This document shows, piece by piece, positions 1 to 64,000 of a DNA stretch of 64,000 bases. The notes under the pieces were generated by a model. The model was not told the origin of the DNA. It saw nothing but the letters and a program-made list of their open reading frames with translations, and ran no database searches. A program made the position numbers and the translations under genes. Source of the stretch: Sphingomonas hengshuiensis (GTDB taxonomy: Bacteria > Pseudomonadota > Alphaproteobacteria > Sphingomonadales > Sphingomonadaceae); NCBI RefSeq assembly GCF_000935025.1, contig NZ_CP010836.1:5126001-5190000 (forward strand), given 5' to 3'. Each line of letters starts with the position of its first letter. The first letter of the stretch is position 1.

Positions 1-329
1 CGCGCGAACCGCCACGCCAGCCCCATCGCCAATGCTGGATAGATCGCCAGATACAGCGCCACCAGAATGACCGCGAAATATCCGAGCACCGGCGGCATCT
101 TGTCCTGATAATCGAAGGCGTGCTGGATCCAGTTGTTGCCGACAGTGAAATGCCCCACCCCGAACACCCAGCCGCGCAGCAGTGCCGAGCGGAGCGTGGG
201 TGCCTCATGGGTGATCCACAGCAGCGCGGCGAAGCACAGCAGGGCGACCAGCCACCAGTCGAGCGGGGCGAATCCCGTCGCCGACAGGAGACCGGCGGCG
301 AGCGCGACGAGCATGGGACGGTGCGACAT
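1..329 (-). CDS. lnt: Apolipoprotein N-acyltransferase, N-terminal part (runs off the window)
   Basis: The minus-strand frame opens with ATG at 329 and stays open to base 1, giving about 109 residues of the N-terminus. The peptide is hydrophobic and carries features of the Lnt membrane domain: the segment ATGFAPLDWW near residue 17 and a GWVFGVGHF...NNWI stretch near residues 50-65. Lnt adds the third acyl chain to lipoproteins at the periplasmic face of the inner membrane. Its catalytic nitrilase-like domain lies outside the window. In many alphaproteobacteria lnt directly follows corC. Here three genes separate them, and the gene at 387 reads away from lnt. Confidence 0.85.
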   Translation of the reverse strand, partial: MSHRPMLVALAAGLLSATGFAPLDWWLVALLCFAALLWITHEAPTLRSALLRGWVFGVGHFTVGNNWIQHAFDYQDKMPPVLGYFAVILVALYLAIYPALAMGLAWRFA

Positions 330-338
330 GGGGCCTGC

Positions 339-379
339 CCCTAACAAACTCTCCCCATGCTGGGGAGGATTTGTTAGGG
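339..379. repeat. Imperfect palindrome between lnt and the VOC gene
   Basis: The arms CCCTAACAAA (339-348) and TTTGTTAGGG (70 to 79 in the same hundred, 370-379) are complementary, with an inner CTCCCCA/TGGGGAG pair (351-357/361-367). It sits between two divergent starts and ends 7 bases before the VOC ATG. It looks like a repeat-derived hairpin and could affect initiation of the downstream gene. No regulator site was recognised. Confidence 0.6.
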
Positions 380-386
380 CCCGGGC

Positions 387-806
387 ATGACGCTGCGCCC
401 CTTCCACCTCGCCTTTCCGGTCCATGACCTCGCCGCCGCGCGCGGCTTTTATGGCGGGGTGCTGGGCTGTGCCGAGGGGCGCTCGTCGGAGCGCTGGATC
501 GATTTCGATTTTTTCGGGCACCAGATCGTCGCCCATCTCGATGCGGGCGCCAGGGCGGTGGCGGTTTCCAACCCGGTCGACGGGCATGACGTGCCGGTGC
601 CGCATTTCGGCGTGGTGCTGACCATGGCCGACTGGGAAGCGCTGGCTGCGCGAGTCGAGGCGGCAGGCGTGCCGTTCGGGATCGCGCCGCATGTCCGGTT
701 CAAGGGGCAGGTCGGCGAGCAGGCGACGATGTTCTTTTGCGATCCCAGTGGCAACGCACTGGAGTTCAAGGCGTTTGGAGACGATGCAATGTTGTTCGCC
801 CGATAA
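387..806 (+). CDS. VOC/glyoxalase-fold family protein
   Basis: A 139-residue protein with the layout of a vicinal-oxygen-chelate (glyoxalase/dioxygenase superfamily) protein. The N-terminal [18 protein letters not shown] is the usual first strand and helix. HFGVVL near residue 72 opens the second half, and the end is [15 protein letters not shown], a typical terminal strand. Candidate metal ligands are His8, His72 and the Glu in NALEFK. The substrate cannot be told. The stop overlaps the next start by one base (TAATG), so the two genes are probably co-translated. The pair lies between lnt and the sugar dehydrogenase and reads opposite to both. Confidence 0.8.
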
Positions 807-1108
807 TGGCTGATCCGATCACCCTCGACATCCCGCACAAGCTGGGGCGCGACGCGGTACGCGCCCGGCTGGCCGGCGGAGTCGGCAAGCTCGCCGACCT
901 GTTCCCCGGCGGCGGGCATGTCGAGCAGGCCTGGGACGGCGACGTCCTCCATTTCAGCGTCAGCGCGATGGGGCAGAAGGTGGCGAGCCGGCTCGAAGTG
1001 TATGACGACCGCGTCCATGCGGTCGTGGATCTGCCGCCGATGCTCGCGCTGTTCGCGGCGAAGATCCGCGAGAAACTGGCCGAGAAGGGGCCTAAGTTGC
1101 TGGAGTAG
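806..1108 (+). CDS. Polyhydroxyalkanoic acid system family protein
   Basis: A 100-residue protein starting at the ATG that overlaps the VOC stop. The N-terminal DIPHKLGRDAVRARLAGG and the segment beginning HFSVSAMGQ resemble the small PHA-granule-system family (PF09650 type) found in many proteobacteria. Their biochemical role is poorly defined. No signal peptide or membrane segment is present. A longer frame runs upstream inside the VOC gene, but the one-base overlap start matches the family N-terminus and is preferred. No phasin or PHA synthase gene is visible in the window. Confidence 0.65.
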   Translation: MADPITLDIPHKLGRDAVRARLAGGVGKLADLFPGGGHVEQAWDGDVLHFSVSAMGQKVASRLEVYDDRVHAVVDLPPMLALFAAKIREKLAEKGPKLLE

Positions 1109-1121
1109 GGGTGGTTACGGT

Positions 1122-1249
1122 CCCTCTCCCAGCGGGAGAGGGAAGGAGCCGCCAACGGCGGCGGGAGGGTGAGGGCGATGCGCTCTACCCTGTCACCCTC
1201 ACCCTTCCGCCGATTGCATCGGCTCCCTCCCTCTCCGAGCGGGAGAGGG
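1122..1249. repeat. Composite palindromic block between convergent genes
   Basis: Three nested hairpins fill the gap between the converging PHA-system gene and sugar dehydrogenase. CCCTCTCCC (1122-1130) pairs with GGGAGAGGG (1134-1142). A 13-base arm at 1163-1175 pairs with 1196-1208 with one G-T mismatch. CCCTCTCC (1229-1236) pairs with GGAGAGGG (1242-1249). The same CCCTCTCCC hairpin recurs at 16294-16314, so this is a genome repeat that may double as a bidirectional transcription end. Confidence 0.7.
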
Positions 1250-1256
1250 AAAGAGG

Positions 1257-2621
1257 CTACTTCGCCGCGCTTACCCGCCAGATGCGGTTGCCGACATCGT
1301 CGGCGACCAGCAGCGCGCCCGTCGCGTCGGTGATGACCCCAACCGGGCGCCCGCGCGTCGTCTTGCCGTCCGTGGCGAGGAAGCCGGTGAGCAGGTCGAC
1401 CGGCTTCGCGCCCTTGGCGGGGAAGCCATTGTCGCCAAAGGGAATATAGACGACCTTATATCCCGACAGCGGCTTGCGATTCCACGATCCGTGGAGCCCG
1501 ACAAACGCGCCATTGGCGAAAGTGCCACCCAGCTTCGCGTCGGTCGCGAAGGTCAGGCCCAGTGGTGCGGTGTGGGCGCCCAGTGCGAAATCGGGGCGCT
1601 TGGTATATTCGCGCAGGTCGGGGCGTTCGGGGGTGACGCGCTTGTCGACATAGCCGCCCCAATAATTCCACGGCCACCCGTAAAAGGCGCCGAAATCGAC
1701 CTGGGTCAGGTAATCGGGGGGCATGTCCGACCCCAGCATGTCGCGCTCGTTGACGACGGTCCAGAGCTGGCCCGAATGCGGCTCGAACGCCATGCCGTTG
1801 GGATTGCGCAGCCCCCAGGCATAGACGCGGGCGGATTTGCTGTCGGGGAAGACCTGGAGGATCAGCGCACGGCCTCGCGCGCTGGGGGTGCCGTCGACAT
1901 AGAGCTGCCCCTCGGCCTCCAGCCCGTTTTCGGCGATGTTCGACGCCGATCCGACGCTGACATACAGACTCTTGCCGTCGGGCGCGGCGACGACGTTGCG
2001 CGCCCAGTGATTGCCGCCGCCCATCAGGTCGATGATCTTCTCGGGCTTGGCGGTGATCTGCGTCTGGCCGGGCGTGAACGGATAGCGCACCAGCGCATCG
2101 GTGTTGGCGACATAGAGCCAATTCCCGACCAGCGCCATGCCGGTGGGCGAGTTGAGCCCGGTCAGCAGCGCCGAGCGCTGGTCCGCCACGCCGTCGCCAT
2201 TGGTGTCGCGCAGCAGCGTGATGCGGTTGGGCGAAGGCACGTCGGCGCCCGCCTGGCCGAGCAGCAGCCCCATGATCCAGCCGGTGATCCCGCCGCCCTC
2301 ACGCGGCGGCGAATTGGTCTCGGCGACCAGCACGTCGCCATTGGGCAGCCGGTACAGCCAGCGCGGATGATCGAGCTTGTCGGCAAAGGCCGCGACCTGG
2401 AGCCCCGCGGCGGGCGTCGGCTTGGCGCCCTCGGCCCAGCCGACCGGCTTGGCGATGCCGATGGTCGGTATGTCCTGCGGCCGCGCGGTGCCAAGCTGGG
2501 GGATGCGCCCTGTGACCGCCTGTTCGCTAAGCTGCGCCTCGTCCGGCTGGCCGTACCAGAAGAACAGCCCCGCCGCCGCGACGGCGAGGATGCCCAGCAC
2601 GATCAGGATACGCTTGAGCAT
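1257..2621 (-). CDS. PQQ-type sugar (sorbosone) dehydrogenase family protein
   Basis: A 454-residue protein with an N-terminal membrane anchor or signal (residues 4-23, ending FFWYGQ). The body is a beta-propeller of the soluble glucose/sorbosone dehydrogenase superfamily: LDHPRWLYRLPNGDVLVAET, LLRDTNGDGVAD, WGLRNPNGMAFEP and LGLHGSWNR-like segments are typical. These proteins oxidise sugars in the periplasm with PQQ, though many family members have no proven activity. The start is three bases downstream of the corC stop on the same strand, so it is probably transcribed with miaB-phoH-ybeY-corC. No PQQ biosynthesis gene is in the window. Confidence 0.8.
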   Translation of the reverse strand: MLKRILIVLGILAVAAAGLFFWYGQPDEAQLSEQAVTGRIPQLGTARPQDIPTIGIAKPVGWAEGAKPTPAAGLQVAAFADKLDHPRWLYRLPNGDVLVAETNSPPREGGGITGWIMGLLLGQAGADVPSPNRITLLRDTNGDGVADQRSALLTGLNSPTGMALVGNWLYVANTDALVRYPFTPGQTQITAKPEKIIDLMGGGNHWARNVVAAPDGKSLYVSVGSASNIAENGLEAEGQLYVDGTPSARGRALILQVFPDSKSARVYAWGLRNPNGMAFEPHSGQLWTVVNERDMLGSDMPPDYLTQVDFGAFYGWPWNYWGGYVDKRVTPERPDLREYTKRPDFALGAHTAPLGLTFATDAKLGGTFANGAFVGLHGSWNRKPLSGYKVVYIPFGDNGFPAKGAKPVDLLTGFLATDGKTTRGRPVGVITDATGALLVADDVGNRIWRVSAAK

Positions 2622-2624
2622 CGT

Positions 2625-3542
<918 letters not shown>

Positions 3543-3550
3543 GGTCGTGT

Positions 3551-4060
3551 TCAGTCCTCGCGCACGGGGTACGGATCATGCAGGCCAAGCTGGTCGAGCG
3601 CGGCGCGCTCCATGTCTTCCATCGCCTCGGCCTCGGCGTCCCCCATATGGTCATAGCCTAGCAGATGCAGCATGCCGTGGACAATCAGGTGCGTGGCATG
3701 ATCCTGCACAGAAACCTCACGCTCCACCGCCTCGCCCGCACAGACGCCGTGCGCAAGAACGATGTCGCCGAGCAATACTTCGCCGTCGTCGCTGTTCTGC
3801 GTCACGCTTTCCAGCAGATCGGGCTGGATCATCGGGAAGGACAGGACGTTGGTCGGCTTGTCCTTGTCGCGATATTGCCGGTTGAGTGCCTGGACCTCGT
3901 CATCCGAGGTCAGCCGTACCGCGACTTCGATCGCGGTCGGCCAGCCGAGCCATTCGGCATAGGGGGTCTGGCGGATCGCGGTTTCGACGGCACGCGCGGC
4001 GAGCGCGTCCCAATCGAGTTCGGGCCAATCGGCTTCGCGAAGCGCGGCGACGTCAAGCAT
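3551..4060 (-). CDS. ybeY: Endoribonuclease YbeY (rRNA maturation factor)
   Basis: A 169-residue protein. The zinc-binding motif of the family is complete: His128, His132 and His138 in VHGMLHLLGYDH. The substrate-binding arginine region NRQYRDKDKPTNVLSFP lies at residues 60-76. YbeY acts in 16S rRNA 3-prime processing and ribosome quality control. The frame continues upstream into vapC, but the ATG at 4060 matches the usual N-terminus. It also overlaps the vapC stop by one base (TGATG), pointing to translational coupling with the toxin-antitoxin pair inserted just upstream. Confidence 0.92.
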   Translation of the reverse strand: MLDVAALREADWPELDWDALAARAVETAIRQTPYAEWLGWPTAIEVAVRLTSDDEVQALNRQYRDKDKPTNVLSFPMIQPDLLESVTQNSDDGEVLLGDIVLAHGVCAGEAVEREVSVQDHATHLIVHGMLHLLGYDHMGDAEAEAMEDMERAALDQLGLHDPYPVRED

Positions 4061-4458
4061 CAGGCAAGGTCCGTGTGAGAGAAGTCGTCGCCCTTGTAGA
4101 GCAGGCGGGCGCCATGGGTCTTGGCGCAGGCATAGGCGAAGCAATCCCCCATGTTGAGACGGGCAGGATGGCCGGAGCGCTTGCCGTAGCGGAACCAAGA
4201 CTCAAGGGCCAACCTGCATTCCCCCATACCGATGGGAACGAGATCGAAGCGATTGGACTCTGCGAAATCGGAGACTATCATTTCGGCGTGTTGGGTCGAG
4301 GTACGAAGCCGCCGGGCCAGGGCAACGGCGCTTTCCCAATGGCAAATCGGAGACCAGAGGCGCCTGGGATACTCGTCCAGGACATCAGCCAATTTTTGCC
4401 AATCCTCTTCTAAACCCAAAATTGCGACGATCGCTGACGCATCAACGAACCAGGTCAC
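4060..4458 (-). CDS. vapC: PIN-domain ribonuclease toxin, VapC family
   Basis: A 132-residue PIN-domain protein with GTG start at 4458. The acidic residues expected for the Mg-dependent active site are all present: Asp6 (FVDASA), Glu42 (CHWESAV), Asp105 (NMGDCFAYACAK) and Asp124/Asp125 (YKGDDF). VapC toxins cleave RNA, often initiator tRNA or rRNA. The GTG overlaps the antitoxin stop by four bases (GTGA), the normal coupled arrangement for such pairs. The pair sits between phoH and ybeY, which are adjacent in most relatives. The RNA target cannot be read from the sequence. Confidence 0.9.
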   Translation of the reverse strand: MTWFVDASAIVAILGLEEDWQKLADVLDEYPRRLWSPICHWESAVALARRLRTSTQHAEMIVSDFAESNRFDLVPIGMGECRLALESWFRYGKRSGHPARLNMGDCFAYACAKTHGARLLYKGDDFSHTDLA

Positions 4459-4715
4459 AGGTCGTCCGAGAGCGAATCAAAAAAAGCCTTGTCAGCTGGC
4501 GGCCCAAGCGTTGGCGGCAGCGGATGCCGTTCCCAGAAATCAATCATGCGTTCGCGCAAGGGGCGGCGATCCTCGACGGGCGGCGGCGCGGCGCGACGCT
4601 CCAGTTCGTGGCGCAGCGCCAGCTTGACCGCAGCAGTCTTGGTGAGCCCACGCTCTGCTGCGAGCCGCTCCGCGAGCGCGTTGGCTTCCTGATCCTTGAT
4701 ATACAGCGATGCCAT
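4455..4715 (-). CDS. vapB: VapB-type antitoxin (Rv0623-like transcription factor family)
   Basis: An 86-residue protein. The N-terminal half (MASLYIKDQEANALAERLA, then TKTAAVKLALRHELER) matches the ribbon-helix-helix-like antitoxins of the PSK/Rv0623 family that pair with PIN toxins. The C-terminal tail, with DFWERH near residue 60 and ending DSLSDDL, is the likely toxin-binding arm. An earlier in-frame ATG exists at 4769, inside phoH, but ATG 4715 has GGAG just upstream and matches the family start. Two identical palindromes lie immediately upstream (4730-4760) and are the probable autoregulatory operator. Confidence 0.88.
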   Translation of the reverse strand: MASLYIKDQEANALAERLAAERGLTKTAAVKLALRHELERRAAPPPVEDRRPLRERMIDFWERHPLPPTLGPPADKAFFDSLSDDL

Positions 4716-4729
4716 GCCGCGTCTCCGAT

Positions 4730-4760
4730 GGGATATCCCGAACATAGGCCGGGATATCCC
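4730..4760 (-). promoter_or_regulatory. Twin-palindrome operator of the vapBC pair
   Basis: The perfect palindrome GGGATATCCC occurs at 4730-4739 and again at 4751-4760, 21 bp apart, i.e. two helical turns on the same DNA face. The block fills the 50 bp between the phoH stop and the vapB ATG. Paired palindromes next to the start are the usual binding pattern of antitoxin or toxin-antitoxin complexes, so autoregulation is inferred. A separate promoter for the pair probably overlaps it. Confidence 0.75.
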
Positions 4761-4765
4761 GTGCT

Positions 4766-5791
<1,026 letters not shown>

Positions 5792-5971
5792 GCGGTCCTT
5801 TCGGGGCGGGGCAAAGTTTACGAAGTTGACGCATATACGATACGGAAGTTCGGCGAGACGATAACGGCGTAACCGGGAGCAGGGCGAGGGGTTCCGTGGC
5901 GCATGTCGTGCGCCGCAGGATGGCAGACAAGGCGCATGTAGGACAGCGGAAATTCGGTGAGGAAGCGTTGC

Positions 5972-7282
5972 CTAGGCGGCGACGCGGGCCCGCTGCACCC
6001 CGCTCAGCGAATTGGGGTCGGCGCGGACGATTTCGACGTCGATCAGGTCGCCGATCTTCGCATCGGTCAGCAGATGGACCGATTGCAGCCAGGGCGACTT
6101 GCCGAGCATCTGGCCGGGGAGCTTGCCCGTCCGTTCGATCAACACCGGGCAGGTCCGCCCCGCCGTCGCGGCGTTGAAGGCGGCCTGATGCCGGTTGAGC
6201 GATGCCTGGAGCCGCTGGAGGCGCTCGTCCATCACCTCCGCCGCGATCTGATCGGCCATGTCGGCGGCGGGGGTGCCGGGGCGGGGGCTGTATTTGAAGC
6301 TGAAGCACTGGGCATAGCCGACCGCGTCGACGAGGCTGAGCGTCGCTTCGAACTCGGCATCGGTTTCGCCTGGGAAGCCGACGATGAAGTCGCCCGACAG
6401 CGCGATGTCGGGCCGCGCGGCGCGGACGCGGTCGAGGATGCGCAGGTACGAGTCGCGGCTGTGGCTGCGGTTCATCGCCTTGAGCACCCGGTCGCTGCCC
6501 GACTGGACCGGCAAATGCAGGAACGGCATCAGCTTTTCGACCTCGGCATGCGCGCGGATCAGCCCTTCGCGCATGTCGTTGGGGTGGCTGGTGGTATAGC
6601 GGATGCGCGCCAGCCCCTCGATCCGGTCGAGCGCGGCGATCAGCCCGTGGAGCCCGGTGCCCTCGGCATCGTCCCATGCATTGACGTTCTGCCCCAGCAG
6701 CGTGATCTCACGCGCGCCGGCATCGACCAGCGCCTTTGCCTCGTCGACGATCGCCGCGAAGGGGCGGCTGACTTCGGCGCCGCGGGTATAGGGGACGACG
6801 CAATAGGTGCAGAATTTGTCGCACCCTTCCTGCACGGTCAGGAAGGCCGAGGGGCCGACCTTGCGTCGCCGGGGGAGCGCGCCGAACTTGCTGGCGATCG
6901 GCATGTCGGTGTCTAGCGCGGCCTTGCCCGCCGCGGCATCGGCGACGAGCTGGGGGAGGTTGTGATACGCTTGCGGGCCGACGACGACGTCGACCTTGGC
7001 GCGGCGGACGATCTCCTCGCCCTCGGCCTGCGCGACGCAGCCGGCGACGGCGATCATCGGGTCCTTGCCATGTTTGCGCAGCCGGCCGATGTCCGAATAG
7101 ACTTTCTCGGTCGCCTTTTCGCGAATGTGGCAGGTGTTGAGCACCACGAGATCGGCACTGCCCGCGTCGGCGGCGGCGGTCAGGCCCTGCGCGGCCATCA
7201 ACTCGGCCATGCGCTCGCCGTCATAGACGTTCATCTGGCAGCCGAACGACTTGACGTGATAGGTTTTGGGGGATGGTTTCAT
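5972..7282 (-). CDS. miaB: tRNA-2-methylthio-N6-dimethylallyladenosine synthase MiaB
   Basis: A 436-residue radical-SAM methylthiotransferase. The UPF0004 domain carries three cysteines ([24 protein letters not shown]). The radical-SAM cluster motif is CDKFCTYC, near residue 155. A TRAM domain closes the protein ([17 protein letters not shown]). It methylthiolates position 37 of tRNAs that read UNN codons. It is the first gene of the minus-strand miaB-phoH-(vapBC)-ybeY-corC run. Confidence 0.95.
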
Positions 7283-7308
7283 TGGGCGGCGCTATAGCCA
7301 AAACCTCT

Positions 7309-7336
7309 GTCATGCTGAACTTGTTTCAGCATCCAA
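7309..7336 (+). repeat. Left 28-bp inverted repeat of the GIY-YIG unit
   Basis: It begins GTCATGCTGAAC and ends TTTCAGCATCCAA. It is identical, inverted, to 7726-7753 with no mismatch over 28 bases, and contains an 8-bp stem with a 5-base loop. Confidence 0.9.
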
Positions 7337-7356
7337 GGCGCGGCAAATTTGCGGCC

Positions 7357-7677
7357 ATGCGAGAGCGGACTCCATGCGTCTACATTTTGGCGAGTCGGCC
7401 TCGGGGGACGCTGTATATCGGAGTCACGTCTGACCTTCCTGGCCGACTATATCAGCATCGCAATGGGGTAACCGCCGGATTCGTCGCGCGCTACAACGTC
7501 CAAAGGCTTGTCTATTTCGAGACCTGCGAAGCGATGGACGGCGCAATTGCACGAGAGAAACAGTTGAAGCGCTGGCATCGCGAGTGGAAGCTCAACTTGA
7601 TCGAGCGCGCCAATCCCGAATGGAATGATCTGGCCTCGGGGCTGGGCATTGCCGAGCCACTGTCTCCTGGAGATTAG
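7357..7677 (+). CDS. GIY-YIG nuclease family protein
   Basis: A 106-residue single-domain GIY-YIG protein. The signature strands are CVYILAS (residues 7-13) and TLYIGVTSD (18-26). An Arg/His helix follows (GRLYQHRNG), and the putative catalytic Glu lies in AIAREKQLKRW. The C-terminus NLIERANPEWNDL is the usual end of this small-nuclease subfamily. The ATG at 7357 was chosen because it immediately precedes the family N-terminus; the frame extends upstream through the left repeat. Its position inside a perfect inverted-repeat pair suggests a homing or repeat-processing role, which is unproven. Confidence 0.85.
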   Translation: MRERTPCVYILASRPRGTLYIGVTSDLPGRLYQHRNGVTAGFVARYNVQRLVYFETCEAMDGAIAREKQLKRWHREWKLNLIERANPEWNDLASGLGIAEPLSPGD

Positions 7678-7725
7678 ATTTGGTGGGGCTGGTACGCATC
7701 GACCGACGGGCATCCGGTGTGCGGG

Positions 7726-7753
7726 TTGGATGCTGAAACAAGTTCAGCATGAC
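7726..7753 (-). repeat. Right 28-bp inverted repeat of the GIY-YIG unit
   Basis: Exact reverse complement of 7309-7336. It lies 48 bases past the nuclease stop, and plsC ends 24 bases further on the other strand. Confidence 0.9.
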
Positions 7754-7777
7754 GGGAAGGGAGGGGGGCGTGACGCC

Positions 7778-8635
7778 TCAGCCCGCGGGGCTGCCCTTGT
7801 ACCCGATCGCTTCCTCAGCGTAGCGGAAGGGGCGTAAGGGGTGGCCGAGCGTGGCGATCAGCGCCGCCTCTATGCGGCGGCGGCTTTCGGCGGCGATTGC
7901 CTTGCGGCCCGGGAAGTCCGCCGGGAAGAAGGGCTCGAGGAAATGGACGCGCAGGGCAAAGCTGCCGCGGCGCGCGAGGATGCGGCGGGCGTTGCTGACG
8001 CCGCGTTCCTGGCCGATCCAGGCAATATCCTCGCCCGCATCGCCATAATCGAGCAGCACCGGCTGGACCATCACGCCGGGCGGCGGGGGCTCCAGCACGC
8101 GGAGCATCGGCGTCTTGAACGGGAGCAGCGATTTGCCGTCGGTGGTGGTTCCTTCGGGGAACACCGTGATCGCCCAGTTGTCGATGAGCGCGTCGCGGAG
8201 CTGGTTGATCTGTTCGGCGACGCCGAGCCGGTTCTCGCGCTTGACATAGACGGTGCGGTTGAGCCCCGCGAGCCAGCCCACGATCGGCGCGGTGCCGATC
8301 TCCGCCTTGGCGACGAAGGCGGTGCCGCTGGCGCCGCCCAGCGCCGGAATATCGATCCAGCTCAGATGGTTGGAGACATAGAATACATCGCGCTTCAGCG
8401 GCGTGCCGACGCAGCGGACGCGCGCACCCGCGATCCGCGCGGCAGTGCCGAGGAAATGGCGCGGCCAGGGCGAGGGCAGGCGGAACAGCCGGAACAGATA
8501 ATGGAGCGGCACGAACAGCGCGACTGCGCCGCCAAGCATCGCCACGCGCAACCATAGCCGCGCCTGTTCGATGCCGGTCAGCGGTGGCGGGTTGCCCTCG
8601 GCGGCGTCAGCCCTTGCGGTCGAGTGCGACGCCAT
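7778..8635 (-). CDS. plsC: 1-acyl-sn-glycerol-3-phosphate acyltransferase
   Basis: A 285-residue membrane acyltransferase. A hydrophobic segment lies at residues 28-48. The catalytic motif NHLSWID (89-95; HX4D) and the substrate motif FPEGTT (159-164) are intact. It makes phosphatidic acid from lysophosphatidic acid. The ATG at 8635 lies inside the end of fur, giving a 29-base overlap. It is supported by GGAG four bases upstream and by the lack of another start codon before the conserved part. Confidence 0.87.
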   Translation of the reverse strand: MASHSTARADAAEGNPPPLTGIEQARLWLRVAMLGGAVALFVPLHYLFRLFRLPSPWPRHFLGTAARIAGARVRCVGTPLKRDVFYVSNHLSWIDIPALGGASGTAFVAKAEIGTAPIVGWLAGLNRTVYVKRENRLGVAEQINQLRDALIDNWAITVFPEGTTTDGKSLLPFKTPMLRVLEPPPPGVMVQPVLLDYGDAGEDIAWIGQERGVSNARRILARRGSFALRVHFLEPFFPADFPGRKAIAAESRRRIEAALIATLGHPLRPFRYAEEAIGYKGSPAG

Positions 8636-9029
8636 AGAGCTCCATCCGGTGATCGACGAGGCGGAAGCCCAGCCGCTCGGCGATCTGCTTCTGGAGCAGT
8701 TCGAGCTCGGGATCGACGAATTCGATGACCTTGCCCGTCTCGACATCGATCAGGTGATCGTGATGCGCCTCGGGTGCGGGTTCATAGCGCGCGCGGCCAT
8801 CGCCGAAATCGTGGCGGTCGAGAATCCCGGCCTCTTCGAACAGCCGCACGGTGCGATACACCGTCGCGATCGAAATGCCCGGATCGATCGCCGAGGCGCG
8901 TTCATAGACTTTTTCGACGTCGGGATGGTCTTCGGCGTCGGACAGCACACGGGCAATCACCTTGCGCTGCTCGGTGATGCGGAGCCCCTTGTCGTGGCAG
9001 AGCTGTTCTAGATCAATCTTGCGCGGCAT
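8607..9029 (-). CDS. fur: Fur-family ferric uptake regulator
   Basis: A 140-residue Fur protein. The N-terminal winged helix includes LRITEQRKVIARVL and the recognition helix GISIATVYRTVRLFEEAGIL (51-70). The metal-sensing HHDH motif is at 89-92 with IEFVDPELE after it. The C-terminal CXXC zinc site is absent, as in many alphaproteobacterial Fur proteins. A longer frame starts at 9098, but MPRKIDLEQL at 9029 is the family start. It overlaps plsC and probably shares its transcript. Confidence 0.92.
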   Translation of the reverse strand: MPRKIDLEQLCHDKGLRITEQRKVIARVLSDAEDHPDVEKVYERASAIDPGISIATVYRTVRLFEEAGILDRHDFGDGRARYEPAPEAHHDHLIDVETGKVIEFVDPELELLQKQIAERLGFRLVDHRMELYGVALDRKG

Positions 9030-9078
9030 TTGCCCGATGTAACGGCAATGATGCGGTGGGGGAAGGGCAGCCCGACGC

Positions 9079-9117
9079 AAAACGCCGGCCCCGGGCATAT
9101 CCCCCGGGACCGGCGTT
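9079..9117 (-). terminator. Hairpin terminator after mucR
   Basis: Arms of 15 bases (9081-9095 and 9103-9117) pair with one mismatch around a 7-base loop. On the minus strand the stem is followed by TTTT. It lies 24 bases past the mucR stop and separates mucR from fur. Confidence 0.8.
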
Positions 9118-9140
9118 GCAAATCGGCGCGGTGCGCTGGT

Positions 9141-9557
9141 TCAGACGCGCTTGCGGCGCTTCGTGCCCAGACCGATCTTCTTGGCGAGCGTGCGGCGCTG
9201 CTCTGCATAATTGGGGGCGACCATCGGATAGTCGGCGGGCAGGCTCCACTTGGCGCGGTACTGCTCCGGGGTCATCTGATAGTGCGTCATCAGGTGGCGC
9301 TTGAGCATCTTCAGCTTCTTGCCGTCCTCGAGGCAGACGATGAAGTCGGGCTTGACCGATGCACGGATCGAGACCGCAGGCTCCTGCTTCACTTCAGGCT
9401 CGACGGGGATGCCGCCAAGGCCGGTCAGCGCGGAGTGCACGTTCTGGATGAGCACCGGAAGATCAGAAACCGCGACGCTGTTATTGCTGACATGTGCTGC
9501 AACAATATCGGCGGTGAGCGTGATCAACGTTTCATGCGTGTCCGAAGAAGCTTCCAT
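9141..9557 (-). CDS. mucR: MucR/Ros-family zinc-finger transcriptional regulator
   Basis: A 138-residue protein with the alphaproteobacterial MucR/Ros domain: DFIVCLEDGKKLKMLKRHLMTHY holds the Cys and two His of the short zinc finger, followed by MTPEQYRAKW and a basic C-terminal tail (KKIGLGTKRRKR). MucR proteins silence AT-rich DNA and control exopolysaccharide and motility genes. The ATG at 9557 has AAAGGA eight bases upstream. A strong terminator follows the gene. Confidence 0.92.
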   Translation of the reverse strand: MEASSDTHETLITLTADIVAAHVSNNSVAVSDLPVLIQNVHSALTGLGGIPVEPEVKQEPAVSIRASVKPDFIVCLEDGKKLKMLKRHLMTHYQMTPEQYRAKWSLPADYPMVAPNYAEQRRTLAKKIGLGTKRRKRV

Positions 9558-9664
9558 GATATTCCTTTCGACCCATTGAGGGCGACTATAGGTTGCCGCC
9601 TGCGCCGCGCTATCGGACCATTCGGCCACGAGCGCAAGTGATTAGACAGCAGTTGCAGCAAAAA

Positions 9665-10141
9665 TCAGGCGAGCGTCCGCGAGAATGTCTGCGCGTCGAA
9701 CACCTGCCCGGTCTTTCCTCTATAGTAGGCGCGGCGTTCGCCGACCTTCTCGAAACCTTCGCGACGGTATAGCCGGACGGCATCGTTGCCCGCGCGGACC
9801 TCTAGATGCAGCTTTTCGACGTCGCGGGCGCGCGCTTCGGCGATCACCGCGCGGAGAAGTGCCCCGGCAACGCCGCGCCGCCGCGCCGCCGGACGCGTGG
9901 CGAGCAGGAGGAGCTCGGCCTCGTCGCCGGTCGAACGCGACAGCGCGAAGCCGGAATCGACGCCGTCGACGCTGGCGACGACCAGCCACACGCCGGGCAG
10001 CGACAGCATCCCCAGGCACTGGGCGTTGGTCCATGCCTCGCCATAGCGGGGATCGAACGCCGCCTGCATGATCGCCGCGACCGAGGGCACGTCCTGGACG
10101 CCGCCTTCGCGCAATTCGGTGAGGTTGACCGCGGTGCTCAT
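9665..10141 (-). CDS. rimI: Ribosomal-protein-alanine N-acetyltransferase-like GNAT protein
   Basis: A 158-residue GNAT acetyltransferase. The acetyl-CoA loop is ATRPAARRRGVAGALL (residues 82-97), and the C-terminal part LHLEVRAGNDAVRLYRREGF fits RimI, which acetylates the N-terminus of ribosomal protein S18. Its ATG overlaps the tsaB stop by four bases (ATGA), and the tsaB-rimI pairing is widespread. An end of FSRTLA is normal. The N-terminal 15 residues are variable in the family. Confidence 0.88.
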   Translation of the reverse strand: MSTAVNLTELREGGVQDVPSVAAIMQAAFDPRYGEAWTNAQCLGMLSLPGVWLVVASVDGVDSGFALSRSTGDEAELLLLATRPAARRRGVAGALLRAVIAEARARDVEKLHLEVRAGNDAVRLYRREGFEKVGERRAYYRGKTGQVFDAQTFSRTLA

Positions 10142-10854
10142 GCCAGCCCCCGTTCGGCCAGCGTGCGCGCGTCGGGTGCGCGGCCATAGATCGGGCGCGG
10201 CGGCAGCGTGGCGAAGGCGGGCGGGAGCAGGCGGGCATCGCCAGCGTCGGGAAGCGCCTCGCGCAGATCGGCGGCGGGATCGAGCGCGGCGAGGCGGCGG
10301 ATGCCGCTGCCGATCGCAGGGCGCCCATCGAGCGCCGCGAGCGCATCGGCGGGGAGCAGCGACCGCAACGGGCCGTCGGCAAGCAGGCCATCAGGCCGGG
10401 AGGAAGCGAACCCCTGCATGAAGACTTCACCGTGCCCGCCTTCGAGCACGACGGCAAGTCGGGCCAGCGCCGGATCGGCGTCGAACGCCGCCGCGGCGAG
10501 CAGCGCGAGCGAGGAATAGCCCGCGACCTGTGCCTGCCAACCAATCGAAAGCCCGATCGCCGCCGCCAGCCCGACGCGGACTCCGGTGAAGCTGCCGGGG
10601 CCGACATCGACGAGGATGCGCGGCGCGCGGCCCTGGCCCGGCAGGCTCGCGATCATCGGCACCAGCCGCTCGGCATGGCCGCGCCCGACGACGTCGTGCG
10701 CGCGGGCGGTCACGACACCGCCAACGAGCAGCGCGACCGAGCACGCCGCCGTCGCGGTTTCGATGACGAGCGTCGGACGCGTCTCAGACGACGCGGTTGA
10801 ACCGTTCGAATTCGGGCCGGGGGAGCCGGCCAAAGACTGTGGAGGGATCACCAT
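10138..10854 (-). CDS. tsaB: tRNA threonylcarbamoyladenosine biosynthesis protein TsaB
   Basis: A 238-residue frame with the TsaB/YeaZ ASKHA fold: TLVIETATAACSVALL (about 28-43), the signature DVGPGSFTGVRVGLAAAIGLSIG (about 83-105) and a C-terminal PRPIYGRAPDARTLAER. TsaB is the scaffold partner of TsaD in making t6A37 in tRNA. The start is uncertain. The family N-terminus normally begins near residue 26 here, but no ATG, GTG or TTG is available there. Usable starts (ATG 10854, GTG 10851, TTG 10833) all lie within the rutE-like gene, giving an overlap of 50-71 bases. Confidence 0.88.
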   Translation of the reverse strand: MVIPPQSLAGSPGPNSNGSTASSETRPTLVIETATAACSVALLVGGVVTARAHDVVGRGHAERLVPMIASLPGQGRAPRILVDVGPGSFTGVRVGLAAAIGLSIGWQAQVAGYSSLALLAAAAFDADPALARLAVVLEGGHGEVFMQGFASSRPDGLLADGPLRSLLPADALAALDGRPAIGSGIRRLAALDPAADLREALPDAGDARLLPPAFATLPPRPIYGRAPDARTLAERGLA

Positions 10855-11377
10855 GGCCCAGCGTAGAGATGAAGTTGGATTTCACGCGGGGCTGGTCGCT
10901 GAAGAACGCCGCGTCAACCTTTGCATTGTCGAATCCCGACATCGGACCCGTATCCAGGCCCAAAGCGCGCGCCGCGATGATGAAATAGGCGCCCTGGAGC
11001 GACGAATTGCGAAACGCATGGACTTCGCGCGATGCCGGATCGGCGAACCAGTTCTTCGCATCGGGCGCATGCGGGAACAGCCAGGGAAGCTGTTCGTGGA
11101 AATCGAGGTCGGTGGCGATGATCACGCTGGCGGGTGCCTTGCGGATCTTTTCGGCGTTGGAGCCGCTCGACAAGTCGGCCAGCTTGTCCTTGGCCTCCTG
11201 GCTGGTGATCCACACGAACCGCGCCGTCTGCTGGTTGACCGAGGTCGGCCCCATTTTGAGCAGGTCGTAGATGGCGTGGATATCGGCTTCGGTCACCGGC
11301 TGGTCGGTATAGCCGTTGAAGCTGCGTGCGGTACGAAATATCGTATCCAGCCCTGCATCGTCCAGGGGTTGCGCCAT
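10784..11377 (-). CDS. Nitroreductase-family malonic semialdehyde reductase (RutE-like)
   Basis: A 197-residue flavin-dependent nitroreductase-fold protein. ARSFNGYTDQPVTEADIHAIYDL, KMGPTSVNQQTARFVWI and GLDTGPMSGFDNAKVDAAFF are characteristic of the RutE/HadB branch, which reduces malonic semialdehyde to 3-hydroxypropionate. No rut pyrimidine-degradation genes are nearby, so the physiological substrate is open. It lies between nfuA and tsaB on one strand. The ATG at 11377 has a GGA-rich region upstream. Confidence 0.83.
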   Translation of the reverse strand: MAQPLDDAGLDTIFRTARSFNGYTDQPVTEADIHAIYDLLKMGPTSVNQQTARFVWITSQEAKDKLADLSSGSNAEKIRKAPASVIIATDLDFHEQLPWLFPHAPDAKNWFADPASREVHAFRNSSLQGAYFIIAARALGLDTGPMSGFDNAKVDAAFFSDQPRVKSNFISTLGHGDPSTVFGRLPRPEFERFNRVV

Positions 11378-11408
11378 GTATTCGGTCCTTGTCTGGAGGG
11401 GAGCGCGG

Positions 11409-11984
11409 TTAGATCGCGCGGACTTCGGTGACTTCGGGGACGTAGTGTTTGAGCAATTGCTCGATCCCGTTCTTCAACGTCGCGGTGGACGAGGGGCAGC
11501 CCGAACAGGCGCCCTGCATCTGGAGATAGACCTTGCCCGCGTCGAAGCCGCGATAGACGATGTCGCCGCCGTCATTGGCGACCGCGGGGCGGATGCGGGT
11601 TTCGATCAGCTCGCGGATCTGCGCCACGATATCGGCATCGGCGGGATCGTCGCCAAATTCGCTGCCCTCTGGCGGAACCGCGATTTCCGCGGCGCTGCCG
11701 GCGCGGAACAGCGGCATGTTGGCGGAGAAATGGTCGAGCAGGATGCCGAGCACATCGGGCTTGAGCATCGGCCATTCGACGCCGGGCGCCGCGGTGACCG
11801 AGATGAAGTCGCGCCCGAAGAACACGCCGGTCACGTCGCCAAGTCCGAACAGCGCATCGGCGAGCGGCGAGGCTTCGGCATCCTCGGGGCTGGCGAAGTC
11901 GCGGGTGCCGGCTTCCATCACGGTACGACCGGGCAGGAACTTCAGCGTCGCGGGGTTCGGAGTGGGTTCGGTCTCGATCAACAT
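11409..11984 (-). CDS. nfuA: Fe-S cluster carrier protein of the NfuA/NifU-like family
   Basis: A 191-residue protein with an N-terminal Nfu_N domain (LIETEPTPNPATLKFLPGR, residues 2-20) and a C-terminal NifU domain (about 115-185). The cluster-binding CXXC is Cys160/Cys163 in GACSGCPSS. It delivers 4Fe-4S clusters to client enzymes, possibly including MiaB nearby. ATG 11984 was chosen over an upstream frame because MLIETEPTPNP is the conserved family start. Confidence 0.92.
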   Translation of the reverse strand: MLIETEPTPNPATLKFLPGRTVMEAGTRDFASPEDAEASPLADALFGLGDVTGVFFGRDFISVTAAPGVEWPMLKPDVLGILLDHFSANMPLFRAGSAAEIAVPPEGSEFGDDPADADIVAQIRELIETRIRPAVANDGGDIVYRGFDAGKVYLQMQGACSGCPSSTATLKNGIEQLLKHYVPEVTEVRAI

Positions 11985-12048
11985 GCCCGCGATGTGGGCG
12001 CTTGGCGGCTGCGGATCAAGCGCCCGTGCGGAAACGCTGGGTTGCCGC

Positions 12049-12333
12049 TCAGTCCTCGCCCGTGTCGGTCGTGCGCGTGGCCTCGCCGACATTGCGGTCG
12101 TGCCCGCTCTTGTCGCTGAAGAACGCCGCGGCGAACAGCCCGCAGCCGAGCAGCGTCGAGACGAACACGCCGCCGACCGTGGCGATCACCATCGACGGAT
12201 AGAGCGGCCCGTAGAGCGAGAGATACCAGAGCGCGCCCGCGACCATCGCGACGCCGCACAGCGCGATGACGATCATCATCCTGCGGAACTCGCGCCATGC
12301 CTGGCTGCGTTCGGCGCCGTTGCTGCTGTCCAT
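12049..12333 (-). CDS. Small membrane protein of unknown function
   Basis: A 94-residue protein with two predicted membrane helices (about 19-39 and 46-71) joined by a short SLYGPLYP loop, and charged ends. No family is recognised with certainty. It is encoded upstream of nfuA on the same strand, 64 bases away, and begins close to the end of the Asp/Asn hydroxylase gene. Translation looks real: few rare features, and a conserved-looking hydrophobic pattern. Confidence 0.65.
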   Translation of the reverse strand: MDSSNGAERSQAWREFRRMMIVIALCGVAMVAGALWYLSLYGPLYPSMVIATVGGVFVSTLLGCGLFAAAFFSDKSGHDRNVGEATRTTDTGED

Positions 12334-12364
12334 CGCGCCTATTTCGGGTGCGGCGGGCGGGGTT

Positions 12365-13186
12365 TCAACTGCGAACCTTTGCCGATTGCGCGGGCGCCTG
12401 TCGCTCCAGTGCCGTCAGCGCGGCATTCCAGCGGGGCAGCATGCCGAGCAGCGTGTCGGCCAGCCAGCGCCCCGGCTGGCGCAGCGGGCGGCGGAACTGG
12501 AGGAGCAGGACGACGCGCGTGCCCGTGCTGTCGTTCCACAGTTCATGGTCATAGGTGTCGTCGAACACCAGAGTCTCGCCCTCGGCCCAGCGCACCACCC
12601 GGTCGCCCACGCGCATCCGCACGTCGCCGTCGCGCGGCACCACCAGCCCGAGATGGCAGGTGATCAGCCCCTTGGTCACGCCGCGATGCGGGGGGAGGTG
12701 CGTGCCGGGGGCGAGGACCGAGAAGAATGCGCTGTTCAGCCCCGGAATCCGCGCGACCACCCCGGCAGTCACCGGGCAGCGATCGAGATTCTCGGCGATG
12801 CGATAGCCATGGCCCCATAGGAAGAAGGCGCGCCATATGCCGATCGCGCGGGGATCGGGCGGGACCCGCGCGAGCGACGGCGCGCGGCGCGGTTCGCGTG
12901 CGGCGGCGACCGCCTCGTCGCGAATCGCTGGCCAATGGTCGCGCAGCAATTGTGTCCAGCCGAAGTCGCGCATGTCGAGCACCGGGGCGTTGGACACCAG
13001 CGACGATGCGGCAACGATGCGATCCAGCGCGCCGCGCAGGGGCGTGCCATGGCGCAGGAACCAGGGCCGGTCGCGACCGGGGGCCAGCGCCGCGGGAGTG
13101 AATGCGCCCGCCGGATCGGGTGCCGTCACCGCCGAGTCGAAGTGCCGGAAAGCGGCGCCTTTGCGCGAGTCGAGCGTCACCGTCAT
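12365..13186 (-). CDS. Aspartyl/asparaginyl beta-hydroxylase-domain protein
   Basis: A 273-residue 2-oxoglutarate/Fe(II) oxygenase of the Asp/Asn hydroxylase family, to which LpxO lipid A hydroxylases also belong. The double-stranded beta-helix carries the iron ligands in LPPHRG and YDHELWN, and the 2-oxoglutarate arginine in STGTRVVLLLQF. The frame is open for another 960 codons upstream, but that part is antisense to the M16 protease. MTVTLDSRKG at 13186 is the sensible start. The substrate (protein or lipid A) is not decided by sequence. Confidence 0.85.
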   Translation of the reverse strand: MTVTLDSRKGAAFRHFDSAVTAPDPAGAFTPAALAPGRDRPWFLRHGTPLRGALDRIVAASSLVSNAPVLDMRDFGWTQLLRDHWPAIRDEAVAAAREPRRAPSLARVPPDPRAIGIWRAFFLWGHGYRIAENLDRCPVTAGVVARIPGLNSAFFSVLAPGTHLPPHRGVTKGLITCHLGLVVPRDGDVRMRVGDRVVRWAEGETLVFDDTYDHELWNDSTGTRVVLLLQFRRPLRQPGRWLADTLLGMLPRWNAALTALERQAPAQSAKVRS

Positions 13187-13396
13187 CCTTGTCGTCCCCC
13201 TGCGCGGCGGGCAGGCATTTTTGCCGCAACCCATCGCGAATGCAGGATTAATTCTCGAGTCGGGGCCAAAACATGGCGATTGCGGGGCTGTTCGGGGTTT
13301 CCGGATTGCTGAAGCCTTTCGGCCACAGTGGGTCCGTACACCTGCGCGAAAGGTACGCGCTGGCATGCCGGGCGGATCGCCATTAGATGAGTGTCC

Positions 13397-16285
13397 ATGC
13401 TTCGTACCTTGCGGTTCCCGCTCTTCGCCTCGCTCGCGCTCGTCACCCTCTCGCCGGCACTGCCGGTCCAGGCGCAGACCGCTGCTCCCGCCCCGACTCC
13501 GGCGCCCTCCGGCCCGCGCCCGGTGCAGACCGCCGACGATCCCTGGCTCTACAAGGGCAGCGACCTCGTCCATGACGATGCGTGGACGTTCGGGCGGCTG
13601 CCCAACGGGGTGCGCTATGCGGTGCGCAGGAACGGCGTGCCGCCGGGGCAGGTGTCGGTGCGCGTGCGGATCGATGCGGGTTCGCTGATGGAGAAGGACA
13701 GCGAGCGCGGCTTCGCGCATCTGCTCGAGCATCTCAGCTTCCGCGGATCGGTCCACGTGCCCGACGGCGAGTCGAAGCGCATCTGGCAGCGGCTGGGCGT
13801 CACCTTCGGCAGCGACAGCAACGCCAGCACGACCTTTACCCAGACCGTCTACAAGCTCGACTTGCCGATGGCGACGCCGACGGGGCTGGACGAGAGCTTC
13901 AAGATCCTCGCGGGGATGATGAGCGGCCCGGCGATCACCCAGCAGGCGCTGACCGCCGAGCGCCCGGTGGTGCTCGCCGAACAGCGCGAGCAGCCGGGGC
14001 CGCAGGTGCGGATGCAGCAGGCGCTGTTCGACCTGATGTTCGCGGGCCAGCCGCTGGCCGAGCGCGAGCCGATCGGCACGACCGAGACGCTGCTCGCCGC
14101 GACGCCCGAGAGCGTGCAGGCCTTCCACGATCGCTGGTATCGCCCCGAGCGTGCCGTCGTGATCGTGATCGGCGACGCCGAGCCCGCGCAGATGGAGGCG
14201 CTGGTCGCCAAATATTTCTCCGACTGGAAGGGCACCGGCCCCGCGCCCGAGACTCCGAAGTTCGGTGAGCCCTCGGCCGATCACCCGGTTGCCGCGAGCC
14301 TGGTCGAATCGGCGATGCAGCCGATGGCGATGATGGCGATCGTGCGCCCCTGGACGGTCTTTGCCGACACGGTGATCTTCAACCAGAAGCGGATGGTCGA
14401 CATGGTCGCGATCCGCATCATCAACCGCCGGCTCGAATCGCGGGCGCGATCGGGCGGATCGTTCCTCGCGGCGGGCGCCGATCTGAGCGACATCGCGCGA
14501 TCGGCGAATGTGACCACGGTGCAGGTGCTGCCGACCGGCGAGGATTGGGAAACCGCGCTGCGCGACGTGCGCGGGGTGATCGCCGACGCGCAGGCCGCGC
14601 CGCCGACTCAGGCCGAGATCGACCGCGAACTCGCCGAAATCCGCGCGCAGATGGAACAGCGGATCAATACCGCTGCGGTCGAATCGGGCGCGAGCCTGTC
14701 CGACGAGCTGATCCAGGCCGTCGACATCAACGAGACGGTGACGACGCCCGAGGCCAGCTACGACATCTTCAAGGGCGCGATCGCGGCCAAGATGTTCACC
14801 CCCGAAACGGTGCAGGAAGCATCGAAGCGCGTGTTCCAGGGCACCGCGACGCGCGCTTTGGTCAACACCCACACCCCCGATCCCCAGCTGGTGACCAGGG
14901 TCACGGCGGCGCTCCAGACCGATGTCGTCGCGAGCGGCAAGCGCAAGGCGCTGGGCAATGTCAGCTTCGACCAGCTCCCCAGGCTGGGCAAGCCGGCGAC
15001 GGTGGTGAGCCGTGCGCCCGCGGTGGCGGATACCGGCATCGAGAAGGTCGTCTATTCGAACGGCGTGACGCTGTTGATGCGTTCCGATTCGTCCGAAGTC
15101 GGCAAGGTCTATGTCAATGTCCGCTTCGGGCGCGGGCTCAACGCGCTTCCCGCCAAGCCGTCGCCCGCCTGGGCGGCGGACATGGCGCTGGCGGCGAGCG
15201 GCGTCGGCCCGTTCGGGCAGGAGGAGCTGGACGCGCTGACCGGCAATCGCCAGATCGGCTTCAACTTCGGCACCGACGACAATGCGTTCACGCTGAACGG
15301 CCAGACCAACAAGGCCGATCTGAACGACCAGCTCCGGCTGTTCGCGACCAAGCTGGCGGCGCCGGCATGGGACCCGAACCCGGTGCTGCGCGCGCGAGCG
15401 GGCATCCTGTCGGGCTATGCCGGGTTGTCGGCATCGCCCGACGCGGTGCTGTCGCGCGACCTGGAAAAGCTGCTCCATTCGGGCGATCCGCGTTTCGGCA
15501 TCCCCGATCGCAAGACGATCGAATCGATCACCCCGGCGGCGTTCCGCAAGCTGTGGGAGCCGCTGCTGGCGACCGGGCCGATCGAAGTCGAAGTGTTCGG
15601 CGACATGGATGCCGAGGCGACCGTGAAGGCCGTGGGCGAGACGTTCGGCGCGCTCAAGCCGCGCAAGGCTCCGCCCACGCTGACGCCCGAAGCGCCGTTC
15701 CCCGCGCATCGCGATACGCCGGTGGTGCGCACCCACACCGGCAAGCCCGACCAGGCGGCGGCAGTGATCGCCTGGCCCACCGGCGGCGGCACCGCGGGCA
15801 TCGCCGAGAGTCGCAAGCTCGAAGTGCTGGCGGCGGTGTTCCGCGACCGGATGATCGACCAGCTGCGCAGCCAGGCGGGGGTGAGCTATTCGCCCAACGT
15901 CGCCAGCCAGTGGCCGACGGGGATGCAGAGCGGCGGCAAGATGATCGCGCTGGGGCTGGTCCCGCCCGACAAGACGGCGTTCTTCTTCGAACTGTCGCGC
16001 GCGATTGCCGCCGATCTGGTCGCCAAGCCGATCGACCTCGACGAACTCAACCGCGCGCTGACTCCGCTCAAGCAACAGATCCTCCGCCAGTCGAGCGGCA
16101 ACATGTTCTGGATGCGGCTGGTCGAAGGCGGCAGCCAGGACCCCGCGATCCTGGCGGCGGTGGATACGCTGGCGATCGACTATACCCGCGTGACGCCGCT
16201 GGAGCTGCAGGCGCTGGCGGCGAAATATCTGCGGCCCGACAAGGACTGGACGCTGGCGGTGGTGCCGGAGAAGGACGCGAAATAG
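13397..16285 (+). CDS. M16-family zinc metallopeptidase (insulinase type), periplasmic
   Basis: A 962-residue protein with a Sec signal peptide (cleavage likely after VQA, residue 26). It has two M16 halves. The first holds the inverted zinc motif HLLEH (108-112) with the downstream acidic ligand in RPVVLAEQRE. The second half (from about 550) lacks such a motif, as expected. The family degrades peptides or processes exported proteins. ATG 13397 is used; a GTG lies six bases before it. The region between it and the divergent hydroxylase gene (13187-13396) holds only promoter-sized DNA. Confidence 0.9.
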   Translation: MLRTLRFPLFASLALVTLSPALPVQAQTAAPAPTPAPSGPRPVQTADDPWLYKGSDLVHDDAWTFGRLPNGVRYAVRRNGVPPGQVSVRVRIDAGSLMEKDSERGFAHLLEHLSFRGSVHVPDGESKRIWQRLGVTFGSDSNASTTFTQTVYKLDLPMATPTGLDESFKILAGMMSGPAITQQALTAERPVVLAEQREQPGPQVRMQQALFDLMFAGQPLAEREPIGTTETLLAATPESVQAFHDRWYRPERAVVIVIGDAEPAQMEALVAKYFSDWKGTGPAPETPKFGEPSADHPVAASLVESAMQPMAMMAIVRPWTVFADTVIFNQKRMVDMVAIRIINRRLESRARSGGSFLAAGADLSDIARSANVTTVQVLPTGEDWETALRDVRGVIADAQAAPPTQAEIDRELAEIRAQMEQRINTAAVESGASLSDELIQAVDINETVTTPEASYDIFKGAIAAKMFTPETVQEASKRVFQGTATRALVNTHTPDPQLVTRVTAALQTDVVASGKRKALGNVSFDQLPRLGKPATVVSRAPAVADTGIEKVVYSNGVTLLMRSDSSEVGKVYVNVRFGRGLNALPAKPSPAWAADMALAASGVGPFGQEELDALTGNRQIGFNFGTDDNAFTLNGQTNKADLNDQLRLFATKLAAPAWDPNPVLRARAGILSGYAGLSASPDAVLSRDLEKLLHSGDPRFGIPDRKTIESITPAAFRKLWEPLLATGPIEVEVFGDMDAEATVKAVGETFGALKPRKAPPTLTPEAPFPAHRDTPVVRTHTGKPDQAAAVIAWPTGGGTAGIAESRKLEVLAAVFRDRMIDQLRSQAGVSYSPNVASQWPTGMQSGGKMIALGLVPPDKTAFFFELSRAIAADLVAKPIDLDELNRALTPLKQQILRQSSGNMFWMRLVEGGSQDPAILAAVDTLAIDYTRVTPLELQALAAKYLRPDKDWTLAVVPEKDAK

Positions 16286-16293
16286 GCCTCTTT

Positions 16294-16456
16294 CCCTCTC
16301 CCGTCGGGAGAGGGTTGCGCAGACTTGGTCTTCGCTGAAAGCGAAGGCTTAGTCGGAGCTGGGTGAGGGGATCACCCACTCGAGAGCGCATCCCCTCATC
16401 CAAGCTCCGCTAGGCAGCGCGCTGCCAAGCTGCGCTATCCTTCTCCCTCTGGAGAA
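16294..16456. repeat. Composite palindromic block after the M16 gene
   Basis: CCCTCTCCC (16294-16302) pairs with GGGAGAGGG (16306-16314); CTTCGCT (16330-16336) pairs with AGCGAAG (16340-16346). A long imperfect arm containing GGTGAGGGGAT pairs with ATCCCCTCATC, and CTTCTCC/GGAGAAG closes the block. The first hairpin is the same as at 1122-1142. There is no gene here. It probably acts as a transcription end as well as being a dispersed repeat. Confidence 0.65.
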
Positions 16457-16500
16457 GGCTAAGAAACAGGGAGGCTTCTTAATCCCCCTCCCGCAAGCGA

Positions 16501-16562
16501 GTTGCAGGTCGATCAGGCCCCCGGCCTGATCTGAACGACGCGGGGCGTCGTTCACCTGCAAC
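16501..16562. repeat. Perfect three-way-junction (cruciform) element, 62 bases
   Basis: The outer stem GTTGCAGGT (16501-16509) pairs with ACCTGCAAC (16554-16562). Inside lie two 9-bp hairpins: GATCAGGCC/GGCCTGATC (16511-16519/16523-16531, loop CCC) and GAACGACGC/GCGTCGTTC (16533-16541/16545-16553, loop GGG). All 27 pairs are Watson-Crick, and the two loops are complementary. It lies 50 bases upstream of the dienelactone hydrolase start. It could be a structured leader or a repeat. Confidence 0.8.
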
Positions 16563-16576
16563 TGGAGCGTTATGGC

Positions 16577-16595
16577 ACCGGCGTTTAAGGCCGGT
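16577..16595 (+). promoter_or_regulatory. Leader hairpin before the dienelactone hydrolase
   Basis: ACCGGC (16577-16582) pairs with GCCGGT (16590-16595) across a GTTTAAG loop, 17 bases before the ATG and just upstream of the AAGGAAC ribosome-binding site. With the three-way junction it makes the whole leader highly structured. Confidence 0.5.
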
Positions 16596-16612
16596 CTCCC
16601 AAGGAACCCCGG

Positions 16613-17356
16613 ATGATCCTGCGCAGCGACGAAATCCTGGACGTGGACGTGCCCGGCGGCGGGGCGATGCGGATGCATCTGTTCCGGCCCGCGATCGAGG
16701 GGCGGTTTCCCGGCGTGCTGCTGTTTTCCGAAATCTATCAGGTCACTGCGCCCATCCGGCGGCTGGCGGCGATGATCGCGGGCAATGGCTATATCGTCGC
16801 GGTGCCCGAGGTCTATCATGAGTACGAGCCCGCGGGCACGGTTCTGGCCTATGATCCCGCGGGCACCGATCGCGGCAACGCGCTGAAGGTTACCAAGCCG
16901 GTCGCGGCTTATGATGCCGATGCGGCGGCGGGGCTGACCGCGCTGGCCGAACATCCGGCGTGTAACGGGCGGCTGGGGACGTTCGGAGTCTGCCTGGGCG
17001 GGCATCTGGCCTACCGCGCCGCGCTCGACCCGCGCGTGGCGGCGGCGGCGTGCTTCTACCCGACCGACATCCATTCGAGCACGCTGGGCGAGGGCCGCTG
17101 CGACGACAGCATGGCGCGGATGGCCGAGCTGAACGCGGAGATGCTGTTCGTCTGGGGCCGGCAGGACCCGCACATCCCCTTTGCCGGACGCGAAGCGATC
17201 CGCGCGCGGCTGGAGGAGACCGGCGTGTCCTATGCCTGGCACGAGATGAACGCCCAGCACGCCTTTCTGCGCGACGAGGGGCCGCGCTATGACCCCGCGC
17301 TGTTCCTGGAGGCGATGGCGCTTACGCTGGGGTTTTACCGGCGGGTGTTGGGGTGA
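16613..17356 (+). CDS. Dienelactone hydrolase family protein
   Basis: A 247-residue alpha/beta hydrolase of the dienelactone hydrolase family. The catalytic triad is visible as Cys127 (GVCLGG), Asp185 (WGRQDPHIPF) and His216 (NAQHAFLR). The usual Glu39 (FSEIYQ) that activates the Cys is present too. Such enzymes open lactone rings in chlorocatechol-type pathways, but many act on unknown esters. No aromatic-degradation genes lie alongside. The ATG is preceded by AAGGAAC. Confidence 0.87.
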   Translation: MILRSDEILDVDVPGGGAMRMHLFRPAIEGRFPGVLLFSEIYQVTAPIRRLAAMIAGNGYIVAVPEVYHEYEPAGTVLAYDPAGTDRGNALKVTKPVAAYDADAAAGLTALAEHPACNGRLGTFGVCLGGHLAYRAALDPRVAAAACFYPTDIHSSTLGEGRCDDSMARMAELNAEMLFVWGRQDPHIPFAGREAIRARLEETGVSYAWHEMNAQHAFLRDEGPRYDPALFLEAMALTLGFYRRVLG

Positions 17357-17877
17357 GGGGGTTCGATGGCAGCGGCATCGCGGCGCGAAAGGCGGGTTCT
17401 GACGAGCGCCGGGTTTCCTTAGTCATGGGGCGGTGCTGGTGAGGCTCGAATCGCCCCACAAGCGGTCTTTCCAATCCTCACCCGCCAGGGGGAGGTGGCA
17501 GGCGCAGCCTGACGGTGGGGGCGGAAGCATATCGCCCCGTGTGTGCGTCCTCCCCCTCCGGCGCCTTCGGCGCCACCTCCCCCTGGCGGGTGAGGATTTT
17601 CGTAACGACAACTCCCGCCCGATTCTGTTCTCTAATAGGGCAAGGTCTGGCTGCTCGGTCCTGAGCGGATTGGGTGCCTTTGGGTGCCTGCGTTCTCTGC
17701 GTGCTCGATATCGGCACTTGATGGGGTCAGCTGGGTGCAACGTGGCTTGGTTGAAAGCGCAGTCGGTCGACGGGTCGGCCGCATGCTACAGAATCGGCGC
17801 CATCATTTGCTCCCTCCCTCGGGCGTTGCTCCCGCTCGGGAGCTCGGTGCGGCCTCCTGTCTCTTGGTCGGCGGAGA
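17357..17877. other. Gene-free 521-bp region between dienelactone hydrolase and IS110
   Basis: No convincing coding frame on either strand. It holds a 27-bp perfect inverted repeat (17473-17499/17572-17598) and, nearer the transposase, GC-rich self-complementary DNA, including GCTCCCGAGCGGGAGC near 17829. The part next to the transposase stop may be the non-coding end of the insertion sequence. Confidence 0.6.
17473..17598. repeat. 27-bp perfect inverted repeat
   Basis: Bases 17473-17499 (starting AATCCTCACCCGCC) are the exact reverse complement of 17572-17598. The 72-base spacer itself holds GGCGCCTTCGGCGCC. The arrangement resembles intergenic palindromic repeats common in sphingomonads. 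Confidence 0.8.
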
Positions 17878-18963
17878 TTAGGCCGGTCGGAAGTCGGTGC
17901 CGTGTCGGAGCATGGAGTGCATGATGATGGCGAGGCGTCGGGCGAGCGCGATCCGCGCCTTGCGCATGGTCGAGCGCCTGGCGATGGCGAGCGCCCAGTC
18001 CTTCAGCTTCAGATCGCCCTTGTAGCGGGTGAGCATGACGTTGGCCGACTCATAGAGCAGGGTTCGAACGCGTCGGTCGCCAACTTTGGAGATCCCGCCG
18101 ACATAGTCGATCTCGCCCGACTGGTAGCGCCGCGGCACCAGTCCGAGATAGGCACCGAGATCACGCGAGCGGCGGAAGCGGCCCGGATCGTCGATGGCGG
18201 CGGTGAACGCCAGCGCGGTCAGTTGCCCAACGCCAGGGATGGTCATCAGCCGGCGGCACGCATCGGACGCGCGAACCAGCTTCTTCATGTCGGCGTCGAT
18301 GGCCGCGATCGCGCCGAGTACGGCATGGCGTGCCGCCACGAGCCCTCGCATGGCGCCTGACAGGCCCGCAATGCCTTCGCTCATGGCGATCACCTGGTCT
18401 ACGAACGCGGGGCTGAGGCCACGCGGCAACCGGACGCCGAACACGACCGCGAGGCCACGGATCTGGTTCTCGAGCGTGACGCGCTGGCCGACCAGCTTCT
18501 TGCGCGCGATGATCAGCGCGCGCACCGCATGTGCCGGTAGCGACTTCACGTGCACGGGCTTAAAGAAGCCCGTCCTCGCCAACTGAGCCAGCCCACGCGC
18601 ATCATTGCGGTCAGTCTTGTGTGTCGCCAGCGTCTTCAGCGCCTGATATGCCTGCCGGCTCTCGACGCAGACAACCGGCACGCCCAGTTCGGCCAAGCCA
18701 TGGTAGAGCATCGGTGCCATGCGGCCCGTCTCGAACACCACACGCGTACACGCCGGGGCCTTGGCCAGGGCCGCCGAGATCGCCTCCGCTGATGACGACG
18801 CCGTCACCTCGTGTATCACCGTGCCGTCACGATCAAGGACGCAGATGTGCGTCTTCTCCAGCGACACGTCCAAGCCAGCATAGTAATCCATGGTCGTTCT
18901 CCTCTTCTACATCGGAGCCGATCCTATCGGTCTCCATCGAAGAGCAGCCAGACCATTACCCAA
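17599..18963 (-). mobile_element. IS110-family insertion sequence (ends approximate)
   Basis: One complete transposase gene with non-coding flanks of about 280 bp downstream and 72 bp upstream. IS110 elements have no classical terminal inverted repeats and usually no target duplication, so the exact ends cannot be read here. Bounds are set at the neighbouring repeats. One flank should encode the bridge RNA known for this family. Confidence 0.5.
17878..18891 (-). CDS. IS110-family transposase/recombinase
   Basis: A 337-residue full-length protein. The N-terminal RuvC-like DEDD domain shows Asp8 (AGLDVS), Glu54 (VFETG) and the Asp pair in HKTDRNDARGLA (about 96-100). The C-terminal Transposase_20 domain has IPGVGQLTALAF and the PRRYQSGEIDYVGGISKVGD region with the catalytic serine. 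The gene looks intact, so the element may still be active. IS110 recombinases are guided by a bridge RNA from the element ends. It sits in a lower-GC accessory patch. Confidence 0.93.
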   Translation of the reverse strand: MDYYAGLDVSLEKTHICVLDRDGTVIHEVTASSSAEAISAALAKAPACTRVVFETGRMAPMLYHGLAELGVPVVCVESRQAYQALKTLATHKTDRNDARGLAQLARTGFFKPVHVKSLPAHAVRALIIARKKLVGQRVTLENQIRGLAVVFGVRLPRGLSPAFVDQVIAMSEGIAGLSGAMRGLVAARHAVLGAIAAIDADMKKLVRASDACRRLMTIPGVGQLTALAFTAAIDDPGRFRRSRDLGAYLGLVPRRYQSGEIDYVGGISKVGDRRVRTLLYESANVMLTRYKGDLKLKDWALAIARRSTMRKARIALARRLAIIMHSMLRHGTDFRPA

Positions 18964-19205
18964 TGTTGAAAAACTCCGTAAGCGGCCGACCCACAGCGAT
19001 GTTAGGCAACATGAGTTCGTGAACGCTGCCGAAAGAGGCGTTAAACTGCAAATGGCAGCCATCTATAGCATCGATATTTCAGCACCAAGTCCTGTGATCG
19101 GCCGACGAGGAGTTTTTCAACACTATCGCCCGATTGCCGCCAGTCTGGAATGGTGCGAACCTTCCTCGTTACCGGCAACGGTTGCCAATTTCGGAGCGCA
19201 GGCTT
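18892..19205. other. Gene-free 314-bp region upstream of the transposase
   Basis: This stretch has lower GC than its surroundings and no convincing gene. Bases 18892-18963 are the transposase leader. Bases 18964-19122 are a segment bounded by 14-bp inverted repeats. Bases 19123-19205 lead into the DUF7668-like gene. Confidence 0.6.
18964..19122. repeat. 159-bp MITE-like segment with 14-bp terminal inverted repeats
   Basis: TGTTGAAAAACTCC (18964-18977) and GGAGTTTTTCAACA (19109-19122) are exact inverted copies. CGGCCGAC follows just inside each end (18983-18990 and 19099-19106). There is no coding capacity. The termini look like those of transposons, and the length suits a miniature element or a deletion remnant. 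No flanking duplication was seen. Confidence 0.65.
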
Positions 19206-19586
19206 GTGAGTACACCAGTTCCAATTCTGAACGACGAAGAGCAGGAGCATCCTGTTCCGTCAGTATGGAGAAGTAAGCTTCGGGACATCGCGGAGGCGCT
19301 CAAAGATGGCAACTTCAACCTACTTGGCCTCGCCGATGTCGATCAGCTGGACGATACCACGGCGGCTGGAATTGTTCAAAATATCAATGACTATGGCTGC
19401 ACACTGACCTCGCTCCCAGACGCTAGTTGGGAAACCTCGGTCTGCCAGTGGCAACTCGAATATTGGGAAGTGCTGGTAGACTTATTCACCGTCGAGGAGG
19501 GATGTAGTGACCTGGTTTTGCATGTTCACGTTTTCGAGCGAGTTGGCGGTTTCGATTTCAAAGTGCACTTCGTTTATGTGCCATAG
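19206..19586 (+). CDS. Hypothetical protein, DUF7668-like
   Basis: A 126-residue soluble protein read from GTG 19206, which has GGAG nine bases upstream. An earlier ATG at 19134 would reach back toward the inverted-repeat segment and is less likely. Features are an acidic N-terminus, VPSVWRSKLRDIAEALKDG, then ETSVCQWQLEYWEVLVDLFTVEEGCSDLVLHVHVFE and a terminal VHFVYVP. This pattern recalls the small DUF7668 family, from memory. Codon use and GC are lower than in neighbours, and it sits beside an insertion sequence, so horizontal acquisition is likely. Function is unknown. Confidence 0.65.
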   Translation: MSTPVPILNDEEQEHPVPSVWRSKLRDIAEALKDGNFNLLGLADVDQLDDTTAAGIVQNINDYGCTLTSLPDASWETSVCQWQLEYWEVLVDLFTVEEGCSDLVLHVHVFERVGGFDFKVHFVYVP

Positions 19587-19646
19587 CGCGGGCCAACGTC
19601 GCATTTGGCAATGACCGCTTTCCACCACTTCCCGCCGCCGCCTCCC

Positions 19647-21434
19647 TCAATACAGCGCGTCGAGCCTTGCCCCATAGGCCTCCCGCAATACATGCCGCCG
19701 GATCTTCAGGCTTGGCGTCAGCTGCTCGTTCTCGATCGTGAACGGGCCGTCCGCCAGGATGAACTTGCGCACGCGCTCCGTCACCGACAGGTCGCGGTTC
19801 ACCCGTTCCACCGCGGCGGCGACCGAGGCCTTATAGTCGGGGTCCATCGCCAGCGAGCGGAAGTCGCAGCGGGTGCCGGAGCGGGCGCACCATTCCTGCG
19901 TCCAGTCGGTGTCGGGGACGATGACGGCGGTCATATAGGGTTTCTTGTCGCCCGCGATCATTGCCTGCGCGATCTCCGGCTGGAGCGTCAGCATGCCCTC
20001 GACCTTTTGCGGGGCGACATTGTCGCCCTTGTCGTTGACGATGATATCCTTCTTGCGATCGGTGATCTTGATGCGGCCCTTGTCGTCGATCAGCCCGATG
20101 TCGCCGGTGTGGAGCCAGCCGTCCTTGAGGACGCGCGCGGTCTCCTCGTCGTTGCGCCAATAGCCGTGCATCACCAGCTCGCCGCGCACCAGTATCTCGC
20201 CGTCCGCGGCGATGCGGACCTCGACATCGGGGAGGGGCGGGCCGACCGTGTCCATCTTGAGCCCCGCCTTGGGCCGGTTGCACGAGATGACGGGCGCCGC
20301 CTCGGTCTGGCCATAGCCTTGCAGGAAGGTGATGCCGAGCGACTGGAAGAAGATGCCGACTTCGGGGTTGAGCGGCGCGCCGCCTGAGACCATCGCCTTG
20401 ATCCGCCCGCCGAAGCGCTTCGCGAGCTTGGGCCGCAGCGTCGCGCCGAGGAACAGGTCCATCGGCTTGTCGAGCAGCGTCGCCTTGCCCGCCGCGCGGC
20501 GGCTGCCCAGGTCGACGGCCTTTTCGAGCAGGTACTGGGGGAAGCGCCCTTGTTTCTCGACCTGCTTGGTGATGCGGGTGCGCAGGACCTCGAACAGGCG
20601 GGGGACGACGACCATGAGCGTCGGGCGGACCTCCTCGATATTCGAGGCGAGCTTTTCGAGCCCTTCGGAATAATAGATCTGCCCGCCCAGCGCGACCGGG
20701 AAATATTGGCCGCCGGTATGTTCATAGGCGTGGCTGAGCGGGAGGAAGGACAGGAATATTTCATCCTCCCAGCCGAAATCCTCCGAGATGATCGTGCAGC
20801 AGCCCGCGACATTGTGGAGGATCGCGCCGTGATGCTGCATCACGCCGCGCGGGCTTCCGCCGGTGCCGCTGGTGTAGATGATGCACGCCAGCTCGTCGCG
20901 CCCGAAGGTCGCGAGTGCGGCCATCGTCGCGGGCGGCGTATCGTGGCGGGCGATCAGCGCGCGCCAGTCATGGAACTCCAGGCTGCCCTGTTGCGCGACG
21001 TTGACGTCGTCGATCCCTATGACGATGCGCGCCGAGGAGGCGCGGATCGCGGCGGGGAGCAGCGTGCGCGCGAGCCTGGCGTTGGACACCACGATCGCGC
21101 AGGCGCCCGAATTCTCGATGATATGCTGGTGATCGCGTTCGGTGTTGGTGGTGTAGGTGGGGACGGTCACGCAGCCCGCCGCCATGATCGCAAGGTCGGT
21201 GATGCAGAATTCGGGGCGGTTCTCGCACACCAGCATCACGCGGTCGCCGGGCCGCAGCCCGAGCGCCTGGAGCGCAGTGGCGAGGCTGGCGACCTGGCGC
21301 GCGGCCTCGGCCCAGCTCGTGGGGTGCCATGTGCCCGCAGCCTTGCGCCACAGGAACGGCGCGTCGCCCTTTTCCGCGGCGCGGGTGAAGAACATCTGTA
21401 CCAGATTGTCGAAACGTTCGAGCGTTCGGCTCAT
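19647..21434 (-). CDS. fadD: Long-chain fatty acid--CoA ligase (AMP-dependent synthetase)
   Basis: A 595-residue acyl-CoA synthetase. The AMP-binding P-loop is IIYTSGTGGSPRGVMQHH (185-201). Other ANL motifs are LPLSHAYEHT, QGYGQTEAAPVIS and GWLHTGDIGLID, followed by the lysine region TDRKKDIIVNDKGDNVAPQKVE. It resembles the FAA1-like branch that activates long-chain fatty acids at the membrane. ATG 21434 (MSRTLERF) was preferred to an upstream frame. It is divergent from ggt across 204 bp and convergent with the DUF7668-like gene. Confidence 0.88.
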   Translation of the reverse strand: MSRTLERFDNLVQMFFTRAAEKGDAPFLWRKAAGTWHPTSWAEAARQVASLATALQALGLRPGDRVMLVCENRPEFCITDLAIMAAGCVTVPTYTTNTERDHQHIIENSGACAIVVSNARLARTLLPAAIRASSARIVIGIDDVNVAQQGSLEFHDWRALIARHDTPPATMAALATFGRDELACIIYTSGTGGSPRGVMQHHGAILHNVAGCCTIISEDFGWEDEIFLSFLPLSHAYEHTGGQYFPVALGGQIYYSEGLEKLASNIEEVRPTLMVVVPRLFEVLRTRITKQVEKQGRFPQYLLEKAVDLGSRRAAGKATLLDKPMDLFLGATLRPKLAKRFGGRIKAMVSGGAPLNPEVGIFFQSLGITFLQGYGQTEAAPVISCNRPKAGLKMDTVGPPLPDVEVRIAADGEILVRGELVMHGYWRNDEETARVLKDGWLHTGDIGLIDDKGRIKITDRKKDIIVNDKGDNVAPQKVEGMLTLQPEIAQAMIAGDKKPYMTAVIVPDTDWTQEWCARSGTRCDFRSLAMDPDYKASVAAAVERVNRDLSVTERVRKFILADGPFTIENEQLTPSLKIRRHVLREAYGARLDALY

Positions 21435-21638
21435 TGCGGTCCCTCTCTCGCCGTACACGCCCCCTTGTGGGCGGGAGCGTTGCACGATTGCAACATCCTA
21501 GAGCGCGTCCACCGCGATGTCGACGTGGACGGCGTGGCGGACTTTGCGCTATCCCTCGAACGCCGTTGCGCACGACACGGGTTCAGACACATAGCGAGAG
21601 AGATAAGCGCAGGGGCATTCTCGCTTCCGGGAGCATCG

Positions 21639-23369
21639 ATGCAGTTGATCCGCAAAGCCGCGGTGGCGTTCGCCGCGTTCGCATTGGCCGCCTGCACCGC
21701 GACGCAGGCCCCGGTCGCCGAGGCGCCCCCGAGCGCGCGGGTGCCGCAGATCTTCGTCGCGGCGGCCAATCCGCTGGCGGCGGAAGCGGGGATGGCGGTG
21801 TTGCGGCGCGGGGGGAGCGCGGTCGATGCGGCGGTGGCGGTGCAGGCGATGCTCTCGCTGGTCGAGCCGCAAAGCTCGGGCGTCGGGGGCGGCGCGTTCA
21901 TGACCTATTATGAGGCGAGCACGCGCAAGGTGTCGGTCTATGACGGGCGCGAGACTGCGCCGGCGGGAGCGTCCGAAGGGATGTTCCTGGGCGCCGACGG
22001 CAAGGCGCTGTCGTTCTTCGACGCCGTGGTGAGCGGGCGTGCGACGGGGGTGCCGGGCGCGGTCAAGATGCTCGATCTGGCGCATCGCGAGCATGGTGCG
22101 CTGGCGTGGCGCACGCTGTTCGGCGATGCCGAGCGCGTCGCCGAACAGGGCTTTGCGATCTCGCCGCGGCTGGGGCGGTTCCTGACCGGGCGATTCCCAC
22201 AGAACAGCGCGCCCGACGCGGTCGCCTATTTCACCAATGCCGATGGCAGCCGGATGAAGACCGGCGACGTGCTGCGCAACCCGGCCTATGCCGCGTTCCT
22301 CAAGCGGCTGGCGAGCGAGGGCGTGGCGGCGCTGTACGCCGGGCCGACTGCGCAGCGGATCGTGGCGCGGACCAACGCGGCGCCGCTGGGCGGGACGATG
22401 ACGATGGCCGATCTGGCGGCCTATCGCCCGGTCAAGCGCGAGGCGCTGTGCGGGAGCTATCGCACCTATCTGGTCTGCACCCCGCCGCCGCCGTCCAGCG
22501 GCGTGGGGCTGTTGCAGCTGATGGCGCTGCTGGAGCGCACCGACATCGCCGCGCGCGGGCCGACCGATCCGCAGGCATGGTTCCTCTTCGCCGAGGCCAG
22601 CCGGGTGATGTATGCGGACCGCGATCGCTATGTCGGCGATCCGGCCTTCGCCAAGGTGCCAGTCGCGGGGATGCTCGCCCCGGCCTATATCGGCGAGCGT
22701 GCGAAGCTGATCGGTGCGGTTGCCGGGCCGGCGCCCGTGGCGGGCACGCCCGAGGGCGCAGTGGTCGCGGGGCGCGACCGGACGCTGGAGCCGATGGGCA
22801 CGTCGCACTTCATCGTCGGCGACGCGAAGGGCAATGTCGTGTCGATGACCACCACCGTTGAGTCGATCTTCGGGTCGGGGCGGATGGTCGATGGGTTCTT
22901 CCTCAACAACCAGATGACCGATTTCTCGCTCCAGCCGCGCGACGCGCAGGGGCGGCTGTCGGTCAACGCCCCCGCGCCGGGCAAGCGTCCGCGCTCGTCG
23001 ATGACGCCGCTGATCCTGCTGGACGGCGAGCGGCGCTTTGCCGGGGCGCTGGGGTCGGCGGGGGGCAATGCGATCCTGCCCTATGTTGCCAAGTCGCTGG
23101 TCGGTGCAGTCGATTGGGGGCTGCCGATGCAGGACGCGCTGGCGCTGCCCAACCTCGTCGCGCGCGGGGAGAGCTTCAACGGCGAGGTGACCAAGTTTTC
23201 GCCCGCTATTCTCGCCGGGCTGGCTGAGCGCGGGGTGACGCTGCGGCCCGGACAGGGCGAGGATTCGGGGCTTCAGGGGGTGATCGTGCGCGATGGCCGG
23301 ATCGACGGGGGGTATGACCCGCGGCGCGAGGGGCGCGCGCTGGTGGAGGCGGCGCCGGTGGGGCGGTAG
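21639..23369 (+). CDS. ggt: Gamma-glutamyltransferase, predicted lipoprotein
   Basis: A 576-residue Ntn-hydrolase. The N-terminus is a lipoprotein signal with lipobox LAAC at residues 16-19. The autocatalytic Thr is Thr388 in MGTSHFIVGD, so the precursor should split into a large N-terminal and a small C-terminal chain. GGSAVDAAVAVQAMLSLVEPQSSGVGGG is the family hallmark. GGT cleaves glutathione and gamma-glutamyl peptides in the periplasm. The lipid anchor is less usual than a free periplasmic form. The ATG at 21639 gives the clean signal; the frame extends further upstream without coding character. Confidence 0.9.
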   Translation: MQLIRKAAVAFAAFALAACTATQAPVAEAPPSARVPQIFVAAANPLAAEAGMAVLRRGGSAVDAAVAVQAMLSLVEPQSSGVGGGAFMTYYEASTRKVSVYDGRETAPAGASEGMFLGADGKALSFFDAVVSGRATGVPGAVKMLDLAHREHGALAWRTLFGDAERVAEQGFAISPRLGRFLTGRFPQNSAPDAVAYFTNADGSRMKTGDVLRNPAYAAFLKRLASEGVAALYAGPTAQRIVARTNAAPLGGTMTMADLAAYRPVKREALCGSYRTYLVCTPPPPSSGVGLLQLMALLERTDIAARGPTDPQAWFLFAEASRVMYADRDRYVGDPAFAKVPVAGMLAPAYIGERAKLIGAVAGPAPVAGTPEGAVVAGRDRTLEPMGTSHFIVGDAKGNVVSMTTTVESIFGSGRMVDGFFLNNQMTDFSLQPRDAQGRLSVNAPAPGKRPRSSMTPLILLDGERRFAGALGSAGGNAILPYVAKSLVGAVDWGLPMQDALALPNLVARGESFNGEVTKFSPAILAGLAERGVTLRPGQGEDSGLQGVIVRDGRIDGGYDPRREGRALVEAAPVGR

Positions 23370-23389
23370 GGGGGTTCTTCTTCTTGGTT

Positions 23390-23487
23390 CCCCTCCCGCA
23401 AGCGGGAGGGGCTAGGGGAGGGCTGCACGTGTGCAGCGCTTCTGCTACTTCAGGCCCTCCCCCGACCCCTCCCGCAAGCGGGAGGGG
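23390..23487. repeat. Paired CCCCTCCCGC palindromes between ggt and the J-domain gene
   Basis: CCCCTCCCGC-AA-GCGGGAGGGG occurs at 23390-23411 and again at 23466-23487. Between them GGGGAGGGC/GCCCTCCCC and TGCACGTGTGCA give further pairing. The same unit occurs at 28863-28966. It lies between convergent genes and may end transcription from both sides. Confidence 0.8.
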
Positions 23488-23512
23488 AGCGCCAGATCAA
23501 AGGGCAGTCCCC

Positions 23513-24154
23513 TCACGCAAACGCCGGGGAGCCCTTGAGCTGCTGGTATGCCTCGATCACCTTTTGCAGCGCGCTTTCGTGGCTGCGGTCGCCGCCGTTG
23601 CGGTCGGGGTGGTAGCGGCGGACGAGTTCGGAATAGCGCTTGCGCAACGCGGTGCGATCGGCGTCGGTGCCGAGCTGGAGCGTGCGCAGCGCCTCGCGGT
23701 CGCGGCCTGACAGCGGCTTGCCGTCGCTGCGTGCTGCCTCGTCCTGCATCCGGGTGCGGAAGCGCGCGCCGATCGCGTCGAGCGGATCGGAGAAATCGGC
23801 CCAGCGCGGCGGGCGATCGGCGCCGCCGGTGGCGTTGAACGCCCGCGTCTCGCGCTCCCACCCGGCATAGGGGCGCTGGGCATCGTGGATCTCCTCGGGG
23901 CTCATCCCCTGGAAGAAATTATACCCCGAATTGAATTCGCGGACATGATCGAGGCACAGCCAGCGGAATTGCGGCGGGCCGTCGGCGGTGTGGCCGGACC
24001 CTTCCAGCGGGGGCGCGCGGAACTCGCCCGGCTCGGCGCAGCCGGGATGCGCGCAGACCCGTCCCTGCGCTTCGACGCGACCGTGGAAGCGGGCGGTGGG
24101 ACGATCTTTGCGGGGATTGCTGGCAGGCACGCGACTCTCTCGGACAAACCGCAT
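23513..24154 (-). CDS. J-domain (DnaJ-like) protein
   Basis: A 213-residue protein whose C-terminal J domain (about 155-205) contains the HPD tripeptide in VRRYHPDRNGGDRS. The N-terminal part has CAHPGC and WLCLDH, possibly a small metal site, and a FFQGMSPEEIHDAQRPYAGWERE segment typical of a conserved alphaproteobacterial J-protein. It should stimulate an Hsp70 partner; it lacks the Gly/Phe and zinc regions of full DnaJ. It starts 11 bases from the divergent bolA start, so the two share a short promoter region. Confidence 0.85.
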   Translation of the reverse strand: MRFVRESRVPASNPRKDRPTARFHGRVEAQGRVCAHPGCAEPGEFRAPPLEGSGHTADGPPQFRWLCLDHVREFNSGYNFFQGMSPEEIHDAQRPYAGWERETRAFNATGGADRPPRWADFSDPLDAIGARFRTRMQDEAARSDGKPLSGRDREALRTLQLGTDADRTALRKRYSELVRRYHPDRNGGDRSHESALQKVIEAYQQLKGSPAFA

Positions 24155-24165
24155 ATATAGTCGGC

Positions 24166-24450
24166 ATGACCGCCTCCGCCACCGCCCCGCTCGCCGAAGT
24201 CATCGCAGCCCGCCTCAAGGAGGCGCTCCACCCGACGCGGCTCCATGTCAGCAACGATTCGGCGCAGCATGGCGGCCATATGGGCGACGACGGCAGCGGT
24301 GAATCGCATTTCAGCGTGAGCGTGGAGAGCCCCGCCTTTGCCGGGCTGTCGCGACTCGCGCGGCAGCGGCTGGTCAATGCGGCGCTGGCCGATCTGCTCG
24401 CGACGCGCATCCACGCGCTGGCGATCCAGGCGCGCGCGCCGGGCGAATGA
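24166..24450 (+). CDS. bolA: BolA-family protein
   Basis: A 94-residue BolA protein. The class-II KH-like fold is visible: IAARLKEALHPTRLHVSNDSAQHGGHMG (18-45), then ESHFSVSVESPAFAGLSRLARQRLVNAALADLL, with the conserved C-terminal IHALAIQARAP. BolA partners monothiol glutaredoxins in Fe-S handling. The invariant His in HALAIQ is present. Its stop overlaps the Nudix ATG by four bases. It is divergent from the J-domain gene, an arrangement seen in other alphaproteobacteria. Confidence 0.92.
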   Translation: MTASATAPLAEVIAARLKEALHPTRLHVSNDSAQHGGHMGDDGSGESHFSVSVESPAFAGLSRLARQRLVNAALADLLATRIHALAIQARAPGE

Positions 24451-24896
24451 CCGCCCCGCGTGCTGCGCGCCCCGCGGCGCGCATCCTGTTGCTCGACGCG
24501 GGCGACCGGGTGCTGCTGTTCCGCTTCGACCCCGCCGACCGGCCGCCCTTCTGGTGCACGCCGGGCGGGGCCGTCGATCCGGGCGAAAGCTATGCGCAGG
24601 CAGCGCGGCGCGAATTGCGCGAAGAGACCGGAATCGATGCCGAGCCCGGCGCCGAGGTCGCGCAGCGCTTCGTCCAGTTCACGACGATCGAGGGCGTGCC
24701 GGTGGATGCCGACGAACGCTATTTCCTGGTCCGCACCGATGCCGGGGCGATCGATACCGGCGGGCATACTGCGCTGGAGCAGCGCGTGATGCGGAGCTGG
24801 CGCTGGTTCACCCGCGCCGAGATCGCCGCGCATGACGAGCCGATCTTTCCCGAGGACCTGATCGAGATGATCGACGTGGCGCAAGGCTCTGTTTGA
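24447..24896 (+). CDS. Nudix hydrolase
   Basis: A 149-residue Nudix protein. The Nudix box GX5EX7REUXEEXGU is complete at residues 41-63, with Gly41, Glu47, Arg55-Glu56 and Glu59-Glu60. The substrate, some nucleoside diphosphate derivative, is not predictable. FWCTPGGAVDPGES precedes the box, and a terminal EPIFPEDLIEMI is typical of this small proteobacterial group. It is translationally coupled to bolA (ATGA overlap). Confidence 0.9.
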   Translation: MTAPRAARPAARILLLDAGDRVLLFRFDPADRPPFWCTPGGAVDPGESYAQAARRELREETGIDAEPGAEVAQRFVQFTTIEGVPVDADERYFLVRTDAGAIDTGGHTALEQRVMRSWRWFTRAEIAAHDEPIFPEDLIEMIDVAQGSV

Positions 24897-24922
24897 AAAT
24901 TCGCGAAAGAGCGAATTTCAGG

Positions 24923-25005
24923 GCGGCACCAGCCCGCTCCCCCGCCCGGCCACCCCTAGAAATACTGTCGTCGGGTGGCCGGGCGGGGGAGCGGGCTGGT
25001 GCCGC
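24923..25005. repeat. Giant hairpin with a 33-bp perfect stem
   Basis: Bases 24923-24955 are the exact reverse complement of 24973-25005, leaving a 17-base loop. Outside the stem, pieces around ATTTC remain partly complementary. It fills the gap between the Nudix and pirin genes, which read in the same direction. The stem ends lack T-runs, so it is more a repeat or processing site than a classic terminator. Confidence 0.85.
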
Positions 25006-25134
25006 GAAATGCGCCACGGCGCATTTCCAAACGGCCCCGCCCCGGAAACGCTGCGTTCCGCCGATTAAACCCTTGTCTGACTGGGCGCATGGCCCGCCAG
25101 CCGCTAGTTCGGGGCTATCCATAGGAGACGCCCG

Positions 25135-26034
25135 ATGCGCGAAGACCTGATCATCCACACTATCGAACCGACCAGCCACGATCTGGGCGGGTTCAAGGTC
25201 CATCGCACCTTGCCCTCGCGCCCGCGGACGATGGTGGGGCCGTTCATCTTTTTCGACCAGATGGGGCCGGCGCATCTGGATGTCGGCACCGGGATCGACG
25301 TGCGCCCGCATCCGCATATCAACCTGGCGACGGTCACCTATCTCTATGCCGGGGCGATCGACCATCGCGATTCGCTGGGCACCTTTGCGACGATCGAGCC
25401 GGGCGCGGTGAACCTGATGACCGCGGGGCATGGCATCGTCCATTCGGAGCGCTCGCCCAGCGCCGAGCGCGAAAAGGGCCCCGAGCTGTCGGGCATCCAG
25501 ACCTGGCTGGCGCTGCCCGAGGCGGACGAGGAGCGCGATCCCGCGTTCGAGCATGTCGCCGCCGCCGAGCTGCCGGTGATCGAGGCGGGCGGCGCGACCG
25601 CGCGCATCATCATGGGCGAGCTATGGGGGGCGTCGGCGCCGACCACGACCTATGCCCAGACCATCTATGCCGACATCGCGCTGGAGCCCGGCAGCAGCAT
25701 CCCGATCGATGCCGCCGCCGACGAGCGCGCGCTCTATGTCTCGATGGGCGAGGCGAGCCTGGACGGGATGCCGCTGTTGCCGATGACGCTCTATGTCCTG
25801 CGCCCCGGCACCCACGCGGCGCTGCGTTCGGAGCGCGGCGCGCGGGTGATGCTGTGCGGCGGCGAGGCGTTCACGACGCCGCGGCATGTGTGGTGGAATT
25901 TCGTCTCGTCGCGCCGCGACCGGATCAACCAGGCCAAGGAGGATTGGCAGGCGGGCAGCTTTCCCAAGGTGCCCGGCGACGCGCTGGAGTTCATCCCGAT
26001 CCCGGCGGTGCCGAAGACCGTAAGCTATCCATGA
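25135..26034 (+). CDS. Pirin family protein
   Basis: A 299-residue bicupin. Metal ligands of the N-terminal cupin are present: His59 and His61 (RPHPHINLATVTYL), His103 and Glu105 (GHGIVHSERSP). The C-terminal pirin domain (about 185-290) includes WWNFVSSRRDRINQAKEDW. Pirins are quercetinase-like or regulatory. An ATAGGAGACG ribosome-binding site precedes the ATG. A giant hairpin lies upstream. Confidence 0.9.
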   Translation: MREDLIIHTIEPTSHDLGGFKVHRTLPSRPRTMVGPFIFFDQMGPAHLDVGTGIDVRPHPHINLATVTYLYAGAIDHRDSLGTFATIEPGAVNLMTAGHGIVHSERSPSAEREKGPELSGIQTWLALPEADEERDPAFEHVAAAELPVIEAGGATARIIMGELWGASAPTTTYAQTIYADIALEPGSSIPIDAAADERALYVSMGEASLDGMPLLPMTLYVLRPGTHAALRSERGARVMLCGGEAFTTPRHVWWNFVSSRRDRINQAKEDWQAGSFPKVPGDALEFIPIPAVPKTVSYP

Positions 26035-26146
26035 GGTTACGCGACCGGCTTGCAGCCGCCCGCTGCAAGGCGCATGATTCCTGAACGACGCGGGTCCGCC
26101 CGACCAGGGCTGGGCGGCTCCGCGATCGAACCGGGAGAGTTTGCTT

Positions 26147-27043
26147 ATGGTCGCTCTGGAACGGGTCGCGCTGTCGACCGGAGTCGAGCTGGATGTTGCG
26201 GTCGCGGGCGACCCGGCCAATCCGCCGATCTTCCTGCTGCACGGATTTCCCGAATCGCACCACACCTGGCGGCACCAGATCCCGGTGCTGGCCAAGACCC
26301 ATTTCGTGATCGCGCCCGACCAGCGCGGCTATGCGCGCTCGTCGAAGCCCGAGGGGGTTGAGAATTACAGCCCCGACAAGCCGGTCGCCGACCTGATGGC
26401 GCTGGCCGACCATTTCGGGATCGAGAGCTTCACGCTGGTCGGCCATGACTGGGGCGGGGCGATTGCGTGGATGGCGGGGCTCCAGCATCCCAAGCGGGTC
26501 ACCCAGCTCGTCATCCTGAACGCGCCGCATCCGCAGATCTTCCAGCGCAAGCTGTTCGACGATCCGGAGCAGCGCAAGGCGAGCCAATATGTCCGCTATT
26601 TCCGCGAGACCGATTTCGACAAGGGGGTGACCGGGGCGGCGCTGGAGCGATTCTTCTCGTCGCTGTTCGTCCAGCATCTCGCCGCGACCGTCTCGGACGA
26701 GGACAAGGCGCAATATCTGGTCGACTGGGGGCAGCCGGGCGCGATGACCGCGATGCTCAACTGGTATCGCGCGACCAGCATGATCGTGCCGGGGATGGAC
26801 GAGGATGTCGAGCGCCCGGCCTGGATCGACGGCCCGTTCCCGCTCCAGCCGCAGCCGACGCTGGTGATATGGGGCCTGCGCGACACCGGGCTGCTGCCCT
26901 GCCTGCTCGACGGGCTGGACCAGCTGATCCCGGACTATACGCTGGTCCGGATCGAGGATGGCGGGCATTTCATCCCGTGGGAAAAGCACGAGCAGGTCAC
27001 TGCCGCGCTGGTCCATTGGCTCGGGCGGCGCACCGCTGTGTGA
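26147..27043 (+). CDS. Alpha/beta hydrolase, epoxide hydrolase-like
   Basis: A 298-residue alpha/beta hydrolase. The oxyanion motif is HGFPE (32-36). The nucleophile is Asp101 in VGHDWGGAIAW, which indicates an epoxide hydrolase or dehalogenase mechanism rather than a serine esterase. Asp246 (WGLRDTG) and His274 (GGHFIPWE) complete the triad. ATG 26147 has GGGAGAG upstream; a TTG six bases earlier is less likely. It converges with the DUF2332 gene, with seven bases between stops. Confidence 0.87.
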   Translation: MVALERVALSTGVELDVAVAGDPANPPIFLLHGFPESHHTWRHQIPVLAKTHFVIAPDQRGYARSSKPEGVENYSPDKPVADLMALADHFGIESFTLVGHDWGGAIAWMAGLQHPKRVTQLVILNAPHPQIFQRKLFDDPEQRKASQYVRYFRETDFDKGVTGAALERFFSSLFVQHLAATVSDEDKAQYLVDWGQPGAMTAMLNWYRATSMIVPGMDEDVERPAWIDGPFPLQPQPTLVIWGLRDTGLLPCLLDGLDQLIPDYTLVRIEDGGHFIPWEKHEQVTAALVHWLGRRTAV

Positions 27044-27050
27044 AAAGGGC

Positions 27051-28133
27051 TCAGTAGCTGCGCATCACATAGGGGCGGGTTTCATAGGGCGGCGCGAGTC
27101 CCTCGACCCAGGCGCCATGCGCGTGGGTGAGTGCGACAAGCTGCATTGGCACCTCGCCCGGCCAGCCGCGGACGCGCACCTCGTGGCGGTGCAGGTCGCG
27201 ATTGGGCTCCATCATCACCCAGCCGAGCGGGCGTTCGGGGGTCGCGCGGGCGCCCGCCGCCTGCATCGCGTCGGCGATCCGGTGCTGCGTCGGCTCGGGC
27301 AGATATTGCCAGACGACCGAGTGCATCAGAACGCGCGTCACCCCCGCGGCCTGGGGCTCGGCGAGCCGCGCCTCGATCCAGTCGGCGGCGTCGCCCTGTT
27401 CGAGCGCCACGCCGTGCGCGCGGAACATGGCGATCGTTGCCCATAGCCGCGCCTGGCGATCGGGCGCGTCGACCCAGCAATAGGCCTGGAGTCGCTCGGC
27501 ATTATGGGGGTCGGACAGGTCGAGCGGCTGGATGTCGACGCCGCGTGTCGAGACGATCTCGACCGGGACGGCGGGGGGCGGCGGGCCGCGCCAGTCGGGG
27601 GCGATCGTGAGCGGAGAGTCGGCGGGGCCGGCGGGGATGCCGCCGAGATTGAAACTATATCTGTTAATCAACAGGTTGAGGCCGGCGCTCGACCCGATCT
27701 CCAACACTTCGATGCGCGGGCCGTAGCGCGCAGCCAAGTGGAGGATGCCGGTCATCAACCCCGCCGATCGCCCTGCCTCGTTGGTCTGGGGCGGGCCGTC
27801 GAGCCAGGGAAGCAGCGCCGCGTCGTGCGCGACCAGCACCGCGCGCAGGATCGCGGCGACCGAGTCGGGATCGGTCTCCTGCCCGGTGAACACCGGCGCC
27901 AGCGCCGCCACCCCGCGCCGGTGGAGCGCGTGCAGCCCGCCGACCAGCCGCAGCGCGAGCGCATCGGCCTCCGGCGCGCCGGGCCAGTCGAGCACGCGGC
28001 GCCCGGTTGCGCTGTCGCGGTCCAGCGCGACCGCCAGCGCCGTGCAGACTCGCGCGGTGACGGGCGCCGCCATCGCGGCGCAATAGCCCGCCTGGATGCG
28101 GAAAGCGTCGCGGTTACTCTGTTCATTCGCCAT
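27051..28133 (-). CDS. DUF2332 family protein (first copy)
   Basis: A 360-residue cytosolic protein of the DUF2332 family. Conserved blocks are [44 protein letters not shown] and a terminal [22 protein letters not shown] resembles motif I of class I SAM-dependent methyltransferases, so a methyltransferase-like role is an inference. A related but clearly different copy is at 59886-60941. ATG 28133 is preferred because the upstream extension overlaps the divergent hisG. Confidence 0.85.
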
Positions 28134-28182
28134 GGGGGGTTGTTGCGCCCGCCGCCGCCCCCAAGTAAAGGCCCGCCTTCCC

Positions 28183-28833
28183 ATGCAAGAACCGCTCATC
28201 CTTGCCGTGCCCAAGGGCCGGATCCTCGACGAGGCGTTGCCGCTGCTCGCGCGCGTCGGCATCGTCCCCGAAGCCGCGTTTTCGGACCCCGCGTCGCGCG
28301 CGCTGCGCTTTCACACCAACAGCCCGGCGATCGACCTGATCCGGGTGCGCGCGTTCGACGTCGCGACCTTTGTCGCGCATGGCGCCGCGCAGTTGGGCAT
28401 TGTCGGGTCGGACGTGCTGGCGGAATTCGACTATTCGGAGCTGTACGCGCCGGTCGACCTGGGGATCGGGCATTGCCGAATCTCGGTGGCGGAGCCCGCC
28501 GACCTCGCCGAGCGCGACGATCCGCGCGGGTGGAGCCATGTCCGCATCGCGACCAAATATCCGCACATCACCCGCGCGCATTTCGAGGCGCGCGGGGTGC
28601 AGGCCGAATGCGTCAAGCTGAACGGCGCGATGGAACTGGCGCCGGTGCTGGGGCTGGCGCCGCGGATCGTGGACCTGGTGTCGTCGGGCAAGACGCTGAA
28701 AGAGAACGGGCTGGTCGAAGTCGAAGTGATCGCGCAGGTCACGTCGCGGCTGATCGTCAACCGCGCGGCGTTCAAGACGCGCGCGGGGCAGGTCGTGCCG
28801 CTGGTGGATGGGTTTCGGAGGGCTGTGGCGTGA
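28183..28833 (+). CDS. hisG: ATP phosphoribosyltransferase, short form
   Basis: A 216-residue HisG of the short class, which lacks the C-terminal regulatory domain and needs HisZ (not in the window) for activity. The N-terminal [18 protein letters not shown] and the PRPP-binding segment in [15 protein letters not shown] are typical. It catalyses the first step of histidine synthesis. ATG 28183 fits the family start. A palindromic block separates it from hisD. Confidence 0.93.
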
Positions 28834-28862
28834 GCTTGTCTTCGAACGTCGCAACCTGCGCT

Positions 28863-28966
28863 CCCCTTCCGCTTGCGGGAGGGGTCGGGGGGGGGCCTGG
28901 AATTAGCGGGAGTACTTACATCTCTACGTCAGTCCCTCCCCTAACCCCTCCCGCAAGCGGGAGGGG
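28863..28966. repeat. CCCCTCCCGC-type palindrome pair between hisG and hisD
   Basis: CCCCTTCCGC-TT-GCGGGAGGGG at 28863-28884 and CCCCTCCCGC-AA-GCGGGAGGGG at 28945-28966. The end of the second hairpin (GGGAGGGG) stands immediately before the hisD GTG and must act as its ribosome-binding site, or mask it. Confidence 0.85.
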
Positions 28967-28969
28967 AAT

Positions 28970-30262
28970 GTGATCCGCCTCGATGCCACCGCGCCCGGCT
29001 TCCCCGACGCCTTCACCGCGCTCGTCAACGCCCGCCGCGAGGCGGATGACGATGTCGCGCGCAACGTCACGCACATCATCCGCCGCGTCCGCGACGAGGG
29101 CGATGCGGCGCTGGCCGACCTGACCCGGCTGTTCGACAAGCATGAGCTGGACACGACCGGCTGGGCGATCGACCGCGCCGAGTGCCTGGCGGCATGGGAA
29201 GGGCTGCCCGACGATCTGCGCGCCGCGCTGGAGCTGGCGGCCGAGCGGATCGCGGTCTATCACGCCAAGCAGCGGCCCGAGGATCGCGACGAGATCGACG
29301 CGCAGGGCGTTCGGCTGGGCGCGCGGTGGAGCGCGGTGGATGCGGCGGGCATCTATGTCCCCGGCGGGCGCGCGGCCTATCCCAGTTCGGTGCTGATGAA
29401 CGCGATTCCGGCCAAGGCGGCGGGGGTGCGGCGGCTGGTGATGGTGACGCCGACGCCCAATGGCGAGGTCAATCCGCTGGTGCTGGCCGCTGCGCATATC
29501 GCGGGCGTCGACGAATTGTGGCGCGTCGGCGGGGCGCAGGCGATCGCCGCGCTGGCCTATGGCACGCAGCGTATCGCGCCCGTCGATGTCGTCACCGGCC
29601 CCGGCAATGCCTGGGTCGCCGAGGCCAAGCGCCAGCTCTACGGCGTGGTCGGGATCGACATGGTCGCGGGACCGTCCGAGATCGTCGTCGTCGCCGATGG
29701 CCGCAACGACCCCGAATGGATCGCCGCCGACCTGCTCAGCCAGGCCGAGCATGACCCGACCAGCCAGTCGATCCTGTTCACCGACGATGCTGCCTTCGCC
29801 GACGCCGTCGCCGCCGCGGTCGAGGCGCAGATCCCGCAGCTGGCCACCGCCGCCACCGCGCGGACGAGCTGGGACGCCAATGGCGCGATCGTGCTGGTGC
29901 CGAGCCTGAGCGACGCGATCCCGCTGGTCGACCGGCTCGCGCCCGAGCATCTCGAGCTGGCGTGCGACGATGCCGAGGCGCTGTTCGCGCAGGTCCGCCA
30001 CGCCGGATCGGTGTTCCTCGGCCGCCACACGCCCGAAGCGGTGGGCGATTATGTCGCCGGGCCGAACCACGTCCTGCCCACCGGCCGCCGCGCGCGTTTT
30101 GCGTCGGGGCTGTCGGTGCTCGATTTCATGAAGCGCACCAGCTTCCTCGCGCTCGACCCCGCCGGCCTCGCCGCGATCGGCCCCGCCGCCGTCGCCCTGG
30201 CGAATGCCGAGGGGCTGCCCGCGCACGCCAAATCGGTGGCGCTGCGGCTGGGCAAAGGGTGA
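28970..30262 (+). CDS. hisD: Histidinol dehydrogenase
   Basis: A 430-residue HisD. GIYVPGGRAAYPSSVLMNAIPA, WRVGGAQAIAALAYGT, VDVVTGPGNAWVAEAKRQLYG, SQAEHDPTSQSILFT and GPNHVLPTGRRARFASGLSV are all diagnostic. It oxidises histidinol to histidine, using zinc and NAD. The start is GTG 28970, with GGGAGGGG four bases upstream from the repeat. The preceding ATG is out of frame and stops at once. The stop overlaps the next gene by one base. Confidence 0.95.
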   Translation: MIRLDATAPGFPDAFTALVNARREADDDVARNVTHIIRRVRDEGDAALADLTRLFDKHELDTTGWAIDRAECLAAWEGLPDDLRAALELAAERIAVYHAKQRPEDRDEIDAQGVRLGARWSAVDAAGIYVPGGRAAYPSSVLMNAIPAKAAGVRRLVMVTPTPNGEVNPLVLAAAHIAGVDELWRVGGAQAIAALAYGTQRIAPVDVVTGPGNAWVAEAKRQLYGVVGIDMVAGPSEIVVVADGRNDPEWIAADLLSQAEHDPTSQSILFTDDAAFADAVAAAVEAQIPQLATAATARTSWDANGAIVLVPSLSDAIPLVDRLAPEHLELACDDAEALFAQVRHAGSVFLGRHTPEAVGDYVAGPNHVLPTGRRARFASGLSVLDFMKRTSFLALDPAGLAAIGPAAVALANAEGLPAHAKSVALRLGKG

Positions 30263-30648
30263 TGCGCACGCCAGACCTGCACGATGACGGCTGGTGCCTC
30301 GAAAGCGGGCTGGAACGCCATCTGCTCCACCCCGAGAGCTTCCCGATTGCCGACGAGGCGGTGCGTACCACGCTCCGACCGGGCGACTTCGCAAAGCTGA
30401 TCTTCGTGGTGCAGGTGGAGGACGACGAGCCCGCCGTCGAGCGCATGTGGGTGGTCGTGCGCGAGAATGCCGAGGGCGGTTATTTCGGGCTGCTCGATAA
30501 CGAGCCGTCCATCGACGAGAACGACGAATTCTGGCTGGGCACCGAAATCCCCTTTGGTGCCGAGCATGTCATTGAAATCCGGAAAGGCGATGCGGCTTCT
30601 GTCGACTATGCCGCCCGGCCCCCCTTAAGGAGTTGGCCCCGTGCCTAG
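30262..30648 (+). CDS. Hypothetical protein, DUF2314-like
   Basis: A 128-residue acidic, soluble protein starting in a TGATG overlap with hisD. RMWVVVRENAEGGYFGLLDNEPS and GTEIPFGAEHVIEI recall DUF2314-type domains (MW..V......G.LDNEP), from memory only. Its C-terminus overlaps the nusB GTG by eight bases, so it is embedded in the his-nus-thi operon. Function is unknown. Confidence 0.7.
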   Translation: MRTPDLHDDGWCLESGLERHLLHPESFPIADEAVRTTLRPGDFAKLIFVVQVEDDEPAVERMWVVVRENAEGGYFGLLDNEPSIDENDEFWLGTEIPFGAEHVIEIRKGDAASVDYAARPPLRSWPRA

Positions 30649-31102
30649 CCCGACTGCAAAATCCCGTTCCCAGGCCCGCGCCGCCGCGCGGCTTGCCGCT
30701 GTGCAGGCGCTGTACCAGCAGGAGATGGAGGGGACGAAACTCGTCTCGCTGCTCCATGAATTCCATCAGCACCGGCTGGGCGCGACGATCGACGATGTCG
30801 AATATGCCGAGGCCGATCTGGCGTTCTTCGACGACATCGTGAAGGGCGTCGATGCGCGCCGGGGCGAGATCGACGGCCTGATTTCGTCCAAGCTCGCCGC
30901 CGACTGGACGCTCGACCGGCTCGACAAGCCGATGCGCCAGATCCTGCGTGCGGGCACCTATGAGCTGCTCGCGCGGCCCGATGTGCCGGTGGGCGCTGTG
31001 ATCAGCGAGTATCTCGACGTTACCGACGCATTCTATGACCGCCGCGAAAAGGGGTTCGCCAACGGACTGCTCGACGCGATTGCCAAGGATGTGCGGCGCT
31101 GA
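30641..31102 (+). CDS. nusB: Transcription antitermination factor NusB
   Basis: A 153-residue all-helical protein. ARAAARLAAVQALYQQEMEG and DKPMRQILRAGTYELLARPDVPVGAVISEYLDVTDAF are typical of NusB, which binds boxA RNA with NusE for rRNA antitermination. The start is GTG 30641, with AAGGAG about ten bases upstream. The stop TGA overlaps the CTG proposed as the thiL start. Confidence 0.93.
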   Translation: MPSPTAKSRSQARAAARLAAVQALYQQEMEGTKLVSLLHEFHQHRLGATIDDVEYAEADLAFFDDIVKGVDARRGEIDGLISSKLAADWTLDRLDKPMRQILRAGTYELLARPDVPVGAVISEYLDVTDAFYDRREKGFANGLLDAIAKDVRR

Positions 31103-31953
31103 CCGAAGCCGATTTCATCGCGGCGCTCCGCACCCTGCCGCTGCACAGCGGGGCAGAGGGGCTGCTCGACGACGCGGCGATCCTGGAGGTGGGCGGCGAG
31201 TCGCTGATCCTCACGCATGATGTGATCGCCGAGGGCGTGCATTACCGCGCGGGGACCGATCCGGCGGATATCGCGTGGAAGCTGGTCGCGGTGAACCTGT
31301 CCGATCTGGCCGCCAAGGGCGCCGAGCCGATCGGGGTGCTGATCGGGGCGACACTCGACGCGGGGAGCGCGCGGTTCGTCGAGGGGCTGGGCGAAGTGCT
31401 CGATACCTATGGCGTCAAGCTGCTGGGCGGGGACACGATTGCCACCGGCGCCCCGGCGACGTTCGGCTGCACCGCGATCGGGCGGGCGACCAGCGTGCCG
31501 GTGCCCCGGCGCAGCGGCGCGCGGCCGGGCGATGCGCTGTACGTCACGGGCGTGATCGGCGCGGCGATGCTGGGGTTTCACGGGACGCTGGAGGGGGCCT
31601 ATCTGCGCCCCAAGCCGCGGCTGGCCGAGGGCCGCGCGCTGGCGCCTTTGGTCCATGCGATGATGGACATATCCGACGGGCTGTTCCTCGACGCGCGCCG
31701 GATGGCGGTGGCGAGCGGCTGTACCGCGGCGATCACGCTGGGCGACGTGCCGTTCGCGCCGCGCATCCTGGCCGAGGGCTATCTGGCCGCGGCAAGCTGG
31801 GGCGACGATTACGAGCTGCTGTTCGCGGCGCCGGCGGATCTGGCGCTGCCGGTCGAGGCGAAGCGGATCGGGACGATGCTCCCCGCCGGTCCCGAACCGT
31901 TATTGATCGACGGCAATTCCCCCCCGGAACGGCTCGGCTACGAGCATAGCTGA
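31099..31953 (+). CDS. thiL: Thiamine-monophosphate kinase, with a CTG start
   Basis: A 284-residue ThiL. LLDDAAIL (near residue 23) and LTHDVIAEGVHYRAG supply the Mg/ATP aspartates. NLSDLAAKGAEPIG, KLLGGDTIAT and MDISDGLFLDARRM follow, and WGDDYELLFAA closes the active site. It phosphorylates thiamine monophosphate to the diphosphate. The first ATG/GTG in frame (GTG 31189) would remove the essential DDAAIL. The only sensible start is CTG 31099, which gives the expected N-terminus TEADFIAALR. It overlaps the nusB stop (CTGA) and has AAGGA nine bases upstream. Confidence 0.88.
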   Translation: MTEADFIAALRTLPLHSGAEGLLDDAAILEVGGESLILTHDVIAEGVHYRAGTDPADIAWKLVAVNLSDLAAKGAEPIGVLIGATLDAGSARFVEGLGEVLDTYGVKLLGGDTIATGAPATFGCTAIGRATSVPVPRRSGARPGDALYVTGVIGAAMLGFHGTLEGAYLRPKPRLAEGRALAPLVHAMMDISDGLFLDARRMAVASGCTAAITLGDVPFAPRILAEGYLAAASWGDDYELLFAAPADLALPVEAKRIGTMLPAGPEPLLIDGNSPPERLGYEHS

Positions 31954-32068
31954 GCGCGGCCGGGCGCCGCTTGCGCTCGCTCCTTGCTGGCCTATACCTC
32001 AAGACAGAGCATGATCCGGCAACAGACCGGACAGGTGCCGGAAAGTTCTAGGGGAAGGACCGAAGCAG

Positions 32069-34267
32069 ATGACGATTGTCTATCTCGCCATAGTCTGCGG
32101 CCTGATTGCCGTGGCTTATGGTTTTCTGACCAGTCAGCAGGTGCTTAGCGCGCCCGCCGGTAATGAAAAGATGCGCGATATCGCCGCCGCGATACAGGAA
32201 GGCGCCAAGGCCTATCTGGGCCGCCAATATCAGACCATTGCGATTGTCGGCGCGGTCATGGCGGTGCTGATCTGGGTGTTCATCGACCAGATGGGGGCGC
32301 CGCTGTCGCTCATATCGTTCCTGATCGGATCGGTGCTGTCGGGTGCCGCCGGGTTCGTCGGCATGAACATTTCGGTGCGCGCCAATGTCCGCACTGCGGA
32401 GGCCGCGCGGACGAGCCTGCAAGGCGGGCTGACGCTGGCGTTCCGTTCGGGCGCGATCACGGGGATGCTCGTGGCGGGGCTGGGGCTGCTGTCGATCGCG
32501 GTGCTGTTCTGGTATCTGGTCGCGCAGGCGGACTATGCGCCCAATGGCCGCCCGGTGATCGCGGCGCTGACCGCGCTGGCGTTTGGTGCGTCGCTGATCT
32601 CGATCTTCGCGCGGCTGGGCGGCGGCATCTTCACCAAGGCCGCCGATGTCGGCGCCGATCTGGTGGGCAAGGTCGAAGCCGGCATCCCCGAGGACGATCC
32701 CCGCAACCCCGCCGTGATCGCGGATAATGTCGGCGACAATGTCGGCGATTGCGCTGGGATGGCCGCCGATCTGTTCGAAACCTATGTCGTCACGCTGGGG
32801 CTGACGATGGTGTCGATCGCGCTGCTGGTGAAGGGGCTTCCCGACGCGCTGCTGCTCAAGCTGATGGCGCTGCCGCTGATCGTCGGGGGCGTGTGCATCC
32901 TGACCTCGATCGCGGGCACGTATATGGTGCGGCTGGGCAAGGGCCAGTCGATCATGGGGGCGCTGTACAAGGGGCTGTGGACGACGGTGCTGCTGTCGAT
33001 TCCGGCGATTTACTTCGTCACCCAATATGCGCTGGGCGACATGAATGCGCCGCTTTCGGGGCTGGGCGTCGATCCGGGCGCGTTCCTCGACGCATCGTCG
33101 AGCGCGATTACCGCCGAGGCGGCGATCGGGCTGGCGACCGGGCCGGAGTTCACGGGCAACAGCCTGTTCTTCTGCATGATGATCGGGCTGGTCGTCACTG
33201 GGCTACTGGTGTGGATCACCGAATATTATACCGGCACCAATTACCGCCCGGTCAAGTCGATCGCCAAGGCATCCGAGACCGGGCACGGCACCAACGTCAT
33301 CCAGGGCCTTGCGATCAGCCTGGAATCGACCGCGCTGCCGACGCTGGTGATCGTCGTCGCGGTGATCGCGTCGTTCCAGATTGCCGGGATCATCGGCGTG
33401 GCGTTCGCGGCAACCTCGCTGCTGGCGCTGGCGGGGATGGTCGTGGCGCTCGACGCCTATGGCCCGGTGACCGACAATGCCGGGGGCATCGCCGAGATGG
33501 CGGGGCTGCCCGACGATGTGCGGCACCGCACCGACGCGCTCGACGCGGTGGGCAACACGACCAAGGCAGTGACCAAGGGCTATGCGATCGGCTCCGCCGC
33601 ACTGGCGGCGCTTGTGCTGTTCGGCGCCTATACGACCGACCTCAAGGAGTTCTTCCCCGACGTCCGCGTCGATTTCAGCCTGAGCAATCCGTACGTCATC
33701 GTCGGGCTGCTGCTGGGGGCGCTGCTGCCCTATCTGTTCGGCGCGTTCGGGATGACTGCGGTGGGCCGCGCGGCGGGCGCGGTGGTCGAGGATGTGCGCG
33801 CGCAGTTCCGTGACAATCCGGGCATCATGGCGGGCACCAGCCGCCCAGATTACGCCCGGACGGTGGACATCGTGACCAAGGCGGCGATCAAGGAGATGAT
33901 CATCCCCTCGCTGCTGCCGGTGCTCAGTCCGATCGCAGTGTATTTCATCATCACCGCGGTCGCGGGCCAGGCCGAGGGGTTCGCGGCGCTGGGCGCGATG
34001 CTGCTCGGCGTGATCGTGTCGGGGCTGTTCGTCGCGATCTCGATGACCAGCGGCGGCGGCGCGTGGGACAATGCCAAGAAATATATCGAGGACGGCAACC
34101 ATGGCGGCAAGGGCAGCGAGGCGCACAAGGCGGCGGTGACCGGCGATACGGTCGGCGATCCGTACAAGGATACGGCAGGCCCGGCGGTGAACCCGATGAT
34201 CAAGATCACCAACATCGTCGCCCTGCTGCTGCTCGCGGCGCTGGCGGCGGGGCAGGGCGTGGGGTGA
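32069..34267 (+). CDS. hppA: Membrane-bound proton-translocating pyrophosphatase, K+-independent type
   Basis: A 732-residue protein with about 16 membrane helices. Substrate motifs are [36 protein letters not shown] and the C-terminal [18 protein letters not shown]. It couples pyrophosphate hydrolysis to proton pumping. In [10 protein letters not shown] the residue at position 499 is Lys, not Ala. That is the known marker of the potassium-independent class, with Thr three residues later. GGGGAAGGA precedes the ATG. A strong terminator follows. Confidence 0.95.
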
Positions 34268-34288
34268 TCTTCGGCTGAACGGTTGATG

Positions 34289-34322
34289 GCCCGCCCGGAG
34301 GTGCTCCGGGCGGGCTTTTTTT
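34289..34322. terminator. Strong intrinsic terminator between hppA and dinB
   Basis: GCCCGCCCGGAG (34289-34300) pairs perfectly with CTCCGGGCGGGC (34304-34315) around a GTG loop, followed by seven T. It ends the plus-strand operon. The T-run touches the dinB stop codon on the other strand. Confidence 0.95.
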
Positions 34323-35397
34323 ACCCGAACAGCGTCGCCCCCGCATCCTCTTCCTCCCTCGCCTCGAAGTTTGACACCGTCACCCCGACCAGCCGGATGC
34401 CCTTTGCGGTCGGGAGGACCGAGCGGATCAGCAGCAGCGCGGTGTCGCGGAGGGTTTCCCAGCGGTCGACCGGGGCGGGGTGGCTGCGGCTGCGGGTGAT
34501 TTGCTGGAAGTCGGCGTACTTCACCTTCACCGTGACGGTGCGCCCGAACGCCTGCGCCTTTTCGCACCAGGCCCATACGTCGCCGGCCATCTCCAGCACG
34601 CCTGCCTCGATCGGCTCGGCATCGCTATGGTCGTGGCGGAAGGTCGTCTCCGAGCCCGAGGATTTGCGGACGCGGTCGGGCTCGACCGGGCGGTCGTCCT
34701 CGCCGCGGGCGATGGCGTGATACCAGCCCGCCGAACTGCCGAAATGCTCGCGCAGGAAGGCGAACGGCTTGGCGCGCAGGTCGGCGCCGGTGCGGATGCC
34801 GAGCTGCTCCATCTTGCGCGCGGTTACCGGGCCGACGCCGTGGAAGCGCGATACCGGCAGCGTCTCGACCCAGGCGGGGCCCATCTCCGGCGTCACCGCG
34901 AACTGGCCATTGGGCTTGCGGTGGTCCGAGGCGAGCTTTGCGAGGAATTTATTGTACGAAATCCCCGCCGAGGCGGTCAGCCCGGTCTCCTCGAGGATGC
35001 GCGCGCGGATCTGCTTCGCGGTCGCCCAGGCGGTGGGGAGGCCGCGCAGGTTTTCGGTGACGTCGAGATAGGCTTCGTCGAGCGACAGCGGCTGGATGCG
35101 CTGGGTATATTCGGCGAAGATCGCGTGGATCTGCCGCGACACCGCGCGGTACACGTCGAAGCGCGGGGGGACGAACACGAGTTCGGGGCAGCGGCGCAGC
35201 GCGGTGACCGAGGGGAGGGCGGACTTCACCCCGAACGTCCGCGCCTCATAGCTGGCCGCCGCGACCACGCCGCGCGCGGCGCCGTGCCCGACCGCCACCG
35301 GCCTGCCGCGCAGCGTGGGGTCGTCGCGCTGCTCCACCGACGCGAAGAACGCGTCCATGTCGACATGGATGATCTTTCGGACCGGATACGCGCCCAT
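34321..35397 (-). CDS. dinB: DNA polymerase IV (Y family)
   Basis: A 358-residue translesion polymerase. Metal-binding residues are in HVDMDAFFASVEQ (residues 11-23) and SLDEAYLDVT (about 104-113). The tyrosine/arginine region SYEARTFGVKSALP, the helix-hairpin-helix VSRFHGVGPVTARKMEQLG and a little-finger domain follow. The C-terminal tail ATLFG does not fully match the QLxLF clamp-binding motif but ends in a similar hydrophobic pair. It follows the hybrid kinase by 15 bases on the same strand. Confidence 0.93.
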   Translation of the reverse strand: MGAYPVRKIIHVDMDAFFASVEQRDDPTLRGRPVAVGHGAARGVVAAASYEARTFGVKSALPSVTALRRCPELVFVPPRFDVYRAVSRQIHAIFAEYTQRIQPLSLDEAYLDVTENLRGLPTAWATAKQIRARILEETGLTASAGISYNKFLAKLASDHRKPNGQFAVTPEMGPAWVETLPVSRFHGVGPVTARKMEQLGIRTGADLRAKPFAFLREHFGSSAGWYHAIARGEDDRPVEPDRVRKSSGSETTFRHDHSDAEPIEAGVLEMAGDVWAWCEKAQAFGRTVTVKVKYADFQQITRSRSHPAPVDRWETLRDTALLLIRSVLPTAKGIRLVGVTVSNFEAREEEDAGATLFG

Positions 35398-35412
35398 GGC
35401 GCCGCTATAGCG

Positions 35413-37074
35413 TCAAGCGAACGAAGAGGGAACAGTTTCCGTCGGCTCGGCGCCCGGCCGGACGAGCGCCGCCAGCGCATTGGCGATGCCCGCCTGCCCG
35501 AACGGCTTGGCCAGCCGCGGCAGATGCAACGTGTCTTCGGTCGACCCGGTATAGCCGGTGATCAGCAGCACGGCGATGTCGGGATAGTCGGCGCGCAGCC
35601 GCTGCGCGAGTTCGGCGCCGTCCATCCGCGGCATCTTATAGTCGGTGATCACCACGTCGACGTCGAGCCCGGAGGCGAGCAGCGCCAGCGCCTCGGCACC
35701 CGAGCCCGCCTCGGTGACGTGATGGCCGAGGTCGCGAATCATCTCGGCGGTGCCGATGCGGACGATCTGCTCGTCATCGACCAGCAGGATCGACAGCGCG
35801 TGTCCCGGGGCGATCAGCCGCGGTTCGGCGGTGTCGGTCACCCCGTCGGCGGCAGTATCGGCGACGCGCAGATACAGCTCGGCGCGCGTCCCCGCGCCCA
35901 GCTCGCTCGACAGGACAAACGCGCCGCCAAGCTGCGCGGCGAGCCCGTGCACCATCGAGAGCCCCAGCCCGGTGCCGCGACCGACTTCCTTGGTCGAGTA
36001 AAAGGGCTCGACCGCGCGGGCGAGCGTCTCGGCATCCATGCCGGTGCCCGCGTCGATGACCGAGAGCCGCACATAGTCCCCCGGACACGGCGCGACATCG
36101 GGCACCTGTTCCGGCGCGACGGGATCGACTGCGATCGTCATCATGCCGCCCTCGGGCATCGCGTCGCGCGCGTTGACGCACAGGTTCAGGATCGCCAGCT
36201 CGAGCTGGTTGGGGTCGCCGAGCGCGGGGGGGAGCGAAGGCGGGGCGTCCAGCCGCACCTCGACCGTCGGCCCGACCGACGAGGCGATGAGATCGCGCAT
36301 CCCCTCCAGCAGCAGCGCGAGGTCGAGCGCGCGCGTCTCCAGCGTCTGGCGCCGCGCAAAGCCGAGCAGCCGCTGCACCAGCGTCTTGGCGCGATCCGCG
36401 GCGAGCAGCGCGTTCGCGATCAGCCGCCCCGATCGCGGATCGATGCTCGCATATTTGTTCTGGAGCAGGTCCAGCGCGCCGGTGATCGGGGTCAGCAGAT
36501 TGTTGAAGTCATGCGCCACGCCGCCGGTGAGCTGGCCCAGCGTCTCCAGCTTCTGCGCCTCGTGCAACTGCGCGACCGCCAGCGCATGTTCGGCGGTGCG
36601 CTCCTCGACGCGGCGCTCGAGCCCGGCGGCGAGCTGGTGCAAATCCTCCAGCCGGGCGCGCGCCTCATATTGCCGCCGGCGCCCGCGCAGTGCCGAGCGC
36701 GCGATGCTGACCAGGGTCGTCGGGTGGAAGGGGCGCTCCAGGAAGGTGACGTTGCCGAGCAGGTCGAGATAGCGCCCCGCCGCCGGATTGCGTTCCAGCC
36801 CGCCGCCGCGGCGGGTGAGCAGGATGAAGGGGAAGTCGGACCATTCGGGCTGGTCCTTGATCCAGCGTTGCAGCGTCGCCAGCCCCGGCCCGGTCAGCGC
36901 CTCCTCGGTCGCGAGCGCGAAACCGGCGCCCTGATCGACATGCTTCGTCAGCGCCTCCAGGTCGGCGGCGATCGTGCAATGCAGCCGCGCCTCCTGCAGC
37001 ATCGCGCAGGCGACCGCCGCGTCGCGCCCCTGGGGCGCCAGGACGACAGCACGTTCGGAAAGATGCGGGATCAA
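35413..37074 (-). CDS. Hybrid sensor histidine kinase/response regulator
   Basis: A 553-residue soluble protein. The N-terminal 130 residues look like a receiver-derived domain without a clear phospho-Asp. A coiled segment (132-175) leads to a HisKA domain with His188 in GGVAHDFNNLLTPI. The HATPase domain has NLCVNARDAMP, DAGTGMD and GTGLGLSMVHG. A C-terminal receiver has its Asp in VITDYKMPRMDG. It has no membrane segment. The start is TTG 37074, overlapping the KaiC-like stop by four bases (TTGA), so the pair is translationally coupled. Confidence 0.88.
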   Translation of the reverse strand: MIPHLSERAVVLAPQGRDAAVACAMLQEARLHCTIAADLEALTKHVDQGAGFALATEEALTGPGLATLQRWIKDQPEWSDFPFILLTRRGGGLERNPAAGRYLDLLGNVTFLERPFHPTTLVSIARSALRGRRRQYEARARLEDLHQLAAGLERRVEERTAEHALAVAQLHEAQKLETLGQLTGGVAHDFNNLLTPITGALDLLQNKYASIDPRSGRLIANALLAADRAKTLVQRLLGFARRQTLETRALDLALLLEGMRDLIASSVGPTVEVRLDAPPSLPPALGDPNQLELAILNLCVNARDAMPEGGMMTIAVDPVAPEQVPDVAPCPGDYVRLSVIDAGTGMDAETLARAVEPFYSTKEVGRGTGLGLSMVHGLAAQLGGAFVLSSELGAGTRAELYLRVADTAADGVTDTAEPRLIAPGHALSILLVDDEQIVRIGTAEMIRDLGHHVTEAGSGAEALALLASGLDVDVVITDYKMPRMDGAELAQRLRADYPDIAVLLITGYTGSTEDTLHLPRLAKPFGQAGIANALAALVRPGAEPTETVPSSFA

Positions 37075-38558
37075 TCTTCGGTCGCTTCCAACAGGCTCTG
37101 GCTTTCGGTCATCAGCGTCGGCACGCCGCGCAGCACGCCCTGAAAACCCATCACCGGATCGCCGACCACGACGCCGTCCTTGCCGATGCGATATTCGCGG
37201 ATCGTGTCCTCATGCGCGCCGGTGCGCTTCTTGATGACCGAAATCGCGCGGCGGACGCGGCCCAGCGCCTCGAAATAGCGCAGCAGGACCACCGTATCGG
37301 CCAGATAGGTGACGTCGACCGGCGACTTCATGTCGCCGACCAGCCCGTGCTGCGCGACCGTCAGGAAAGTCGAGACGCCCTGGCGATTCAGATATTGCAG
37401 CAGCTCGTGCATGTGGAGCACGAGTGCGTTTTCCTCGGGCATTGCCGCCTGATAGCCATTGAGGCTGTCGATCACGACGGTCCGCGCGCCATTGGCCTCG
37501 ACGCAGTGGCGCACGCGCGTCGACAGCTCGCCGGGGCTGAGTTCGGCGGCATCGACCTGCTCGATCTGGAGCAGCCCGGTATCGACCATCGCCTGGAGAT
37601 CGAGCCCGATGCCCAGTGCGCGCTGGAACAACAGCCCCAGTTCCTCGTCGAACACGAACATCGCCGCGGCCTCGCCGCGTTCGACTGCGGCGGCGATGAA
37701 GCTGAGCGTGAGCAGCGACTTGCCGGTGCCCGCCGGGCCGAGCACGAGGACGCTCGACCCGCGCTCCACGCCGCCGCCGAGCAATGCGTCCAGCGCCCGC
37801 GATCCGCTGGGCAGCGGTTCGCGCACGAAATTGCGCTTATGCTCCGCCGAGACCAGCCGCGGAAAGACGCGCAGCCCGCCGGTATCGAGCACGAAATCGT
37901 GGAAGCCGCCGCGATAGCGCTGGCCGCGATATTTGATCACGCGCAGCCGGCGCCGTTCGGGGCCATATTCGGGCGACAGCTCTTCGAGGCGGATGACGCC
38001 GTGCGCGACGCTGTGCATCGTCCGGTCGTTCGCCTCGCTCGACAGGTCGTCGAGCATCAGGACGGTCGCGCCGCTGCGCGCGAAATAATGTTTGAGCGCG
38101 AGGATCTGGCGGCGATAGCGCAGCGAAGACTGGGCGAGCAGACGGATTTCGGAAAGGCTGTCGAGCACGACGCGCTCGGGCCGCACCTTTTCGAACGCTT
38201 CGAAAATGCGCTTGGTCGTCTCGCCGAGTTCGAGGTCGGACGAATAGAGCAGGCTTTGCTGCTGGTCCTCGTCGAGCAGGCTCTCGGGCGGGACAAGCTC
38301 GAACAGCTCGATATCGTCGAGCGACCAGCCATGCGACGCCGCGCCCGCGCGCAGCTCGTCTTCGGTCTCAGAGAGGGTGATGTACAAGGCGCGCTCGCCC
38401 GCGGCGGCACCGGCCATCAGGAACTGAGTCGCCAGCGTGGTCTTGCCCGTGCCCGGGCTACCCTCGAGCAGGAACAGGCGCCCGTTTGAAAGCCCGCCCG
38501 AGGTGATATCATCGAGCCCCGGAACGCCGAAATCTGCCTTACCGTCACTCTTGACCAC
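37071..38558 (-). CDS. KaiC-like RecA-superfamily ATPase
   Basis: A 495-residue protein with two RecA/KaiC domains. Walker A motifs are GSPGTGKTT (33-41) and GPAGTGKS (274-281). Walker B-like strands are RVVLDSLSEIRLL and ARTVVIDSLNGYQ. The catalytic-type Glu pair follows in LSETEDEL. The start is GTG 38558 (VKSDGKADFGVPGL), supported by GGAGG seven bases upstream; the longer frame lacks such a site. No KaiA or KaiB is present. Coupling with a histidine kinase suggests a KaiC-type signalling module, possibly timing or stress sensing. Confidence 0.85.
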   Translation of the reverse strand: MVKSDGKADFGVPGLDDITSGGLSNGRLFLLEGSPGTGKTTLATQFLMAGAAAGERALYITLSETEDELRAGAASHGWSLDDIELFELVPPESLLDEDQQQSLLYSSDLELGETTKRIFEAFEKVRPERVVLDSLSEIRLLAQSSLRYRRQILALKHYFARSGATVLMLDDLSSEANDRTMHSVAHGVIRLEELSPEYGPERRRLRVIKYRGQRYRGGFHDFVLDTGGLRVFPRLVSAEHKRNFVREPLPSGSRALDALLGGGVERGSSVLVLGPAGTGKSLLTLSFIAAAVERGEAAAMFVFDEELGLLFQRALGIGLDLQAMVDTGLLQIEQVDAAELSPGELSTRVRHCVEANGARTVVIDSLNGYQAAMPEENALVLHMHELLQYLNRQGVSTFLTVAQHGLVGDMKSPVDVTYLADTVVLLRYFEALGRVRRAISVIKKRTGAHEDTIREYRIGKDGVVVGDPVMGFQGVLRGVPTLMTESQSLLEATED

Positions 38559-38796
38559 GTCGTGCCTCCATCGAAACGTCCCAACGCAGCGTGGGGCAAT
38601 GCGATCCGGCATCGCCGTCGCGCGGGTGACAAATCGTTTCGGAACCGTGCGGGTGCGCGCGTTACCCAAAAGGGTGCGCCGCCATACCCGGGCGTTGGAT
38701 GCCCCGCCTTGCGCGAGGCGCTACTTGCCGGGGCGACGCAGATATGGGCCCGCCTTCAGATCGGTAAGCGCGGCGATGCGGTCGGGAGGTCGTACC

Positions 38797-39177
38797 ATGA
38801 TGTTTACTGCCGTGGCGGTTCCAGTGCCGCCGTCCCTGTACCCGGTCCAGCCCGCTCGTCCGATCGAGCGCAGCTTCGCGTTCGGGCCCTTCGTCCTGAA
38901 GCCGGGACGGCAGTTGCTGCTCAACCAGGGCGTGCCGGCGCGGATCGGCGGGCGCGCCTTCGATCTGCTCACCGCGCTGGTCGAACGACCGGGCGAGATC
39001 GTCAGCAAGCGCGAGCTGCTGGCCCGCGCCTGGCCCGAAACCTTTGTCGGGGAGGGCAATTTGAAGGTCAACATCGCCAGCCTGCGCCGGGTGCTGGACG
39101 AAGCGGTGGAGGCGCCGCGCTATATCGCCACGGTGACCGGGCGCGGCTATCGCTTCATCGCCGATGTGCGGTGCTGA
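38797..39177 (+). CDS. Stand-alone winged-helix (OmpR/ToxR-type) DNA-binding protein
   Basis: A 126-residue protein made almost only of a Trans_reg_C domain (about residues 27-124). IERSFAFGPFVLKPGRQLLLNQG is the antiparallel sheet. The helices KRELLARAWPETFVGEGNLKVNIASLRRVLDE include the recognition helix, and the wing ends YIATVTGRGYRFIADV. No receiver or membrane segment is attached. The ATG at 38797 has GGGAGG upstream. It is divergent from the KaiC-like gene and lies near a repeat array at 39941-39993 that it could bind. Confidence 0.82.
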   Translation: MMFTAVAVPVPPSLYPVQPARPIERSFAFGPFVLKPGRQLLLNQGVPARIGGRAFDLLTALVERPGEIVSKRELLARAWPETFVGEGNLKVNIASLRRVLDEAVEAPRYIATVTGRGYRFIADVRC

Positions 39178-39190
39178 TGCGCGGCGAGGA

Positions 39191-39829
39191 TCAGCGATCG
39201 AAGAAGCCGCGCCGCGTCGCGACCGTGACCGCATGGGTGCGGTCGTCGACGCCGAGCTTGGCGAAGATGTTCTTCAGATGCGCCTTGATCGTGTCGGGCG
39301 AGAGTTCGAGGTGCCACGCGATCTGCTTGTTGGGATGGCCTTCGGCGACCATGCGCAGGATCGCCAGCTCGCGCTCGGTCAGATGCTCGTCGAGCGCATG
39401 TTCGGCCAGCGAATGGCTGATGTCGGGGCTCATCGCGCGGCGGCCCGCATGGATGGCGCGGATCGCGTCGAGCAATTCCTTGCGGATGCAGTTCTTGAGC
39501 AGATAGCCGGCGGCGCCCGCGCGGATCGCGCGGACCGCCTGGGCATCGCCGGGATAGGTGGTGAGGACCAATATCCTCGCCTCCGGGGCAAAGCCGCGGA
39601 TCGCGCGGATCGCGTCGACTCCGTCCATCCCCGGCATCTGAATGTCCATCAGCGTGATGTCGGGCGCCAGCGCGCGGAACTGGGCGATCGCCTCTTTGCC
39701 GTCGGCGGCTTCCCCGACCGCCTCCATATCGGGCTGCCGCGCCAGCAGCGCGGTCACGCCGTCGCGGACCATGGCATGGTCGTCGACGGTCAGCACGCGG
39801 ATCGGCGTGCGCTCGCTATCCTCCGCCAT
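39191..39829 (-). CDS. NarL/LuxR-family response regulator
   Basis: A 212-residue two-domain regulator. The receiver has Asp16-Asp17, phospho-acceptor Asp62 (TLMDIQMPG) and Lys in YLLKN. The C-terminal LuxR helix-turn-helix (about 148-207) has [44 protein letters not shown]. Its cognate kinase is not adjacent; the soluble hybrid kinase at 35413-37074 is a candidate. It is divergent from the alpha/beta hydrolase across 235 bp that hold the ACCG repeats. Confidence 0.92.
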
Positions 39830-39940
39830 CCGTCCCTCGCAAGTCCGCCCCGCCGTTCCGTGCCGAACTTCCCACGATCCTTCCGCCTATGCCAGCCACA
39901 ATGTCGGCACGGCGATCGGCTGGCGGGCGATCAGGCGCCT

Positions 39941-39993
39941 TTTACCGCAATTTACCGCACCGCCTTTTGACCGTCTCTTACCGAAGCTGACCG
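39941..39993. promoter_or_regulatory. Tandem TNACCG repeat array, candidate regulator-binding sites
   Basis: TTTACCG at 39941 and 39951, TTGACCG at 39967, CTTACCG at 39977 and CTGACCG at 39987. The ACCG cores start at 39944, 39954, 39970, 39980 and 39990, so four of the steps follow a 10-bp helical period in two groups. It lies between the divergent response-regulator and hydrolase starts. Direct repeats of this spacing are typical binding sites of OmpR-type winged-helix proteins. Confidence 0.6.
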
Positions 39994-40064
39994 GAAGGCA
40001 GCGTCGAGCTGGCGTACACCGACGCTGTCGAGTCCCCCGACGTGCCAATGGAATGGAGCAAGAC

Positions 40065-40988
40065 ATGTCCAACCAGAATGTAGAGCTTTTAGCGCCGATC
40101 GAGTCTTCGATCGCGCATCAGCCCGTGACGATCTTTCATCGTTTCGAGATCATCGACGGCGTGAAGATATTCTATCGCGAGGCGGGGCCGTCCGATGGCC
40201 CGGTGGTGCTGCTTCTGCACGGCTTTCCCACCTCGTCGCACATGTTCCGCAACCTGATCCCGCTGCTCGCCGATGGCTATCGCGTGATCGCGCCCGATTA
40301 TCCCGGTTATGGCAATAGCGACGCGCCCGCTGCCGCGACGTTCCGCTACAGCTTCGCGCATGTGACCGAGATCGTCGAGGCGCTGCTGAGCCGGATCGGC
40401 GCGCGGCGTTATGCGATGTACGTCATGGATTACGGCGCGCCCATCGGATACCGGCTCGCGATCCGGCATCCCGAGCGGGTGAGCGCGCTGATCGTCCAGA
40501 ACGGCAATGCCTATGTCGAAGGGCTGCTGGATTTCTGGGACCCGATCAAGGCCTATTGGGCGGAGAACACCCCCGAGCGGAGGGCCGCGCTGGCCCGGCT
40601 GGTCACGCTGGAGATGACGATATTCCAGTATACCGACGGCGTCAGCGATGTGTCGCGGATCAGCCCGGACAATTGGATCATCGATCAGGCGCTGCTCGAT
40701 CGCCCGGGCAACCAGGACATCCAGCTCGACATGCTGCATGATTATGGGACCAATGTGCCGCTCTATCCGGACTTCCAGGCGTTCTTCCGCACCTACCGGC
40801 CACCGACGCTGATCGTGTGGGGCAAGAACGACAAGATCTTCCCCGAAGCCGGCGCCCACCCCTATCTGCGCGACCTTCCCGAAGCCGAGGTCCATATCCT
40901 CGATACCGGCCATTTCGCGCTGGAGGACAAGCTGGACGTGATGGCGCCGCTGATCCGCGACTTTCTCGACCGCGAAGTCGCCAGCTAG
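40065..40988 (+). CDS. Alpha/beta hydrolase with an aspartate nucleophile
   Basis: A 307-residue alpha/beta hydrolase. HGFPTSS lies at 52-58. The nucleophile elbow is [10 protein letters not shown] with Asp122, as in epoxide hydrolases and haloalkane dehalogenases. The acid is in [13 protein letters not shown] and the His in [11 protein letters not shown] 40065 has GGAG eight bases upstream; the frame is open further back without coding character. The gene heads a short run with isochorismatase-like and flavin-binding proteins, so a detoxification role is plausible. Confidence 0.85.
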
Positions 40989-41005
40989 CCCGCGGCGCCG
41001 CCGCA

Positions 41006-41028
41006 GCCCGGGCGTTCGTCGCCCGGGC
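41006..41028. terminator. Hairpin after the alpha/beta hydrolase
   Basis: GCCCGGGCG (41006-41014) pairs with CGCCCGGGC (41020-41028) around TTCGT. There is no long T-run, only CCCATTT, so termination may be partial. Confidence 0.5.
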
Positions 41029-41078
41029 CCATTTCCCGCCGCCGCACATGCGTGCCGGCGAATGACAGGACATGCAAC

Positions 41079-41759
41079 ATGGACTCTCCTACCCACGCGA
41101 AGACCAGCATCCTCCCCAGCGGCGGCGGCGCCATGTTGATGGACCCGTCCGATACGCTGATCCTGTTGCTCGATCACCAGTCCGGGCTGTTCCAGACCGT
41201 GAAGGACATTGCCGTCGCCGACCTGCGCCGCAACGTCGAGATGATCGCGAAGCTGGCGACGCTGCTCAAGATCCCGGTGATCACTACGGCGTCGGAGCCT
41301 GCGGGCACCAACGGGCCGCTGATGCCCGAAATCCACCTCCATGCGCCCCACGCCGTCTATGTCCCGCGCAAGGGCGAAGTGAATGCCTGGGACAATGACG
41401 ATTTCGTCGCGGCGGTGCGATCGACCGGGCGCCGGACGCTGGTGATGGCAGGGGTGTGGACCAGTGTGTGCGTGATGTTCCCGGCGCTCGACGCGCGCGC
41501 GGCGGGGTATGAGGTCTATGCCGTGCTCGACGCCTCGGGCGATCCGAGCGAGATGGCGTCGCGGATCTCGCTCGCGCGCTTCGTGCAGGGCGGGGTCAAG
41601 CCGATTTCGACCAACGCGCTGCTCTCCGAACTCCACCGCAGCTGGGCGCGGCCCGAAGCGGCCGAACTGGCCGGGCTCTATGCGCTGGCCGCGCCCAATT
41701 ACGCGGCGGTGATCGAAAGCTATCTCCGCGCGCAGCAGGCCGCACGGGATTCCGTCTGA
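41079..41759 (+). CDS. Isochorismatase-family cysteine hydrolase
   Basis: A 226-residue protein. The triad is visible: Asp32 (LLLDHQSG), Lys98 (VPRKGEVNAW) and Cys131 (AGVWTSVCV). The preceding Val-Trp holds the cis-peptide region. Related enzymes hydrolyse amide or vinyl-ether substrates, and this group is often annotated YcaC-like. The ATG has AGGA eight bases upstream. It lies downstream of the aspartate-type hydrolase on the same strand. Confidence 0.87.
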   Translation: MDSPTHAKTSILPSGGGAMLMDPSDTLILLLDHQSGLFQTVKDIAVADLRRNVEMIAKLATLLKIPVITTASEPAGTNGPLMPEIHLHAPHAVYVPRKGEVNAWDNDDFVAAVRSTGRRTLVMAGVWTSVCVMFPALDARAAGYEVYAVLDASGDPSEMASRISLARFVQGGVKPISTNALLSELHRSWARPEAAELAGLYALAAPNYAAVIESYLRAQQAARDSV

Positions 41760-41823
41760 GCATAGTCGCACTCGCTGACGACGGGATGCTAGACGGGGCG
41801 CGATCAGGCAGGGGAATGGCGCA

Positions 41824-42459
41824 ATGGCATATCGCTTCATGGATATCGCGCTGACGCCGAGCGTGCTTGCGGCACAGGCGGAAATGGACGCGGACCATCT
41901 CTGGGCCGGGTTCAAGGGGCATCGCGAGTTCGATCGCTTCACCGAGAATGAGGCGGCGTTCCTCGCCCAGCGCGACAGCTTCTATATCGCATCGGTGTCC
42001 GAGACCGGATGGCCCTATGTCCAGCATCGCGGCGGGCCGCCGGGGTTCCTCAGGATGCTCGATGCGACGACGCTCGCGTTCGTCGATTATCGCGGGAACC
42101 GCCAATATATCAGCACCGGCAATTTCGCCGCGAACGACCGGGCGTGCCTGATCCTCGTCGACTATCCCCGCCGGGCGCGGCTGAAAATCTATGGCCATGT
42201 CGAAAAGCTGACGCTCGACGCCGATCCGGCGCTGACCGAGCGCGTGACCGACGCGGCCTATGGCGCGAAGGCCGAGCGGATCTTCCGGCTGCGGCTGGCG
42301 GCGTTCGACTGGAACTGCCCGCAGCACATCGTTCCACGCTTCAGCGAGCGCGAAGTCGCCGCCGCGGTCCAGCCGCTCCACGATCGCGTCGCCAAACTGG
42401 AGCAGGAGAATGCCGCATTGCGACGCCAGCTCGCGGGGCAGGTCACGCCGGGAAGTTGA
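41824..42459 (+). CDS. Pyridoxamine 5-phosphate oxidase-family flavin-binding protein
   Basis: A 211-residue PNPOx-like split-barrel protein. DSFYIASVSETGWPYVQHRGGPPGFLRML and YRGNRQYISTGNFAANDRACLILVDYPRRARLKIYGHVE are the FMN-barrel strands found in this group. A C-terminal coiled helix (VAKLEQENAALRRQLAG, about 190-206) is added and could mediate oligomerisation. The substrate is unknown. It precedes the manganese catalase, consistent with oxidative-stress context. Confidence 0.82.
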   Translation: MAYRFMDIALTPSVLAAQAEMDADHLWAGFKGHREFDRFTENEAAFLAQRDSFYIASVSETGWPYVQHRGGPPGFLRMLDATTLAFVDYRGNRQYISTGNFAANDRACLILVDYPRRARLKIYGHVEKLTLDADPALTERVTDAAYGAKAERIFRLRLAAFDWNCPQHIVPRFSEREVAAAVQPLHDRVAKLEQENAALRRQLAGQVTPGS

Positions 42460-42657
42460 TCGACGTTAAAATCGATGATCGCTTCAGTCGATTACCGCCG
42501 CGGTGCGAAGTCATTGTTTCGCCAGAACGATCCTCGGAAAGCATCACGTGGCGCTAGGCGCTAACCTATGATAATATTCAAAATATCTTTTCGAAAGACC
42601 TATTCGCAACTTCCGACGCCGCCGCTGGATTTATTGGTCGCACAGGAGGTAGCTGCA

Positions 42658-43563
42658 ATGTTCATGCATAACAAGCGTCTGCAATATACTGTACGGGTGT
42701 CCGAACCCAATCCGCGTCTCGCCTGCATGCTGCTCGAGCAGTTCGGCGGGGCCGATGGCGAGCTTGCCGCGGCGATGCGCTATTTCACGCAAGGGCTTGG
42801 CGAGGAAGATGCCGGCCGCAAGGATATGCTGCTCGACATCGCCACCGAGGAACTGAGCCATCTCGAAGTGATCGGTTCGATCGTCGCGATGCTCAACAAG
42901 GGCGCCAAGGCCCAGCTTTCCGAGGCGTAGCAGGAAGAGGCCGAATTGTTCGCGATGGTCGGCCAGACGGGCACCAGCGCGAAGGAATCGCTGTTGTTCG
43001 GCGGCGGCCCCGCGCTGATCGATTCCGCCGGCGTCCCCTGGACCGCGGCCTATGTCGATACGCGCTCCGAGCCGACGGTCGACCTGCGTTCGAACATCGC
43101 CGCCGAATCGCGCGCGAAGATCGTGTATGAGCGGCTGATCAACATCACGACCGATCCGGGCATCAAGGAAGCGCTCGGCTTCCTGATGACGCGCGAGGTG
43201 GCGCACCAGAAATCGTTCGAAAAGGCGCTTTATTCGATCGAGAACAACTTCCCGCCGGGCAAGCTGCCGGGGATCGAGCAATATGCCAATGTCTATGTCA
43301 ACACGTCGCAGGGCGAAGGCGACGCGACCGGCCCGTGGAATTCGGGCGATCAATGGCAGCGGATCGATGACCTCGAAGAGGTCATGCCGATCGACGACGG
43401 CGACGGCACCGCAAGCGTGGTGCTGGGCAGCGACGACGAAGCGGCGCTCGGGCAGCTGATGCTGCGCGGCCAGTCCGACACGAGCAAGGACCCGACCACG
43501 GGCTCCGATCTCGGCGCGGGCCCCGGTGCGGGCAAGACCAAGCAGGTCGAGACGCTCGACTAA
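42658..43563 (+). pseudogene. Manganese catalase interrupted by an in-frame amber codon
   Basis: The reading frame would give 301 residues of a dimanganese catalase but contains TAG at 42928-42930 (codon 91). The first part (90 residues) holds ligands Glu35, Glu65 and His68. The second part resumes in the same frame with Glu150 (NIAAESRAKIV) and His183 (REVAHQKSFEKA). All metal ligands are intact and no shift is needed. A perfect AGGAGGT ribosome-binding site precedes ATG 42658. The gene is a recent nonsense allele, read-through, or a sequence error. The C-terminal tail is Gly/Ser-rich. Confidence 0.85.
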
Positions 43564-43581
43564 GGCACGCGGCGCAGGACA

Positions 43582-43614
43582 GGCGGGGCGCCCTTTCGGG
43601 GCGTCCCGCCTTTT
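43582..43614. terminator. Terminator after the manganese catalase
   Basis: GGCGGGGCGCCC (43582-43593) pairs with GGGCGTCCCGCC (43599-43610) with one G-T pair, loop TTTCG, then TTTT. It separates the catalase from the convergent 740-residue gene. Confidence 0.85.
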
Positions 43615-43625
43615 GCCGTGCGGCT

Positions 43626-45848
43626 TTATTCCCAGGCGAGGATCACGCGCCCGCTTGCAGGGACGCGGAATTCGTGGCGGTCGGCGGCGCGGCGATGCGC
43701 GCGGACGCTGTCGCCGCCGACGGTCCTGACGGTGAGCCGGGGCAGCTTCGCGCGTCCGCTGCGCACCACCACCAGCGTCGCCGTGCAGGTCTCGCCGCCG
43801 TCGAGATGAAGGCTCAGCGCGTGTTCGCCGGTGCGCTCCTGCGCCAGGATGAAATGGTCGCAGAACAGCCGGAACGGCGCGTCGTCGACCCGGTGGAAGC
43901 TGCGCGTCGCAAAGACCAGCGCGGCGCCGGCGCCATAGATTTCCTGCCCGACCTGCCCGGCGGGCTGGCCGTCGACATAGAGATCCTCGAGCGGGAAGGA
44001 GAGCGCGCGATCGATATGGCCGTTGCGGATGTCCTCGGCCAGTGCGTCCTTCGGCAGCGCGTCGGGATAATAGAACCAGGCGCGGTCGAGCGCATATTTG
44101 CAATATTCGCTGATCAGCATCCGGGCGGCGGGCTCAAGCTCGGGGCCGCTGTCGCGCAGATAGCATTCGAACGCCGCGAAGCTGTCGAAACACTCATAGA
44201 TCGCCATGTACGGCGCGTCCTGGAGGCAGGTGACGCCCAGGAAATTGGGATAATGCGCGGCATGCCCGATCTGCGATTCCCAGATCGCGCTGTTGTGGAA
44301 GAAGCTCGCCAGATAGACATAGCTTTGCAGCCGGTAGCGCTCGACATTGGTGATCCGCCACAGCCGCATGCACGCCGCCGCGCCCCATGCGGTGAGGTTC
44401 GCCTGATAATTCAGGTTGAACCGCATCCCGGCTGCGGCATCGATCGCCGCCTGCGCCTCGTGCAGGAAACGCTCGTCGCGCGTGAGTTCATAGGCCTGGA
44501 GCATCACCCAGGCATAGAGGCCGCCGACATCGGTCTGGCCATTGTCGTCGGCGCCCGCGACGGCAGTGATGACCGAGAAATCGGTGACCTTGTACTGGAT
44601 CGGCCATTTATAATCGAAATGGTGCGCGGCCTTGATCCCGAAATCGATCGACCGTTCGAACAGGCTGCGCGCCGTCTCGTTCCCGGCGATCGCCAGCCGC
44701 CCGAGGTTCATCAGCGGGTGATAGAGATACCAGCTGTCGACTGCGTCGGCATCCTTGTCCGCGCCGACATTGGGCAGGTAGCGGCGGACGGTGCCGAGCT
44801 TGGGATCGTAGAATTTCTCCAGCCCCGCTTCGAACTCGCCGAGCAGCGGGATGTCGGTGCCGCTCCACTGCGCATAATCGTGCATCGGGGCGATCAGCGC
44901 CATCTGCACCATCGAATCGGGATATTCGCTGGCGGTATAGGGATGGGCGTAGCGATGCCCGTAATGCCGGATCGTCGCCTCGGGCGCCTCGCTCAGGTCG
45001 GCGAGCGTGCGTTCGGTTCGGTCGATCCAGTCGCGGAAGGTCACGTCGGGCAGGTCGAGCGCGGTGTAGACCACCCCCAGCATCTGGAGAAAGCGGCGCG
45101 CGGAGTCGACCTCGTCATTCGCGGGCGCTTCGCGAAACACCAATAGGGCGTCGGACACGGTGACGGGCGTGCCCGCGGGGAGCGGATCGGCGGGCGCGGT
45201 GCCGTTCTTCGTCGGCGGCAGATAGCCGAGTTCGGGCCAGTCGCCGCCCACCGCGCCATCGGGTCTGGTGCCGGTGGCGCGATAATAGTCGTTCATCGCG
45301 GTCAGGTTCTGGAAATACAGCACGCTGCCCAGCCGGGGCGCATCGATGTGGAAATAGACCAGCCCGCTGTTGACGCCGCGTTGCCCCGCCTCGACGGTGC
45401 CGGCCGCGCCGATGGGGTCGTCCTTGGCGTCGAGCGGATAGAGGTCGCGCGGCAGATAGGGGAGCAGCAGCGGCGCCGAGGGCGTCAGCGTCACCGTCGC
45501 GCGCAGCCGGTGCAGGTCCAGCCCCTCGGCGCGCAGCACGACGAGATGCGTGCCGATCGCGCTGCGCACCGACAGGCGCAGCGCCTCGCCCGGTTTGCGG
45601 CGGTGCTTCGTCACCCGATCGATCCCGCCCGGCGCGAACGCCAGCCGCAGCGCGAGCCCGCCGCGGCCGGGATGCCGCAGGATCGCCCAGAGCGAATCGC
45701 GGCCCTCGCATAGTTCGCCGCTCAGCTCGCCGAGCGCGAAGCTCGCATGCTGGACCATCGTCTTGCCGACGAGTTCGGCGCGCAGGGAAAGCGCGTGCGG
45801 GCTGATGCCCGTCATTTCGCGATGTTCAACGTACAATGCGGCGCTCAT
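43626..45848 (-). CDS. Large uncharacterised protein, probable carbohydrate-active (alpha/alpha barrel)
   Basis: A 740-residue protein without signal peptide or membrane helix. No family was recognised. The first ~230 residues look beta-rich. The middle (about 250-620) has helix-pair repeats with aromatic-rich loops (WYLYHPLMNLGRLAIAG, DYKWPIQYKVTDFSV, NGQTDVGGLYAWVMLQAYELTRDERFLHEA), suggesting an (alpha/alpha)6 toroid as in many glycoside hydrolases and lyases. The end is again beta-type. It lies 65 bases after the GH130 gene on the same strand, so they probably form one glycan-processing operon. The function is inferred from context only. Confidence 0.75.
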   Translation of the reverse strand: MSAALYVEHREMTGISPHALSLRAELVGKTMVQHASFALGELSGELCEGRDSLWAILRHPGRGGLALRLAFAPGGIDRVTKHRRKPGEALRLSVRSAIGTHLVVLRAEGLDLHRLRATVTLTPSAPLLLPYLPRDLYPLDAKDDPIGAAGTVEAGQRGVNSGLVYFHIDAPRLGSVLYFQNLTAMNDYYRATGTRPDGAVGGDWPELGYLPPTKNGTAPADPLPAGTPVTVSDALLVFREAPANDEVDSARRFLQMLGVVYTALDLPDVTFRDWIDRTERTLADLSEAPEATIRHYGHRYAHPYTASEYPDSMVQMALIAPMHDYAQWSGTDIPLLGEFEAGLEKFYDPKLGTVRRYLPNVGADKDADAVDSWYLYHPLMNLGRLAIAGNETARSLFERSIDFGIKAAHHFDYKWPIQYKVTDFSVITAVAGADDNGQTDVGGLYAWVMLQAYELTRDERFLHEAQAAIDAAAGMRFNLNYQANLTAWGAAACMRLWRITNVERYRLQSYVYLASFFHNSAIWESQIGHAAHYPNFLGVTCLQDAPYMAIYECFDSFAAFECYLRDSGPELEPAARMLISEYCKYALDRAWFYYPDALPKDALAEDIRNGHIDRALSFPLEDLYVDGQPAGQVGQEIYGAGAALVFATRSFHRVDDAPFRLFCDHFILAQERTGEHALSLHLDGGETCTATLVVVRSGRAKLPRLTVRTVGGDSVRAHRRAADRHEFRVPASGRVILAWE

Positions 45849-45913
45849 GTCTCACCGTCCCCATGTGCAGCAGTGCCGTAACTGACTCTATTCGCTGCGG
45901 TTCCGCGGCTGGG

Positions 45914-47044
45914 TCAGGCGAACGCGGTCTTCGGGATATGGGTGATGCGGCACGCCAGATCGGCTTCGCCCGACGCCACGACATAATGGTCGCCGCCATC
46001 GGCGATGCCGGTGGTGAACACCACGTCATGGATATACATCTGGTGCTCGATCGGCTGGGTCAGCGCGGGGTTCGCCTCCAGCAAAGGCGCGTGATCGGTG
46101 GCCAGCACGATGCTCGGGTCGTCGCGGTCGAGCAGCGACCAATAGGTGCGATAGATGCCGACGATCTCCTTCGGCTCGACGCCGTGCCACAGGCTGAGCC
46201 AGCCCGTGTCGGTCAGGATCGGCGGGGTGCCGCCGCCCATCCGCGCGGTAGCCACCGTCCCCGCATGCGGGCGGATGCCGGGCTTGCGATAGGGTTTCCA
46301 GAAATGGCCGTCGGGCGACAGCGCGAGGTTGATCGACGGCCCCGCGCGCCATTCGCTGCCCGGTGGATAGGCGAAATACAGGTCGCCGAGCGGCCGCGTC
46401 TGCGCCCAATACTGGCCGTCGATCAGCCCCTCGAAGATCAGCATGTCCTTGTTCTGGTGATCGAGCACGACGTCCTCGAACGTCCAGTCGAGCCCGTCGG
46501 GCGAACTGTAGAGCGTCGTCGAGTGCCGCTCCGGGCTGACCGAACAGGTCGTCATCAGATAGCGGTCGCCGACCTTGCTGATCCGCGCATCCTCGACGCC
46601 ATAGCATTGCAGGCTATCCTGCGGCGCCACTGCGCGATCATAATGGATCGCAACGACCTCCAGCCCGTCCGGGGTCAGCTCGACGGGGAGCAGCCACGAG
46701 AGCGACGTCAGCGCCATGATCTTCCACCCGCCGCCGCGCAGCATGAATTTGCGCGGATCGGCGGTGTCGGCGAAATCGAGCGGCCAGGCGTCGAGGACAT
46801 AGCGGCCCGTGCCATCCTCGCGCGCCTCCCAGCGGATCGAATGGACGTTGCCGTCGCGCACCGGATGGCGCAGCGCCTCGGCGATGCGCACCATCATCAG
46901 CAGATTGCCGCTCGCCAGCCGCGTCAGCCCCGGATTGAACGCGCCCAGCACATAAGTCTCCGCATCGAAATGCCCCGCCAGCGGCGAGCGGGACAAATCG
47001 ATGTCGTCGGGGACGAGGACCAGCCGGTCGACCGGATAGTTCAT
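45914..47044 (-). CDS. GH130-family glycosidase/phosphorylase
   Basis: A 376-residue five-bladed propeller protein. AFNPGLTRLASGNLLMMVRIAE, QCYGVEDARISKVGDRYLMTT and a later PPILTDTGWLSLWHGVEP match GH130, which comprises mannoside phosphorylases and beta-1,2-mannosidases. The Asp in GVEDARI is the expected general acid region. No signal peptide is present, so it acts in the cytosol. The ATG overlaps the SDR stop by four bases. The specificity cannot be called from sequence alone. Confidence 0.83.
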   Translation of the reverse strand: MNYPVDRLVLVPDDIDLSRSPLAGHFDAETYVLGAFNPGLTRLASGNLLMMVRIAEALRHPVRDGNVHSIRWEAREDGTGRYVLDAWPLDFADTADPRKFMLRGGGWKIMALTSLSWLLPVELTPDGLEVVAIHYDRAVAPQDSLQCYGVEDARISKVGDRYLMTTCSVSPERHSTTLYSSPDGLDWTFEDVVLDHQNKDMLIFEGLIDGQYWAQTRPLGDLYFAYPPGSEWRAGPSINLALSPDGHFWKPYRKPGIRPHAGTVATARMGGGTPPILTDTGWLSLWHGVEPKEIVGIYRTYWSLLDRDDPSIVLATDHAPLLEANPALTQPIEHQMYIHDVVFTTGIADGGDHYVVASGEADLACRITHIPKTAFA

Positions 47045-47799
47045 TCGGAATCCTGCGCGCGCGGGACGATGGTGAGCTGCTGGATCACGGCTCGGCGCGG
47101 CTGGGTGAGCAGATAGTGGACGCCCACGGCGATATCCTCGGCGCGGAGCATCGTCTCCGCGTTGATCATCTCGCGCTGCTTGTCCTCGGGGATGTCGGGA
47201 TATTGGAAATCGGCGCCGGTCTTGCCCGGCTCGACCAGCGAGACCTTGATCCCCTTGGGGCTGATTTCCTTGCGCAGCGCCTCGGCAAAGCCTGCGATCC
47301 CCGCCTTCATCCCGGCATAGACGGTCGATCCCGGCCCCAGGATGTGCGCGCTCATCGATCCGATCAGGACGATGTCGCCCTTGTCGCGCAGCAGCTGCTG
47401 GGCCGCATGCGCGGTGAGCAGATAGGCGGTGAAATCGACCGCGATCGCATAGCGGAGTTCGTCTTCGCTCATGTCGGACAGGCCGCTGGCGGGGACCGCC
47501 GCATTGACCACGACGATGTCGGCATCGCCGAAATTGGCCCGGCCTGCGTCGAAGAAGCGCGTCACGGCGGCGGGCTCGCCGAGGTCGATCGCGACGCCGT
47601 CGCCCTTGCCGACCGCGCGGATGCGCGCGAGCGCGTCGTCGAGATGCTCGGGCGTGCGCCCGCAGACGAAGACGTCGACGCCTTCGCTCGCCAGCAGCAC
47701 CGCGATCGCGCGGCCGATCCCGGTCGTCCCGCCGGTGATGAGCGCGCGCCTGCCCGAAAGCGTGGGCTGGTCGGTATGGGCGTCGGAGCGTTCGGTCAT
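47041..47799 (-). CDS. Short-chain dehydrogenase/reductase
   Basis: A 252-residue classical SDR. The cofactor motif is TGGTTGIG (near residue 25). NAA follows near residue 95, and the catalytic Ser lies in GSMSAH with Tyr-x3-Lys in VYAGMKAG. The C-terminus MLRAEDIAVGVHYLLTQP is usual. ATG 47799 was chosen over the open upstream region. It is the first gene of the SDR-GH130-740-residue operon and may oxidise or reduce a sugar intermediate. Confidence 0.87.
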   Translation of the reverse strand: MTERSDAHTDQPTLSGRRALITGGTTGIGRAIAVLLASEGVDVFVCGRTPEHLDDALARIRAVGKGDGVAIDLGEPAAVTRFFDAGRANFGDADIVVVNAAVPASGLSDMSEDELRYAIAVDFTAYLLTAHAAQQLLRDKGDIVLIGSMSAHILGPGSTVYAGMKAGIAGFAEALRKEISPKGIKVSLVEPGKTGADFQYPDIPEDKQREMINAETMLRAEDIAVGVHYLLTQPRRAVIQQLTIVPRAQDSE

Positions 47800-48056
47800 G
47801 ATTTTCCCTGCCGTTTTCGCATCCAGGCGGGTCGCCTGCGCGCTGTCCTTAAACACCGGGAATGCAAGGAGGTTTCCTCGTTCGACGACCGACGGTCCGC
47901 ACGCATGACGGGGGCATGAACGATAATTCACATGCCGAAACGAATCGCTTCGGTTAGGTCCCGGCCACGGCCGACAGAGGACTCCTTCCGCCTGAAAGCG
48001 CGGTGGGGGTGGGAGCGCAGAAAGCGTGTCCCGAGGCCGCGTTGTTCGAGGCAGTG

Positions 48057-51000
48057 ATGGTCAATCCGGTCTTTTTCGATGCCACCGGCCGCCGGCGTAG
48101 CTGGGTCCGGCTGGGGTTCTGGTCGCTGGTCGTGGCGCTGGTGGTGGTGGCGGGGATATTCCTCGCGACGCTGCTCGACGTTCCGCGCGGAAGCGACTTG
48201 CCGATGCGGTTCAGCGAGGCGCATCCGGCGGCGCTGCGGACGACTCCGGGCAATGCCGCGGCCAATCGCGGCAGCTGGCTGCCCGCGTTCATCCGCCACC
48301 GGCCCGCACCCGCGCGGACGATCGGCTTCTACGTGCCGTGGGACGAGACCAGCGCAGCGTCGCTGCGCCAGCATGTCGGCGCGCTCGACTGGGTGGTGCC
48401 CGCGCTCGTCACCGTGGCGGGCCCCGACCACGCCGTCCATGTCCAGCACGATCCCCGTTTCGACCAGATCATCGCGGGCGCCCGCCGCGCGCCGGGGGTG
48501 CTGCCGATGGTCCAGAACCTGTCCGATTCGGCGTGGGATTCGGCGGGCGCGGCGCGGCTGCTTGCCAGCGCACCGGCGCGCGAGGCGCTGGCGCGCACGC
48601 TCGCCGGGCTGGTCGCCCAGCGGCACGATGCCGGGCTGGTGTTCGATTTCGAAAGCCTGCCCGATGCTTCGCTCGGCGGTTATCTGGCGCTGCTCCGGCG
48701 CGTCAATGCGCTGCTGCCTTCGGGCAAGACGCTGGCGGTCACCGTGCCCGCGGGCGATCCGGCGTGGCAGCTCCAGCGCTTTGCCCAGGTCGCCGATCGG
48801 CTGATCCTGATGGACTATGACCAGCATTGGCAGGGCGGCGAGCCCGGCCCGATCGCGCCCCAGCCCTGGTTCGTCGACCAGTTGCGCCAGAGCGTGCGCC
48901 AGGTCGGCGCGGACAAGCTGATCGTCGCGCTGGGCAGCTATGCCTATGACTGGCACGAGGGCCATGCCGACGCGCTGGCGATCGAGGACGCATGGCTCGC
49001 CGCGCACGACAGCGCCGCGACGCCCGAATTCGACCGCGCCAGCGGCAATACCGCCTTCGCCTATGAGGAGAAGGGCGTCCATCACGACATCTGGATGCTC
49101 GACGCGGCGGCGACCTGGAACCAGCTCCGCGCCGCGCGCGCGCTGGGGGTGGGGAGCGTCGCCTTGTGGCGGCTGGGGACCGAGGATGCCGGGGTCTGGC
49201 CCGCGCTCGACGCCTTTCGCACCGGCAAGCGCCCCGATCTGACGACGCTGCGCCCCGCGACCTCGGTCGATGTCGAGGGCAATGGCGAGATATTGCGGAT
49301 CGCCGCCTCGCCCGGCAATGGCGAGCGCCAGCTCGATTTCGATGCCGCGGGGATGATCCGCGACGAGCGCTATGTCCGGCTGCCGACGCCCTATGTCGTC
49401 CAGCGGACGGGGGCGGTGCCGGGGCAGGTGGCGCTGACCTTCGACGACGGGCCCGATCCCGAATGGACGCCCAAGATCCTCGACGTGCTGAAGCAGGCGC
49501 AGGTCCCCGCGACCTTCTTCGTCATCGGCGAGAATGCGCTGCAGGAGCCGTTGCTGCTCCGCCGGATCGTGGCGGAGGGGCACCAGATCGGCAACCACAG
49601 CTATACCCATCCCAATCTCGCGCTCGAATCCGCCGGCACGACTACGCTGGAGCTGAACGCGACGCAGCGGCTGGTGGAGGCCTATACCGGGCGCGGGATG
49701 CGGCTGTTCCGCGCGCCCTATTTCGGCGATGCCGAACCGACCACCGCCGACGAAATCGGGCCCGCGCTGACGGCGCAGACTCTCGGCTATACGGTGATCG
49801 GGCTCCACGTCGATCCGGGTGACTGGACCCGCCCCGGCGTCGACGCGATCGTCCAGCGCACGGTGGATCAGGTCGTCGCGGGCAATGCCGATCGATCGGG
49901 CAACATCATCCTGCTCCACGACGGCGGCGGCGACCGTGCGGAGACCGTCGCGGCGCTGCCCCGGATCATCAGCGAGCTTCGCGCGCGCGGCTATCGCTTC
50001 GTGCCGGTCTCGACGCTCGCGGGGCTGACTCCCACTGCGGTGATGCCGTGGATCACGGGGAGCGACCTGCTCGCGGTGCGCGCCGATGTCGCGATCTTCG
50101 TCGCGCTCGCCGGGCTGGCCTGGGCGCTCAAATGGGCGTTCTTCATCGCGATCGCGCTGGGCATCGCGCGCGCCGTGACGCTCGCCGCGCTCGCGATACG
50201 CCAGCGCCGCAACGAGGACCGCAGCCCGCCCGAATGCACCCCCAGCGTGACCGTGATCGTGCCTGCGTACAACGAAGCGAAGGTGATCGAATCCTCGGTC
50301 CGCCGCGTCCTCGAAAGCGCCTATCCCGCGATCGAGGTCATCGTCGTCGACGACGGATCGAAGGACGAAACCAGCGCGATCGTGACCGCGGCGTTCGGCA
50401 GCGATCCGCGCGTCACGTTGCTGACGCTGGAGAATGGCGGCAAGGCGCGGGCGCTCAACCGCGCGCTGGCGATCGCGACGGGCGAGGTTATCATCGCGCT
50501 GGATGCCGATACCCAGTTCGAGCCCGAGACGATCGCCCGCCTCGCGCGCTGGTTCGTCGATCCGCGGCTGGGCGCGGTGGCGGGCAATGCGCAGGTCGGC
50601 AACCGAGTCAACCTCGTCACCCGCTGGCAGGCGATCGAATATATCACCGCACAGAATCTGGAGCGGCGCGCGCTGGCCGGGTTCGGGGCGATCACCGTCG
50701 TCCCCGGCGCGGTCGGGGCATGGCGCCGCGCCGCGCTCGATGCGGTGGGCGGCTACCCCGAGGATACGCTGGCCGAGGACCAGGACCTGACCATCGCGAT
50801 CCAGCGGCGCGGCTGGCGCGTCAGCTATGATCCCGATGCGGTCGCCTGGACCGAGGCGCCCGAGACCTTCCGCGCGCTGGCGAAGCAGCGCTATCGCTGG
50901 GCGTTCGGGACGCTGCAATGCCTGTGGAAGCATCGCGGCATCGGGCGTGATCGCACTGCCCCCGGCCTCGCCTGGATCGGGCTGCCCCAGGCATGGCTGT

Positions 51001-51380
51001 TCCAGATCGCGTTCGCCGCGCTGTCGCCGCTGATCGACCTCGCGCTCGTCGCAGCGCTCGCCTCCACCGCGATCAAGGTGTGGCAGCATGGCTGGGCGCA
51101 GACCCAGACCGACGTGCTAACCATGGCGGTCTATTGGGTTGCGTTCACGGCGATCGACATTGGCTGCGGCTGGACGGCGTATCGGCTCAACAGCCGCAAG
51201 CTGCGCTATCCGGCGCTGCTGCTGGTCGCGCAGCGCTTCGTCTATCGCCAGCTGATGTACTGGGTGGTGCTGCGCGCCATCGCCTCGGCCTTTGCGGGGA
51301 TGTGGGTCGGCTGGGGCAAGCTGGAACGGACCGGCAGCGTCGATGCCCAGCCGGCGCCCGGCGCGCAAAAGATGACATAG
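48057..51380 (+). CDS. GH18-like / polysaccharide deacetylase / GT2 synthase fusion protein
   Basis: An 1107-residue fusion. A membrane helix (about 17-38) precedes a GH18-like domain (about 85-395) with the catalytic DxE in GLVFDFESLP near residue 197. A NodB deacetylase domain (about 455-650) has TFDDGPDP, HSYTHPNL (His-x3-His) and RAPYFGD. A membrane helix follows at about 682-705. The GT2 domain (about 730-960) has PAYNEAKVIE, DDGSKDE, DADTQFEP, EDQDLT and QRYRW. Three or more C-terminal helices follow. It combines in one chain the functions split between PgaB and PgaC of PNAG synthesis. The polymer made here is not proven. Confidence 0.87.
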   Translation: MVNPVFFDATGRRRSWVRLGFWSLVVALVVVAGIFLATLLDVPRGSDLPMRFSEAHPAALRTTPGNAAANRGSWLPAFIRHRPAPARTIGFYVPWDETSAASLRQHVGALDWVVPALVTVAGPDHAVHVQHDPRFDQIIAGARRAPGVLPMVQNLSDSAWDSAGAARLLASAPAREALARTLAGLVAQRHDAGLVFDFESLPDASLGGYLALLRRVNALLPSGKTLAVTVPAGDPAWQLQRFAQVADRLILMDYDQHWQGGEPGPIAPQPWFVDQLRQSVRQVGADKLIVALGSYAYDWHEGHADALAIEDAWLAAHDSAATPEFDRASGNTAFAYEEKGVHHDIWMLDAAATWNQLRAARALGVGSVALWRLGTEDAGVWPALDAFRTGKRPDLTTLRPATSVDVEGNGEILRIAASPGNGERQLDFDAAGMIRDERYVRLPTPYVVQRTGAVPGQVALTFDDGPDPEWTPKILDVLKQAQVPATFFVIGENALQEPLLLRRIVAEGHQIGNHSYTHPNLALESAGTTTLELNATQRLVEAYTGRGMRLFRAPYFGDAEPTTADEIGPALTAQTLGYTVIGLHVDPGDWTRPGVDAIVQRTVDQVVAGNADRSGNIILLHDGGGDRAETVAALPRIISELRARGYRFVPVSTLAGLTPTAVMPWITGSDLLAVRADVAIFVALAGLAWALKWAFFIAIALGIARAVTLAALAIRQRRNEDRSPPECTPSVTVIVPAYNEAKVIESSVRRVLESAYPAIEVIVVDDGSKDETSAIVTAAFGSDPRVTLLTLENGGKARALNRALAIATGEVIIALDADTQFEPETIARLARWFVDPRLGAVAGNAQVGNRVNLVTRWQAIEYITAQNLERRALAGFGAITVVPGAVGAWRRAALDAVGGYPEDTLAEDQDLTIAIQRRGWRVSYDPDAVAWTEAPETFRALAKQRYRWAFGTLQCLWKHRGIGRDRTAPGLAWIGLPQAWLFQIAFAALSPLIDLALVAALASTAIKVWQHGWAQTQTDVLTMAVYWVAFTAIDIGCGWTAYRLNSRKLRYPALLLVAQRFVYRQLMYWVVLRAIASAFAGMWVGWGKLERTGSVDAQPAPGAQKMT

Positions 51381-51432
51381 GTTTCATCCGCGCGCCACCA
51401 CGCTGACATTCGCACCCTGGCAATCGGGACCC

Positions 51433-52200
51433 ATGACGCTCTCCTCTCCCTTCCCCCGCCCGCACCGCCGCTGGCTGCCCCGCAGCTGGCGCGGGCGCAT
51501 CGCCGCCGCCGTGCTCCTGGTCGTCGCGCTGCTGCTCGGCCTCTATGCCGCTGCCGGCTTCTTCGATCGCGATCCGATCCGCCTGTTCGCGGCGGATCGT
51601 GCGCGCAGCGACGTGGCGGCGGTCTATTTCTCGGGCGACATGGGGCTGCGCTTCGGCATGGGCCGCTATGTCGCCGATGGGCTGGCCAAGTCGGGGGTGC
51701 CGGTGCTCGGCATCTCGTCGTCGACGGCATTCGCGACGCATCACAGCCGCGCTCAGACCGACGCGATCGTCGCCGATGCGATCCGCCAGACGCTGCAACG
51801 GACGGGGGCCAAGCGCATCGTCGTGCTCGGCCAGTCGTTCGGCGCCGACATCGTCCGCGTCGGGCTGGCGCATCTGCCGCAGGATCTGCGCGGCAAGGTT
51901 GCCGCTGCGGTGCTCGTCGTGCCGGGGCAGAATGCCTATTTCCGCGCCGATCCCTCGGGCCTCGCCTATCGCGGCGCCCCCGATGCGACCGCCGCCGAAG
52001 CGCCCTTGCTCGGCTGGCTGCCGCTCACCTGCATCCGCGGCGCGACCGAGACCGACAGCCTGTGCCCCGCGCTGACGCTGCCCAATGTCCGGCGGATCAC
52101 GCTGGCGGGCGGGCATTTCCTGCGCAGCGACCATGCGCTGCTCGTCCAGACGATCCTGCGCTCGCTCGGCACCACGCTTTCGCCGATGGGGAGCCGCTGA
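51433..52200 (+). CDS. VirJ/AcvB-like periplasmic hydrolase
   Basis: A 255-residue protein with an N-terminal membrane anchor (24-43) and a VirJ alpha/beta hydrolase domain. The nucleophile elbow is VLGQSFGAD with Ser135, and His lies in AGGHFLRSDH. AcvB/VirJ proteins hydrolyse lysyl-phosphatidylglycerol in Agrobacterium. MprF, the enzyme that makes that lipid, lies two genes downstream, which supports the same role. The stop overlaps the DUF2147 ATG by one base. Confidence 0.85.
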   Translation: MTLSSPFPRPHRRWLPRSWRGRIAAAVLLVVALLLGLYAAAGFFDRDPIRLFAADRARSDVAAVYFSGDMGLRFGMGRYVADGLAKSGVPVLGISSSTAFATHHSRAQTDAIVADAIRQTLQRTGAKRIVVLGQSFGADIVRVGLAHLPQDLRGKVAAAVLVVPGQNAYFRADPSGLAYRGAPDATAAEAPLLGWLPLTCIRGATETDSLCPALTLPNVRRITLAGGHFLRSDHALLVQTILRSLGTTLSPMGSR

Positions 52201-52607
52201 TGCGCCGGCTTGCCGCGCTGGCGCTGCTGCTCGCCGCCACCCCCGCCGCAGCGCAGGGGCCGGTCGCACCGCCCGACCCCGTCTTCGGCACCTGGGCCAA
52301 TCCGAAGCACAGCATCGAAGTGCGGACCGCGCTGTGCGGTGCCGATCTGTGCGGCGCGATCGTCGCCGCTTCGCCCCAGGCGGAGCAGGATGCGCGCGAC
52401 GCCGGGATCGATCGGCTGATCGGCATCGAATTGCTGCGCGACTATCGCAAGACCGGCGACGCGCGCTGGTCGGGCACGGTGTTCGTCCCCGATATGGGGC
52501 GCAGCTTCACCTCGCGAATCGTGCAGGTGTCGCCGAATCTGCTACGTATTTCGGGCTGCATTCTGGGGGGGCTGATATGCAAGTCGCAGGACTGGACGCG
52601 AGTCTGA
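52200..52607 (+). CDS. DUF2147 family secreted protein
   Basis: A 135-residue protein with a Sec signal (cleavage after AAAQG region, residues 1-19). The mature part GTWANPKHSIEVRTALCGADLCGAIV...GTVFVPDMGRSFTSRIVQVSPNLLRISGCILGGLICKSQDWTR is DUF2147. The paired cysteines (Cys46/Cys51 and Cys119/Cys126 approximately) suggest disulphides in the periplasm. Function is unknown. It overlaps virJ and mprF (31 bases into mprF), so the trio is one operon. Confidence 0.85.
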   Translation: MRRLAALALLLAATPAAAQGPVAPPDPVFGTWANPKHSIEVRTALCGADLCGAIVAASPQAEQDARDAGIDRLIGIELLRDYRKTGDARWSGTVFVPDMGRSFTSRIVQVSPNLLRISGCILGGLICKSQDWTRV

Positions 52608-55171
52608 GCGCAGGCGGGGCGGCACGGGCCCGGCGCAGCGCGATGCGGCGCCGGTTGCTGCGGCCGCTGATGATCGTCGCAGTGCTCGCGGTCGGCGTGC
52701 TGGCGTTCGCGGCGATGCGCGGCATCCTCGCCGAGGTCCATTACCACGACATCCGCCACGCCATCGCGGCAGTCGGCCCGGAGCGGCTGGTGCTCGCCGC
52801 GCTGCTCACCGCCGCGAGCTATTTTGCGCTGACCTTTTACGACTGGCTGGCGGTGCGCACGATCGGGCACCGCCTGCCGTGGCGCACCGCGGCGCTGGCG
52901 TCGTTCACCAGCTATGCGCTCAGCAACAATCTGGGGTTTGCGCTGCTCACCGGCGGATCGGCGCGGTTGCGGGCGTACGGCGCGGCGGGGCTGGATTTCG
53001 CCGATGTGGCGCGGATCACGGTGATCGCCTCGGCCACCTTCTGGGGCGGGATCATCGCCGTCAGCGCCGTCGCGCTGCTGTCGGCGCACACCGATTTCGT
53101 GCTCGGGCCGTTCGCGTTCGGAGCGGGGGCGCAGCGGCTGCTCGGGCTGGGGCTGGCGGCGGGGGTTGCGGTGCTGCTATGGCTGCGCAGCCGCGGCTTT
53201 GCCGAGATCCGCGTCGGCGGCACCAGCATCCCGGTGCCCCCCGTCCGGCTGCTGGCGCTCCAGATCGGGATTTCGGCAGTCGACCTGCTCTGCGCCTCGA
53301 CCGCGCTCTATGTGCTGGTGCCCGGCGCGCCGGTCGCGCTGTTCGGGCTGTTCTTCCTCGCCTATGTCATCGCGATCTTCGCCGGGCTGGTGACGCATGT
53401 CCCCGGCGGGCTGGGGGTGATCGAGGCGGTGATGCTGGCGCTGGTGCCGTTGGGGCGGCCCGATCTGTTCGCCGCGCTGCTGCTGTACCGGCTGATCTAT
53501 TACCTGCTTCCGCTGGCCGTGGCGGGCGCAGTGCTGGCGGGGGTGGAGGGGCACAGGCTGCGGCGCCCGCTGCTCGCCGGGCTCGGCGCAGTCGATCGCG
53601 TCGGGCAGGCGCTGGCGCCGCCGCTGCTCGCGCTGCTGGTGTTCGCGGGCGGGCTGACGCTGCTGGTGTCGGGCGCGCTGCCCGGGCTCCACGATCGCAT
53701 GACGTCGCTGCGCGACCTCGTGCCGCTCCCCTCGGTCGAGGCGTCGCATTTCGGCGCCAGCCTGGTCGGCACCGCGCTGCTGCTGATCGCGCCGGCGGTG
53801 CAGGCGCGGCTCCAGAGCGGGTTCCAGGCGGCACGGCTGCTGCTGCTCGCGGGCGCTTTGTTCTCGATGCTCAAGGGCATCGACTATGAGGAAGCGTTCG
53901 TTCTCCTCGGCGTCGCCGCGCTGCTGCAATATAGCCGCCGGGGCTTTTATCGCAGCGCCGGGATCGGCGCCGCGCCGATCGCGCGCTGGTGGTGGGCGGC
54001 GGCGCTGATCGCGCTCGCGCTCAGCGCCTGGGCGGGGCTCTTCGCCTATAAGCACATTCCCTATTCGGACGAGATGTGGTGGGATTTCGCCTGGCACGGC
54101 AACGCCCCCCGCTTCCTGCGCGCGACGCTGGGCGCGACGATGCTGGTCGCGGGCTGGGCGTTCTGGCGGATCATGGCGGCGCCGGCGGCGGTCGCGCAAT
54201 CGTCGGAGCTTCCCGCCGCGGTCGCACAGGCCGCGTTCGCGGCGACCGATCGTGCCGATGCGATGCTGGCCTATACCGGCGACAAGAGCTTTCTGGCCTC
54301 TGCGGCGGGGGACGCCTTCCTGATGTACCGCGTCCAGGGGCGGACCTGGGTGACGATGGGCGATCCGGTGGGGCCGGCGGCGGCATGGCCCGACCTGATC
54401 TGGGAGATGCGTCGCCGCTGCGATGCCGCGCGCGGACGGCTGTGCCTGTTCCAGGTGAGTGCGGAGATGCTGCCGCTGCTCGTCGAACTGGGACTCCAGC
54501 CGATGAAATATGGCGAGGAGGCGCTGGTCGACCTGTCGGGCGGCTTCACGCTGGCGGGCAGCGCGTATAAATCGCTGCGCCATTCGACCAACAAGGCGAT
54601 TGCAGGCGGGCTGGTGTTCGAGGTGATCCCGGCGAGCGAGGTCCGCGCGCACGGCGATGCGTTGCGGCGCGTGTCCGATGCCTGGCTCGCGGGGAAGGTC
54701 GGGCCCGAAAAGGGATTCAGCCTGGGGCGGTTCGATATCGACTATCTCGCGCGCTTCGATTGCGCGGTGCTGCGGCTTGGCGGGGAGATCGTGGCCTTCG
54801 CCAATATCTGGGAGACGCCCAATCGCGCCGAAATCTCGGTCGATCTGATGCGGCACCTCCCCGATACGCCCTATGGCGCGATGGACCTGCTGTTCGTCCG
54901 GCTGTTCCAGCATGGCGCCGAGCGCGGCTTTGCGCGCTTCAACCTCGGCATGGCGCCGCTGTCGGGGCTGCATGGCGGCCCGCTCGCGCCGATCTGGGCG
55001 CGGCTGGGCGCGGCGGTCTATGGCCATGGCGAGCGGCTGTACGGCTTTTCGGGGCTGCGCGCGTTCAAGAGCAAGTTCTCGCCGACCTGGGTTCCCCGCT
55101 ATGTCGGGATGTCGCCCGGCATCTCGGTGCCGCGCGCGCTGCTCGATCTGGTCCACCTCGTCGGGGGGTGA
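52577..55171 (+). CDS. mprF: Phosphatidylglycerol lysyltransferase/flippase (MprF/LpiA)
   Basis: An 864-residue membrane protein. The N-terminal flippase region (about 25-560) has some 12-14 helices. The C-terminal DUF2156 domain (about 575-855) transfers an amino acid from tRNA to phosphatidylglycerol: DKSFLASAAGDAFLMYRVQGRTWVTMGDPVGP, YKSLRHSTNKA, GFSLGRFDIDYL, IWETPNRAEISVDLMRH and GLHGGPLAPIWARLGAAVYGHGERLYGFSGLRAFKSKF are typical. It makes the membrane more positive and resistant to cationic peptides. ATG 52577 lies within the end of the DUF2147 gene, with a G-rich ribosome-binding site. Confidence 0.92.
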   Translation: MQVAGLDASLSAGGAARARRSAMRRRLLRPLMIVAVLAVGVLAFAAMRGILAEVHYHDIRHAIAAVGPERLVLAALLTAASYFALTFYDWLAVRTIGHRLPWRTAALASFTSYALSNNLGFALLTGGSARLRAYGAAGLDFADVARITVIASATFWGGIIAVSAVALLSAHTDFVLGPFAFGAGAQRLLGLGLAAGVAVLLWLRSRGFAEIRVGGTSIPVPPVRLLALQIGISAVDLLCASTALYVLVPGAPVALFGLFFLAYVIAIFAGLVTHVPGGLGVIEAVMLALVPLGRPDLFAALLLYRLIYYLLPLAVAGAVLAGVEGHRLRRPLLAGLGAVDRVGQALAPPLLALLVFAGGLTLLVSGALPGLHDRMTSLRDLVPLPSVEASHFGASLVGTALLLIAPAVQARLQSGFQAARLLLLAGALFSMLKGIDYEEAFVLLGVAALLQYSRRGFYRSAGIGAAPIARWWWAAALIALALSAWAGLFAYKHIPYSDEMWWDFAWHGNAPRFLRATLGATMLVAGWAFWRIMAAPAAVAQSSELPAAVAQAAFAATDRADAMLAYTGDKSFLASAAGDAFLMYRVQGRTWVTMGDPVGPAAAWPDLIWEMRRRCDAARGRLCLFQVSAEMLPLLVELGLQPMKYGEEALVDLSGGFTLAGSAYKSLRHSTNKAIAGGLVFEVIPASEVRAHGDALRRVSDAWLAGKVGPEKGFSLGRFDIDYLARFDCAVLRLGGEIVAFANIWETPNRAEISVDLMRHLPDTPYGAMDLLFVRLFQHGAERGFARFNLGMAPLSGLHGGPLAPIWARLGAAVYGHGERLYGFSGLRAFKSKFSPTWVPRYVGMSPGISVPRALLDLVHLVGG

Positions 55172-55293
55172 GCAGCGCGCCCGTCCCTCGCGCGCGAGCG
55201 AACAGCGCCGTAGTTTCGCTGCCCGGGCGCGTTTCGCTCGCGATGGTGGCCCCCGGGCTGCGGAAAAAACGCCCGAAATCCGACTCTGTCCGC

Positions 55294-55369
55294 CGCTCCC
55301 TCTAAAAAGAGAGGGAGCGCGGGAGTCCTGCTCTTCGGCCGAGGGTATCGGCCCCGGGGAGGAGAGCAG
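55294..55369 (+). promoter_or_regulatory. Two hairpins in the leader of the first TonB-dependent receptor
   Basis: CGCTCCCTCT (55294-55303) pairs with AGAGGGAGCG (55310-55319). CTGCTCT (55328-55334) pairs with AGAGCAG (55363-55369), enclosing GGCCGA/TCGGCC (55337-55342/55348-55353). They lie between mprF and the receptor ATG at 55416. The first belongs to the CCCTCT repeat type and may end mprF transcription. The second could be a cis-acting leader. No known riboswitch consensus was recognised. Confidence 0.55.
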
Positions 55370-55415
55370 TCACGTCCCGCCGATCGAATTCGATTATCGG
55401 AAAGCGGGAAACTCA

Positions 55416-57899
55416 ATGAAGACGTGCCTCCTCGTCAGCGCAGCCGTCCTGGCGATTACCACGCCGGCCTTTGCGCAGAATGCCGACCCGTCTCCGACGG
55501 GGGATGCCGCCCCCGCCAAACGGGATGTGGCCGAGAAGGAGGTCTTTTCGACCGGCGTCGCCAAGGGTCGCGACCGGCTGGACAGCGCGACGTCGACCAG
55601 CGCGCTGAAGGGGGACGACATCCAGACGCTGGGCGCGCGCTCGCTTGCCGAAATCCTGCGCAACATCCCGGGCATCCGCACCGAGTCCTCGACCGGCGAA
55701 GGCAATTCCAACTACACGATCCGCGGCCTGCCGCTGGCGTCGGGCGGCTCGAAGTACATGCAGCTCGAGGAAGACGGCCTGCCCGTGCTCGAATTCGGCG
55801 ACATCTTCAACGTGGCGTCGGATATCTTCATCCGCGCCGACTTCAATCTCTCCGCTGTAGAGGCGATCCGCGGCGGATCGGCGTCGACCTTTGCGTCGAA
55901 CTCGCCCGGCGGGGTCATCAATCTGATTTCGAAGACCGGCGACGTCGAAGGCGGCGCGGTGCAGGTGAGCACCGGGCTCGATTATGGCGAGCACCGGCTG
56001 GACTTCGATTATGGCGCCAAGCTCAGCGACACCGTGCGCTTCCACTTTGGCGGCTTCTACCGCGTCGGCGAGGGGCCGCGTGCGACCGGGTTCGACGCCT
56101 ATCGGGGCGGCCAGATCAAGTTCAACGTGACCAAGCAGTTCGCCAACGGCTTCATCCGCGTCTATGGCAAATATCTCGACGATCGCTCGCCGCAATATAT
56201 GCCGGTGCCCGTCAAGATCACCGGCACCAACGACAAGCCGGTATTCTCCAGCTTCCCCAATTTCGACATCGGCAAGGATTCGACGCTGTCGCGCTACAAT
56301 CCGGGCCTGACCACGCTCGATGGCGCCAACCAGCCCTATCATGACCCGATCAGCAGCGGTCTGCATGCGATGGTCAAGTCGGTCGGACTGGAAGCCCAGT
56401 TCGAAGTCGCCGGGTGGTCGATCAGCAACCGCGCGCGCTATTCGGACATTTCGGGCAGCACGCTGCGCGACCAGCCCTTTTCGATCGATACCGCCAGCGC
56501 GATGGCCACTGCGATCGGCGGGGCCGGGGCCACGCTCAGCTACGCCAGCGGGCCGAACGCCGGGCAGCGGATCACCAATCCCGCAACGCTCAACGGCAAC
56601 GGCCTGGTCGGCAACATGCTGATGCCCGAGGTCAAGGTGCATTCGCTCAACAATTTCACGAACGATCTGCGCGCCAATCGGTCGTGGAAGGTCGGTCGGG
56701 GCAATCTCACGGTCACCGGCGGCGTCTACAAGGCGCTGCAGACGATCAACACCGACTGGCTGTACACCAACGTCCTCCAGAGTTTTTCCGGCGACGGGAA
56801 CTCGACGCTGATCGACGTCACCAATGCGGCGGGCACGCCGGTGACCCAGGACGGGTTCGTCGCCTATGACCTGAACGTCACTCCGGGAACCTATCGTCGC
56901 AAGTTCGACGTCGATTACGACATTACTGCGCCTTATGGTTCGGTGAACTATCATATCGGCAAGATCGCGATCGGCGCCAGCGTCCGCTACGACATGGGCA
57001 AGGTGCGTGGCCAGGTTTTCGGGTCGGAACTGGGCGGCGGTCGGATCGGGCTTACGTCGTACGACTTCAACAATGACGGCAAGATCTCGATCGCCGAGGG
57101 CAAGACCGCGATCCTCCCGCTGACGCGCCCCGCGCCGGTCCATTACGACTATAACTATCTCAGCTATTCGACCGGTATCAACTTCCGCATCGCCGAGCCG
57201 CTCGCGGTATGGGCGCGCTACAGCCGCGGCGCGCGCGCCAGCGCCGACAAGATCCTGTTCACCTCGGCAGTAAGCCCCGCCGACGGCAGCATGCCCGTTT
57301 CGAGCGACGGCTATGACACCGTCAAGCAGACCGAAATCGGAGTGAAGTTCCGCAAGTCGGGCGTGAACCTCAATGTCACGGGCTTTCTCGCCGACACGAC
57401 CGACCACAATGTCCAGGGCGGCACGGGGCTTCAGGTGCTGCGCGATTACCGCGCCTATGGCGTGGAACTGGAAGGCAGCTTCCGGCGCGGGCCGTTCCGC
57501 CTGACGGCGGGCACGACCTATACCCATGCCGAGCTGGTCAAGGATTATCTGGTCAGCGCAGTGAACGGCAACACGCCGCGGCATCAGCCGAAGTTCATCT
57601 TCCAGGCGACGCCCGAGTTCGAGACCAGGCACTTCACGGTCGGCTTCAACGTGGTGGGTAACACCAGCAGCTATGCGCAGGACACCAACCTGCTCAAGAT
57701 GCCCGGCTATACCGTGGTGAACACCTTCCTGCAGATCAGGCCGGTCGAGCGCGTGCAGTTGATGGTCAACGTCAACAACCTGTTCGACCAGGTCGGCTTT
57801 TTCGAAGTCACCCAGGCGTCGGTTCCCGCCAGCGGGATCGGCTGGGGGCGGTCGGTCAATGGCCGCACCATTTCCAGCGCACTGCGCTTTTCGTTCTGA
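55416..57899 (+). CDS. TonB-dependent outer-membrane receptor (with EF-hand-like loop)
   Basis: An 827-residue receptor. A signal peptide ends near residue 21 (AFAQ). The plug (about 50-165) holds LAEILRNIPGIRTES, NYTIRGLPLA and NSPGGVINLISKTG. The barrel ends with the outer-membrane signature SSALRFSF. A loop carries DFNNDGKISIAE (residues 550-561), a textbook EF-hand calcium loop. The substrate is not predictable. A chemotaxis receptor follows 68 bases downstream, hinting at a shared nutrient response. Confidence 0.9.
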   Translation: MKTCLLVSAAVLAITTPAFAQNADPSPTGDAAPAKRDVAEKEVFSTGVAKGRDRLDSATSTSALKGDDIQTLGARSLAEILRNIPGIRTESSTGEGNSNYTIRGLPLASGGSKYMQLEEDGLPVLEFGDIFNVASDIFIRADFNLSAVEAIRGGSASTFASNSPGGVINLISKTGDVEGGAVQVSTGLDYGEHRLDFDYGAKLSDTVRFHFGGFYRVGEGPRATGFDAYRGGQIKFNVTKQFANGFIRVYGKYLDDRSPQYMPVPVKITGTNDKPVFSSFPNFDIGKDSTLSRYNPGLTTLDGANQPYHDPISSGLHAMVKSVGLEAQFEVAGWSISNRARYSDISGSTLRDQPFSIDTASAMATAIGGAGATLSYASGPNAGQRITNPATLNGNGLVGNMLMPEVKVHSLNNFTNDLRANRSWKVGRGNLTVTGGVYKALQTINTDWLYTNVLQSFSGDGNSTLIDVTNAAGTPVTQDGFVAYDLNVTPGTYRRKFDVDYDITAPYGSVNYHIGKIAIGASVRYDMGKVRGQVFGSELGGGRIGLTSYDFNNDGKISIAEGKTAILPLTRPAPVHYDYNYLSYSTGINFRIAEPLAVWARYSRGARASADKILFTSAVSPADGSMPVSSDGYDTVKQTEIGVKFRKSGVNLNVTGFLADTTDHNVQGGTGLQVLRDYRAYGVELEGSFRRGPFRLTAGTTYTHAELVKDYLVSAVNGNTPRHQPKFIFQATPEFETRHFTVGFNVVGNTSSYAQDTNLLKMPGYTVVNTFLQIRPVERVQLMVNVNNLFDQVGFFEVTQASVPASGIGWGRSVNGRTISSALRFSF

Positions 57900-57904
57900 C
57901 CCCA

Positions 57905-57945
57905 GTTCGGGCAGCCGGGGCAACGCCGCCCCGGCTGCCGGGAAC
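57905..57945. repeat. Hairpin between the TonB-dependent receptor and the chemoreceptor
   Basis: GGCAGCCGGGGC (57910-57921) pairs perfectly with GCCCCGGCTGCC (57928-57939), with GTTC/GAAC (57905-57908/57942-57945) outside. There is no T-run. It may partly end or process the transcript before the chemoreceptor. Confidence 0.7.
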
Positions 57946-57967
57946 TTCCCAATCGAGAGTTGTCACA

Positions 57968-59815
57968 ATGTTGAAGTCGCTGAAGATACCACGGAAGCTC
58001 GGGTTGTCGTTCCTGACCGTCTGCGCATCGGCTGCGATCATGATGGTCGTGTTCTACAGCAACATCGCCATGATCCGGACGACGACCGACGGCAATAACC
58101 TCAGCCAGTCGATCCACGCCCAGGCGCTGACGCTGGAGACCGCGCTGCTGCGCCAGAACAGCCAGCTCCGCGGGTTTCTGGTGACCGCCGATCCGACGTA
58201 TCTGAAGTCCTATTACGAAGCGCGCGACGAATATGACACGACGTCCGCCGACCTCGAAAAGCGCCTGAGCGACCCCGCGCAGCGCGACGCGGTGCTCGAA
58301 TCGCGCAAGGAGACGCTCGCCTGGCGCACCCAATGGGGCGATCGGCTGATCGAGGAGGTCAAGGCCGGCCAGCGCGACGCCGCGCAGGACGCAGTGCGCG
58401 CCGCGGGCAAGGCGGTTCTGGTCAGCGCGGCGGTGCTCCCGCTGCGCAGCATCCGTGAGGCGCAAAGCGCGCTGATCGAGAAGAATTCGAACAACCAGAA
58501 TGCCGCGATCAGCTCTGCGATGACGGCATTGATCGTCGGCGGCATCGCGCTGATCGGTGTCGCGATCACGATGGCCGCGCTGCTCACCGGCGTGATCGCC
58601 CGACCGGTGACGCGTCTCACCACGACAATGGCCAGCCTCGCGGCGGGTCGCAACGACATCGACGTGCCCGACGTCGATCGCGGCGACGAACTGGGCGACA
58701 TGGCGCGCGCGGTGCTCGTCTTCCGCGACGCGGCAGTGGCGAAGCAGGCTGCCGAAGCGGCGAATGCAAAGGCCGAAGCCGCGCAGAAGCTGGTGGTCGA
58801 GACGATCTCGACGCATCTCTCCGAACTCGCGGGGGGCAACCTCACTGCGCGCATCACCGAGGATTTCCCGGGCGACTATGCCGCGGTGAAGACCAATTTC
58901 AACGACGCCGTGACCGCGCTGCGCGCGCTGCTCGCCTCGGTCATGGAAACGACCTCGACGATCCGCACCGGCTCCAGCGAAATCGCACAGGCCTCCGAGG
59001 ATCTTGCCCGCCGCACCGAATCGAACGCGGCCAGCCTCGAGGAGACCGCCGCCGCGGTGACGCAGATGGATGGCCGCCTGCGCGCCACCGCCGATGCCGC
59101 CAAGCGCACGGTCGGCCAGGCCGATGCCACGATGGCATCGGTCACCGACGGCCGCGCGACTGCGGACGAGGCGGTGCAGGCGATGACGCGTGTCGCCGAC
59201 AGCGCCAAGGGTATCGACAGTGTCATCGAGGGTCTCGACAAGATCGCCTTCCAGACCCGCGTTCTGGCGATGAACGCCGCGGTCGAGGCCGGTCGGGCAG
59301 GGGAGGCGGGCCGCGGCTTCGCCGTCGTCGCCGACCTCGTCTCCGCGCTGGCAATGCGCGCCGAGGAAGAAGCGGGGCGTGCCCGCGACCAGCTCACCGC
59401 GACGCAGACCGATATCGTGACGGCGGTGCAGGCGGTGCAGAGAGTCGACGGCGCGCTGTCCGACATCTCGCAGGGCGTCGGCGCCGTGCATCAATTGCTC
59501 GGCGACATGGCGACGGACAACCAGGCGCAGGCGAGCGCGATCACCGAGATCAGCTCGGCACTGGGCAGCATGGACCAGGCGACCCAGCAGAATGCGGCGA
59601 TGGTCGAGGAAACCTCGGCTGCGGCGCGCAACCTGGCCGGCGAGGTCGGTACGCTGACCGAACAGGCGCGCCAGTTCAACATCGGCGACGGCGGCGCCGG
59701 CCCGGCGCGCAGGATGCCGAGCTTCGACGGGCCGGTGCGTCAGCTGCCGCCCGCCGCGGTCTCCGCGCTGGTGCGCACCCCCAGCGGGGCGAGCGACGAT
59801 TGGCAGTCGTTCTGA
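57968..59815 (+). CDS. Methyl-accepting chemotaxis protein
   Basis: A 615-residue receptor. Membrane helices lie at about 14-34 and 182-208, bounding a helical periplasmic sensor of CHASE3 type (QLRGFLVTADPTYLKSYYEARDEYD). A HAMP domain follows (RPVTRLTTTMASLAAGRNDIDVPDVDRGDELGDM). The signalling tip is LDKIAFQTRVLAMNAAVEAGRAGEAGRGFAVVADLVSALAMR. It departs from the consensus: ADLVSALAMR stands where ADEVRALAQR is normal, and N-to-R and L-to-M changes occur before it. Coupling to CheA/CheW may therefore be altered. No che genes are in the window. Confidence 0.9.
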   Translation: MLKSLKIPRKLGLSFLTVCASAAIMMVVFYSNIAMIRTTTDGNNLSQSIHAQALTLETALLRQNSQLRGFLVTADPTYLKSYYEARDEYDTTSADLEKRLSDPAQRDAVLESRKETLAWRTQWGDRLIEEVKAGQRDAAQDAVRAAGKAVLVSAAVLPLRSIREAQSALIEKNSNNQNAAISSAMTALIVGGIALIGVAITMAALLTGVIARPVTRLTTTMASLAAGRNDIDVPDVDRGDELGDMARAVLVFRDAAVAKQAAEAANAKAEAAQKLVVETISTHLSELAGGNLTARITEDFPGDYAAVKTNFNDAVTALRALLASVMETTSTIRTGSSEIAQASEDLARRTESNAASLEETAAAVTQMDGRLRATADAAKRTVGQADATMASVTDGRATADEAVQAMTRVADSAKGIDSVIEGLDKIAFQTRVLAMNAAVEAGRAGEAGRGFAVVADLVSALAMRAEEEAGRARDQLTATQTDIVTAVQAVQRVDGALSDISQGVGAVHQLLGDMATDNQAQASAITEISSALGSMDQATQQNAAMVEETSAAARNLAGEVGTLTEQARQFNIGDGGAGPARRMPSFDGPVRQLPPAAVSALVRTPSGASDDWQSF

Positions 59816-59885
59816 ACCGGCTGTGCCGGCGCCCGAAAAGGGACCGGTATCCGGCGGGCGATCTGGGCCGGGTGGGGAGAAGATA

Positions 59886-60941
59886 ATGAACATGATCGCG
59901 CGTCTCGAGCGTCTCGACACGGCAGGCCCCGGCGAACTGGCCCGTCAGGCATTGGTCGCGCGCCAGCTCGGCTCGCCCTTCGTCAGCGCGGTGCTGGAGG
60001 CGGGCGAGCGCCAGCTTCCCCGCGCCCCGCGCACCGCCGCGCTGATCGCCTCCTGGCCCGACGATCCCTCGTCGGCAGCGCTGGCGATGCGCTTCAACGC
60101 AGCGCTTCATGCGCTTGCGCGGCGCGGCGTCCATCCGGCGCTCACCGCGCTCTATCGCGGTGCGCACGCGAATTTCGACGAGGCGATCGGCGCCGCGATG
60201 GCCGCCGAGGACGAATTCATCGCCGGTTGGATGCACCACACCCCGCAGACCAACGAAGTCGGGCGCGCGGCGGCGATCGTCGCGGCGCTGATGGCGGCGT
60301 CGCAGGAAGCCTCGATGCCGTTCGAACTGCTCGAACTCGGATCGAGCTGCGGGCTCAACCTCAATCTGGGCCGCTACGCTTATGATCTGGGCGGGCTGTC
60401 CGCTGGGGACGCGGGCTCCCCGGTCCAGGTCGCGCCTTTATGGCGCGGGGCGGCACCCCCCTTCGCCCCGCTCGACATCCTTTCGGCGCGGGGCGTCGAC
60501 CTCAATCCGCTCGACGCCGGCGATGTGCAGACGCGCGAGCGGCTGCTCGCCTATGTCTGGGCCGATCAGCCGCGGCGCGCGGCGCGGCTGGAGAATGCGC
60601 TCGCGCTGGCGCGCCTGCATCCGCCCCAGGTCGATCGCGGCAATGCCGTGGGCTGGCTGGCGCGGCGGCTGGCCGAGCCGCAGCGCGAGGGGCGCTGCCG
60701 CGTCGTCTTCCATTCGATGTTCCTGCAATATCTCCGCGCCGACGAACGCGACTCGATCGTCGAGTCGATCGCCGGCGCCGGCGCGCGCGCCACGGCGCAG
60801 CGCCCGCTATTGTGGGTCAGCCTCGAATGGAGCGCGGGTCGGCGCGAAGTGCAGCTTCGCAGCCGGCGTTGGCCCGATGGCGAACCCCGGCTGCTCGCGA
60901 CCTGCCATGCCTATGGAAACTGGATAGATTGGCGCGATTGA
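59886..60941 (+). CDS. DUF2332 family protein (second copy)
   Basis: A 351-residue protein with the same blocks as the copy at 27051-28133: TPQTNEVGRAAAIVAALM, FELLELGSSCGLNLNLGRYAYDLGG, DILSARGVDLNPLD, RVVFHSMFLQYL and CHAYGNWIDW. The two are diverged paralogues, not a recent duplication. The GSSCGLNL motif again looks like a nucleotide or SAM loop, by inference. ATG 59886 has GGGGAGAAG upstream. It follows the chemoreceptor by 70 bases. Confidence 0.85.
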   Translation: MNMIARLERLDTAGPGELARQALVARQLGSPFVSAVLEAGERQLPRAPRTAALIASWPDDPSSAALAMRFNAALHALARRGVHPALTALYRGAHANFDEAIGAAMAAEDEFIAGWMHHTPQTNEVGRAAAIVAALMAASQEASMPFELLELGSSCGLNLNLGRYAYDLGGLSAGDAGSPVQVAPLWRGAAPPFAPLDILSARGVDLNPLDAGDVQTRERLLAYVWADQPRRAARLENALALARLHPPQVDRGNAVGWLARRLAEPQREGRCRVVFHSMFLQYLRADERDSIVESIAGAGARATAQRPLLWVSLEWSAGRREVQLRSRRWPDGEPRLLATCHAYGNWIDWRD

Positions 60942-61250
60942 GCGCGGTTTCCACGCCGTGAGCCGCCGTTTCGCGTCATGCCGGACGGCTATATGCAGGC
61001 GAAGCGATAGAACATCCCCCCGCCTTGACGACCGGGAACGCCTGCCCGCACTCTGACGATGGAACCAGGCAAAAGCCAGCACACCCGTTCGCGCGAAGGC
61101 GCCCATGAGAGATGTCGCGGCTTGAAATCGGGGAGCGCGTGAGATCAGGACAGTCCGGCCCATTGTGGCTTCCGGTATCCCCTGCATCCCGCCGACTCCC
61201 TGCCGGGTCCGCAGGGTGAACGATTGCGAAATCATTTCCGGGGGTCGATT
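60942..61250. other. Gene-free 309-bp region before the second TonB-dependent receptor
   Basis: No convincing gene on either strand. A weak hairpin (CCCTGC/GCAGGG, 61198-61216) lies 34 bases before the receptor ATG. The region should hold the receptor promoter; no Fur-type or other operator was recognised. Confidence 0.55.
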
Positions 61251-64000
61251 ATGAATACTCGTTTGTGGCTTGAGCGCACGTCGTGCGCGAGCCTGGCCGC
61301 GCTCGCTTTTGCGACGCTGGCACCGGCTGCGTCCGCGCAGACCGCTAGCACCGACACACAGCAGGCGGACGAGGTCGCGGACCAGTCCGATACTGAACTC
61401 GTCGTCACCGGATCGCGCATCGTCCGCGATGGCTTCCAGTCGCCGACGCCGCTGGTGGTGATCACGGAGGAGGCGATCCGCGCGCAGTCGCCGTCGAACA
61501 ACCTTGCGGACTATATCAACCAGATGCCGGCGGTCGCGGGCAGCATCCGCCCCGCCAATTCGCGGCTGGCGATCAGCTCGGGGCTTGCCGGGATCAACGC
61601 GATCAGCCTGCGCAACCTCGGCACCGAGCGGACGCTGGTATTGCTCGATGGCCGCCGGTCGGTGGGGTCGAGCATCACCGGCGCGGTCGACATCAACGAT
61701 TTCCCGCAGGCGCTGGTGAAGAGCGTCGAGATCGTCACCGGCGGCGCCTCCGCCGCTTATGGTTCGGACGCGGTGGCCGGCGTGGTCAATTTCGCGCTCG
61801 ACAAGAAGTTCACCGGAATCAAGGGCAGCGCCGAAAGCGGCATCACCGACGAAGGCGAGGGCTTCAACTATGCCTTCAGCCTGGCGGCGGGGAAGAGCTT
61901 TGCCGGCGGGCGGGGCCATATCCTGGTCAGCGGCGAAGTTGCGCATCGCGACGGCATCTTCGACATGGACCGCGACTGGAACCAGACCGGCTATCGCACG
62001 ATCACCAACCCGGCCTATACCGCGACCAACGGCCAGCCGCAGAATCTGGTGGTGTCGAAGGCAGGCACCTACAACCAGCTTCCCGGCGGCGTCATCAACA
62101 GCGCGACGCTGCGCGGCGGCGGCAGCACCACGGCGCTCAACGGCACCTATTTCGGCCAGGGCGGCAGCATCAACAAATATAATTTCGGCTCGATCACCAA
62201 CACCACCACCACGGTCGGCGGCGACTGGGCGATCGCGGACGGGCAGCGGCGCATCGGGCTCGATTCGAGCGACGACCGGCGGACGGTGTTCGGGCGGCTG
62301 AGCTATGAGCTGTTCGACTGGATCGAGATATTCGGCGAGGCCAGCTATGGTTGGCACCATTCGGTCTTCAACGCTGGCCCGTCGCTGGGCACCGCGACGC
62401 TGGCGTCGGACAACGCCTATCTGATCCAGACGCTGGGGCAGGCGACGCTGACCAACCTCAACATCAATACCGTGACGATCGGGACGTCGGGCGGCGACCT
62501 TCCCTATCGCAAGAACGACAATACCCGCGACGTGCAGCGCTATGTGTTCGGCGGCGAGGGCGGGTTTGCCGCGCTGGGCAGCGACATCCGCTGGGACGGC
62601 TATGTCCAGTACGGCGTCACAAAAACCCACGAAGTCGCGGCGGACATCATGAACACCGCGCGGATGGCGCTGGCGACCGACGCGGTGTTCGCGCCCGCGG
62701 GCAATGCGCTGGGCGTCGCGGCGGGGACGATCGTGTGCCGGTCGTCGCTGACCGCGCCGACCAATGGCTGCGTGCCGATCAACCGACTGGGCACCGGCGT
62801 CGCCAGCCAGGCCGCGATCGATTATGTGACGGGCGATCCACAGCGCTACCAGACGTTCAAGCAGACCGTCGCGGGGCTCAATTTCAGCCTGAACCCGTTC
62901 GCGACCTGGGCCGGCCCGGTGTCGGTCTCGTTCGGCGGCGAATATCGGCGCGAGGAAGTGTCGGGTTCGGTCGAGACGCAATATCGCACCGGCTGGGCCG
63001 TGGGCAATTTCCTGCCGACCTTCGGCAGCTACCATGTGAAAGAAGCCTATCTCGAAACCGTGGTGCCGCTGGGACTGGGGATCGAGTTCAACGGCGCGGT
63101 ACGCGGCACCGACTATAGCACGTCGGGCTATGTCACGACGTGGAAGGCCGGGCTGACCTGGCAGCCGATCGACGACATCCGGCTGCGCTTCACCCGCTCG
63201 CGCGACATCCGCGCGCCCAATCTGAACGAGCTGTACGCGGCGGGGACGTCGCGCACCAACACGCTGCTCGATCCGTTCAACAACCGCGCCTCGACGCAAT
63301 ATCTGGAAACCACGACCGGTAACCCGAACCTCAAGGCAGAGGTCGCCGATTCGCTCAACCTGGGCGTGGTGTTGCAGCCCAGCTTCCTGCCGGGCTTCTC
63401 CTTCTCGGTCGACGGGTTCGACATCAAGGTGAAGGACGCGATCGGCCAGGTCCGCGCCGAGGAGATCCTCAATCGCTGCTACCAGGGACTCCAGGAATAT
63501 TGCGCGTCGTTCACGCGCGTGGAGGGAGGCAGCCCGGCGTTGCTCGTGTCGGTGAGCCCGTTCAACTTCTCGAACGTCCACACCCGCGGGCTGGATTTCG
63601 ACGCCAGCTACCGGGTGCCCGTCAGCGGCGCGGCGACGGTGACGCTCCGCGGGCTCGCGACCTATTACGACACCAGCTACACCAACAACGGCATCGACGC
63701 CCCGGTGGAGGCGGCCGGCGCCAATGGCGGGGGCGTGCCGAGCTGGATCTACCGCGCCTCGGCGACGCTCGACACCGGCGATTTTGCTATGACCTTCACG
63801 GGGCGTGGCGTCAGCTCGGGAACGATCGCCAACAGCTATATCGTCTGCACCTCGGGCTGCCCGGCATCGACGGTCGCCAACCCGACGATCAATTCGAACC
63901 ATATGGCGGGCGCGATCTATTTCGATCTCAACCTGACCCAGACGATCCGGATGGGGACGAAGGAGGCGCAGCTGTTCGCGACCGCCACCAACCTGTTCGA
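61251..64000 (+). CDS. TonB-dependent receptor, C-terminus beyond the window
   Basis: About 916 residues from ATG 61251 to the window end, still open. A signal peptide ends in PAASAQT. ELVVTGSRIVRDGFQSPTPLVVIT leads the plug: the usual TonB-box neighbourhood followed by NLADYINQMP, LRNLGTERTLVLLDGRR and GGASAAYGSDAVAGVVNF. The later barrel strands include RLRFTRSRDIRAPNLNELYAAG and GNPNLKAEVADSLNLGVVLQP, typical of the large sphingomonad receptors. A Cys pair (VCTSGCPAS) lies in a loop. The substrate is unknown, and the end of the barrel is missing from this window. Confidence 0.9.
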   Translation, partial: MNTRLWLERTSCASLAALAFATLAPAASAQTASTDTQQADEVADQSDTELVVTGSRIVRDGFQSPTPLVVITEEAIRAQSPSNNLADYINQMPAVAGSIRPANSRLAISSGLAGINAISLRNLGTERTLVLLDGRRSVGSSITGAVDINDFPQALVKSVEIVTGGASAAYGSDAVAGVVNFALDKKFTGIKGSAESGITDEGEGFNYAFSLAAGKSFAGGRGHILVSGEVAHRDGIFDMDRDWNQTGYRTITNPAYTATNGQPQNLVVSKAGTYNQLPGGVINSATLRGGGSTTALNGTYFGQGGSINKYNFGSITNTTTTVGGDWAIADGQRRIGLDSSDDRRTVFGRLSYELFDWIEIFGEASYGWHHSVFNAGPSLGTATLASDNAYLIQTLGQATLTNLNINTVTIGTSGGDLPYRKNDNTRDVQRYVFGGEGGFAALGSDIRWDGYVQYGVTKTHEVAADIMNTARMALATDAVFAPAGNALGVAAGTIVCRSSLTAPTNGCVPINRLGTGVASQAAIDYVTGDPQRYQTFKQTVAGLNFSLNPFATWAGPVSVSFGGEYRREEVSGSVETQYRTGWAVGNFLPTFGSYHVKEAYLETVVPLGLGIEFNGAVRGTDYSTSGYVTTWKAGLTWQPIDDIRLRFTRSRDIRAPNLNELYAAGTSRTNTLLDPFNNRASTQYLETTTGNPNLKAEVADSLNLGVVLQPSFLPGFSFSVDGFDIKVKDAIGQVRAEEILNRCYQGLQEYCASFTRVEGGSPALLVSVSPFNFSNVHTRGLDFDASYRVPVSGAATVTLRGLATYYDTSYTNNGIDAPVEAAGANGGGVPSWIYRASATLDTGDFAMTFTGRGVSSGTIANSYIVCTSGCPASTVANPTINSNHMAGAIYFDLNLTQTIRMGTKEAQLFATATNLF

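Follow-up and report, generated by a model that had tools for sequence, protein, structure and literature searches.

A small GIY-YIG nuclease gene between inverted CGTC REP hairpins points to a candidate enzyme partner for a dispersed bacterial repeat class

What might a small nuclease gene be doing between two identical hairpins in inverted orientation? In REP/RAYT and REPIN systems, an enzyme gene is bounded by its own dispersed hairpins, the types of enzyme and hairpin match, and a few genes exist alongside many gene-less dimers. An earlier note on a 64,000-nt stretch of the Sphingomonas hengshuiensis chromosome (NZ_CP010836.1; hereafter the window) drew the analogy with RAYT transposases and their REP elements for a GIY-YIG gene, and proposed that the nuclease recognises or spreads its own repeat. 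Here, we consider this proposal in light of the unit itself (Table 1), its repeat family, its relatives, and the sites at which it resides.

Table 1. Features of the GIY-YIG unit, given in positions of the window
Feature	Position	Strand	Description	Basis
Whole unit	7309..7753		inverted CGTC-REP pair enclosing the nuclease gene, 445 bp	direct reading, repeat search, orthologous sites
Left REP arm	7309..7336	+	TGTC-tagged hairpin with a CCA tail, 8-bp stem, and 5-nt loop	repeat search, folding
GIY-YIG nuclease gene	7357..7677	+	106 aa	Pfam PF01541, conserved residues, structure model
Right REP arm	7726..7753	-	tag CGTC, identical to the left arm but inverted	repeat search, shuffles

The perfect 28-bp inverted arms, each a hairpin, that had been described for this unit were recovered by direct reading, repeat search, and folding, and exactly one small GIY-YIG gene lies between them, as had also been stated. 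Specifically, the repeat search returned arms of 33 nt at 94% identity (7309-7341 and 7721-7753), of which the outer 28 nt are identical, and a single arm folded alone into an 8-bp stem with a 5-nt loop. The window holds two occurrences of the 26-bp core of the arm, and 0 of 100 dinucleotide shuffles contained it; beyond this common core the tags differ by a letter (TGTC on the left, CGTC on the right). The protein matched PF01541 at 56.3 bits (cut-off 22.6) and belongs, by this score and its conserved residues, to the GIY-YIG nuclease superfamily. Across 32 aligned relatives Y9, Y20, G22, E67, and N86 were invariant and R30 nearly so, and these we take to be the catalytic residues. An AlphaFold2 model had a mean pLDDT of 91.1 and a pTM of 0.84. 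An NCBIfam search assigned no family to the protein and a PDB sequence search gave weak matches only (best E 0.05). The reading frame is open from 7273 and runs through the left arm, and alignment with homologues favours the ATG at 7357 as the best start. Because dN/dS was ~0.11 against the genes of G593 and G494 (dS 1.7 and 2.0), purifying selection on the gene is likely. The unit is intergenic at this site, which rules out a homing endonuclease within a host gene. Elsewhere in the window, a PIN-domain protein and the PSK_trans_fac (Rv0623-like) protein upstream of it (4060-4769, minus strand) make up a VapBC-like toxin-antitoxin pair by Pfam.

The arms belong to a dispersed family. With up to three mismatches allowed, the 26-bp core was found 65 times in the 5.23-Mb genome (45 exact; 0 for the reversed control), and among these copies alone 18 inverted pairs stood at an identical 63-bp offset. 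Once variant arms were allowed, the 46 loci examined in this genome held 36 distinct gene-less 89-bp inverted dimers, which are REPIN-like, and the window pair was the sole pair seen to enclose a GIY-YIG gene. The outer four stem pairs were kept in 63 of 70 arms, with changes matched across the stem (53 ATGC/GCAT, 9 ACCC/GGGT, and 1 GCCC/GGGC), with a non-Watson-Crick position in the other 7. Additionally, we observed an IS110-family transposase element (PF01548, PF02371; locus L248 of this genome, 11466-12572) at a disrupted hairpin of the window family. The end sequence of this element interrupts the hairpin at seven loci (L009, L013, L017, L036, L043, L047, and L056), and the transposase was identified at one locus only among those with the shared end sequence.

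In tag, stem, loop, CCA tail, copies, and dimers, these repeats are members of family 2 of the CGTC REP superfamily as set out in the accessible part of Di Nocera et al. 2013 (PMC3733652), which likewise has a CGTC/TGTC tag, an 8-bp stem, a 5-nt loop (family 2), a CCA tail, dimers in opposite orientation, and several families per genome. According to the same part of that account, a dedicated transposase seems to be missing for CGTC elements, whose units flank none of the RAYT or IS200 transposase genes there; GIY-YIG is absent from that text, whereas here a GIY-YIG gene is paired with CGTC REPs. The accessible part of the RepRanger paper of 2025 (PMC12306157) mentions no nuclease, RAYT, or transposase.

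The window gene has company in its own genome. Six PF01541 matches were present, one within a 645-aa frame that is taken to be UvrC, and no two of the five small GIY-YIG genes share a repeat family. The four paralogues of the window gene adjoin hairpin families of their own, three on both sides and the gene at 4943785 on one side only. Sorted by eye, the paralogue repeats comprised 25 of the GGCGAARGCC type, 11 of the GGGCTTGACCC type, 15 of the GGCCTTGTGCC type with its variants, and 5 others, 56 all together, as well as 54 of the TGACGAAAGTCA/CAGCGAAGGCTG type, one being of the GGCGAAAGCC type; reversed-pattern controls gave 0 for both counts. A hairpin scan of a 464-kb sample of the genome gave 34 hairpins, many by chance, and the CGTC REPs recognised by eye in that sample all belonged to families whose hairpins flank one of the resident GIY-YIG genes. 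Beside the gene at 4943785, a local array of GGCCTTGTGCC-type dimers, ~189 bp apart, occupies C1:4943017-4943745.

Protein type and hairpin type were compared in the 50 of 74 loci from this genome and its relatives whose gene codes for 85 aa or more and has a usable hairpin at each side. Arm likeness was 0.87 within a gene's two arms against 0.60 between genes (permutation p ~1e-4), and protein identity tracked hairpin identity (Mantel r 0.478, and 0.308 for non-syntenic pairs; p 2e-4 each); by these sequence comparisons, hairpin type follows nuclease type. A profile built from eight proteins flanked by TGAACT hairpins ranked all eight above all others. When each was left out in turn, 7 of the 8 remained above the best other protein (162.8) and the window protein dropped to 157.3; a ninth TGAACT-flanked locus outside the training set, L084, reached 137.8 only. 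Proteins of at least 165 bits were present in 31 of 295 genus genomes, and the loci examined, for 30 of these 31, comprised the 8 training genes and 22 new ones. In 21 of the 22 held-out loci, TGAACT hairpins (up to three substitutions) flanked the gene on both sides, the exception being G465, which has another hairpin type there and zero TGAACT repeats genome-wide. Four of the 22 were in neighbourhoods outside the training set, and 3 of these 4 fit the TGAACT prediction. At least two TGAACT repeats occurred in 29 of the 31 genomes with the protein versus 58 of 264 without it (Fisher p 2.6e-15, with species treated as independent). What speaks against strict dependence is that 14 of these 264 genomes, all lacking a protein that reaches 165 bits, have at least 20 TGAACT repeats. 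Such TGAACT-rich genomes include G009, G480, G517, G553, and G662; possibly they hold relics or are served by a diverged GIY-YIG protein.

The number of CGTC repeats, counted with a degenerate pattern, had a median of 43 in 43 relatives with a GIY-YIG match versus 1 in 18 without (p 3e-7). The contrast gave p 0.01 outside the genus and p 0.016 within it, where only 3 genomes are without a match. Exceptions exist in both directions: G015 (83% complete) and G045 have 28 and 46 CGTC repeats, respectively, with no GIY-YIG match, and G038, G025, G053, and G058 have a match together with counts of 0 or 1, which perhaps stem in part from hairpins outside the pattern.

How general the arrangement is was examined in three sets of loci: the 74 already mentioned, which are the best 76 of 106 matches minus one match at a contig end and one tandem copy; 30 from a Pseudomonadota-wide search, in which 120 of 398 genomes had a match; and the best 80 of 572 confirmed loci in a named genome collection. 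The sets overlap a little: at least 2 loci of the second set and at least 4 of the third recur in the first. Under one common rule, strict CGTC hairpins were located close to both ends of the gene in 42/74, 19/30, and 47/80 loci, compared with 1/368 control open reading frames, so that the RAYT/REP-like layout proposed earlier for this unit proves both sound and general. Near either end the counts were 62/74, 26/30, and 65/80, compared with 17/368 controls; among controls of up to 200 aa they were 8/92 for either end and 1/92 for both ends, all controls being drawn from the sample of this genome. An earlier, stricter rule gave 41/74, 19/30, and 1/370 controls at both ends; for the third set, a rule that allowed loops of up to 9 nt gave 52/80. 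This earlier control rule skipped the window gene because its frame begins at 7273, and, under the common rule, the gene at 1357131 in this genome has a hit at a single side, since its upstream dimer is read by the finder as one long hairpin. No strict CGTC hairpin lay near either end in 12 of the 74 loci, and 10 of these 12 show another hairpin foot. A GIY-YIG subgroup (L101, L104, L107, L111, L116, L120, L122, L123, L126, and L127) has a foot of GTTC, GTGC, or ACCA-like sequence, not GTCA, perhaps reflecting a shifted tag specificity. By the record titles of the third set, hairpins on both sides were found in Ignavibacteria, Bacteroidetes, Omnitrophota, and Dehalococcoidia, as well as in Deltaproteobacteria, candidate phyla, and a Neisseria MAG, and none were found at loci titled Spirochaetes (L184), Campylobacteraceae (L191), and Chloroflexi (L237).

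We then turn to the site itself, which lies between miaB and an acyltransferase gene. Among the best 30 of 295 genomes, of which partial G644 was dropped and 29 were classified, the unit with its gene was present in 3 (S. hengshuiensis, G593, and G551). One genome, G458, had the arms around a gene with an internal deletion, and 4 (G580, G608, G620, and G621) had a gene-less dimer of the same repeat, interrupted by another repeat in G620 and G621. The other 21 had no element of the window type, being empty or holding other sequence or other REP types. These states vary by the unit, and the flanks are too diverged for target-site duplications to be read. The earlier note had set against its idea of a self-propagating unit a repeat that occurs mostly without GIY-YIG genes, at sites that never differ by the unit; the sites do differ in this way, and the repeat is indeed mostly gene-less in this genome (36 dimers in the loci examined versus one unit), as is expected of a REPIN-like family. 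A similar CCAAA-CC stretch lies directly left of the element in S. hengshuiensis (G000), G593, and the four dimer genomes, and favours one old insertion at the site. Since the states are scattered on the tree of flanking genes, old presence with repeated loss and repeated gain are indistinguishable. A second, different dimer is full in one of G620 and G621 and a single palindrome in the other, 110 bp apart, so dimers can collapse, as they would also by simple slippage. The window-type gene was found in 30 genomes in 7 neighbourhoods; it appears to move rarely and to be inherited mostly vertically, as a RAYT gene with its few copies is.

A 2025 paper in Nature Communications reportedly describes Ssn proteins, GIY-YIG site-specific single-strand nucleases with cognate NTS repeats, whose role in Neisseria is said to be the modulation of natural transformation. 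The pair described here resembles Ssn, as reported, in its small GIY-YIG protein and in a cognate repeat with many genomic copies (65, with type matching); a gene-in-dimer unit or a deletion series is not known to have been described for Ssn. That paper may already cover the pairing of GIY-YIG genes with repeats; among the papers listed by our literature search, judged by titles and the starts of abstracts, none concerned a pairing of GIY-YIG with REP repeats, which does not establish its absence from print. The suggestion of the earlier note that this may be the least described system in the window is thus partly right, given that the repeats form a published superfamily and that the pairing was reportedly published in 2025.

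We consider it probable that the gene and its hairpins form a resident nuclease-repeat pair. The protein would recognise its own hairpin, likely as single-stranded DNA, and nick it; the gene-bearing unit would be shortened to a gene-less dimer; and the dispersal and turnover of dimers would have relied on the nuclease in trans. Recognition of the hairpin is suggested by the compensatory stem changes and the type matching, and single-strand nicking by analogy with what is reported of Ssn, while dispersal by the nuclease is the least certain part. More tentatively, GIY-YIG units may be master copies, in which case the hairpin would be nicked in single-stranded DNA, internal deletion would yield dimers, and these would be copied in trans elsewhere.

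A less likely but serious alternative is a cognate nuclease that does not spread its repeats, which would limit or steer transformation and recombination by cutting them in single strands, either incoming or replicating, the repeats being retained as targets and multiplied by other means. This would match the role reported for the Neisseria nuclease and a gene that seldom moves (30 genomes, 7 neighbourhoods), and the homologue in the Neisseria MAG, to which the window protein is 58% identical over 91 aa and which may not be the characterised Ssn protein, sits among CGTC repeats. Alone, however, it leaves the gene-in-dimer arrangement, the deletion series, and the 65 dispersed copies unexplained. 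Had the gene instead invaded a dimer already in place, in the manner of a free-standing homing endonuclease, and had dimers not arisen by deletion from the unit, the scattered site states would fit equally, since they accommodate either direction; the internally deleted gene between arms in G458 renders this improbable. It is very improbable that some other mobile enzyme spread the repeats and that small GIY-YIG genes just happen to sit in intergenic stretches rich in repeats: a Y1_Tnp fragment does persist in this genome (positions 3-63 of 121, one stop), where no intact RAYT was found, and 11 of 61 genomes, with S. hengshuiensis among them, have Y1_Tnp matches, but both the matching of protein and hairpin types and the control frames (1/368, or 1/92 at up to 200 aa) speak against it. 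A RAYT element is ruled out, given the GIY-YIG enzyme, the CGTC tag, and the lack of an intact Y1 enzyme in this genome. Finally, that the hairpins serve only as terminators or mRNA stabilisers, for which their closeness to both gene ends might argue, is scarcely credible, as they also lie upstream, vary in type between paralogues, and have 65 dispersed copies, which rule out a terminator-only reading.

The resident nuclease-repeat pair that we prefer is like REP/RAYT and REPIN systems in having a gene within its own dispersed hairpins, type matching, few genes, and many short gene-less dimers, but falls outside REP/RAYT, having a GIY-YIG rather than a Y1 (HUH) enzyme and a CGTC rather than a GTAG tag. 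The RAYT-like layout is real, with another enzyme, and points to the GIY-YIG nuclease as the enzyme that had been missing for a common bacterial repeat class. With nuclease type matching repeat type in many lineages, and five pairs in this genome, the question of the CGTC REP enzyme becomes testable. Should the Ssn paper cover alphaproteobacterial pairs, what would still be new here is the unit with its gene inside a dimer, the series of deletion states, the presence of five pairs in one genome, and the connection with CGTC REPs. If GIY-YIG units are master copies, repeats would have a route of dispersal with neither an HUH nor a DDE enzyme, and several orthogonal pairs, five here, could exist per genome. 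If the enzyme does disperse its repeat, the REP/RAYT arrangement would have been invented twice, independently.
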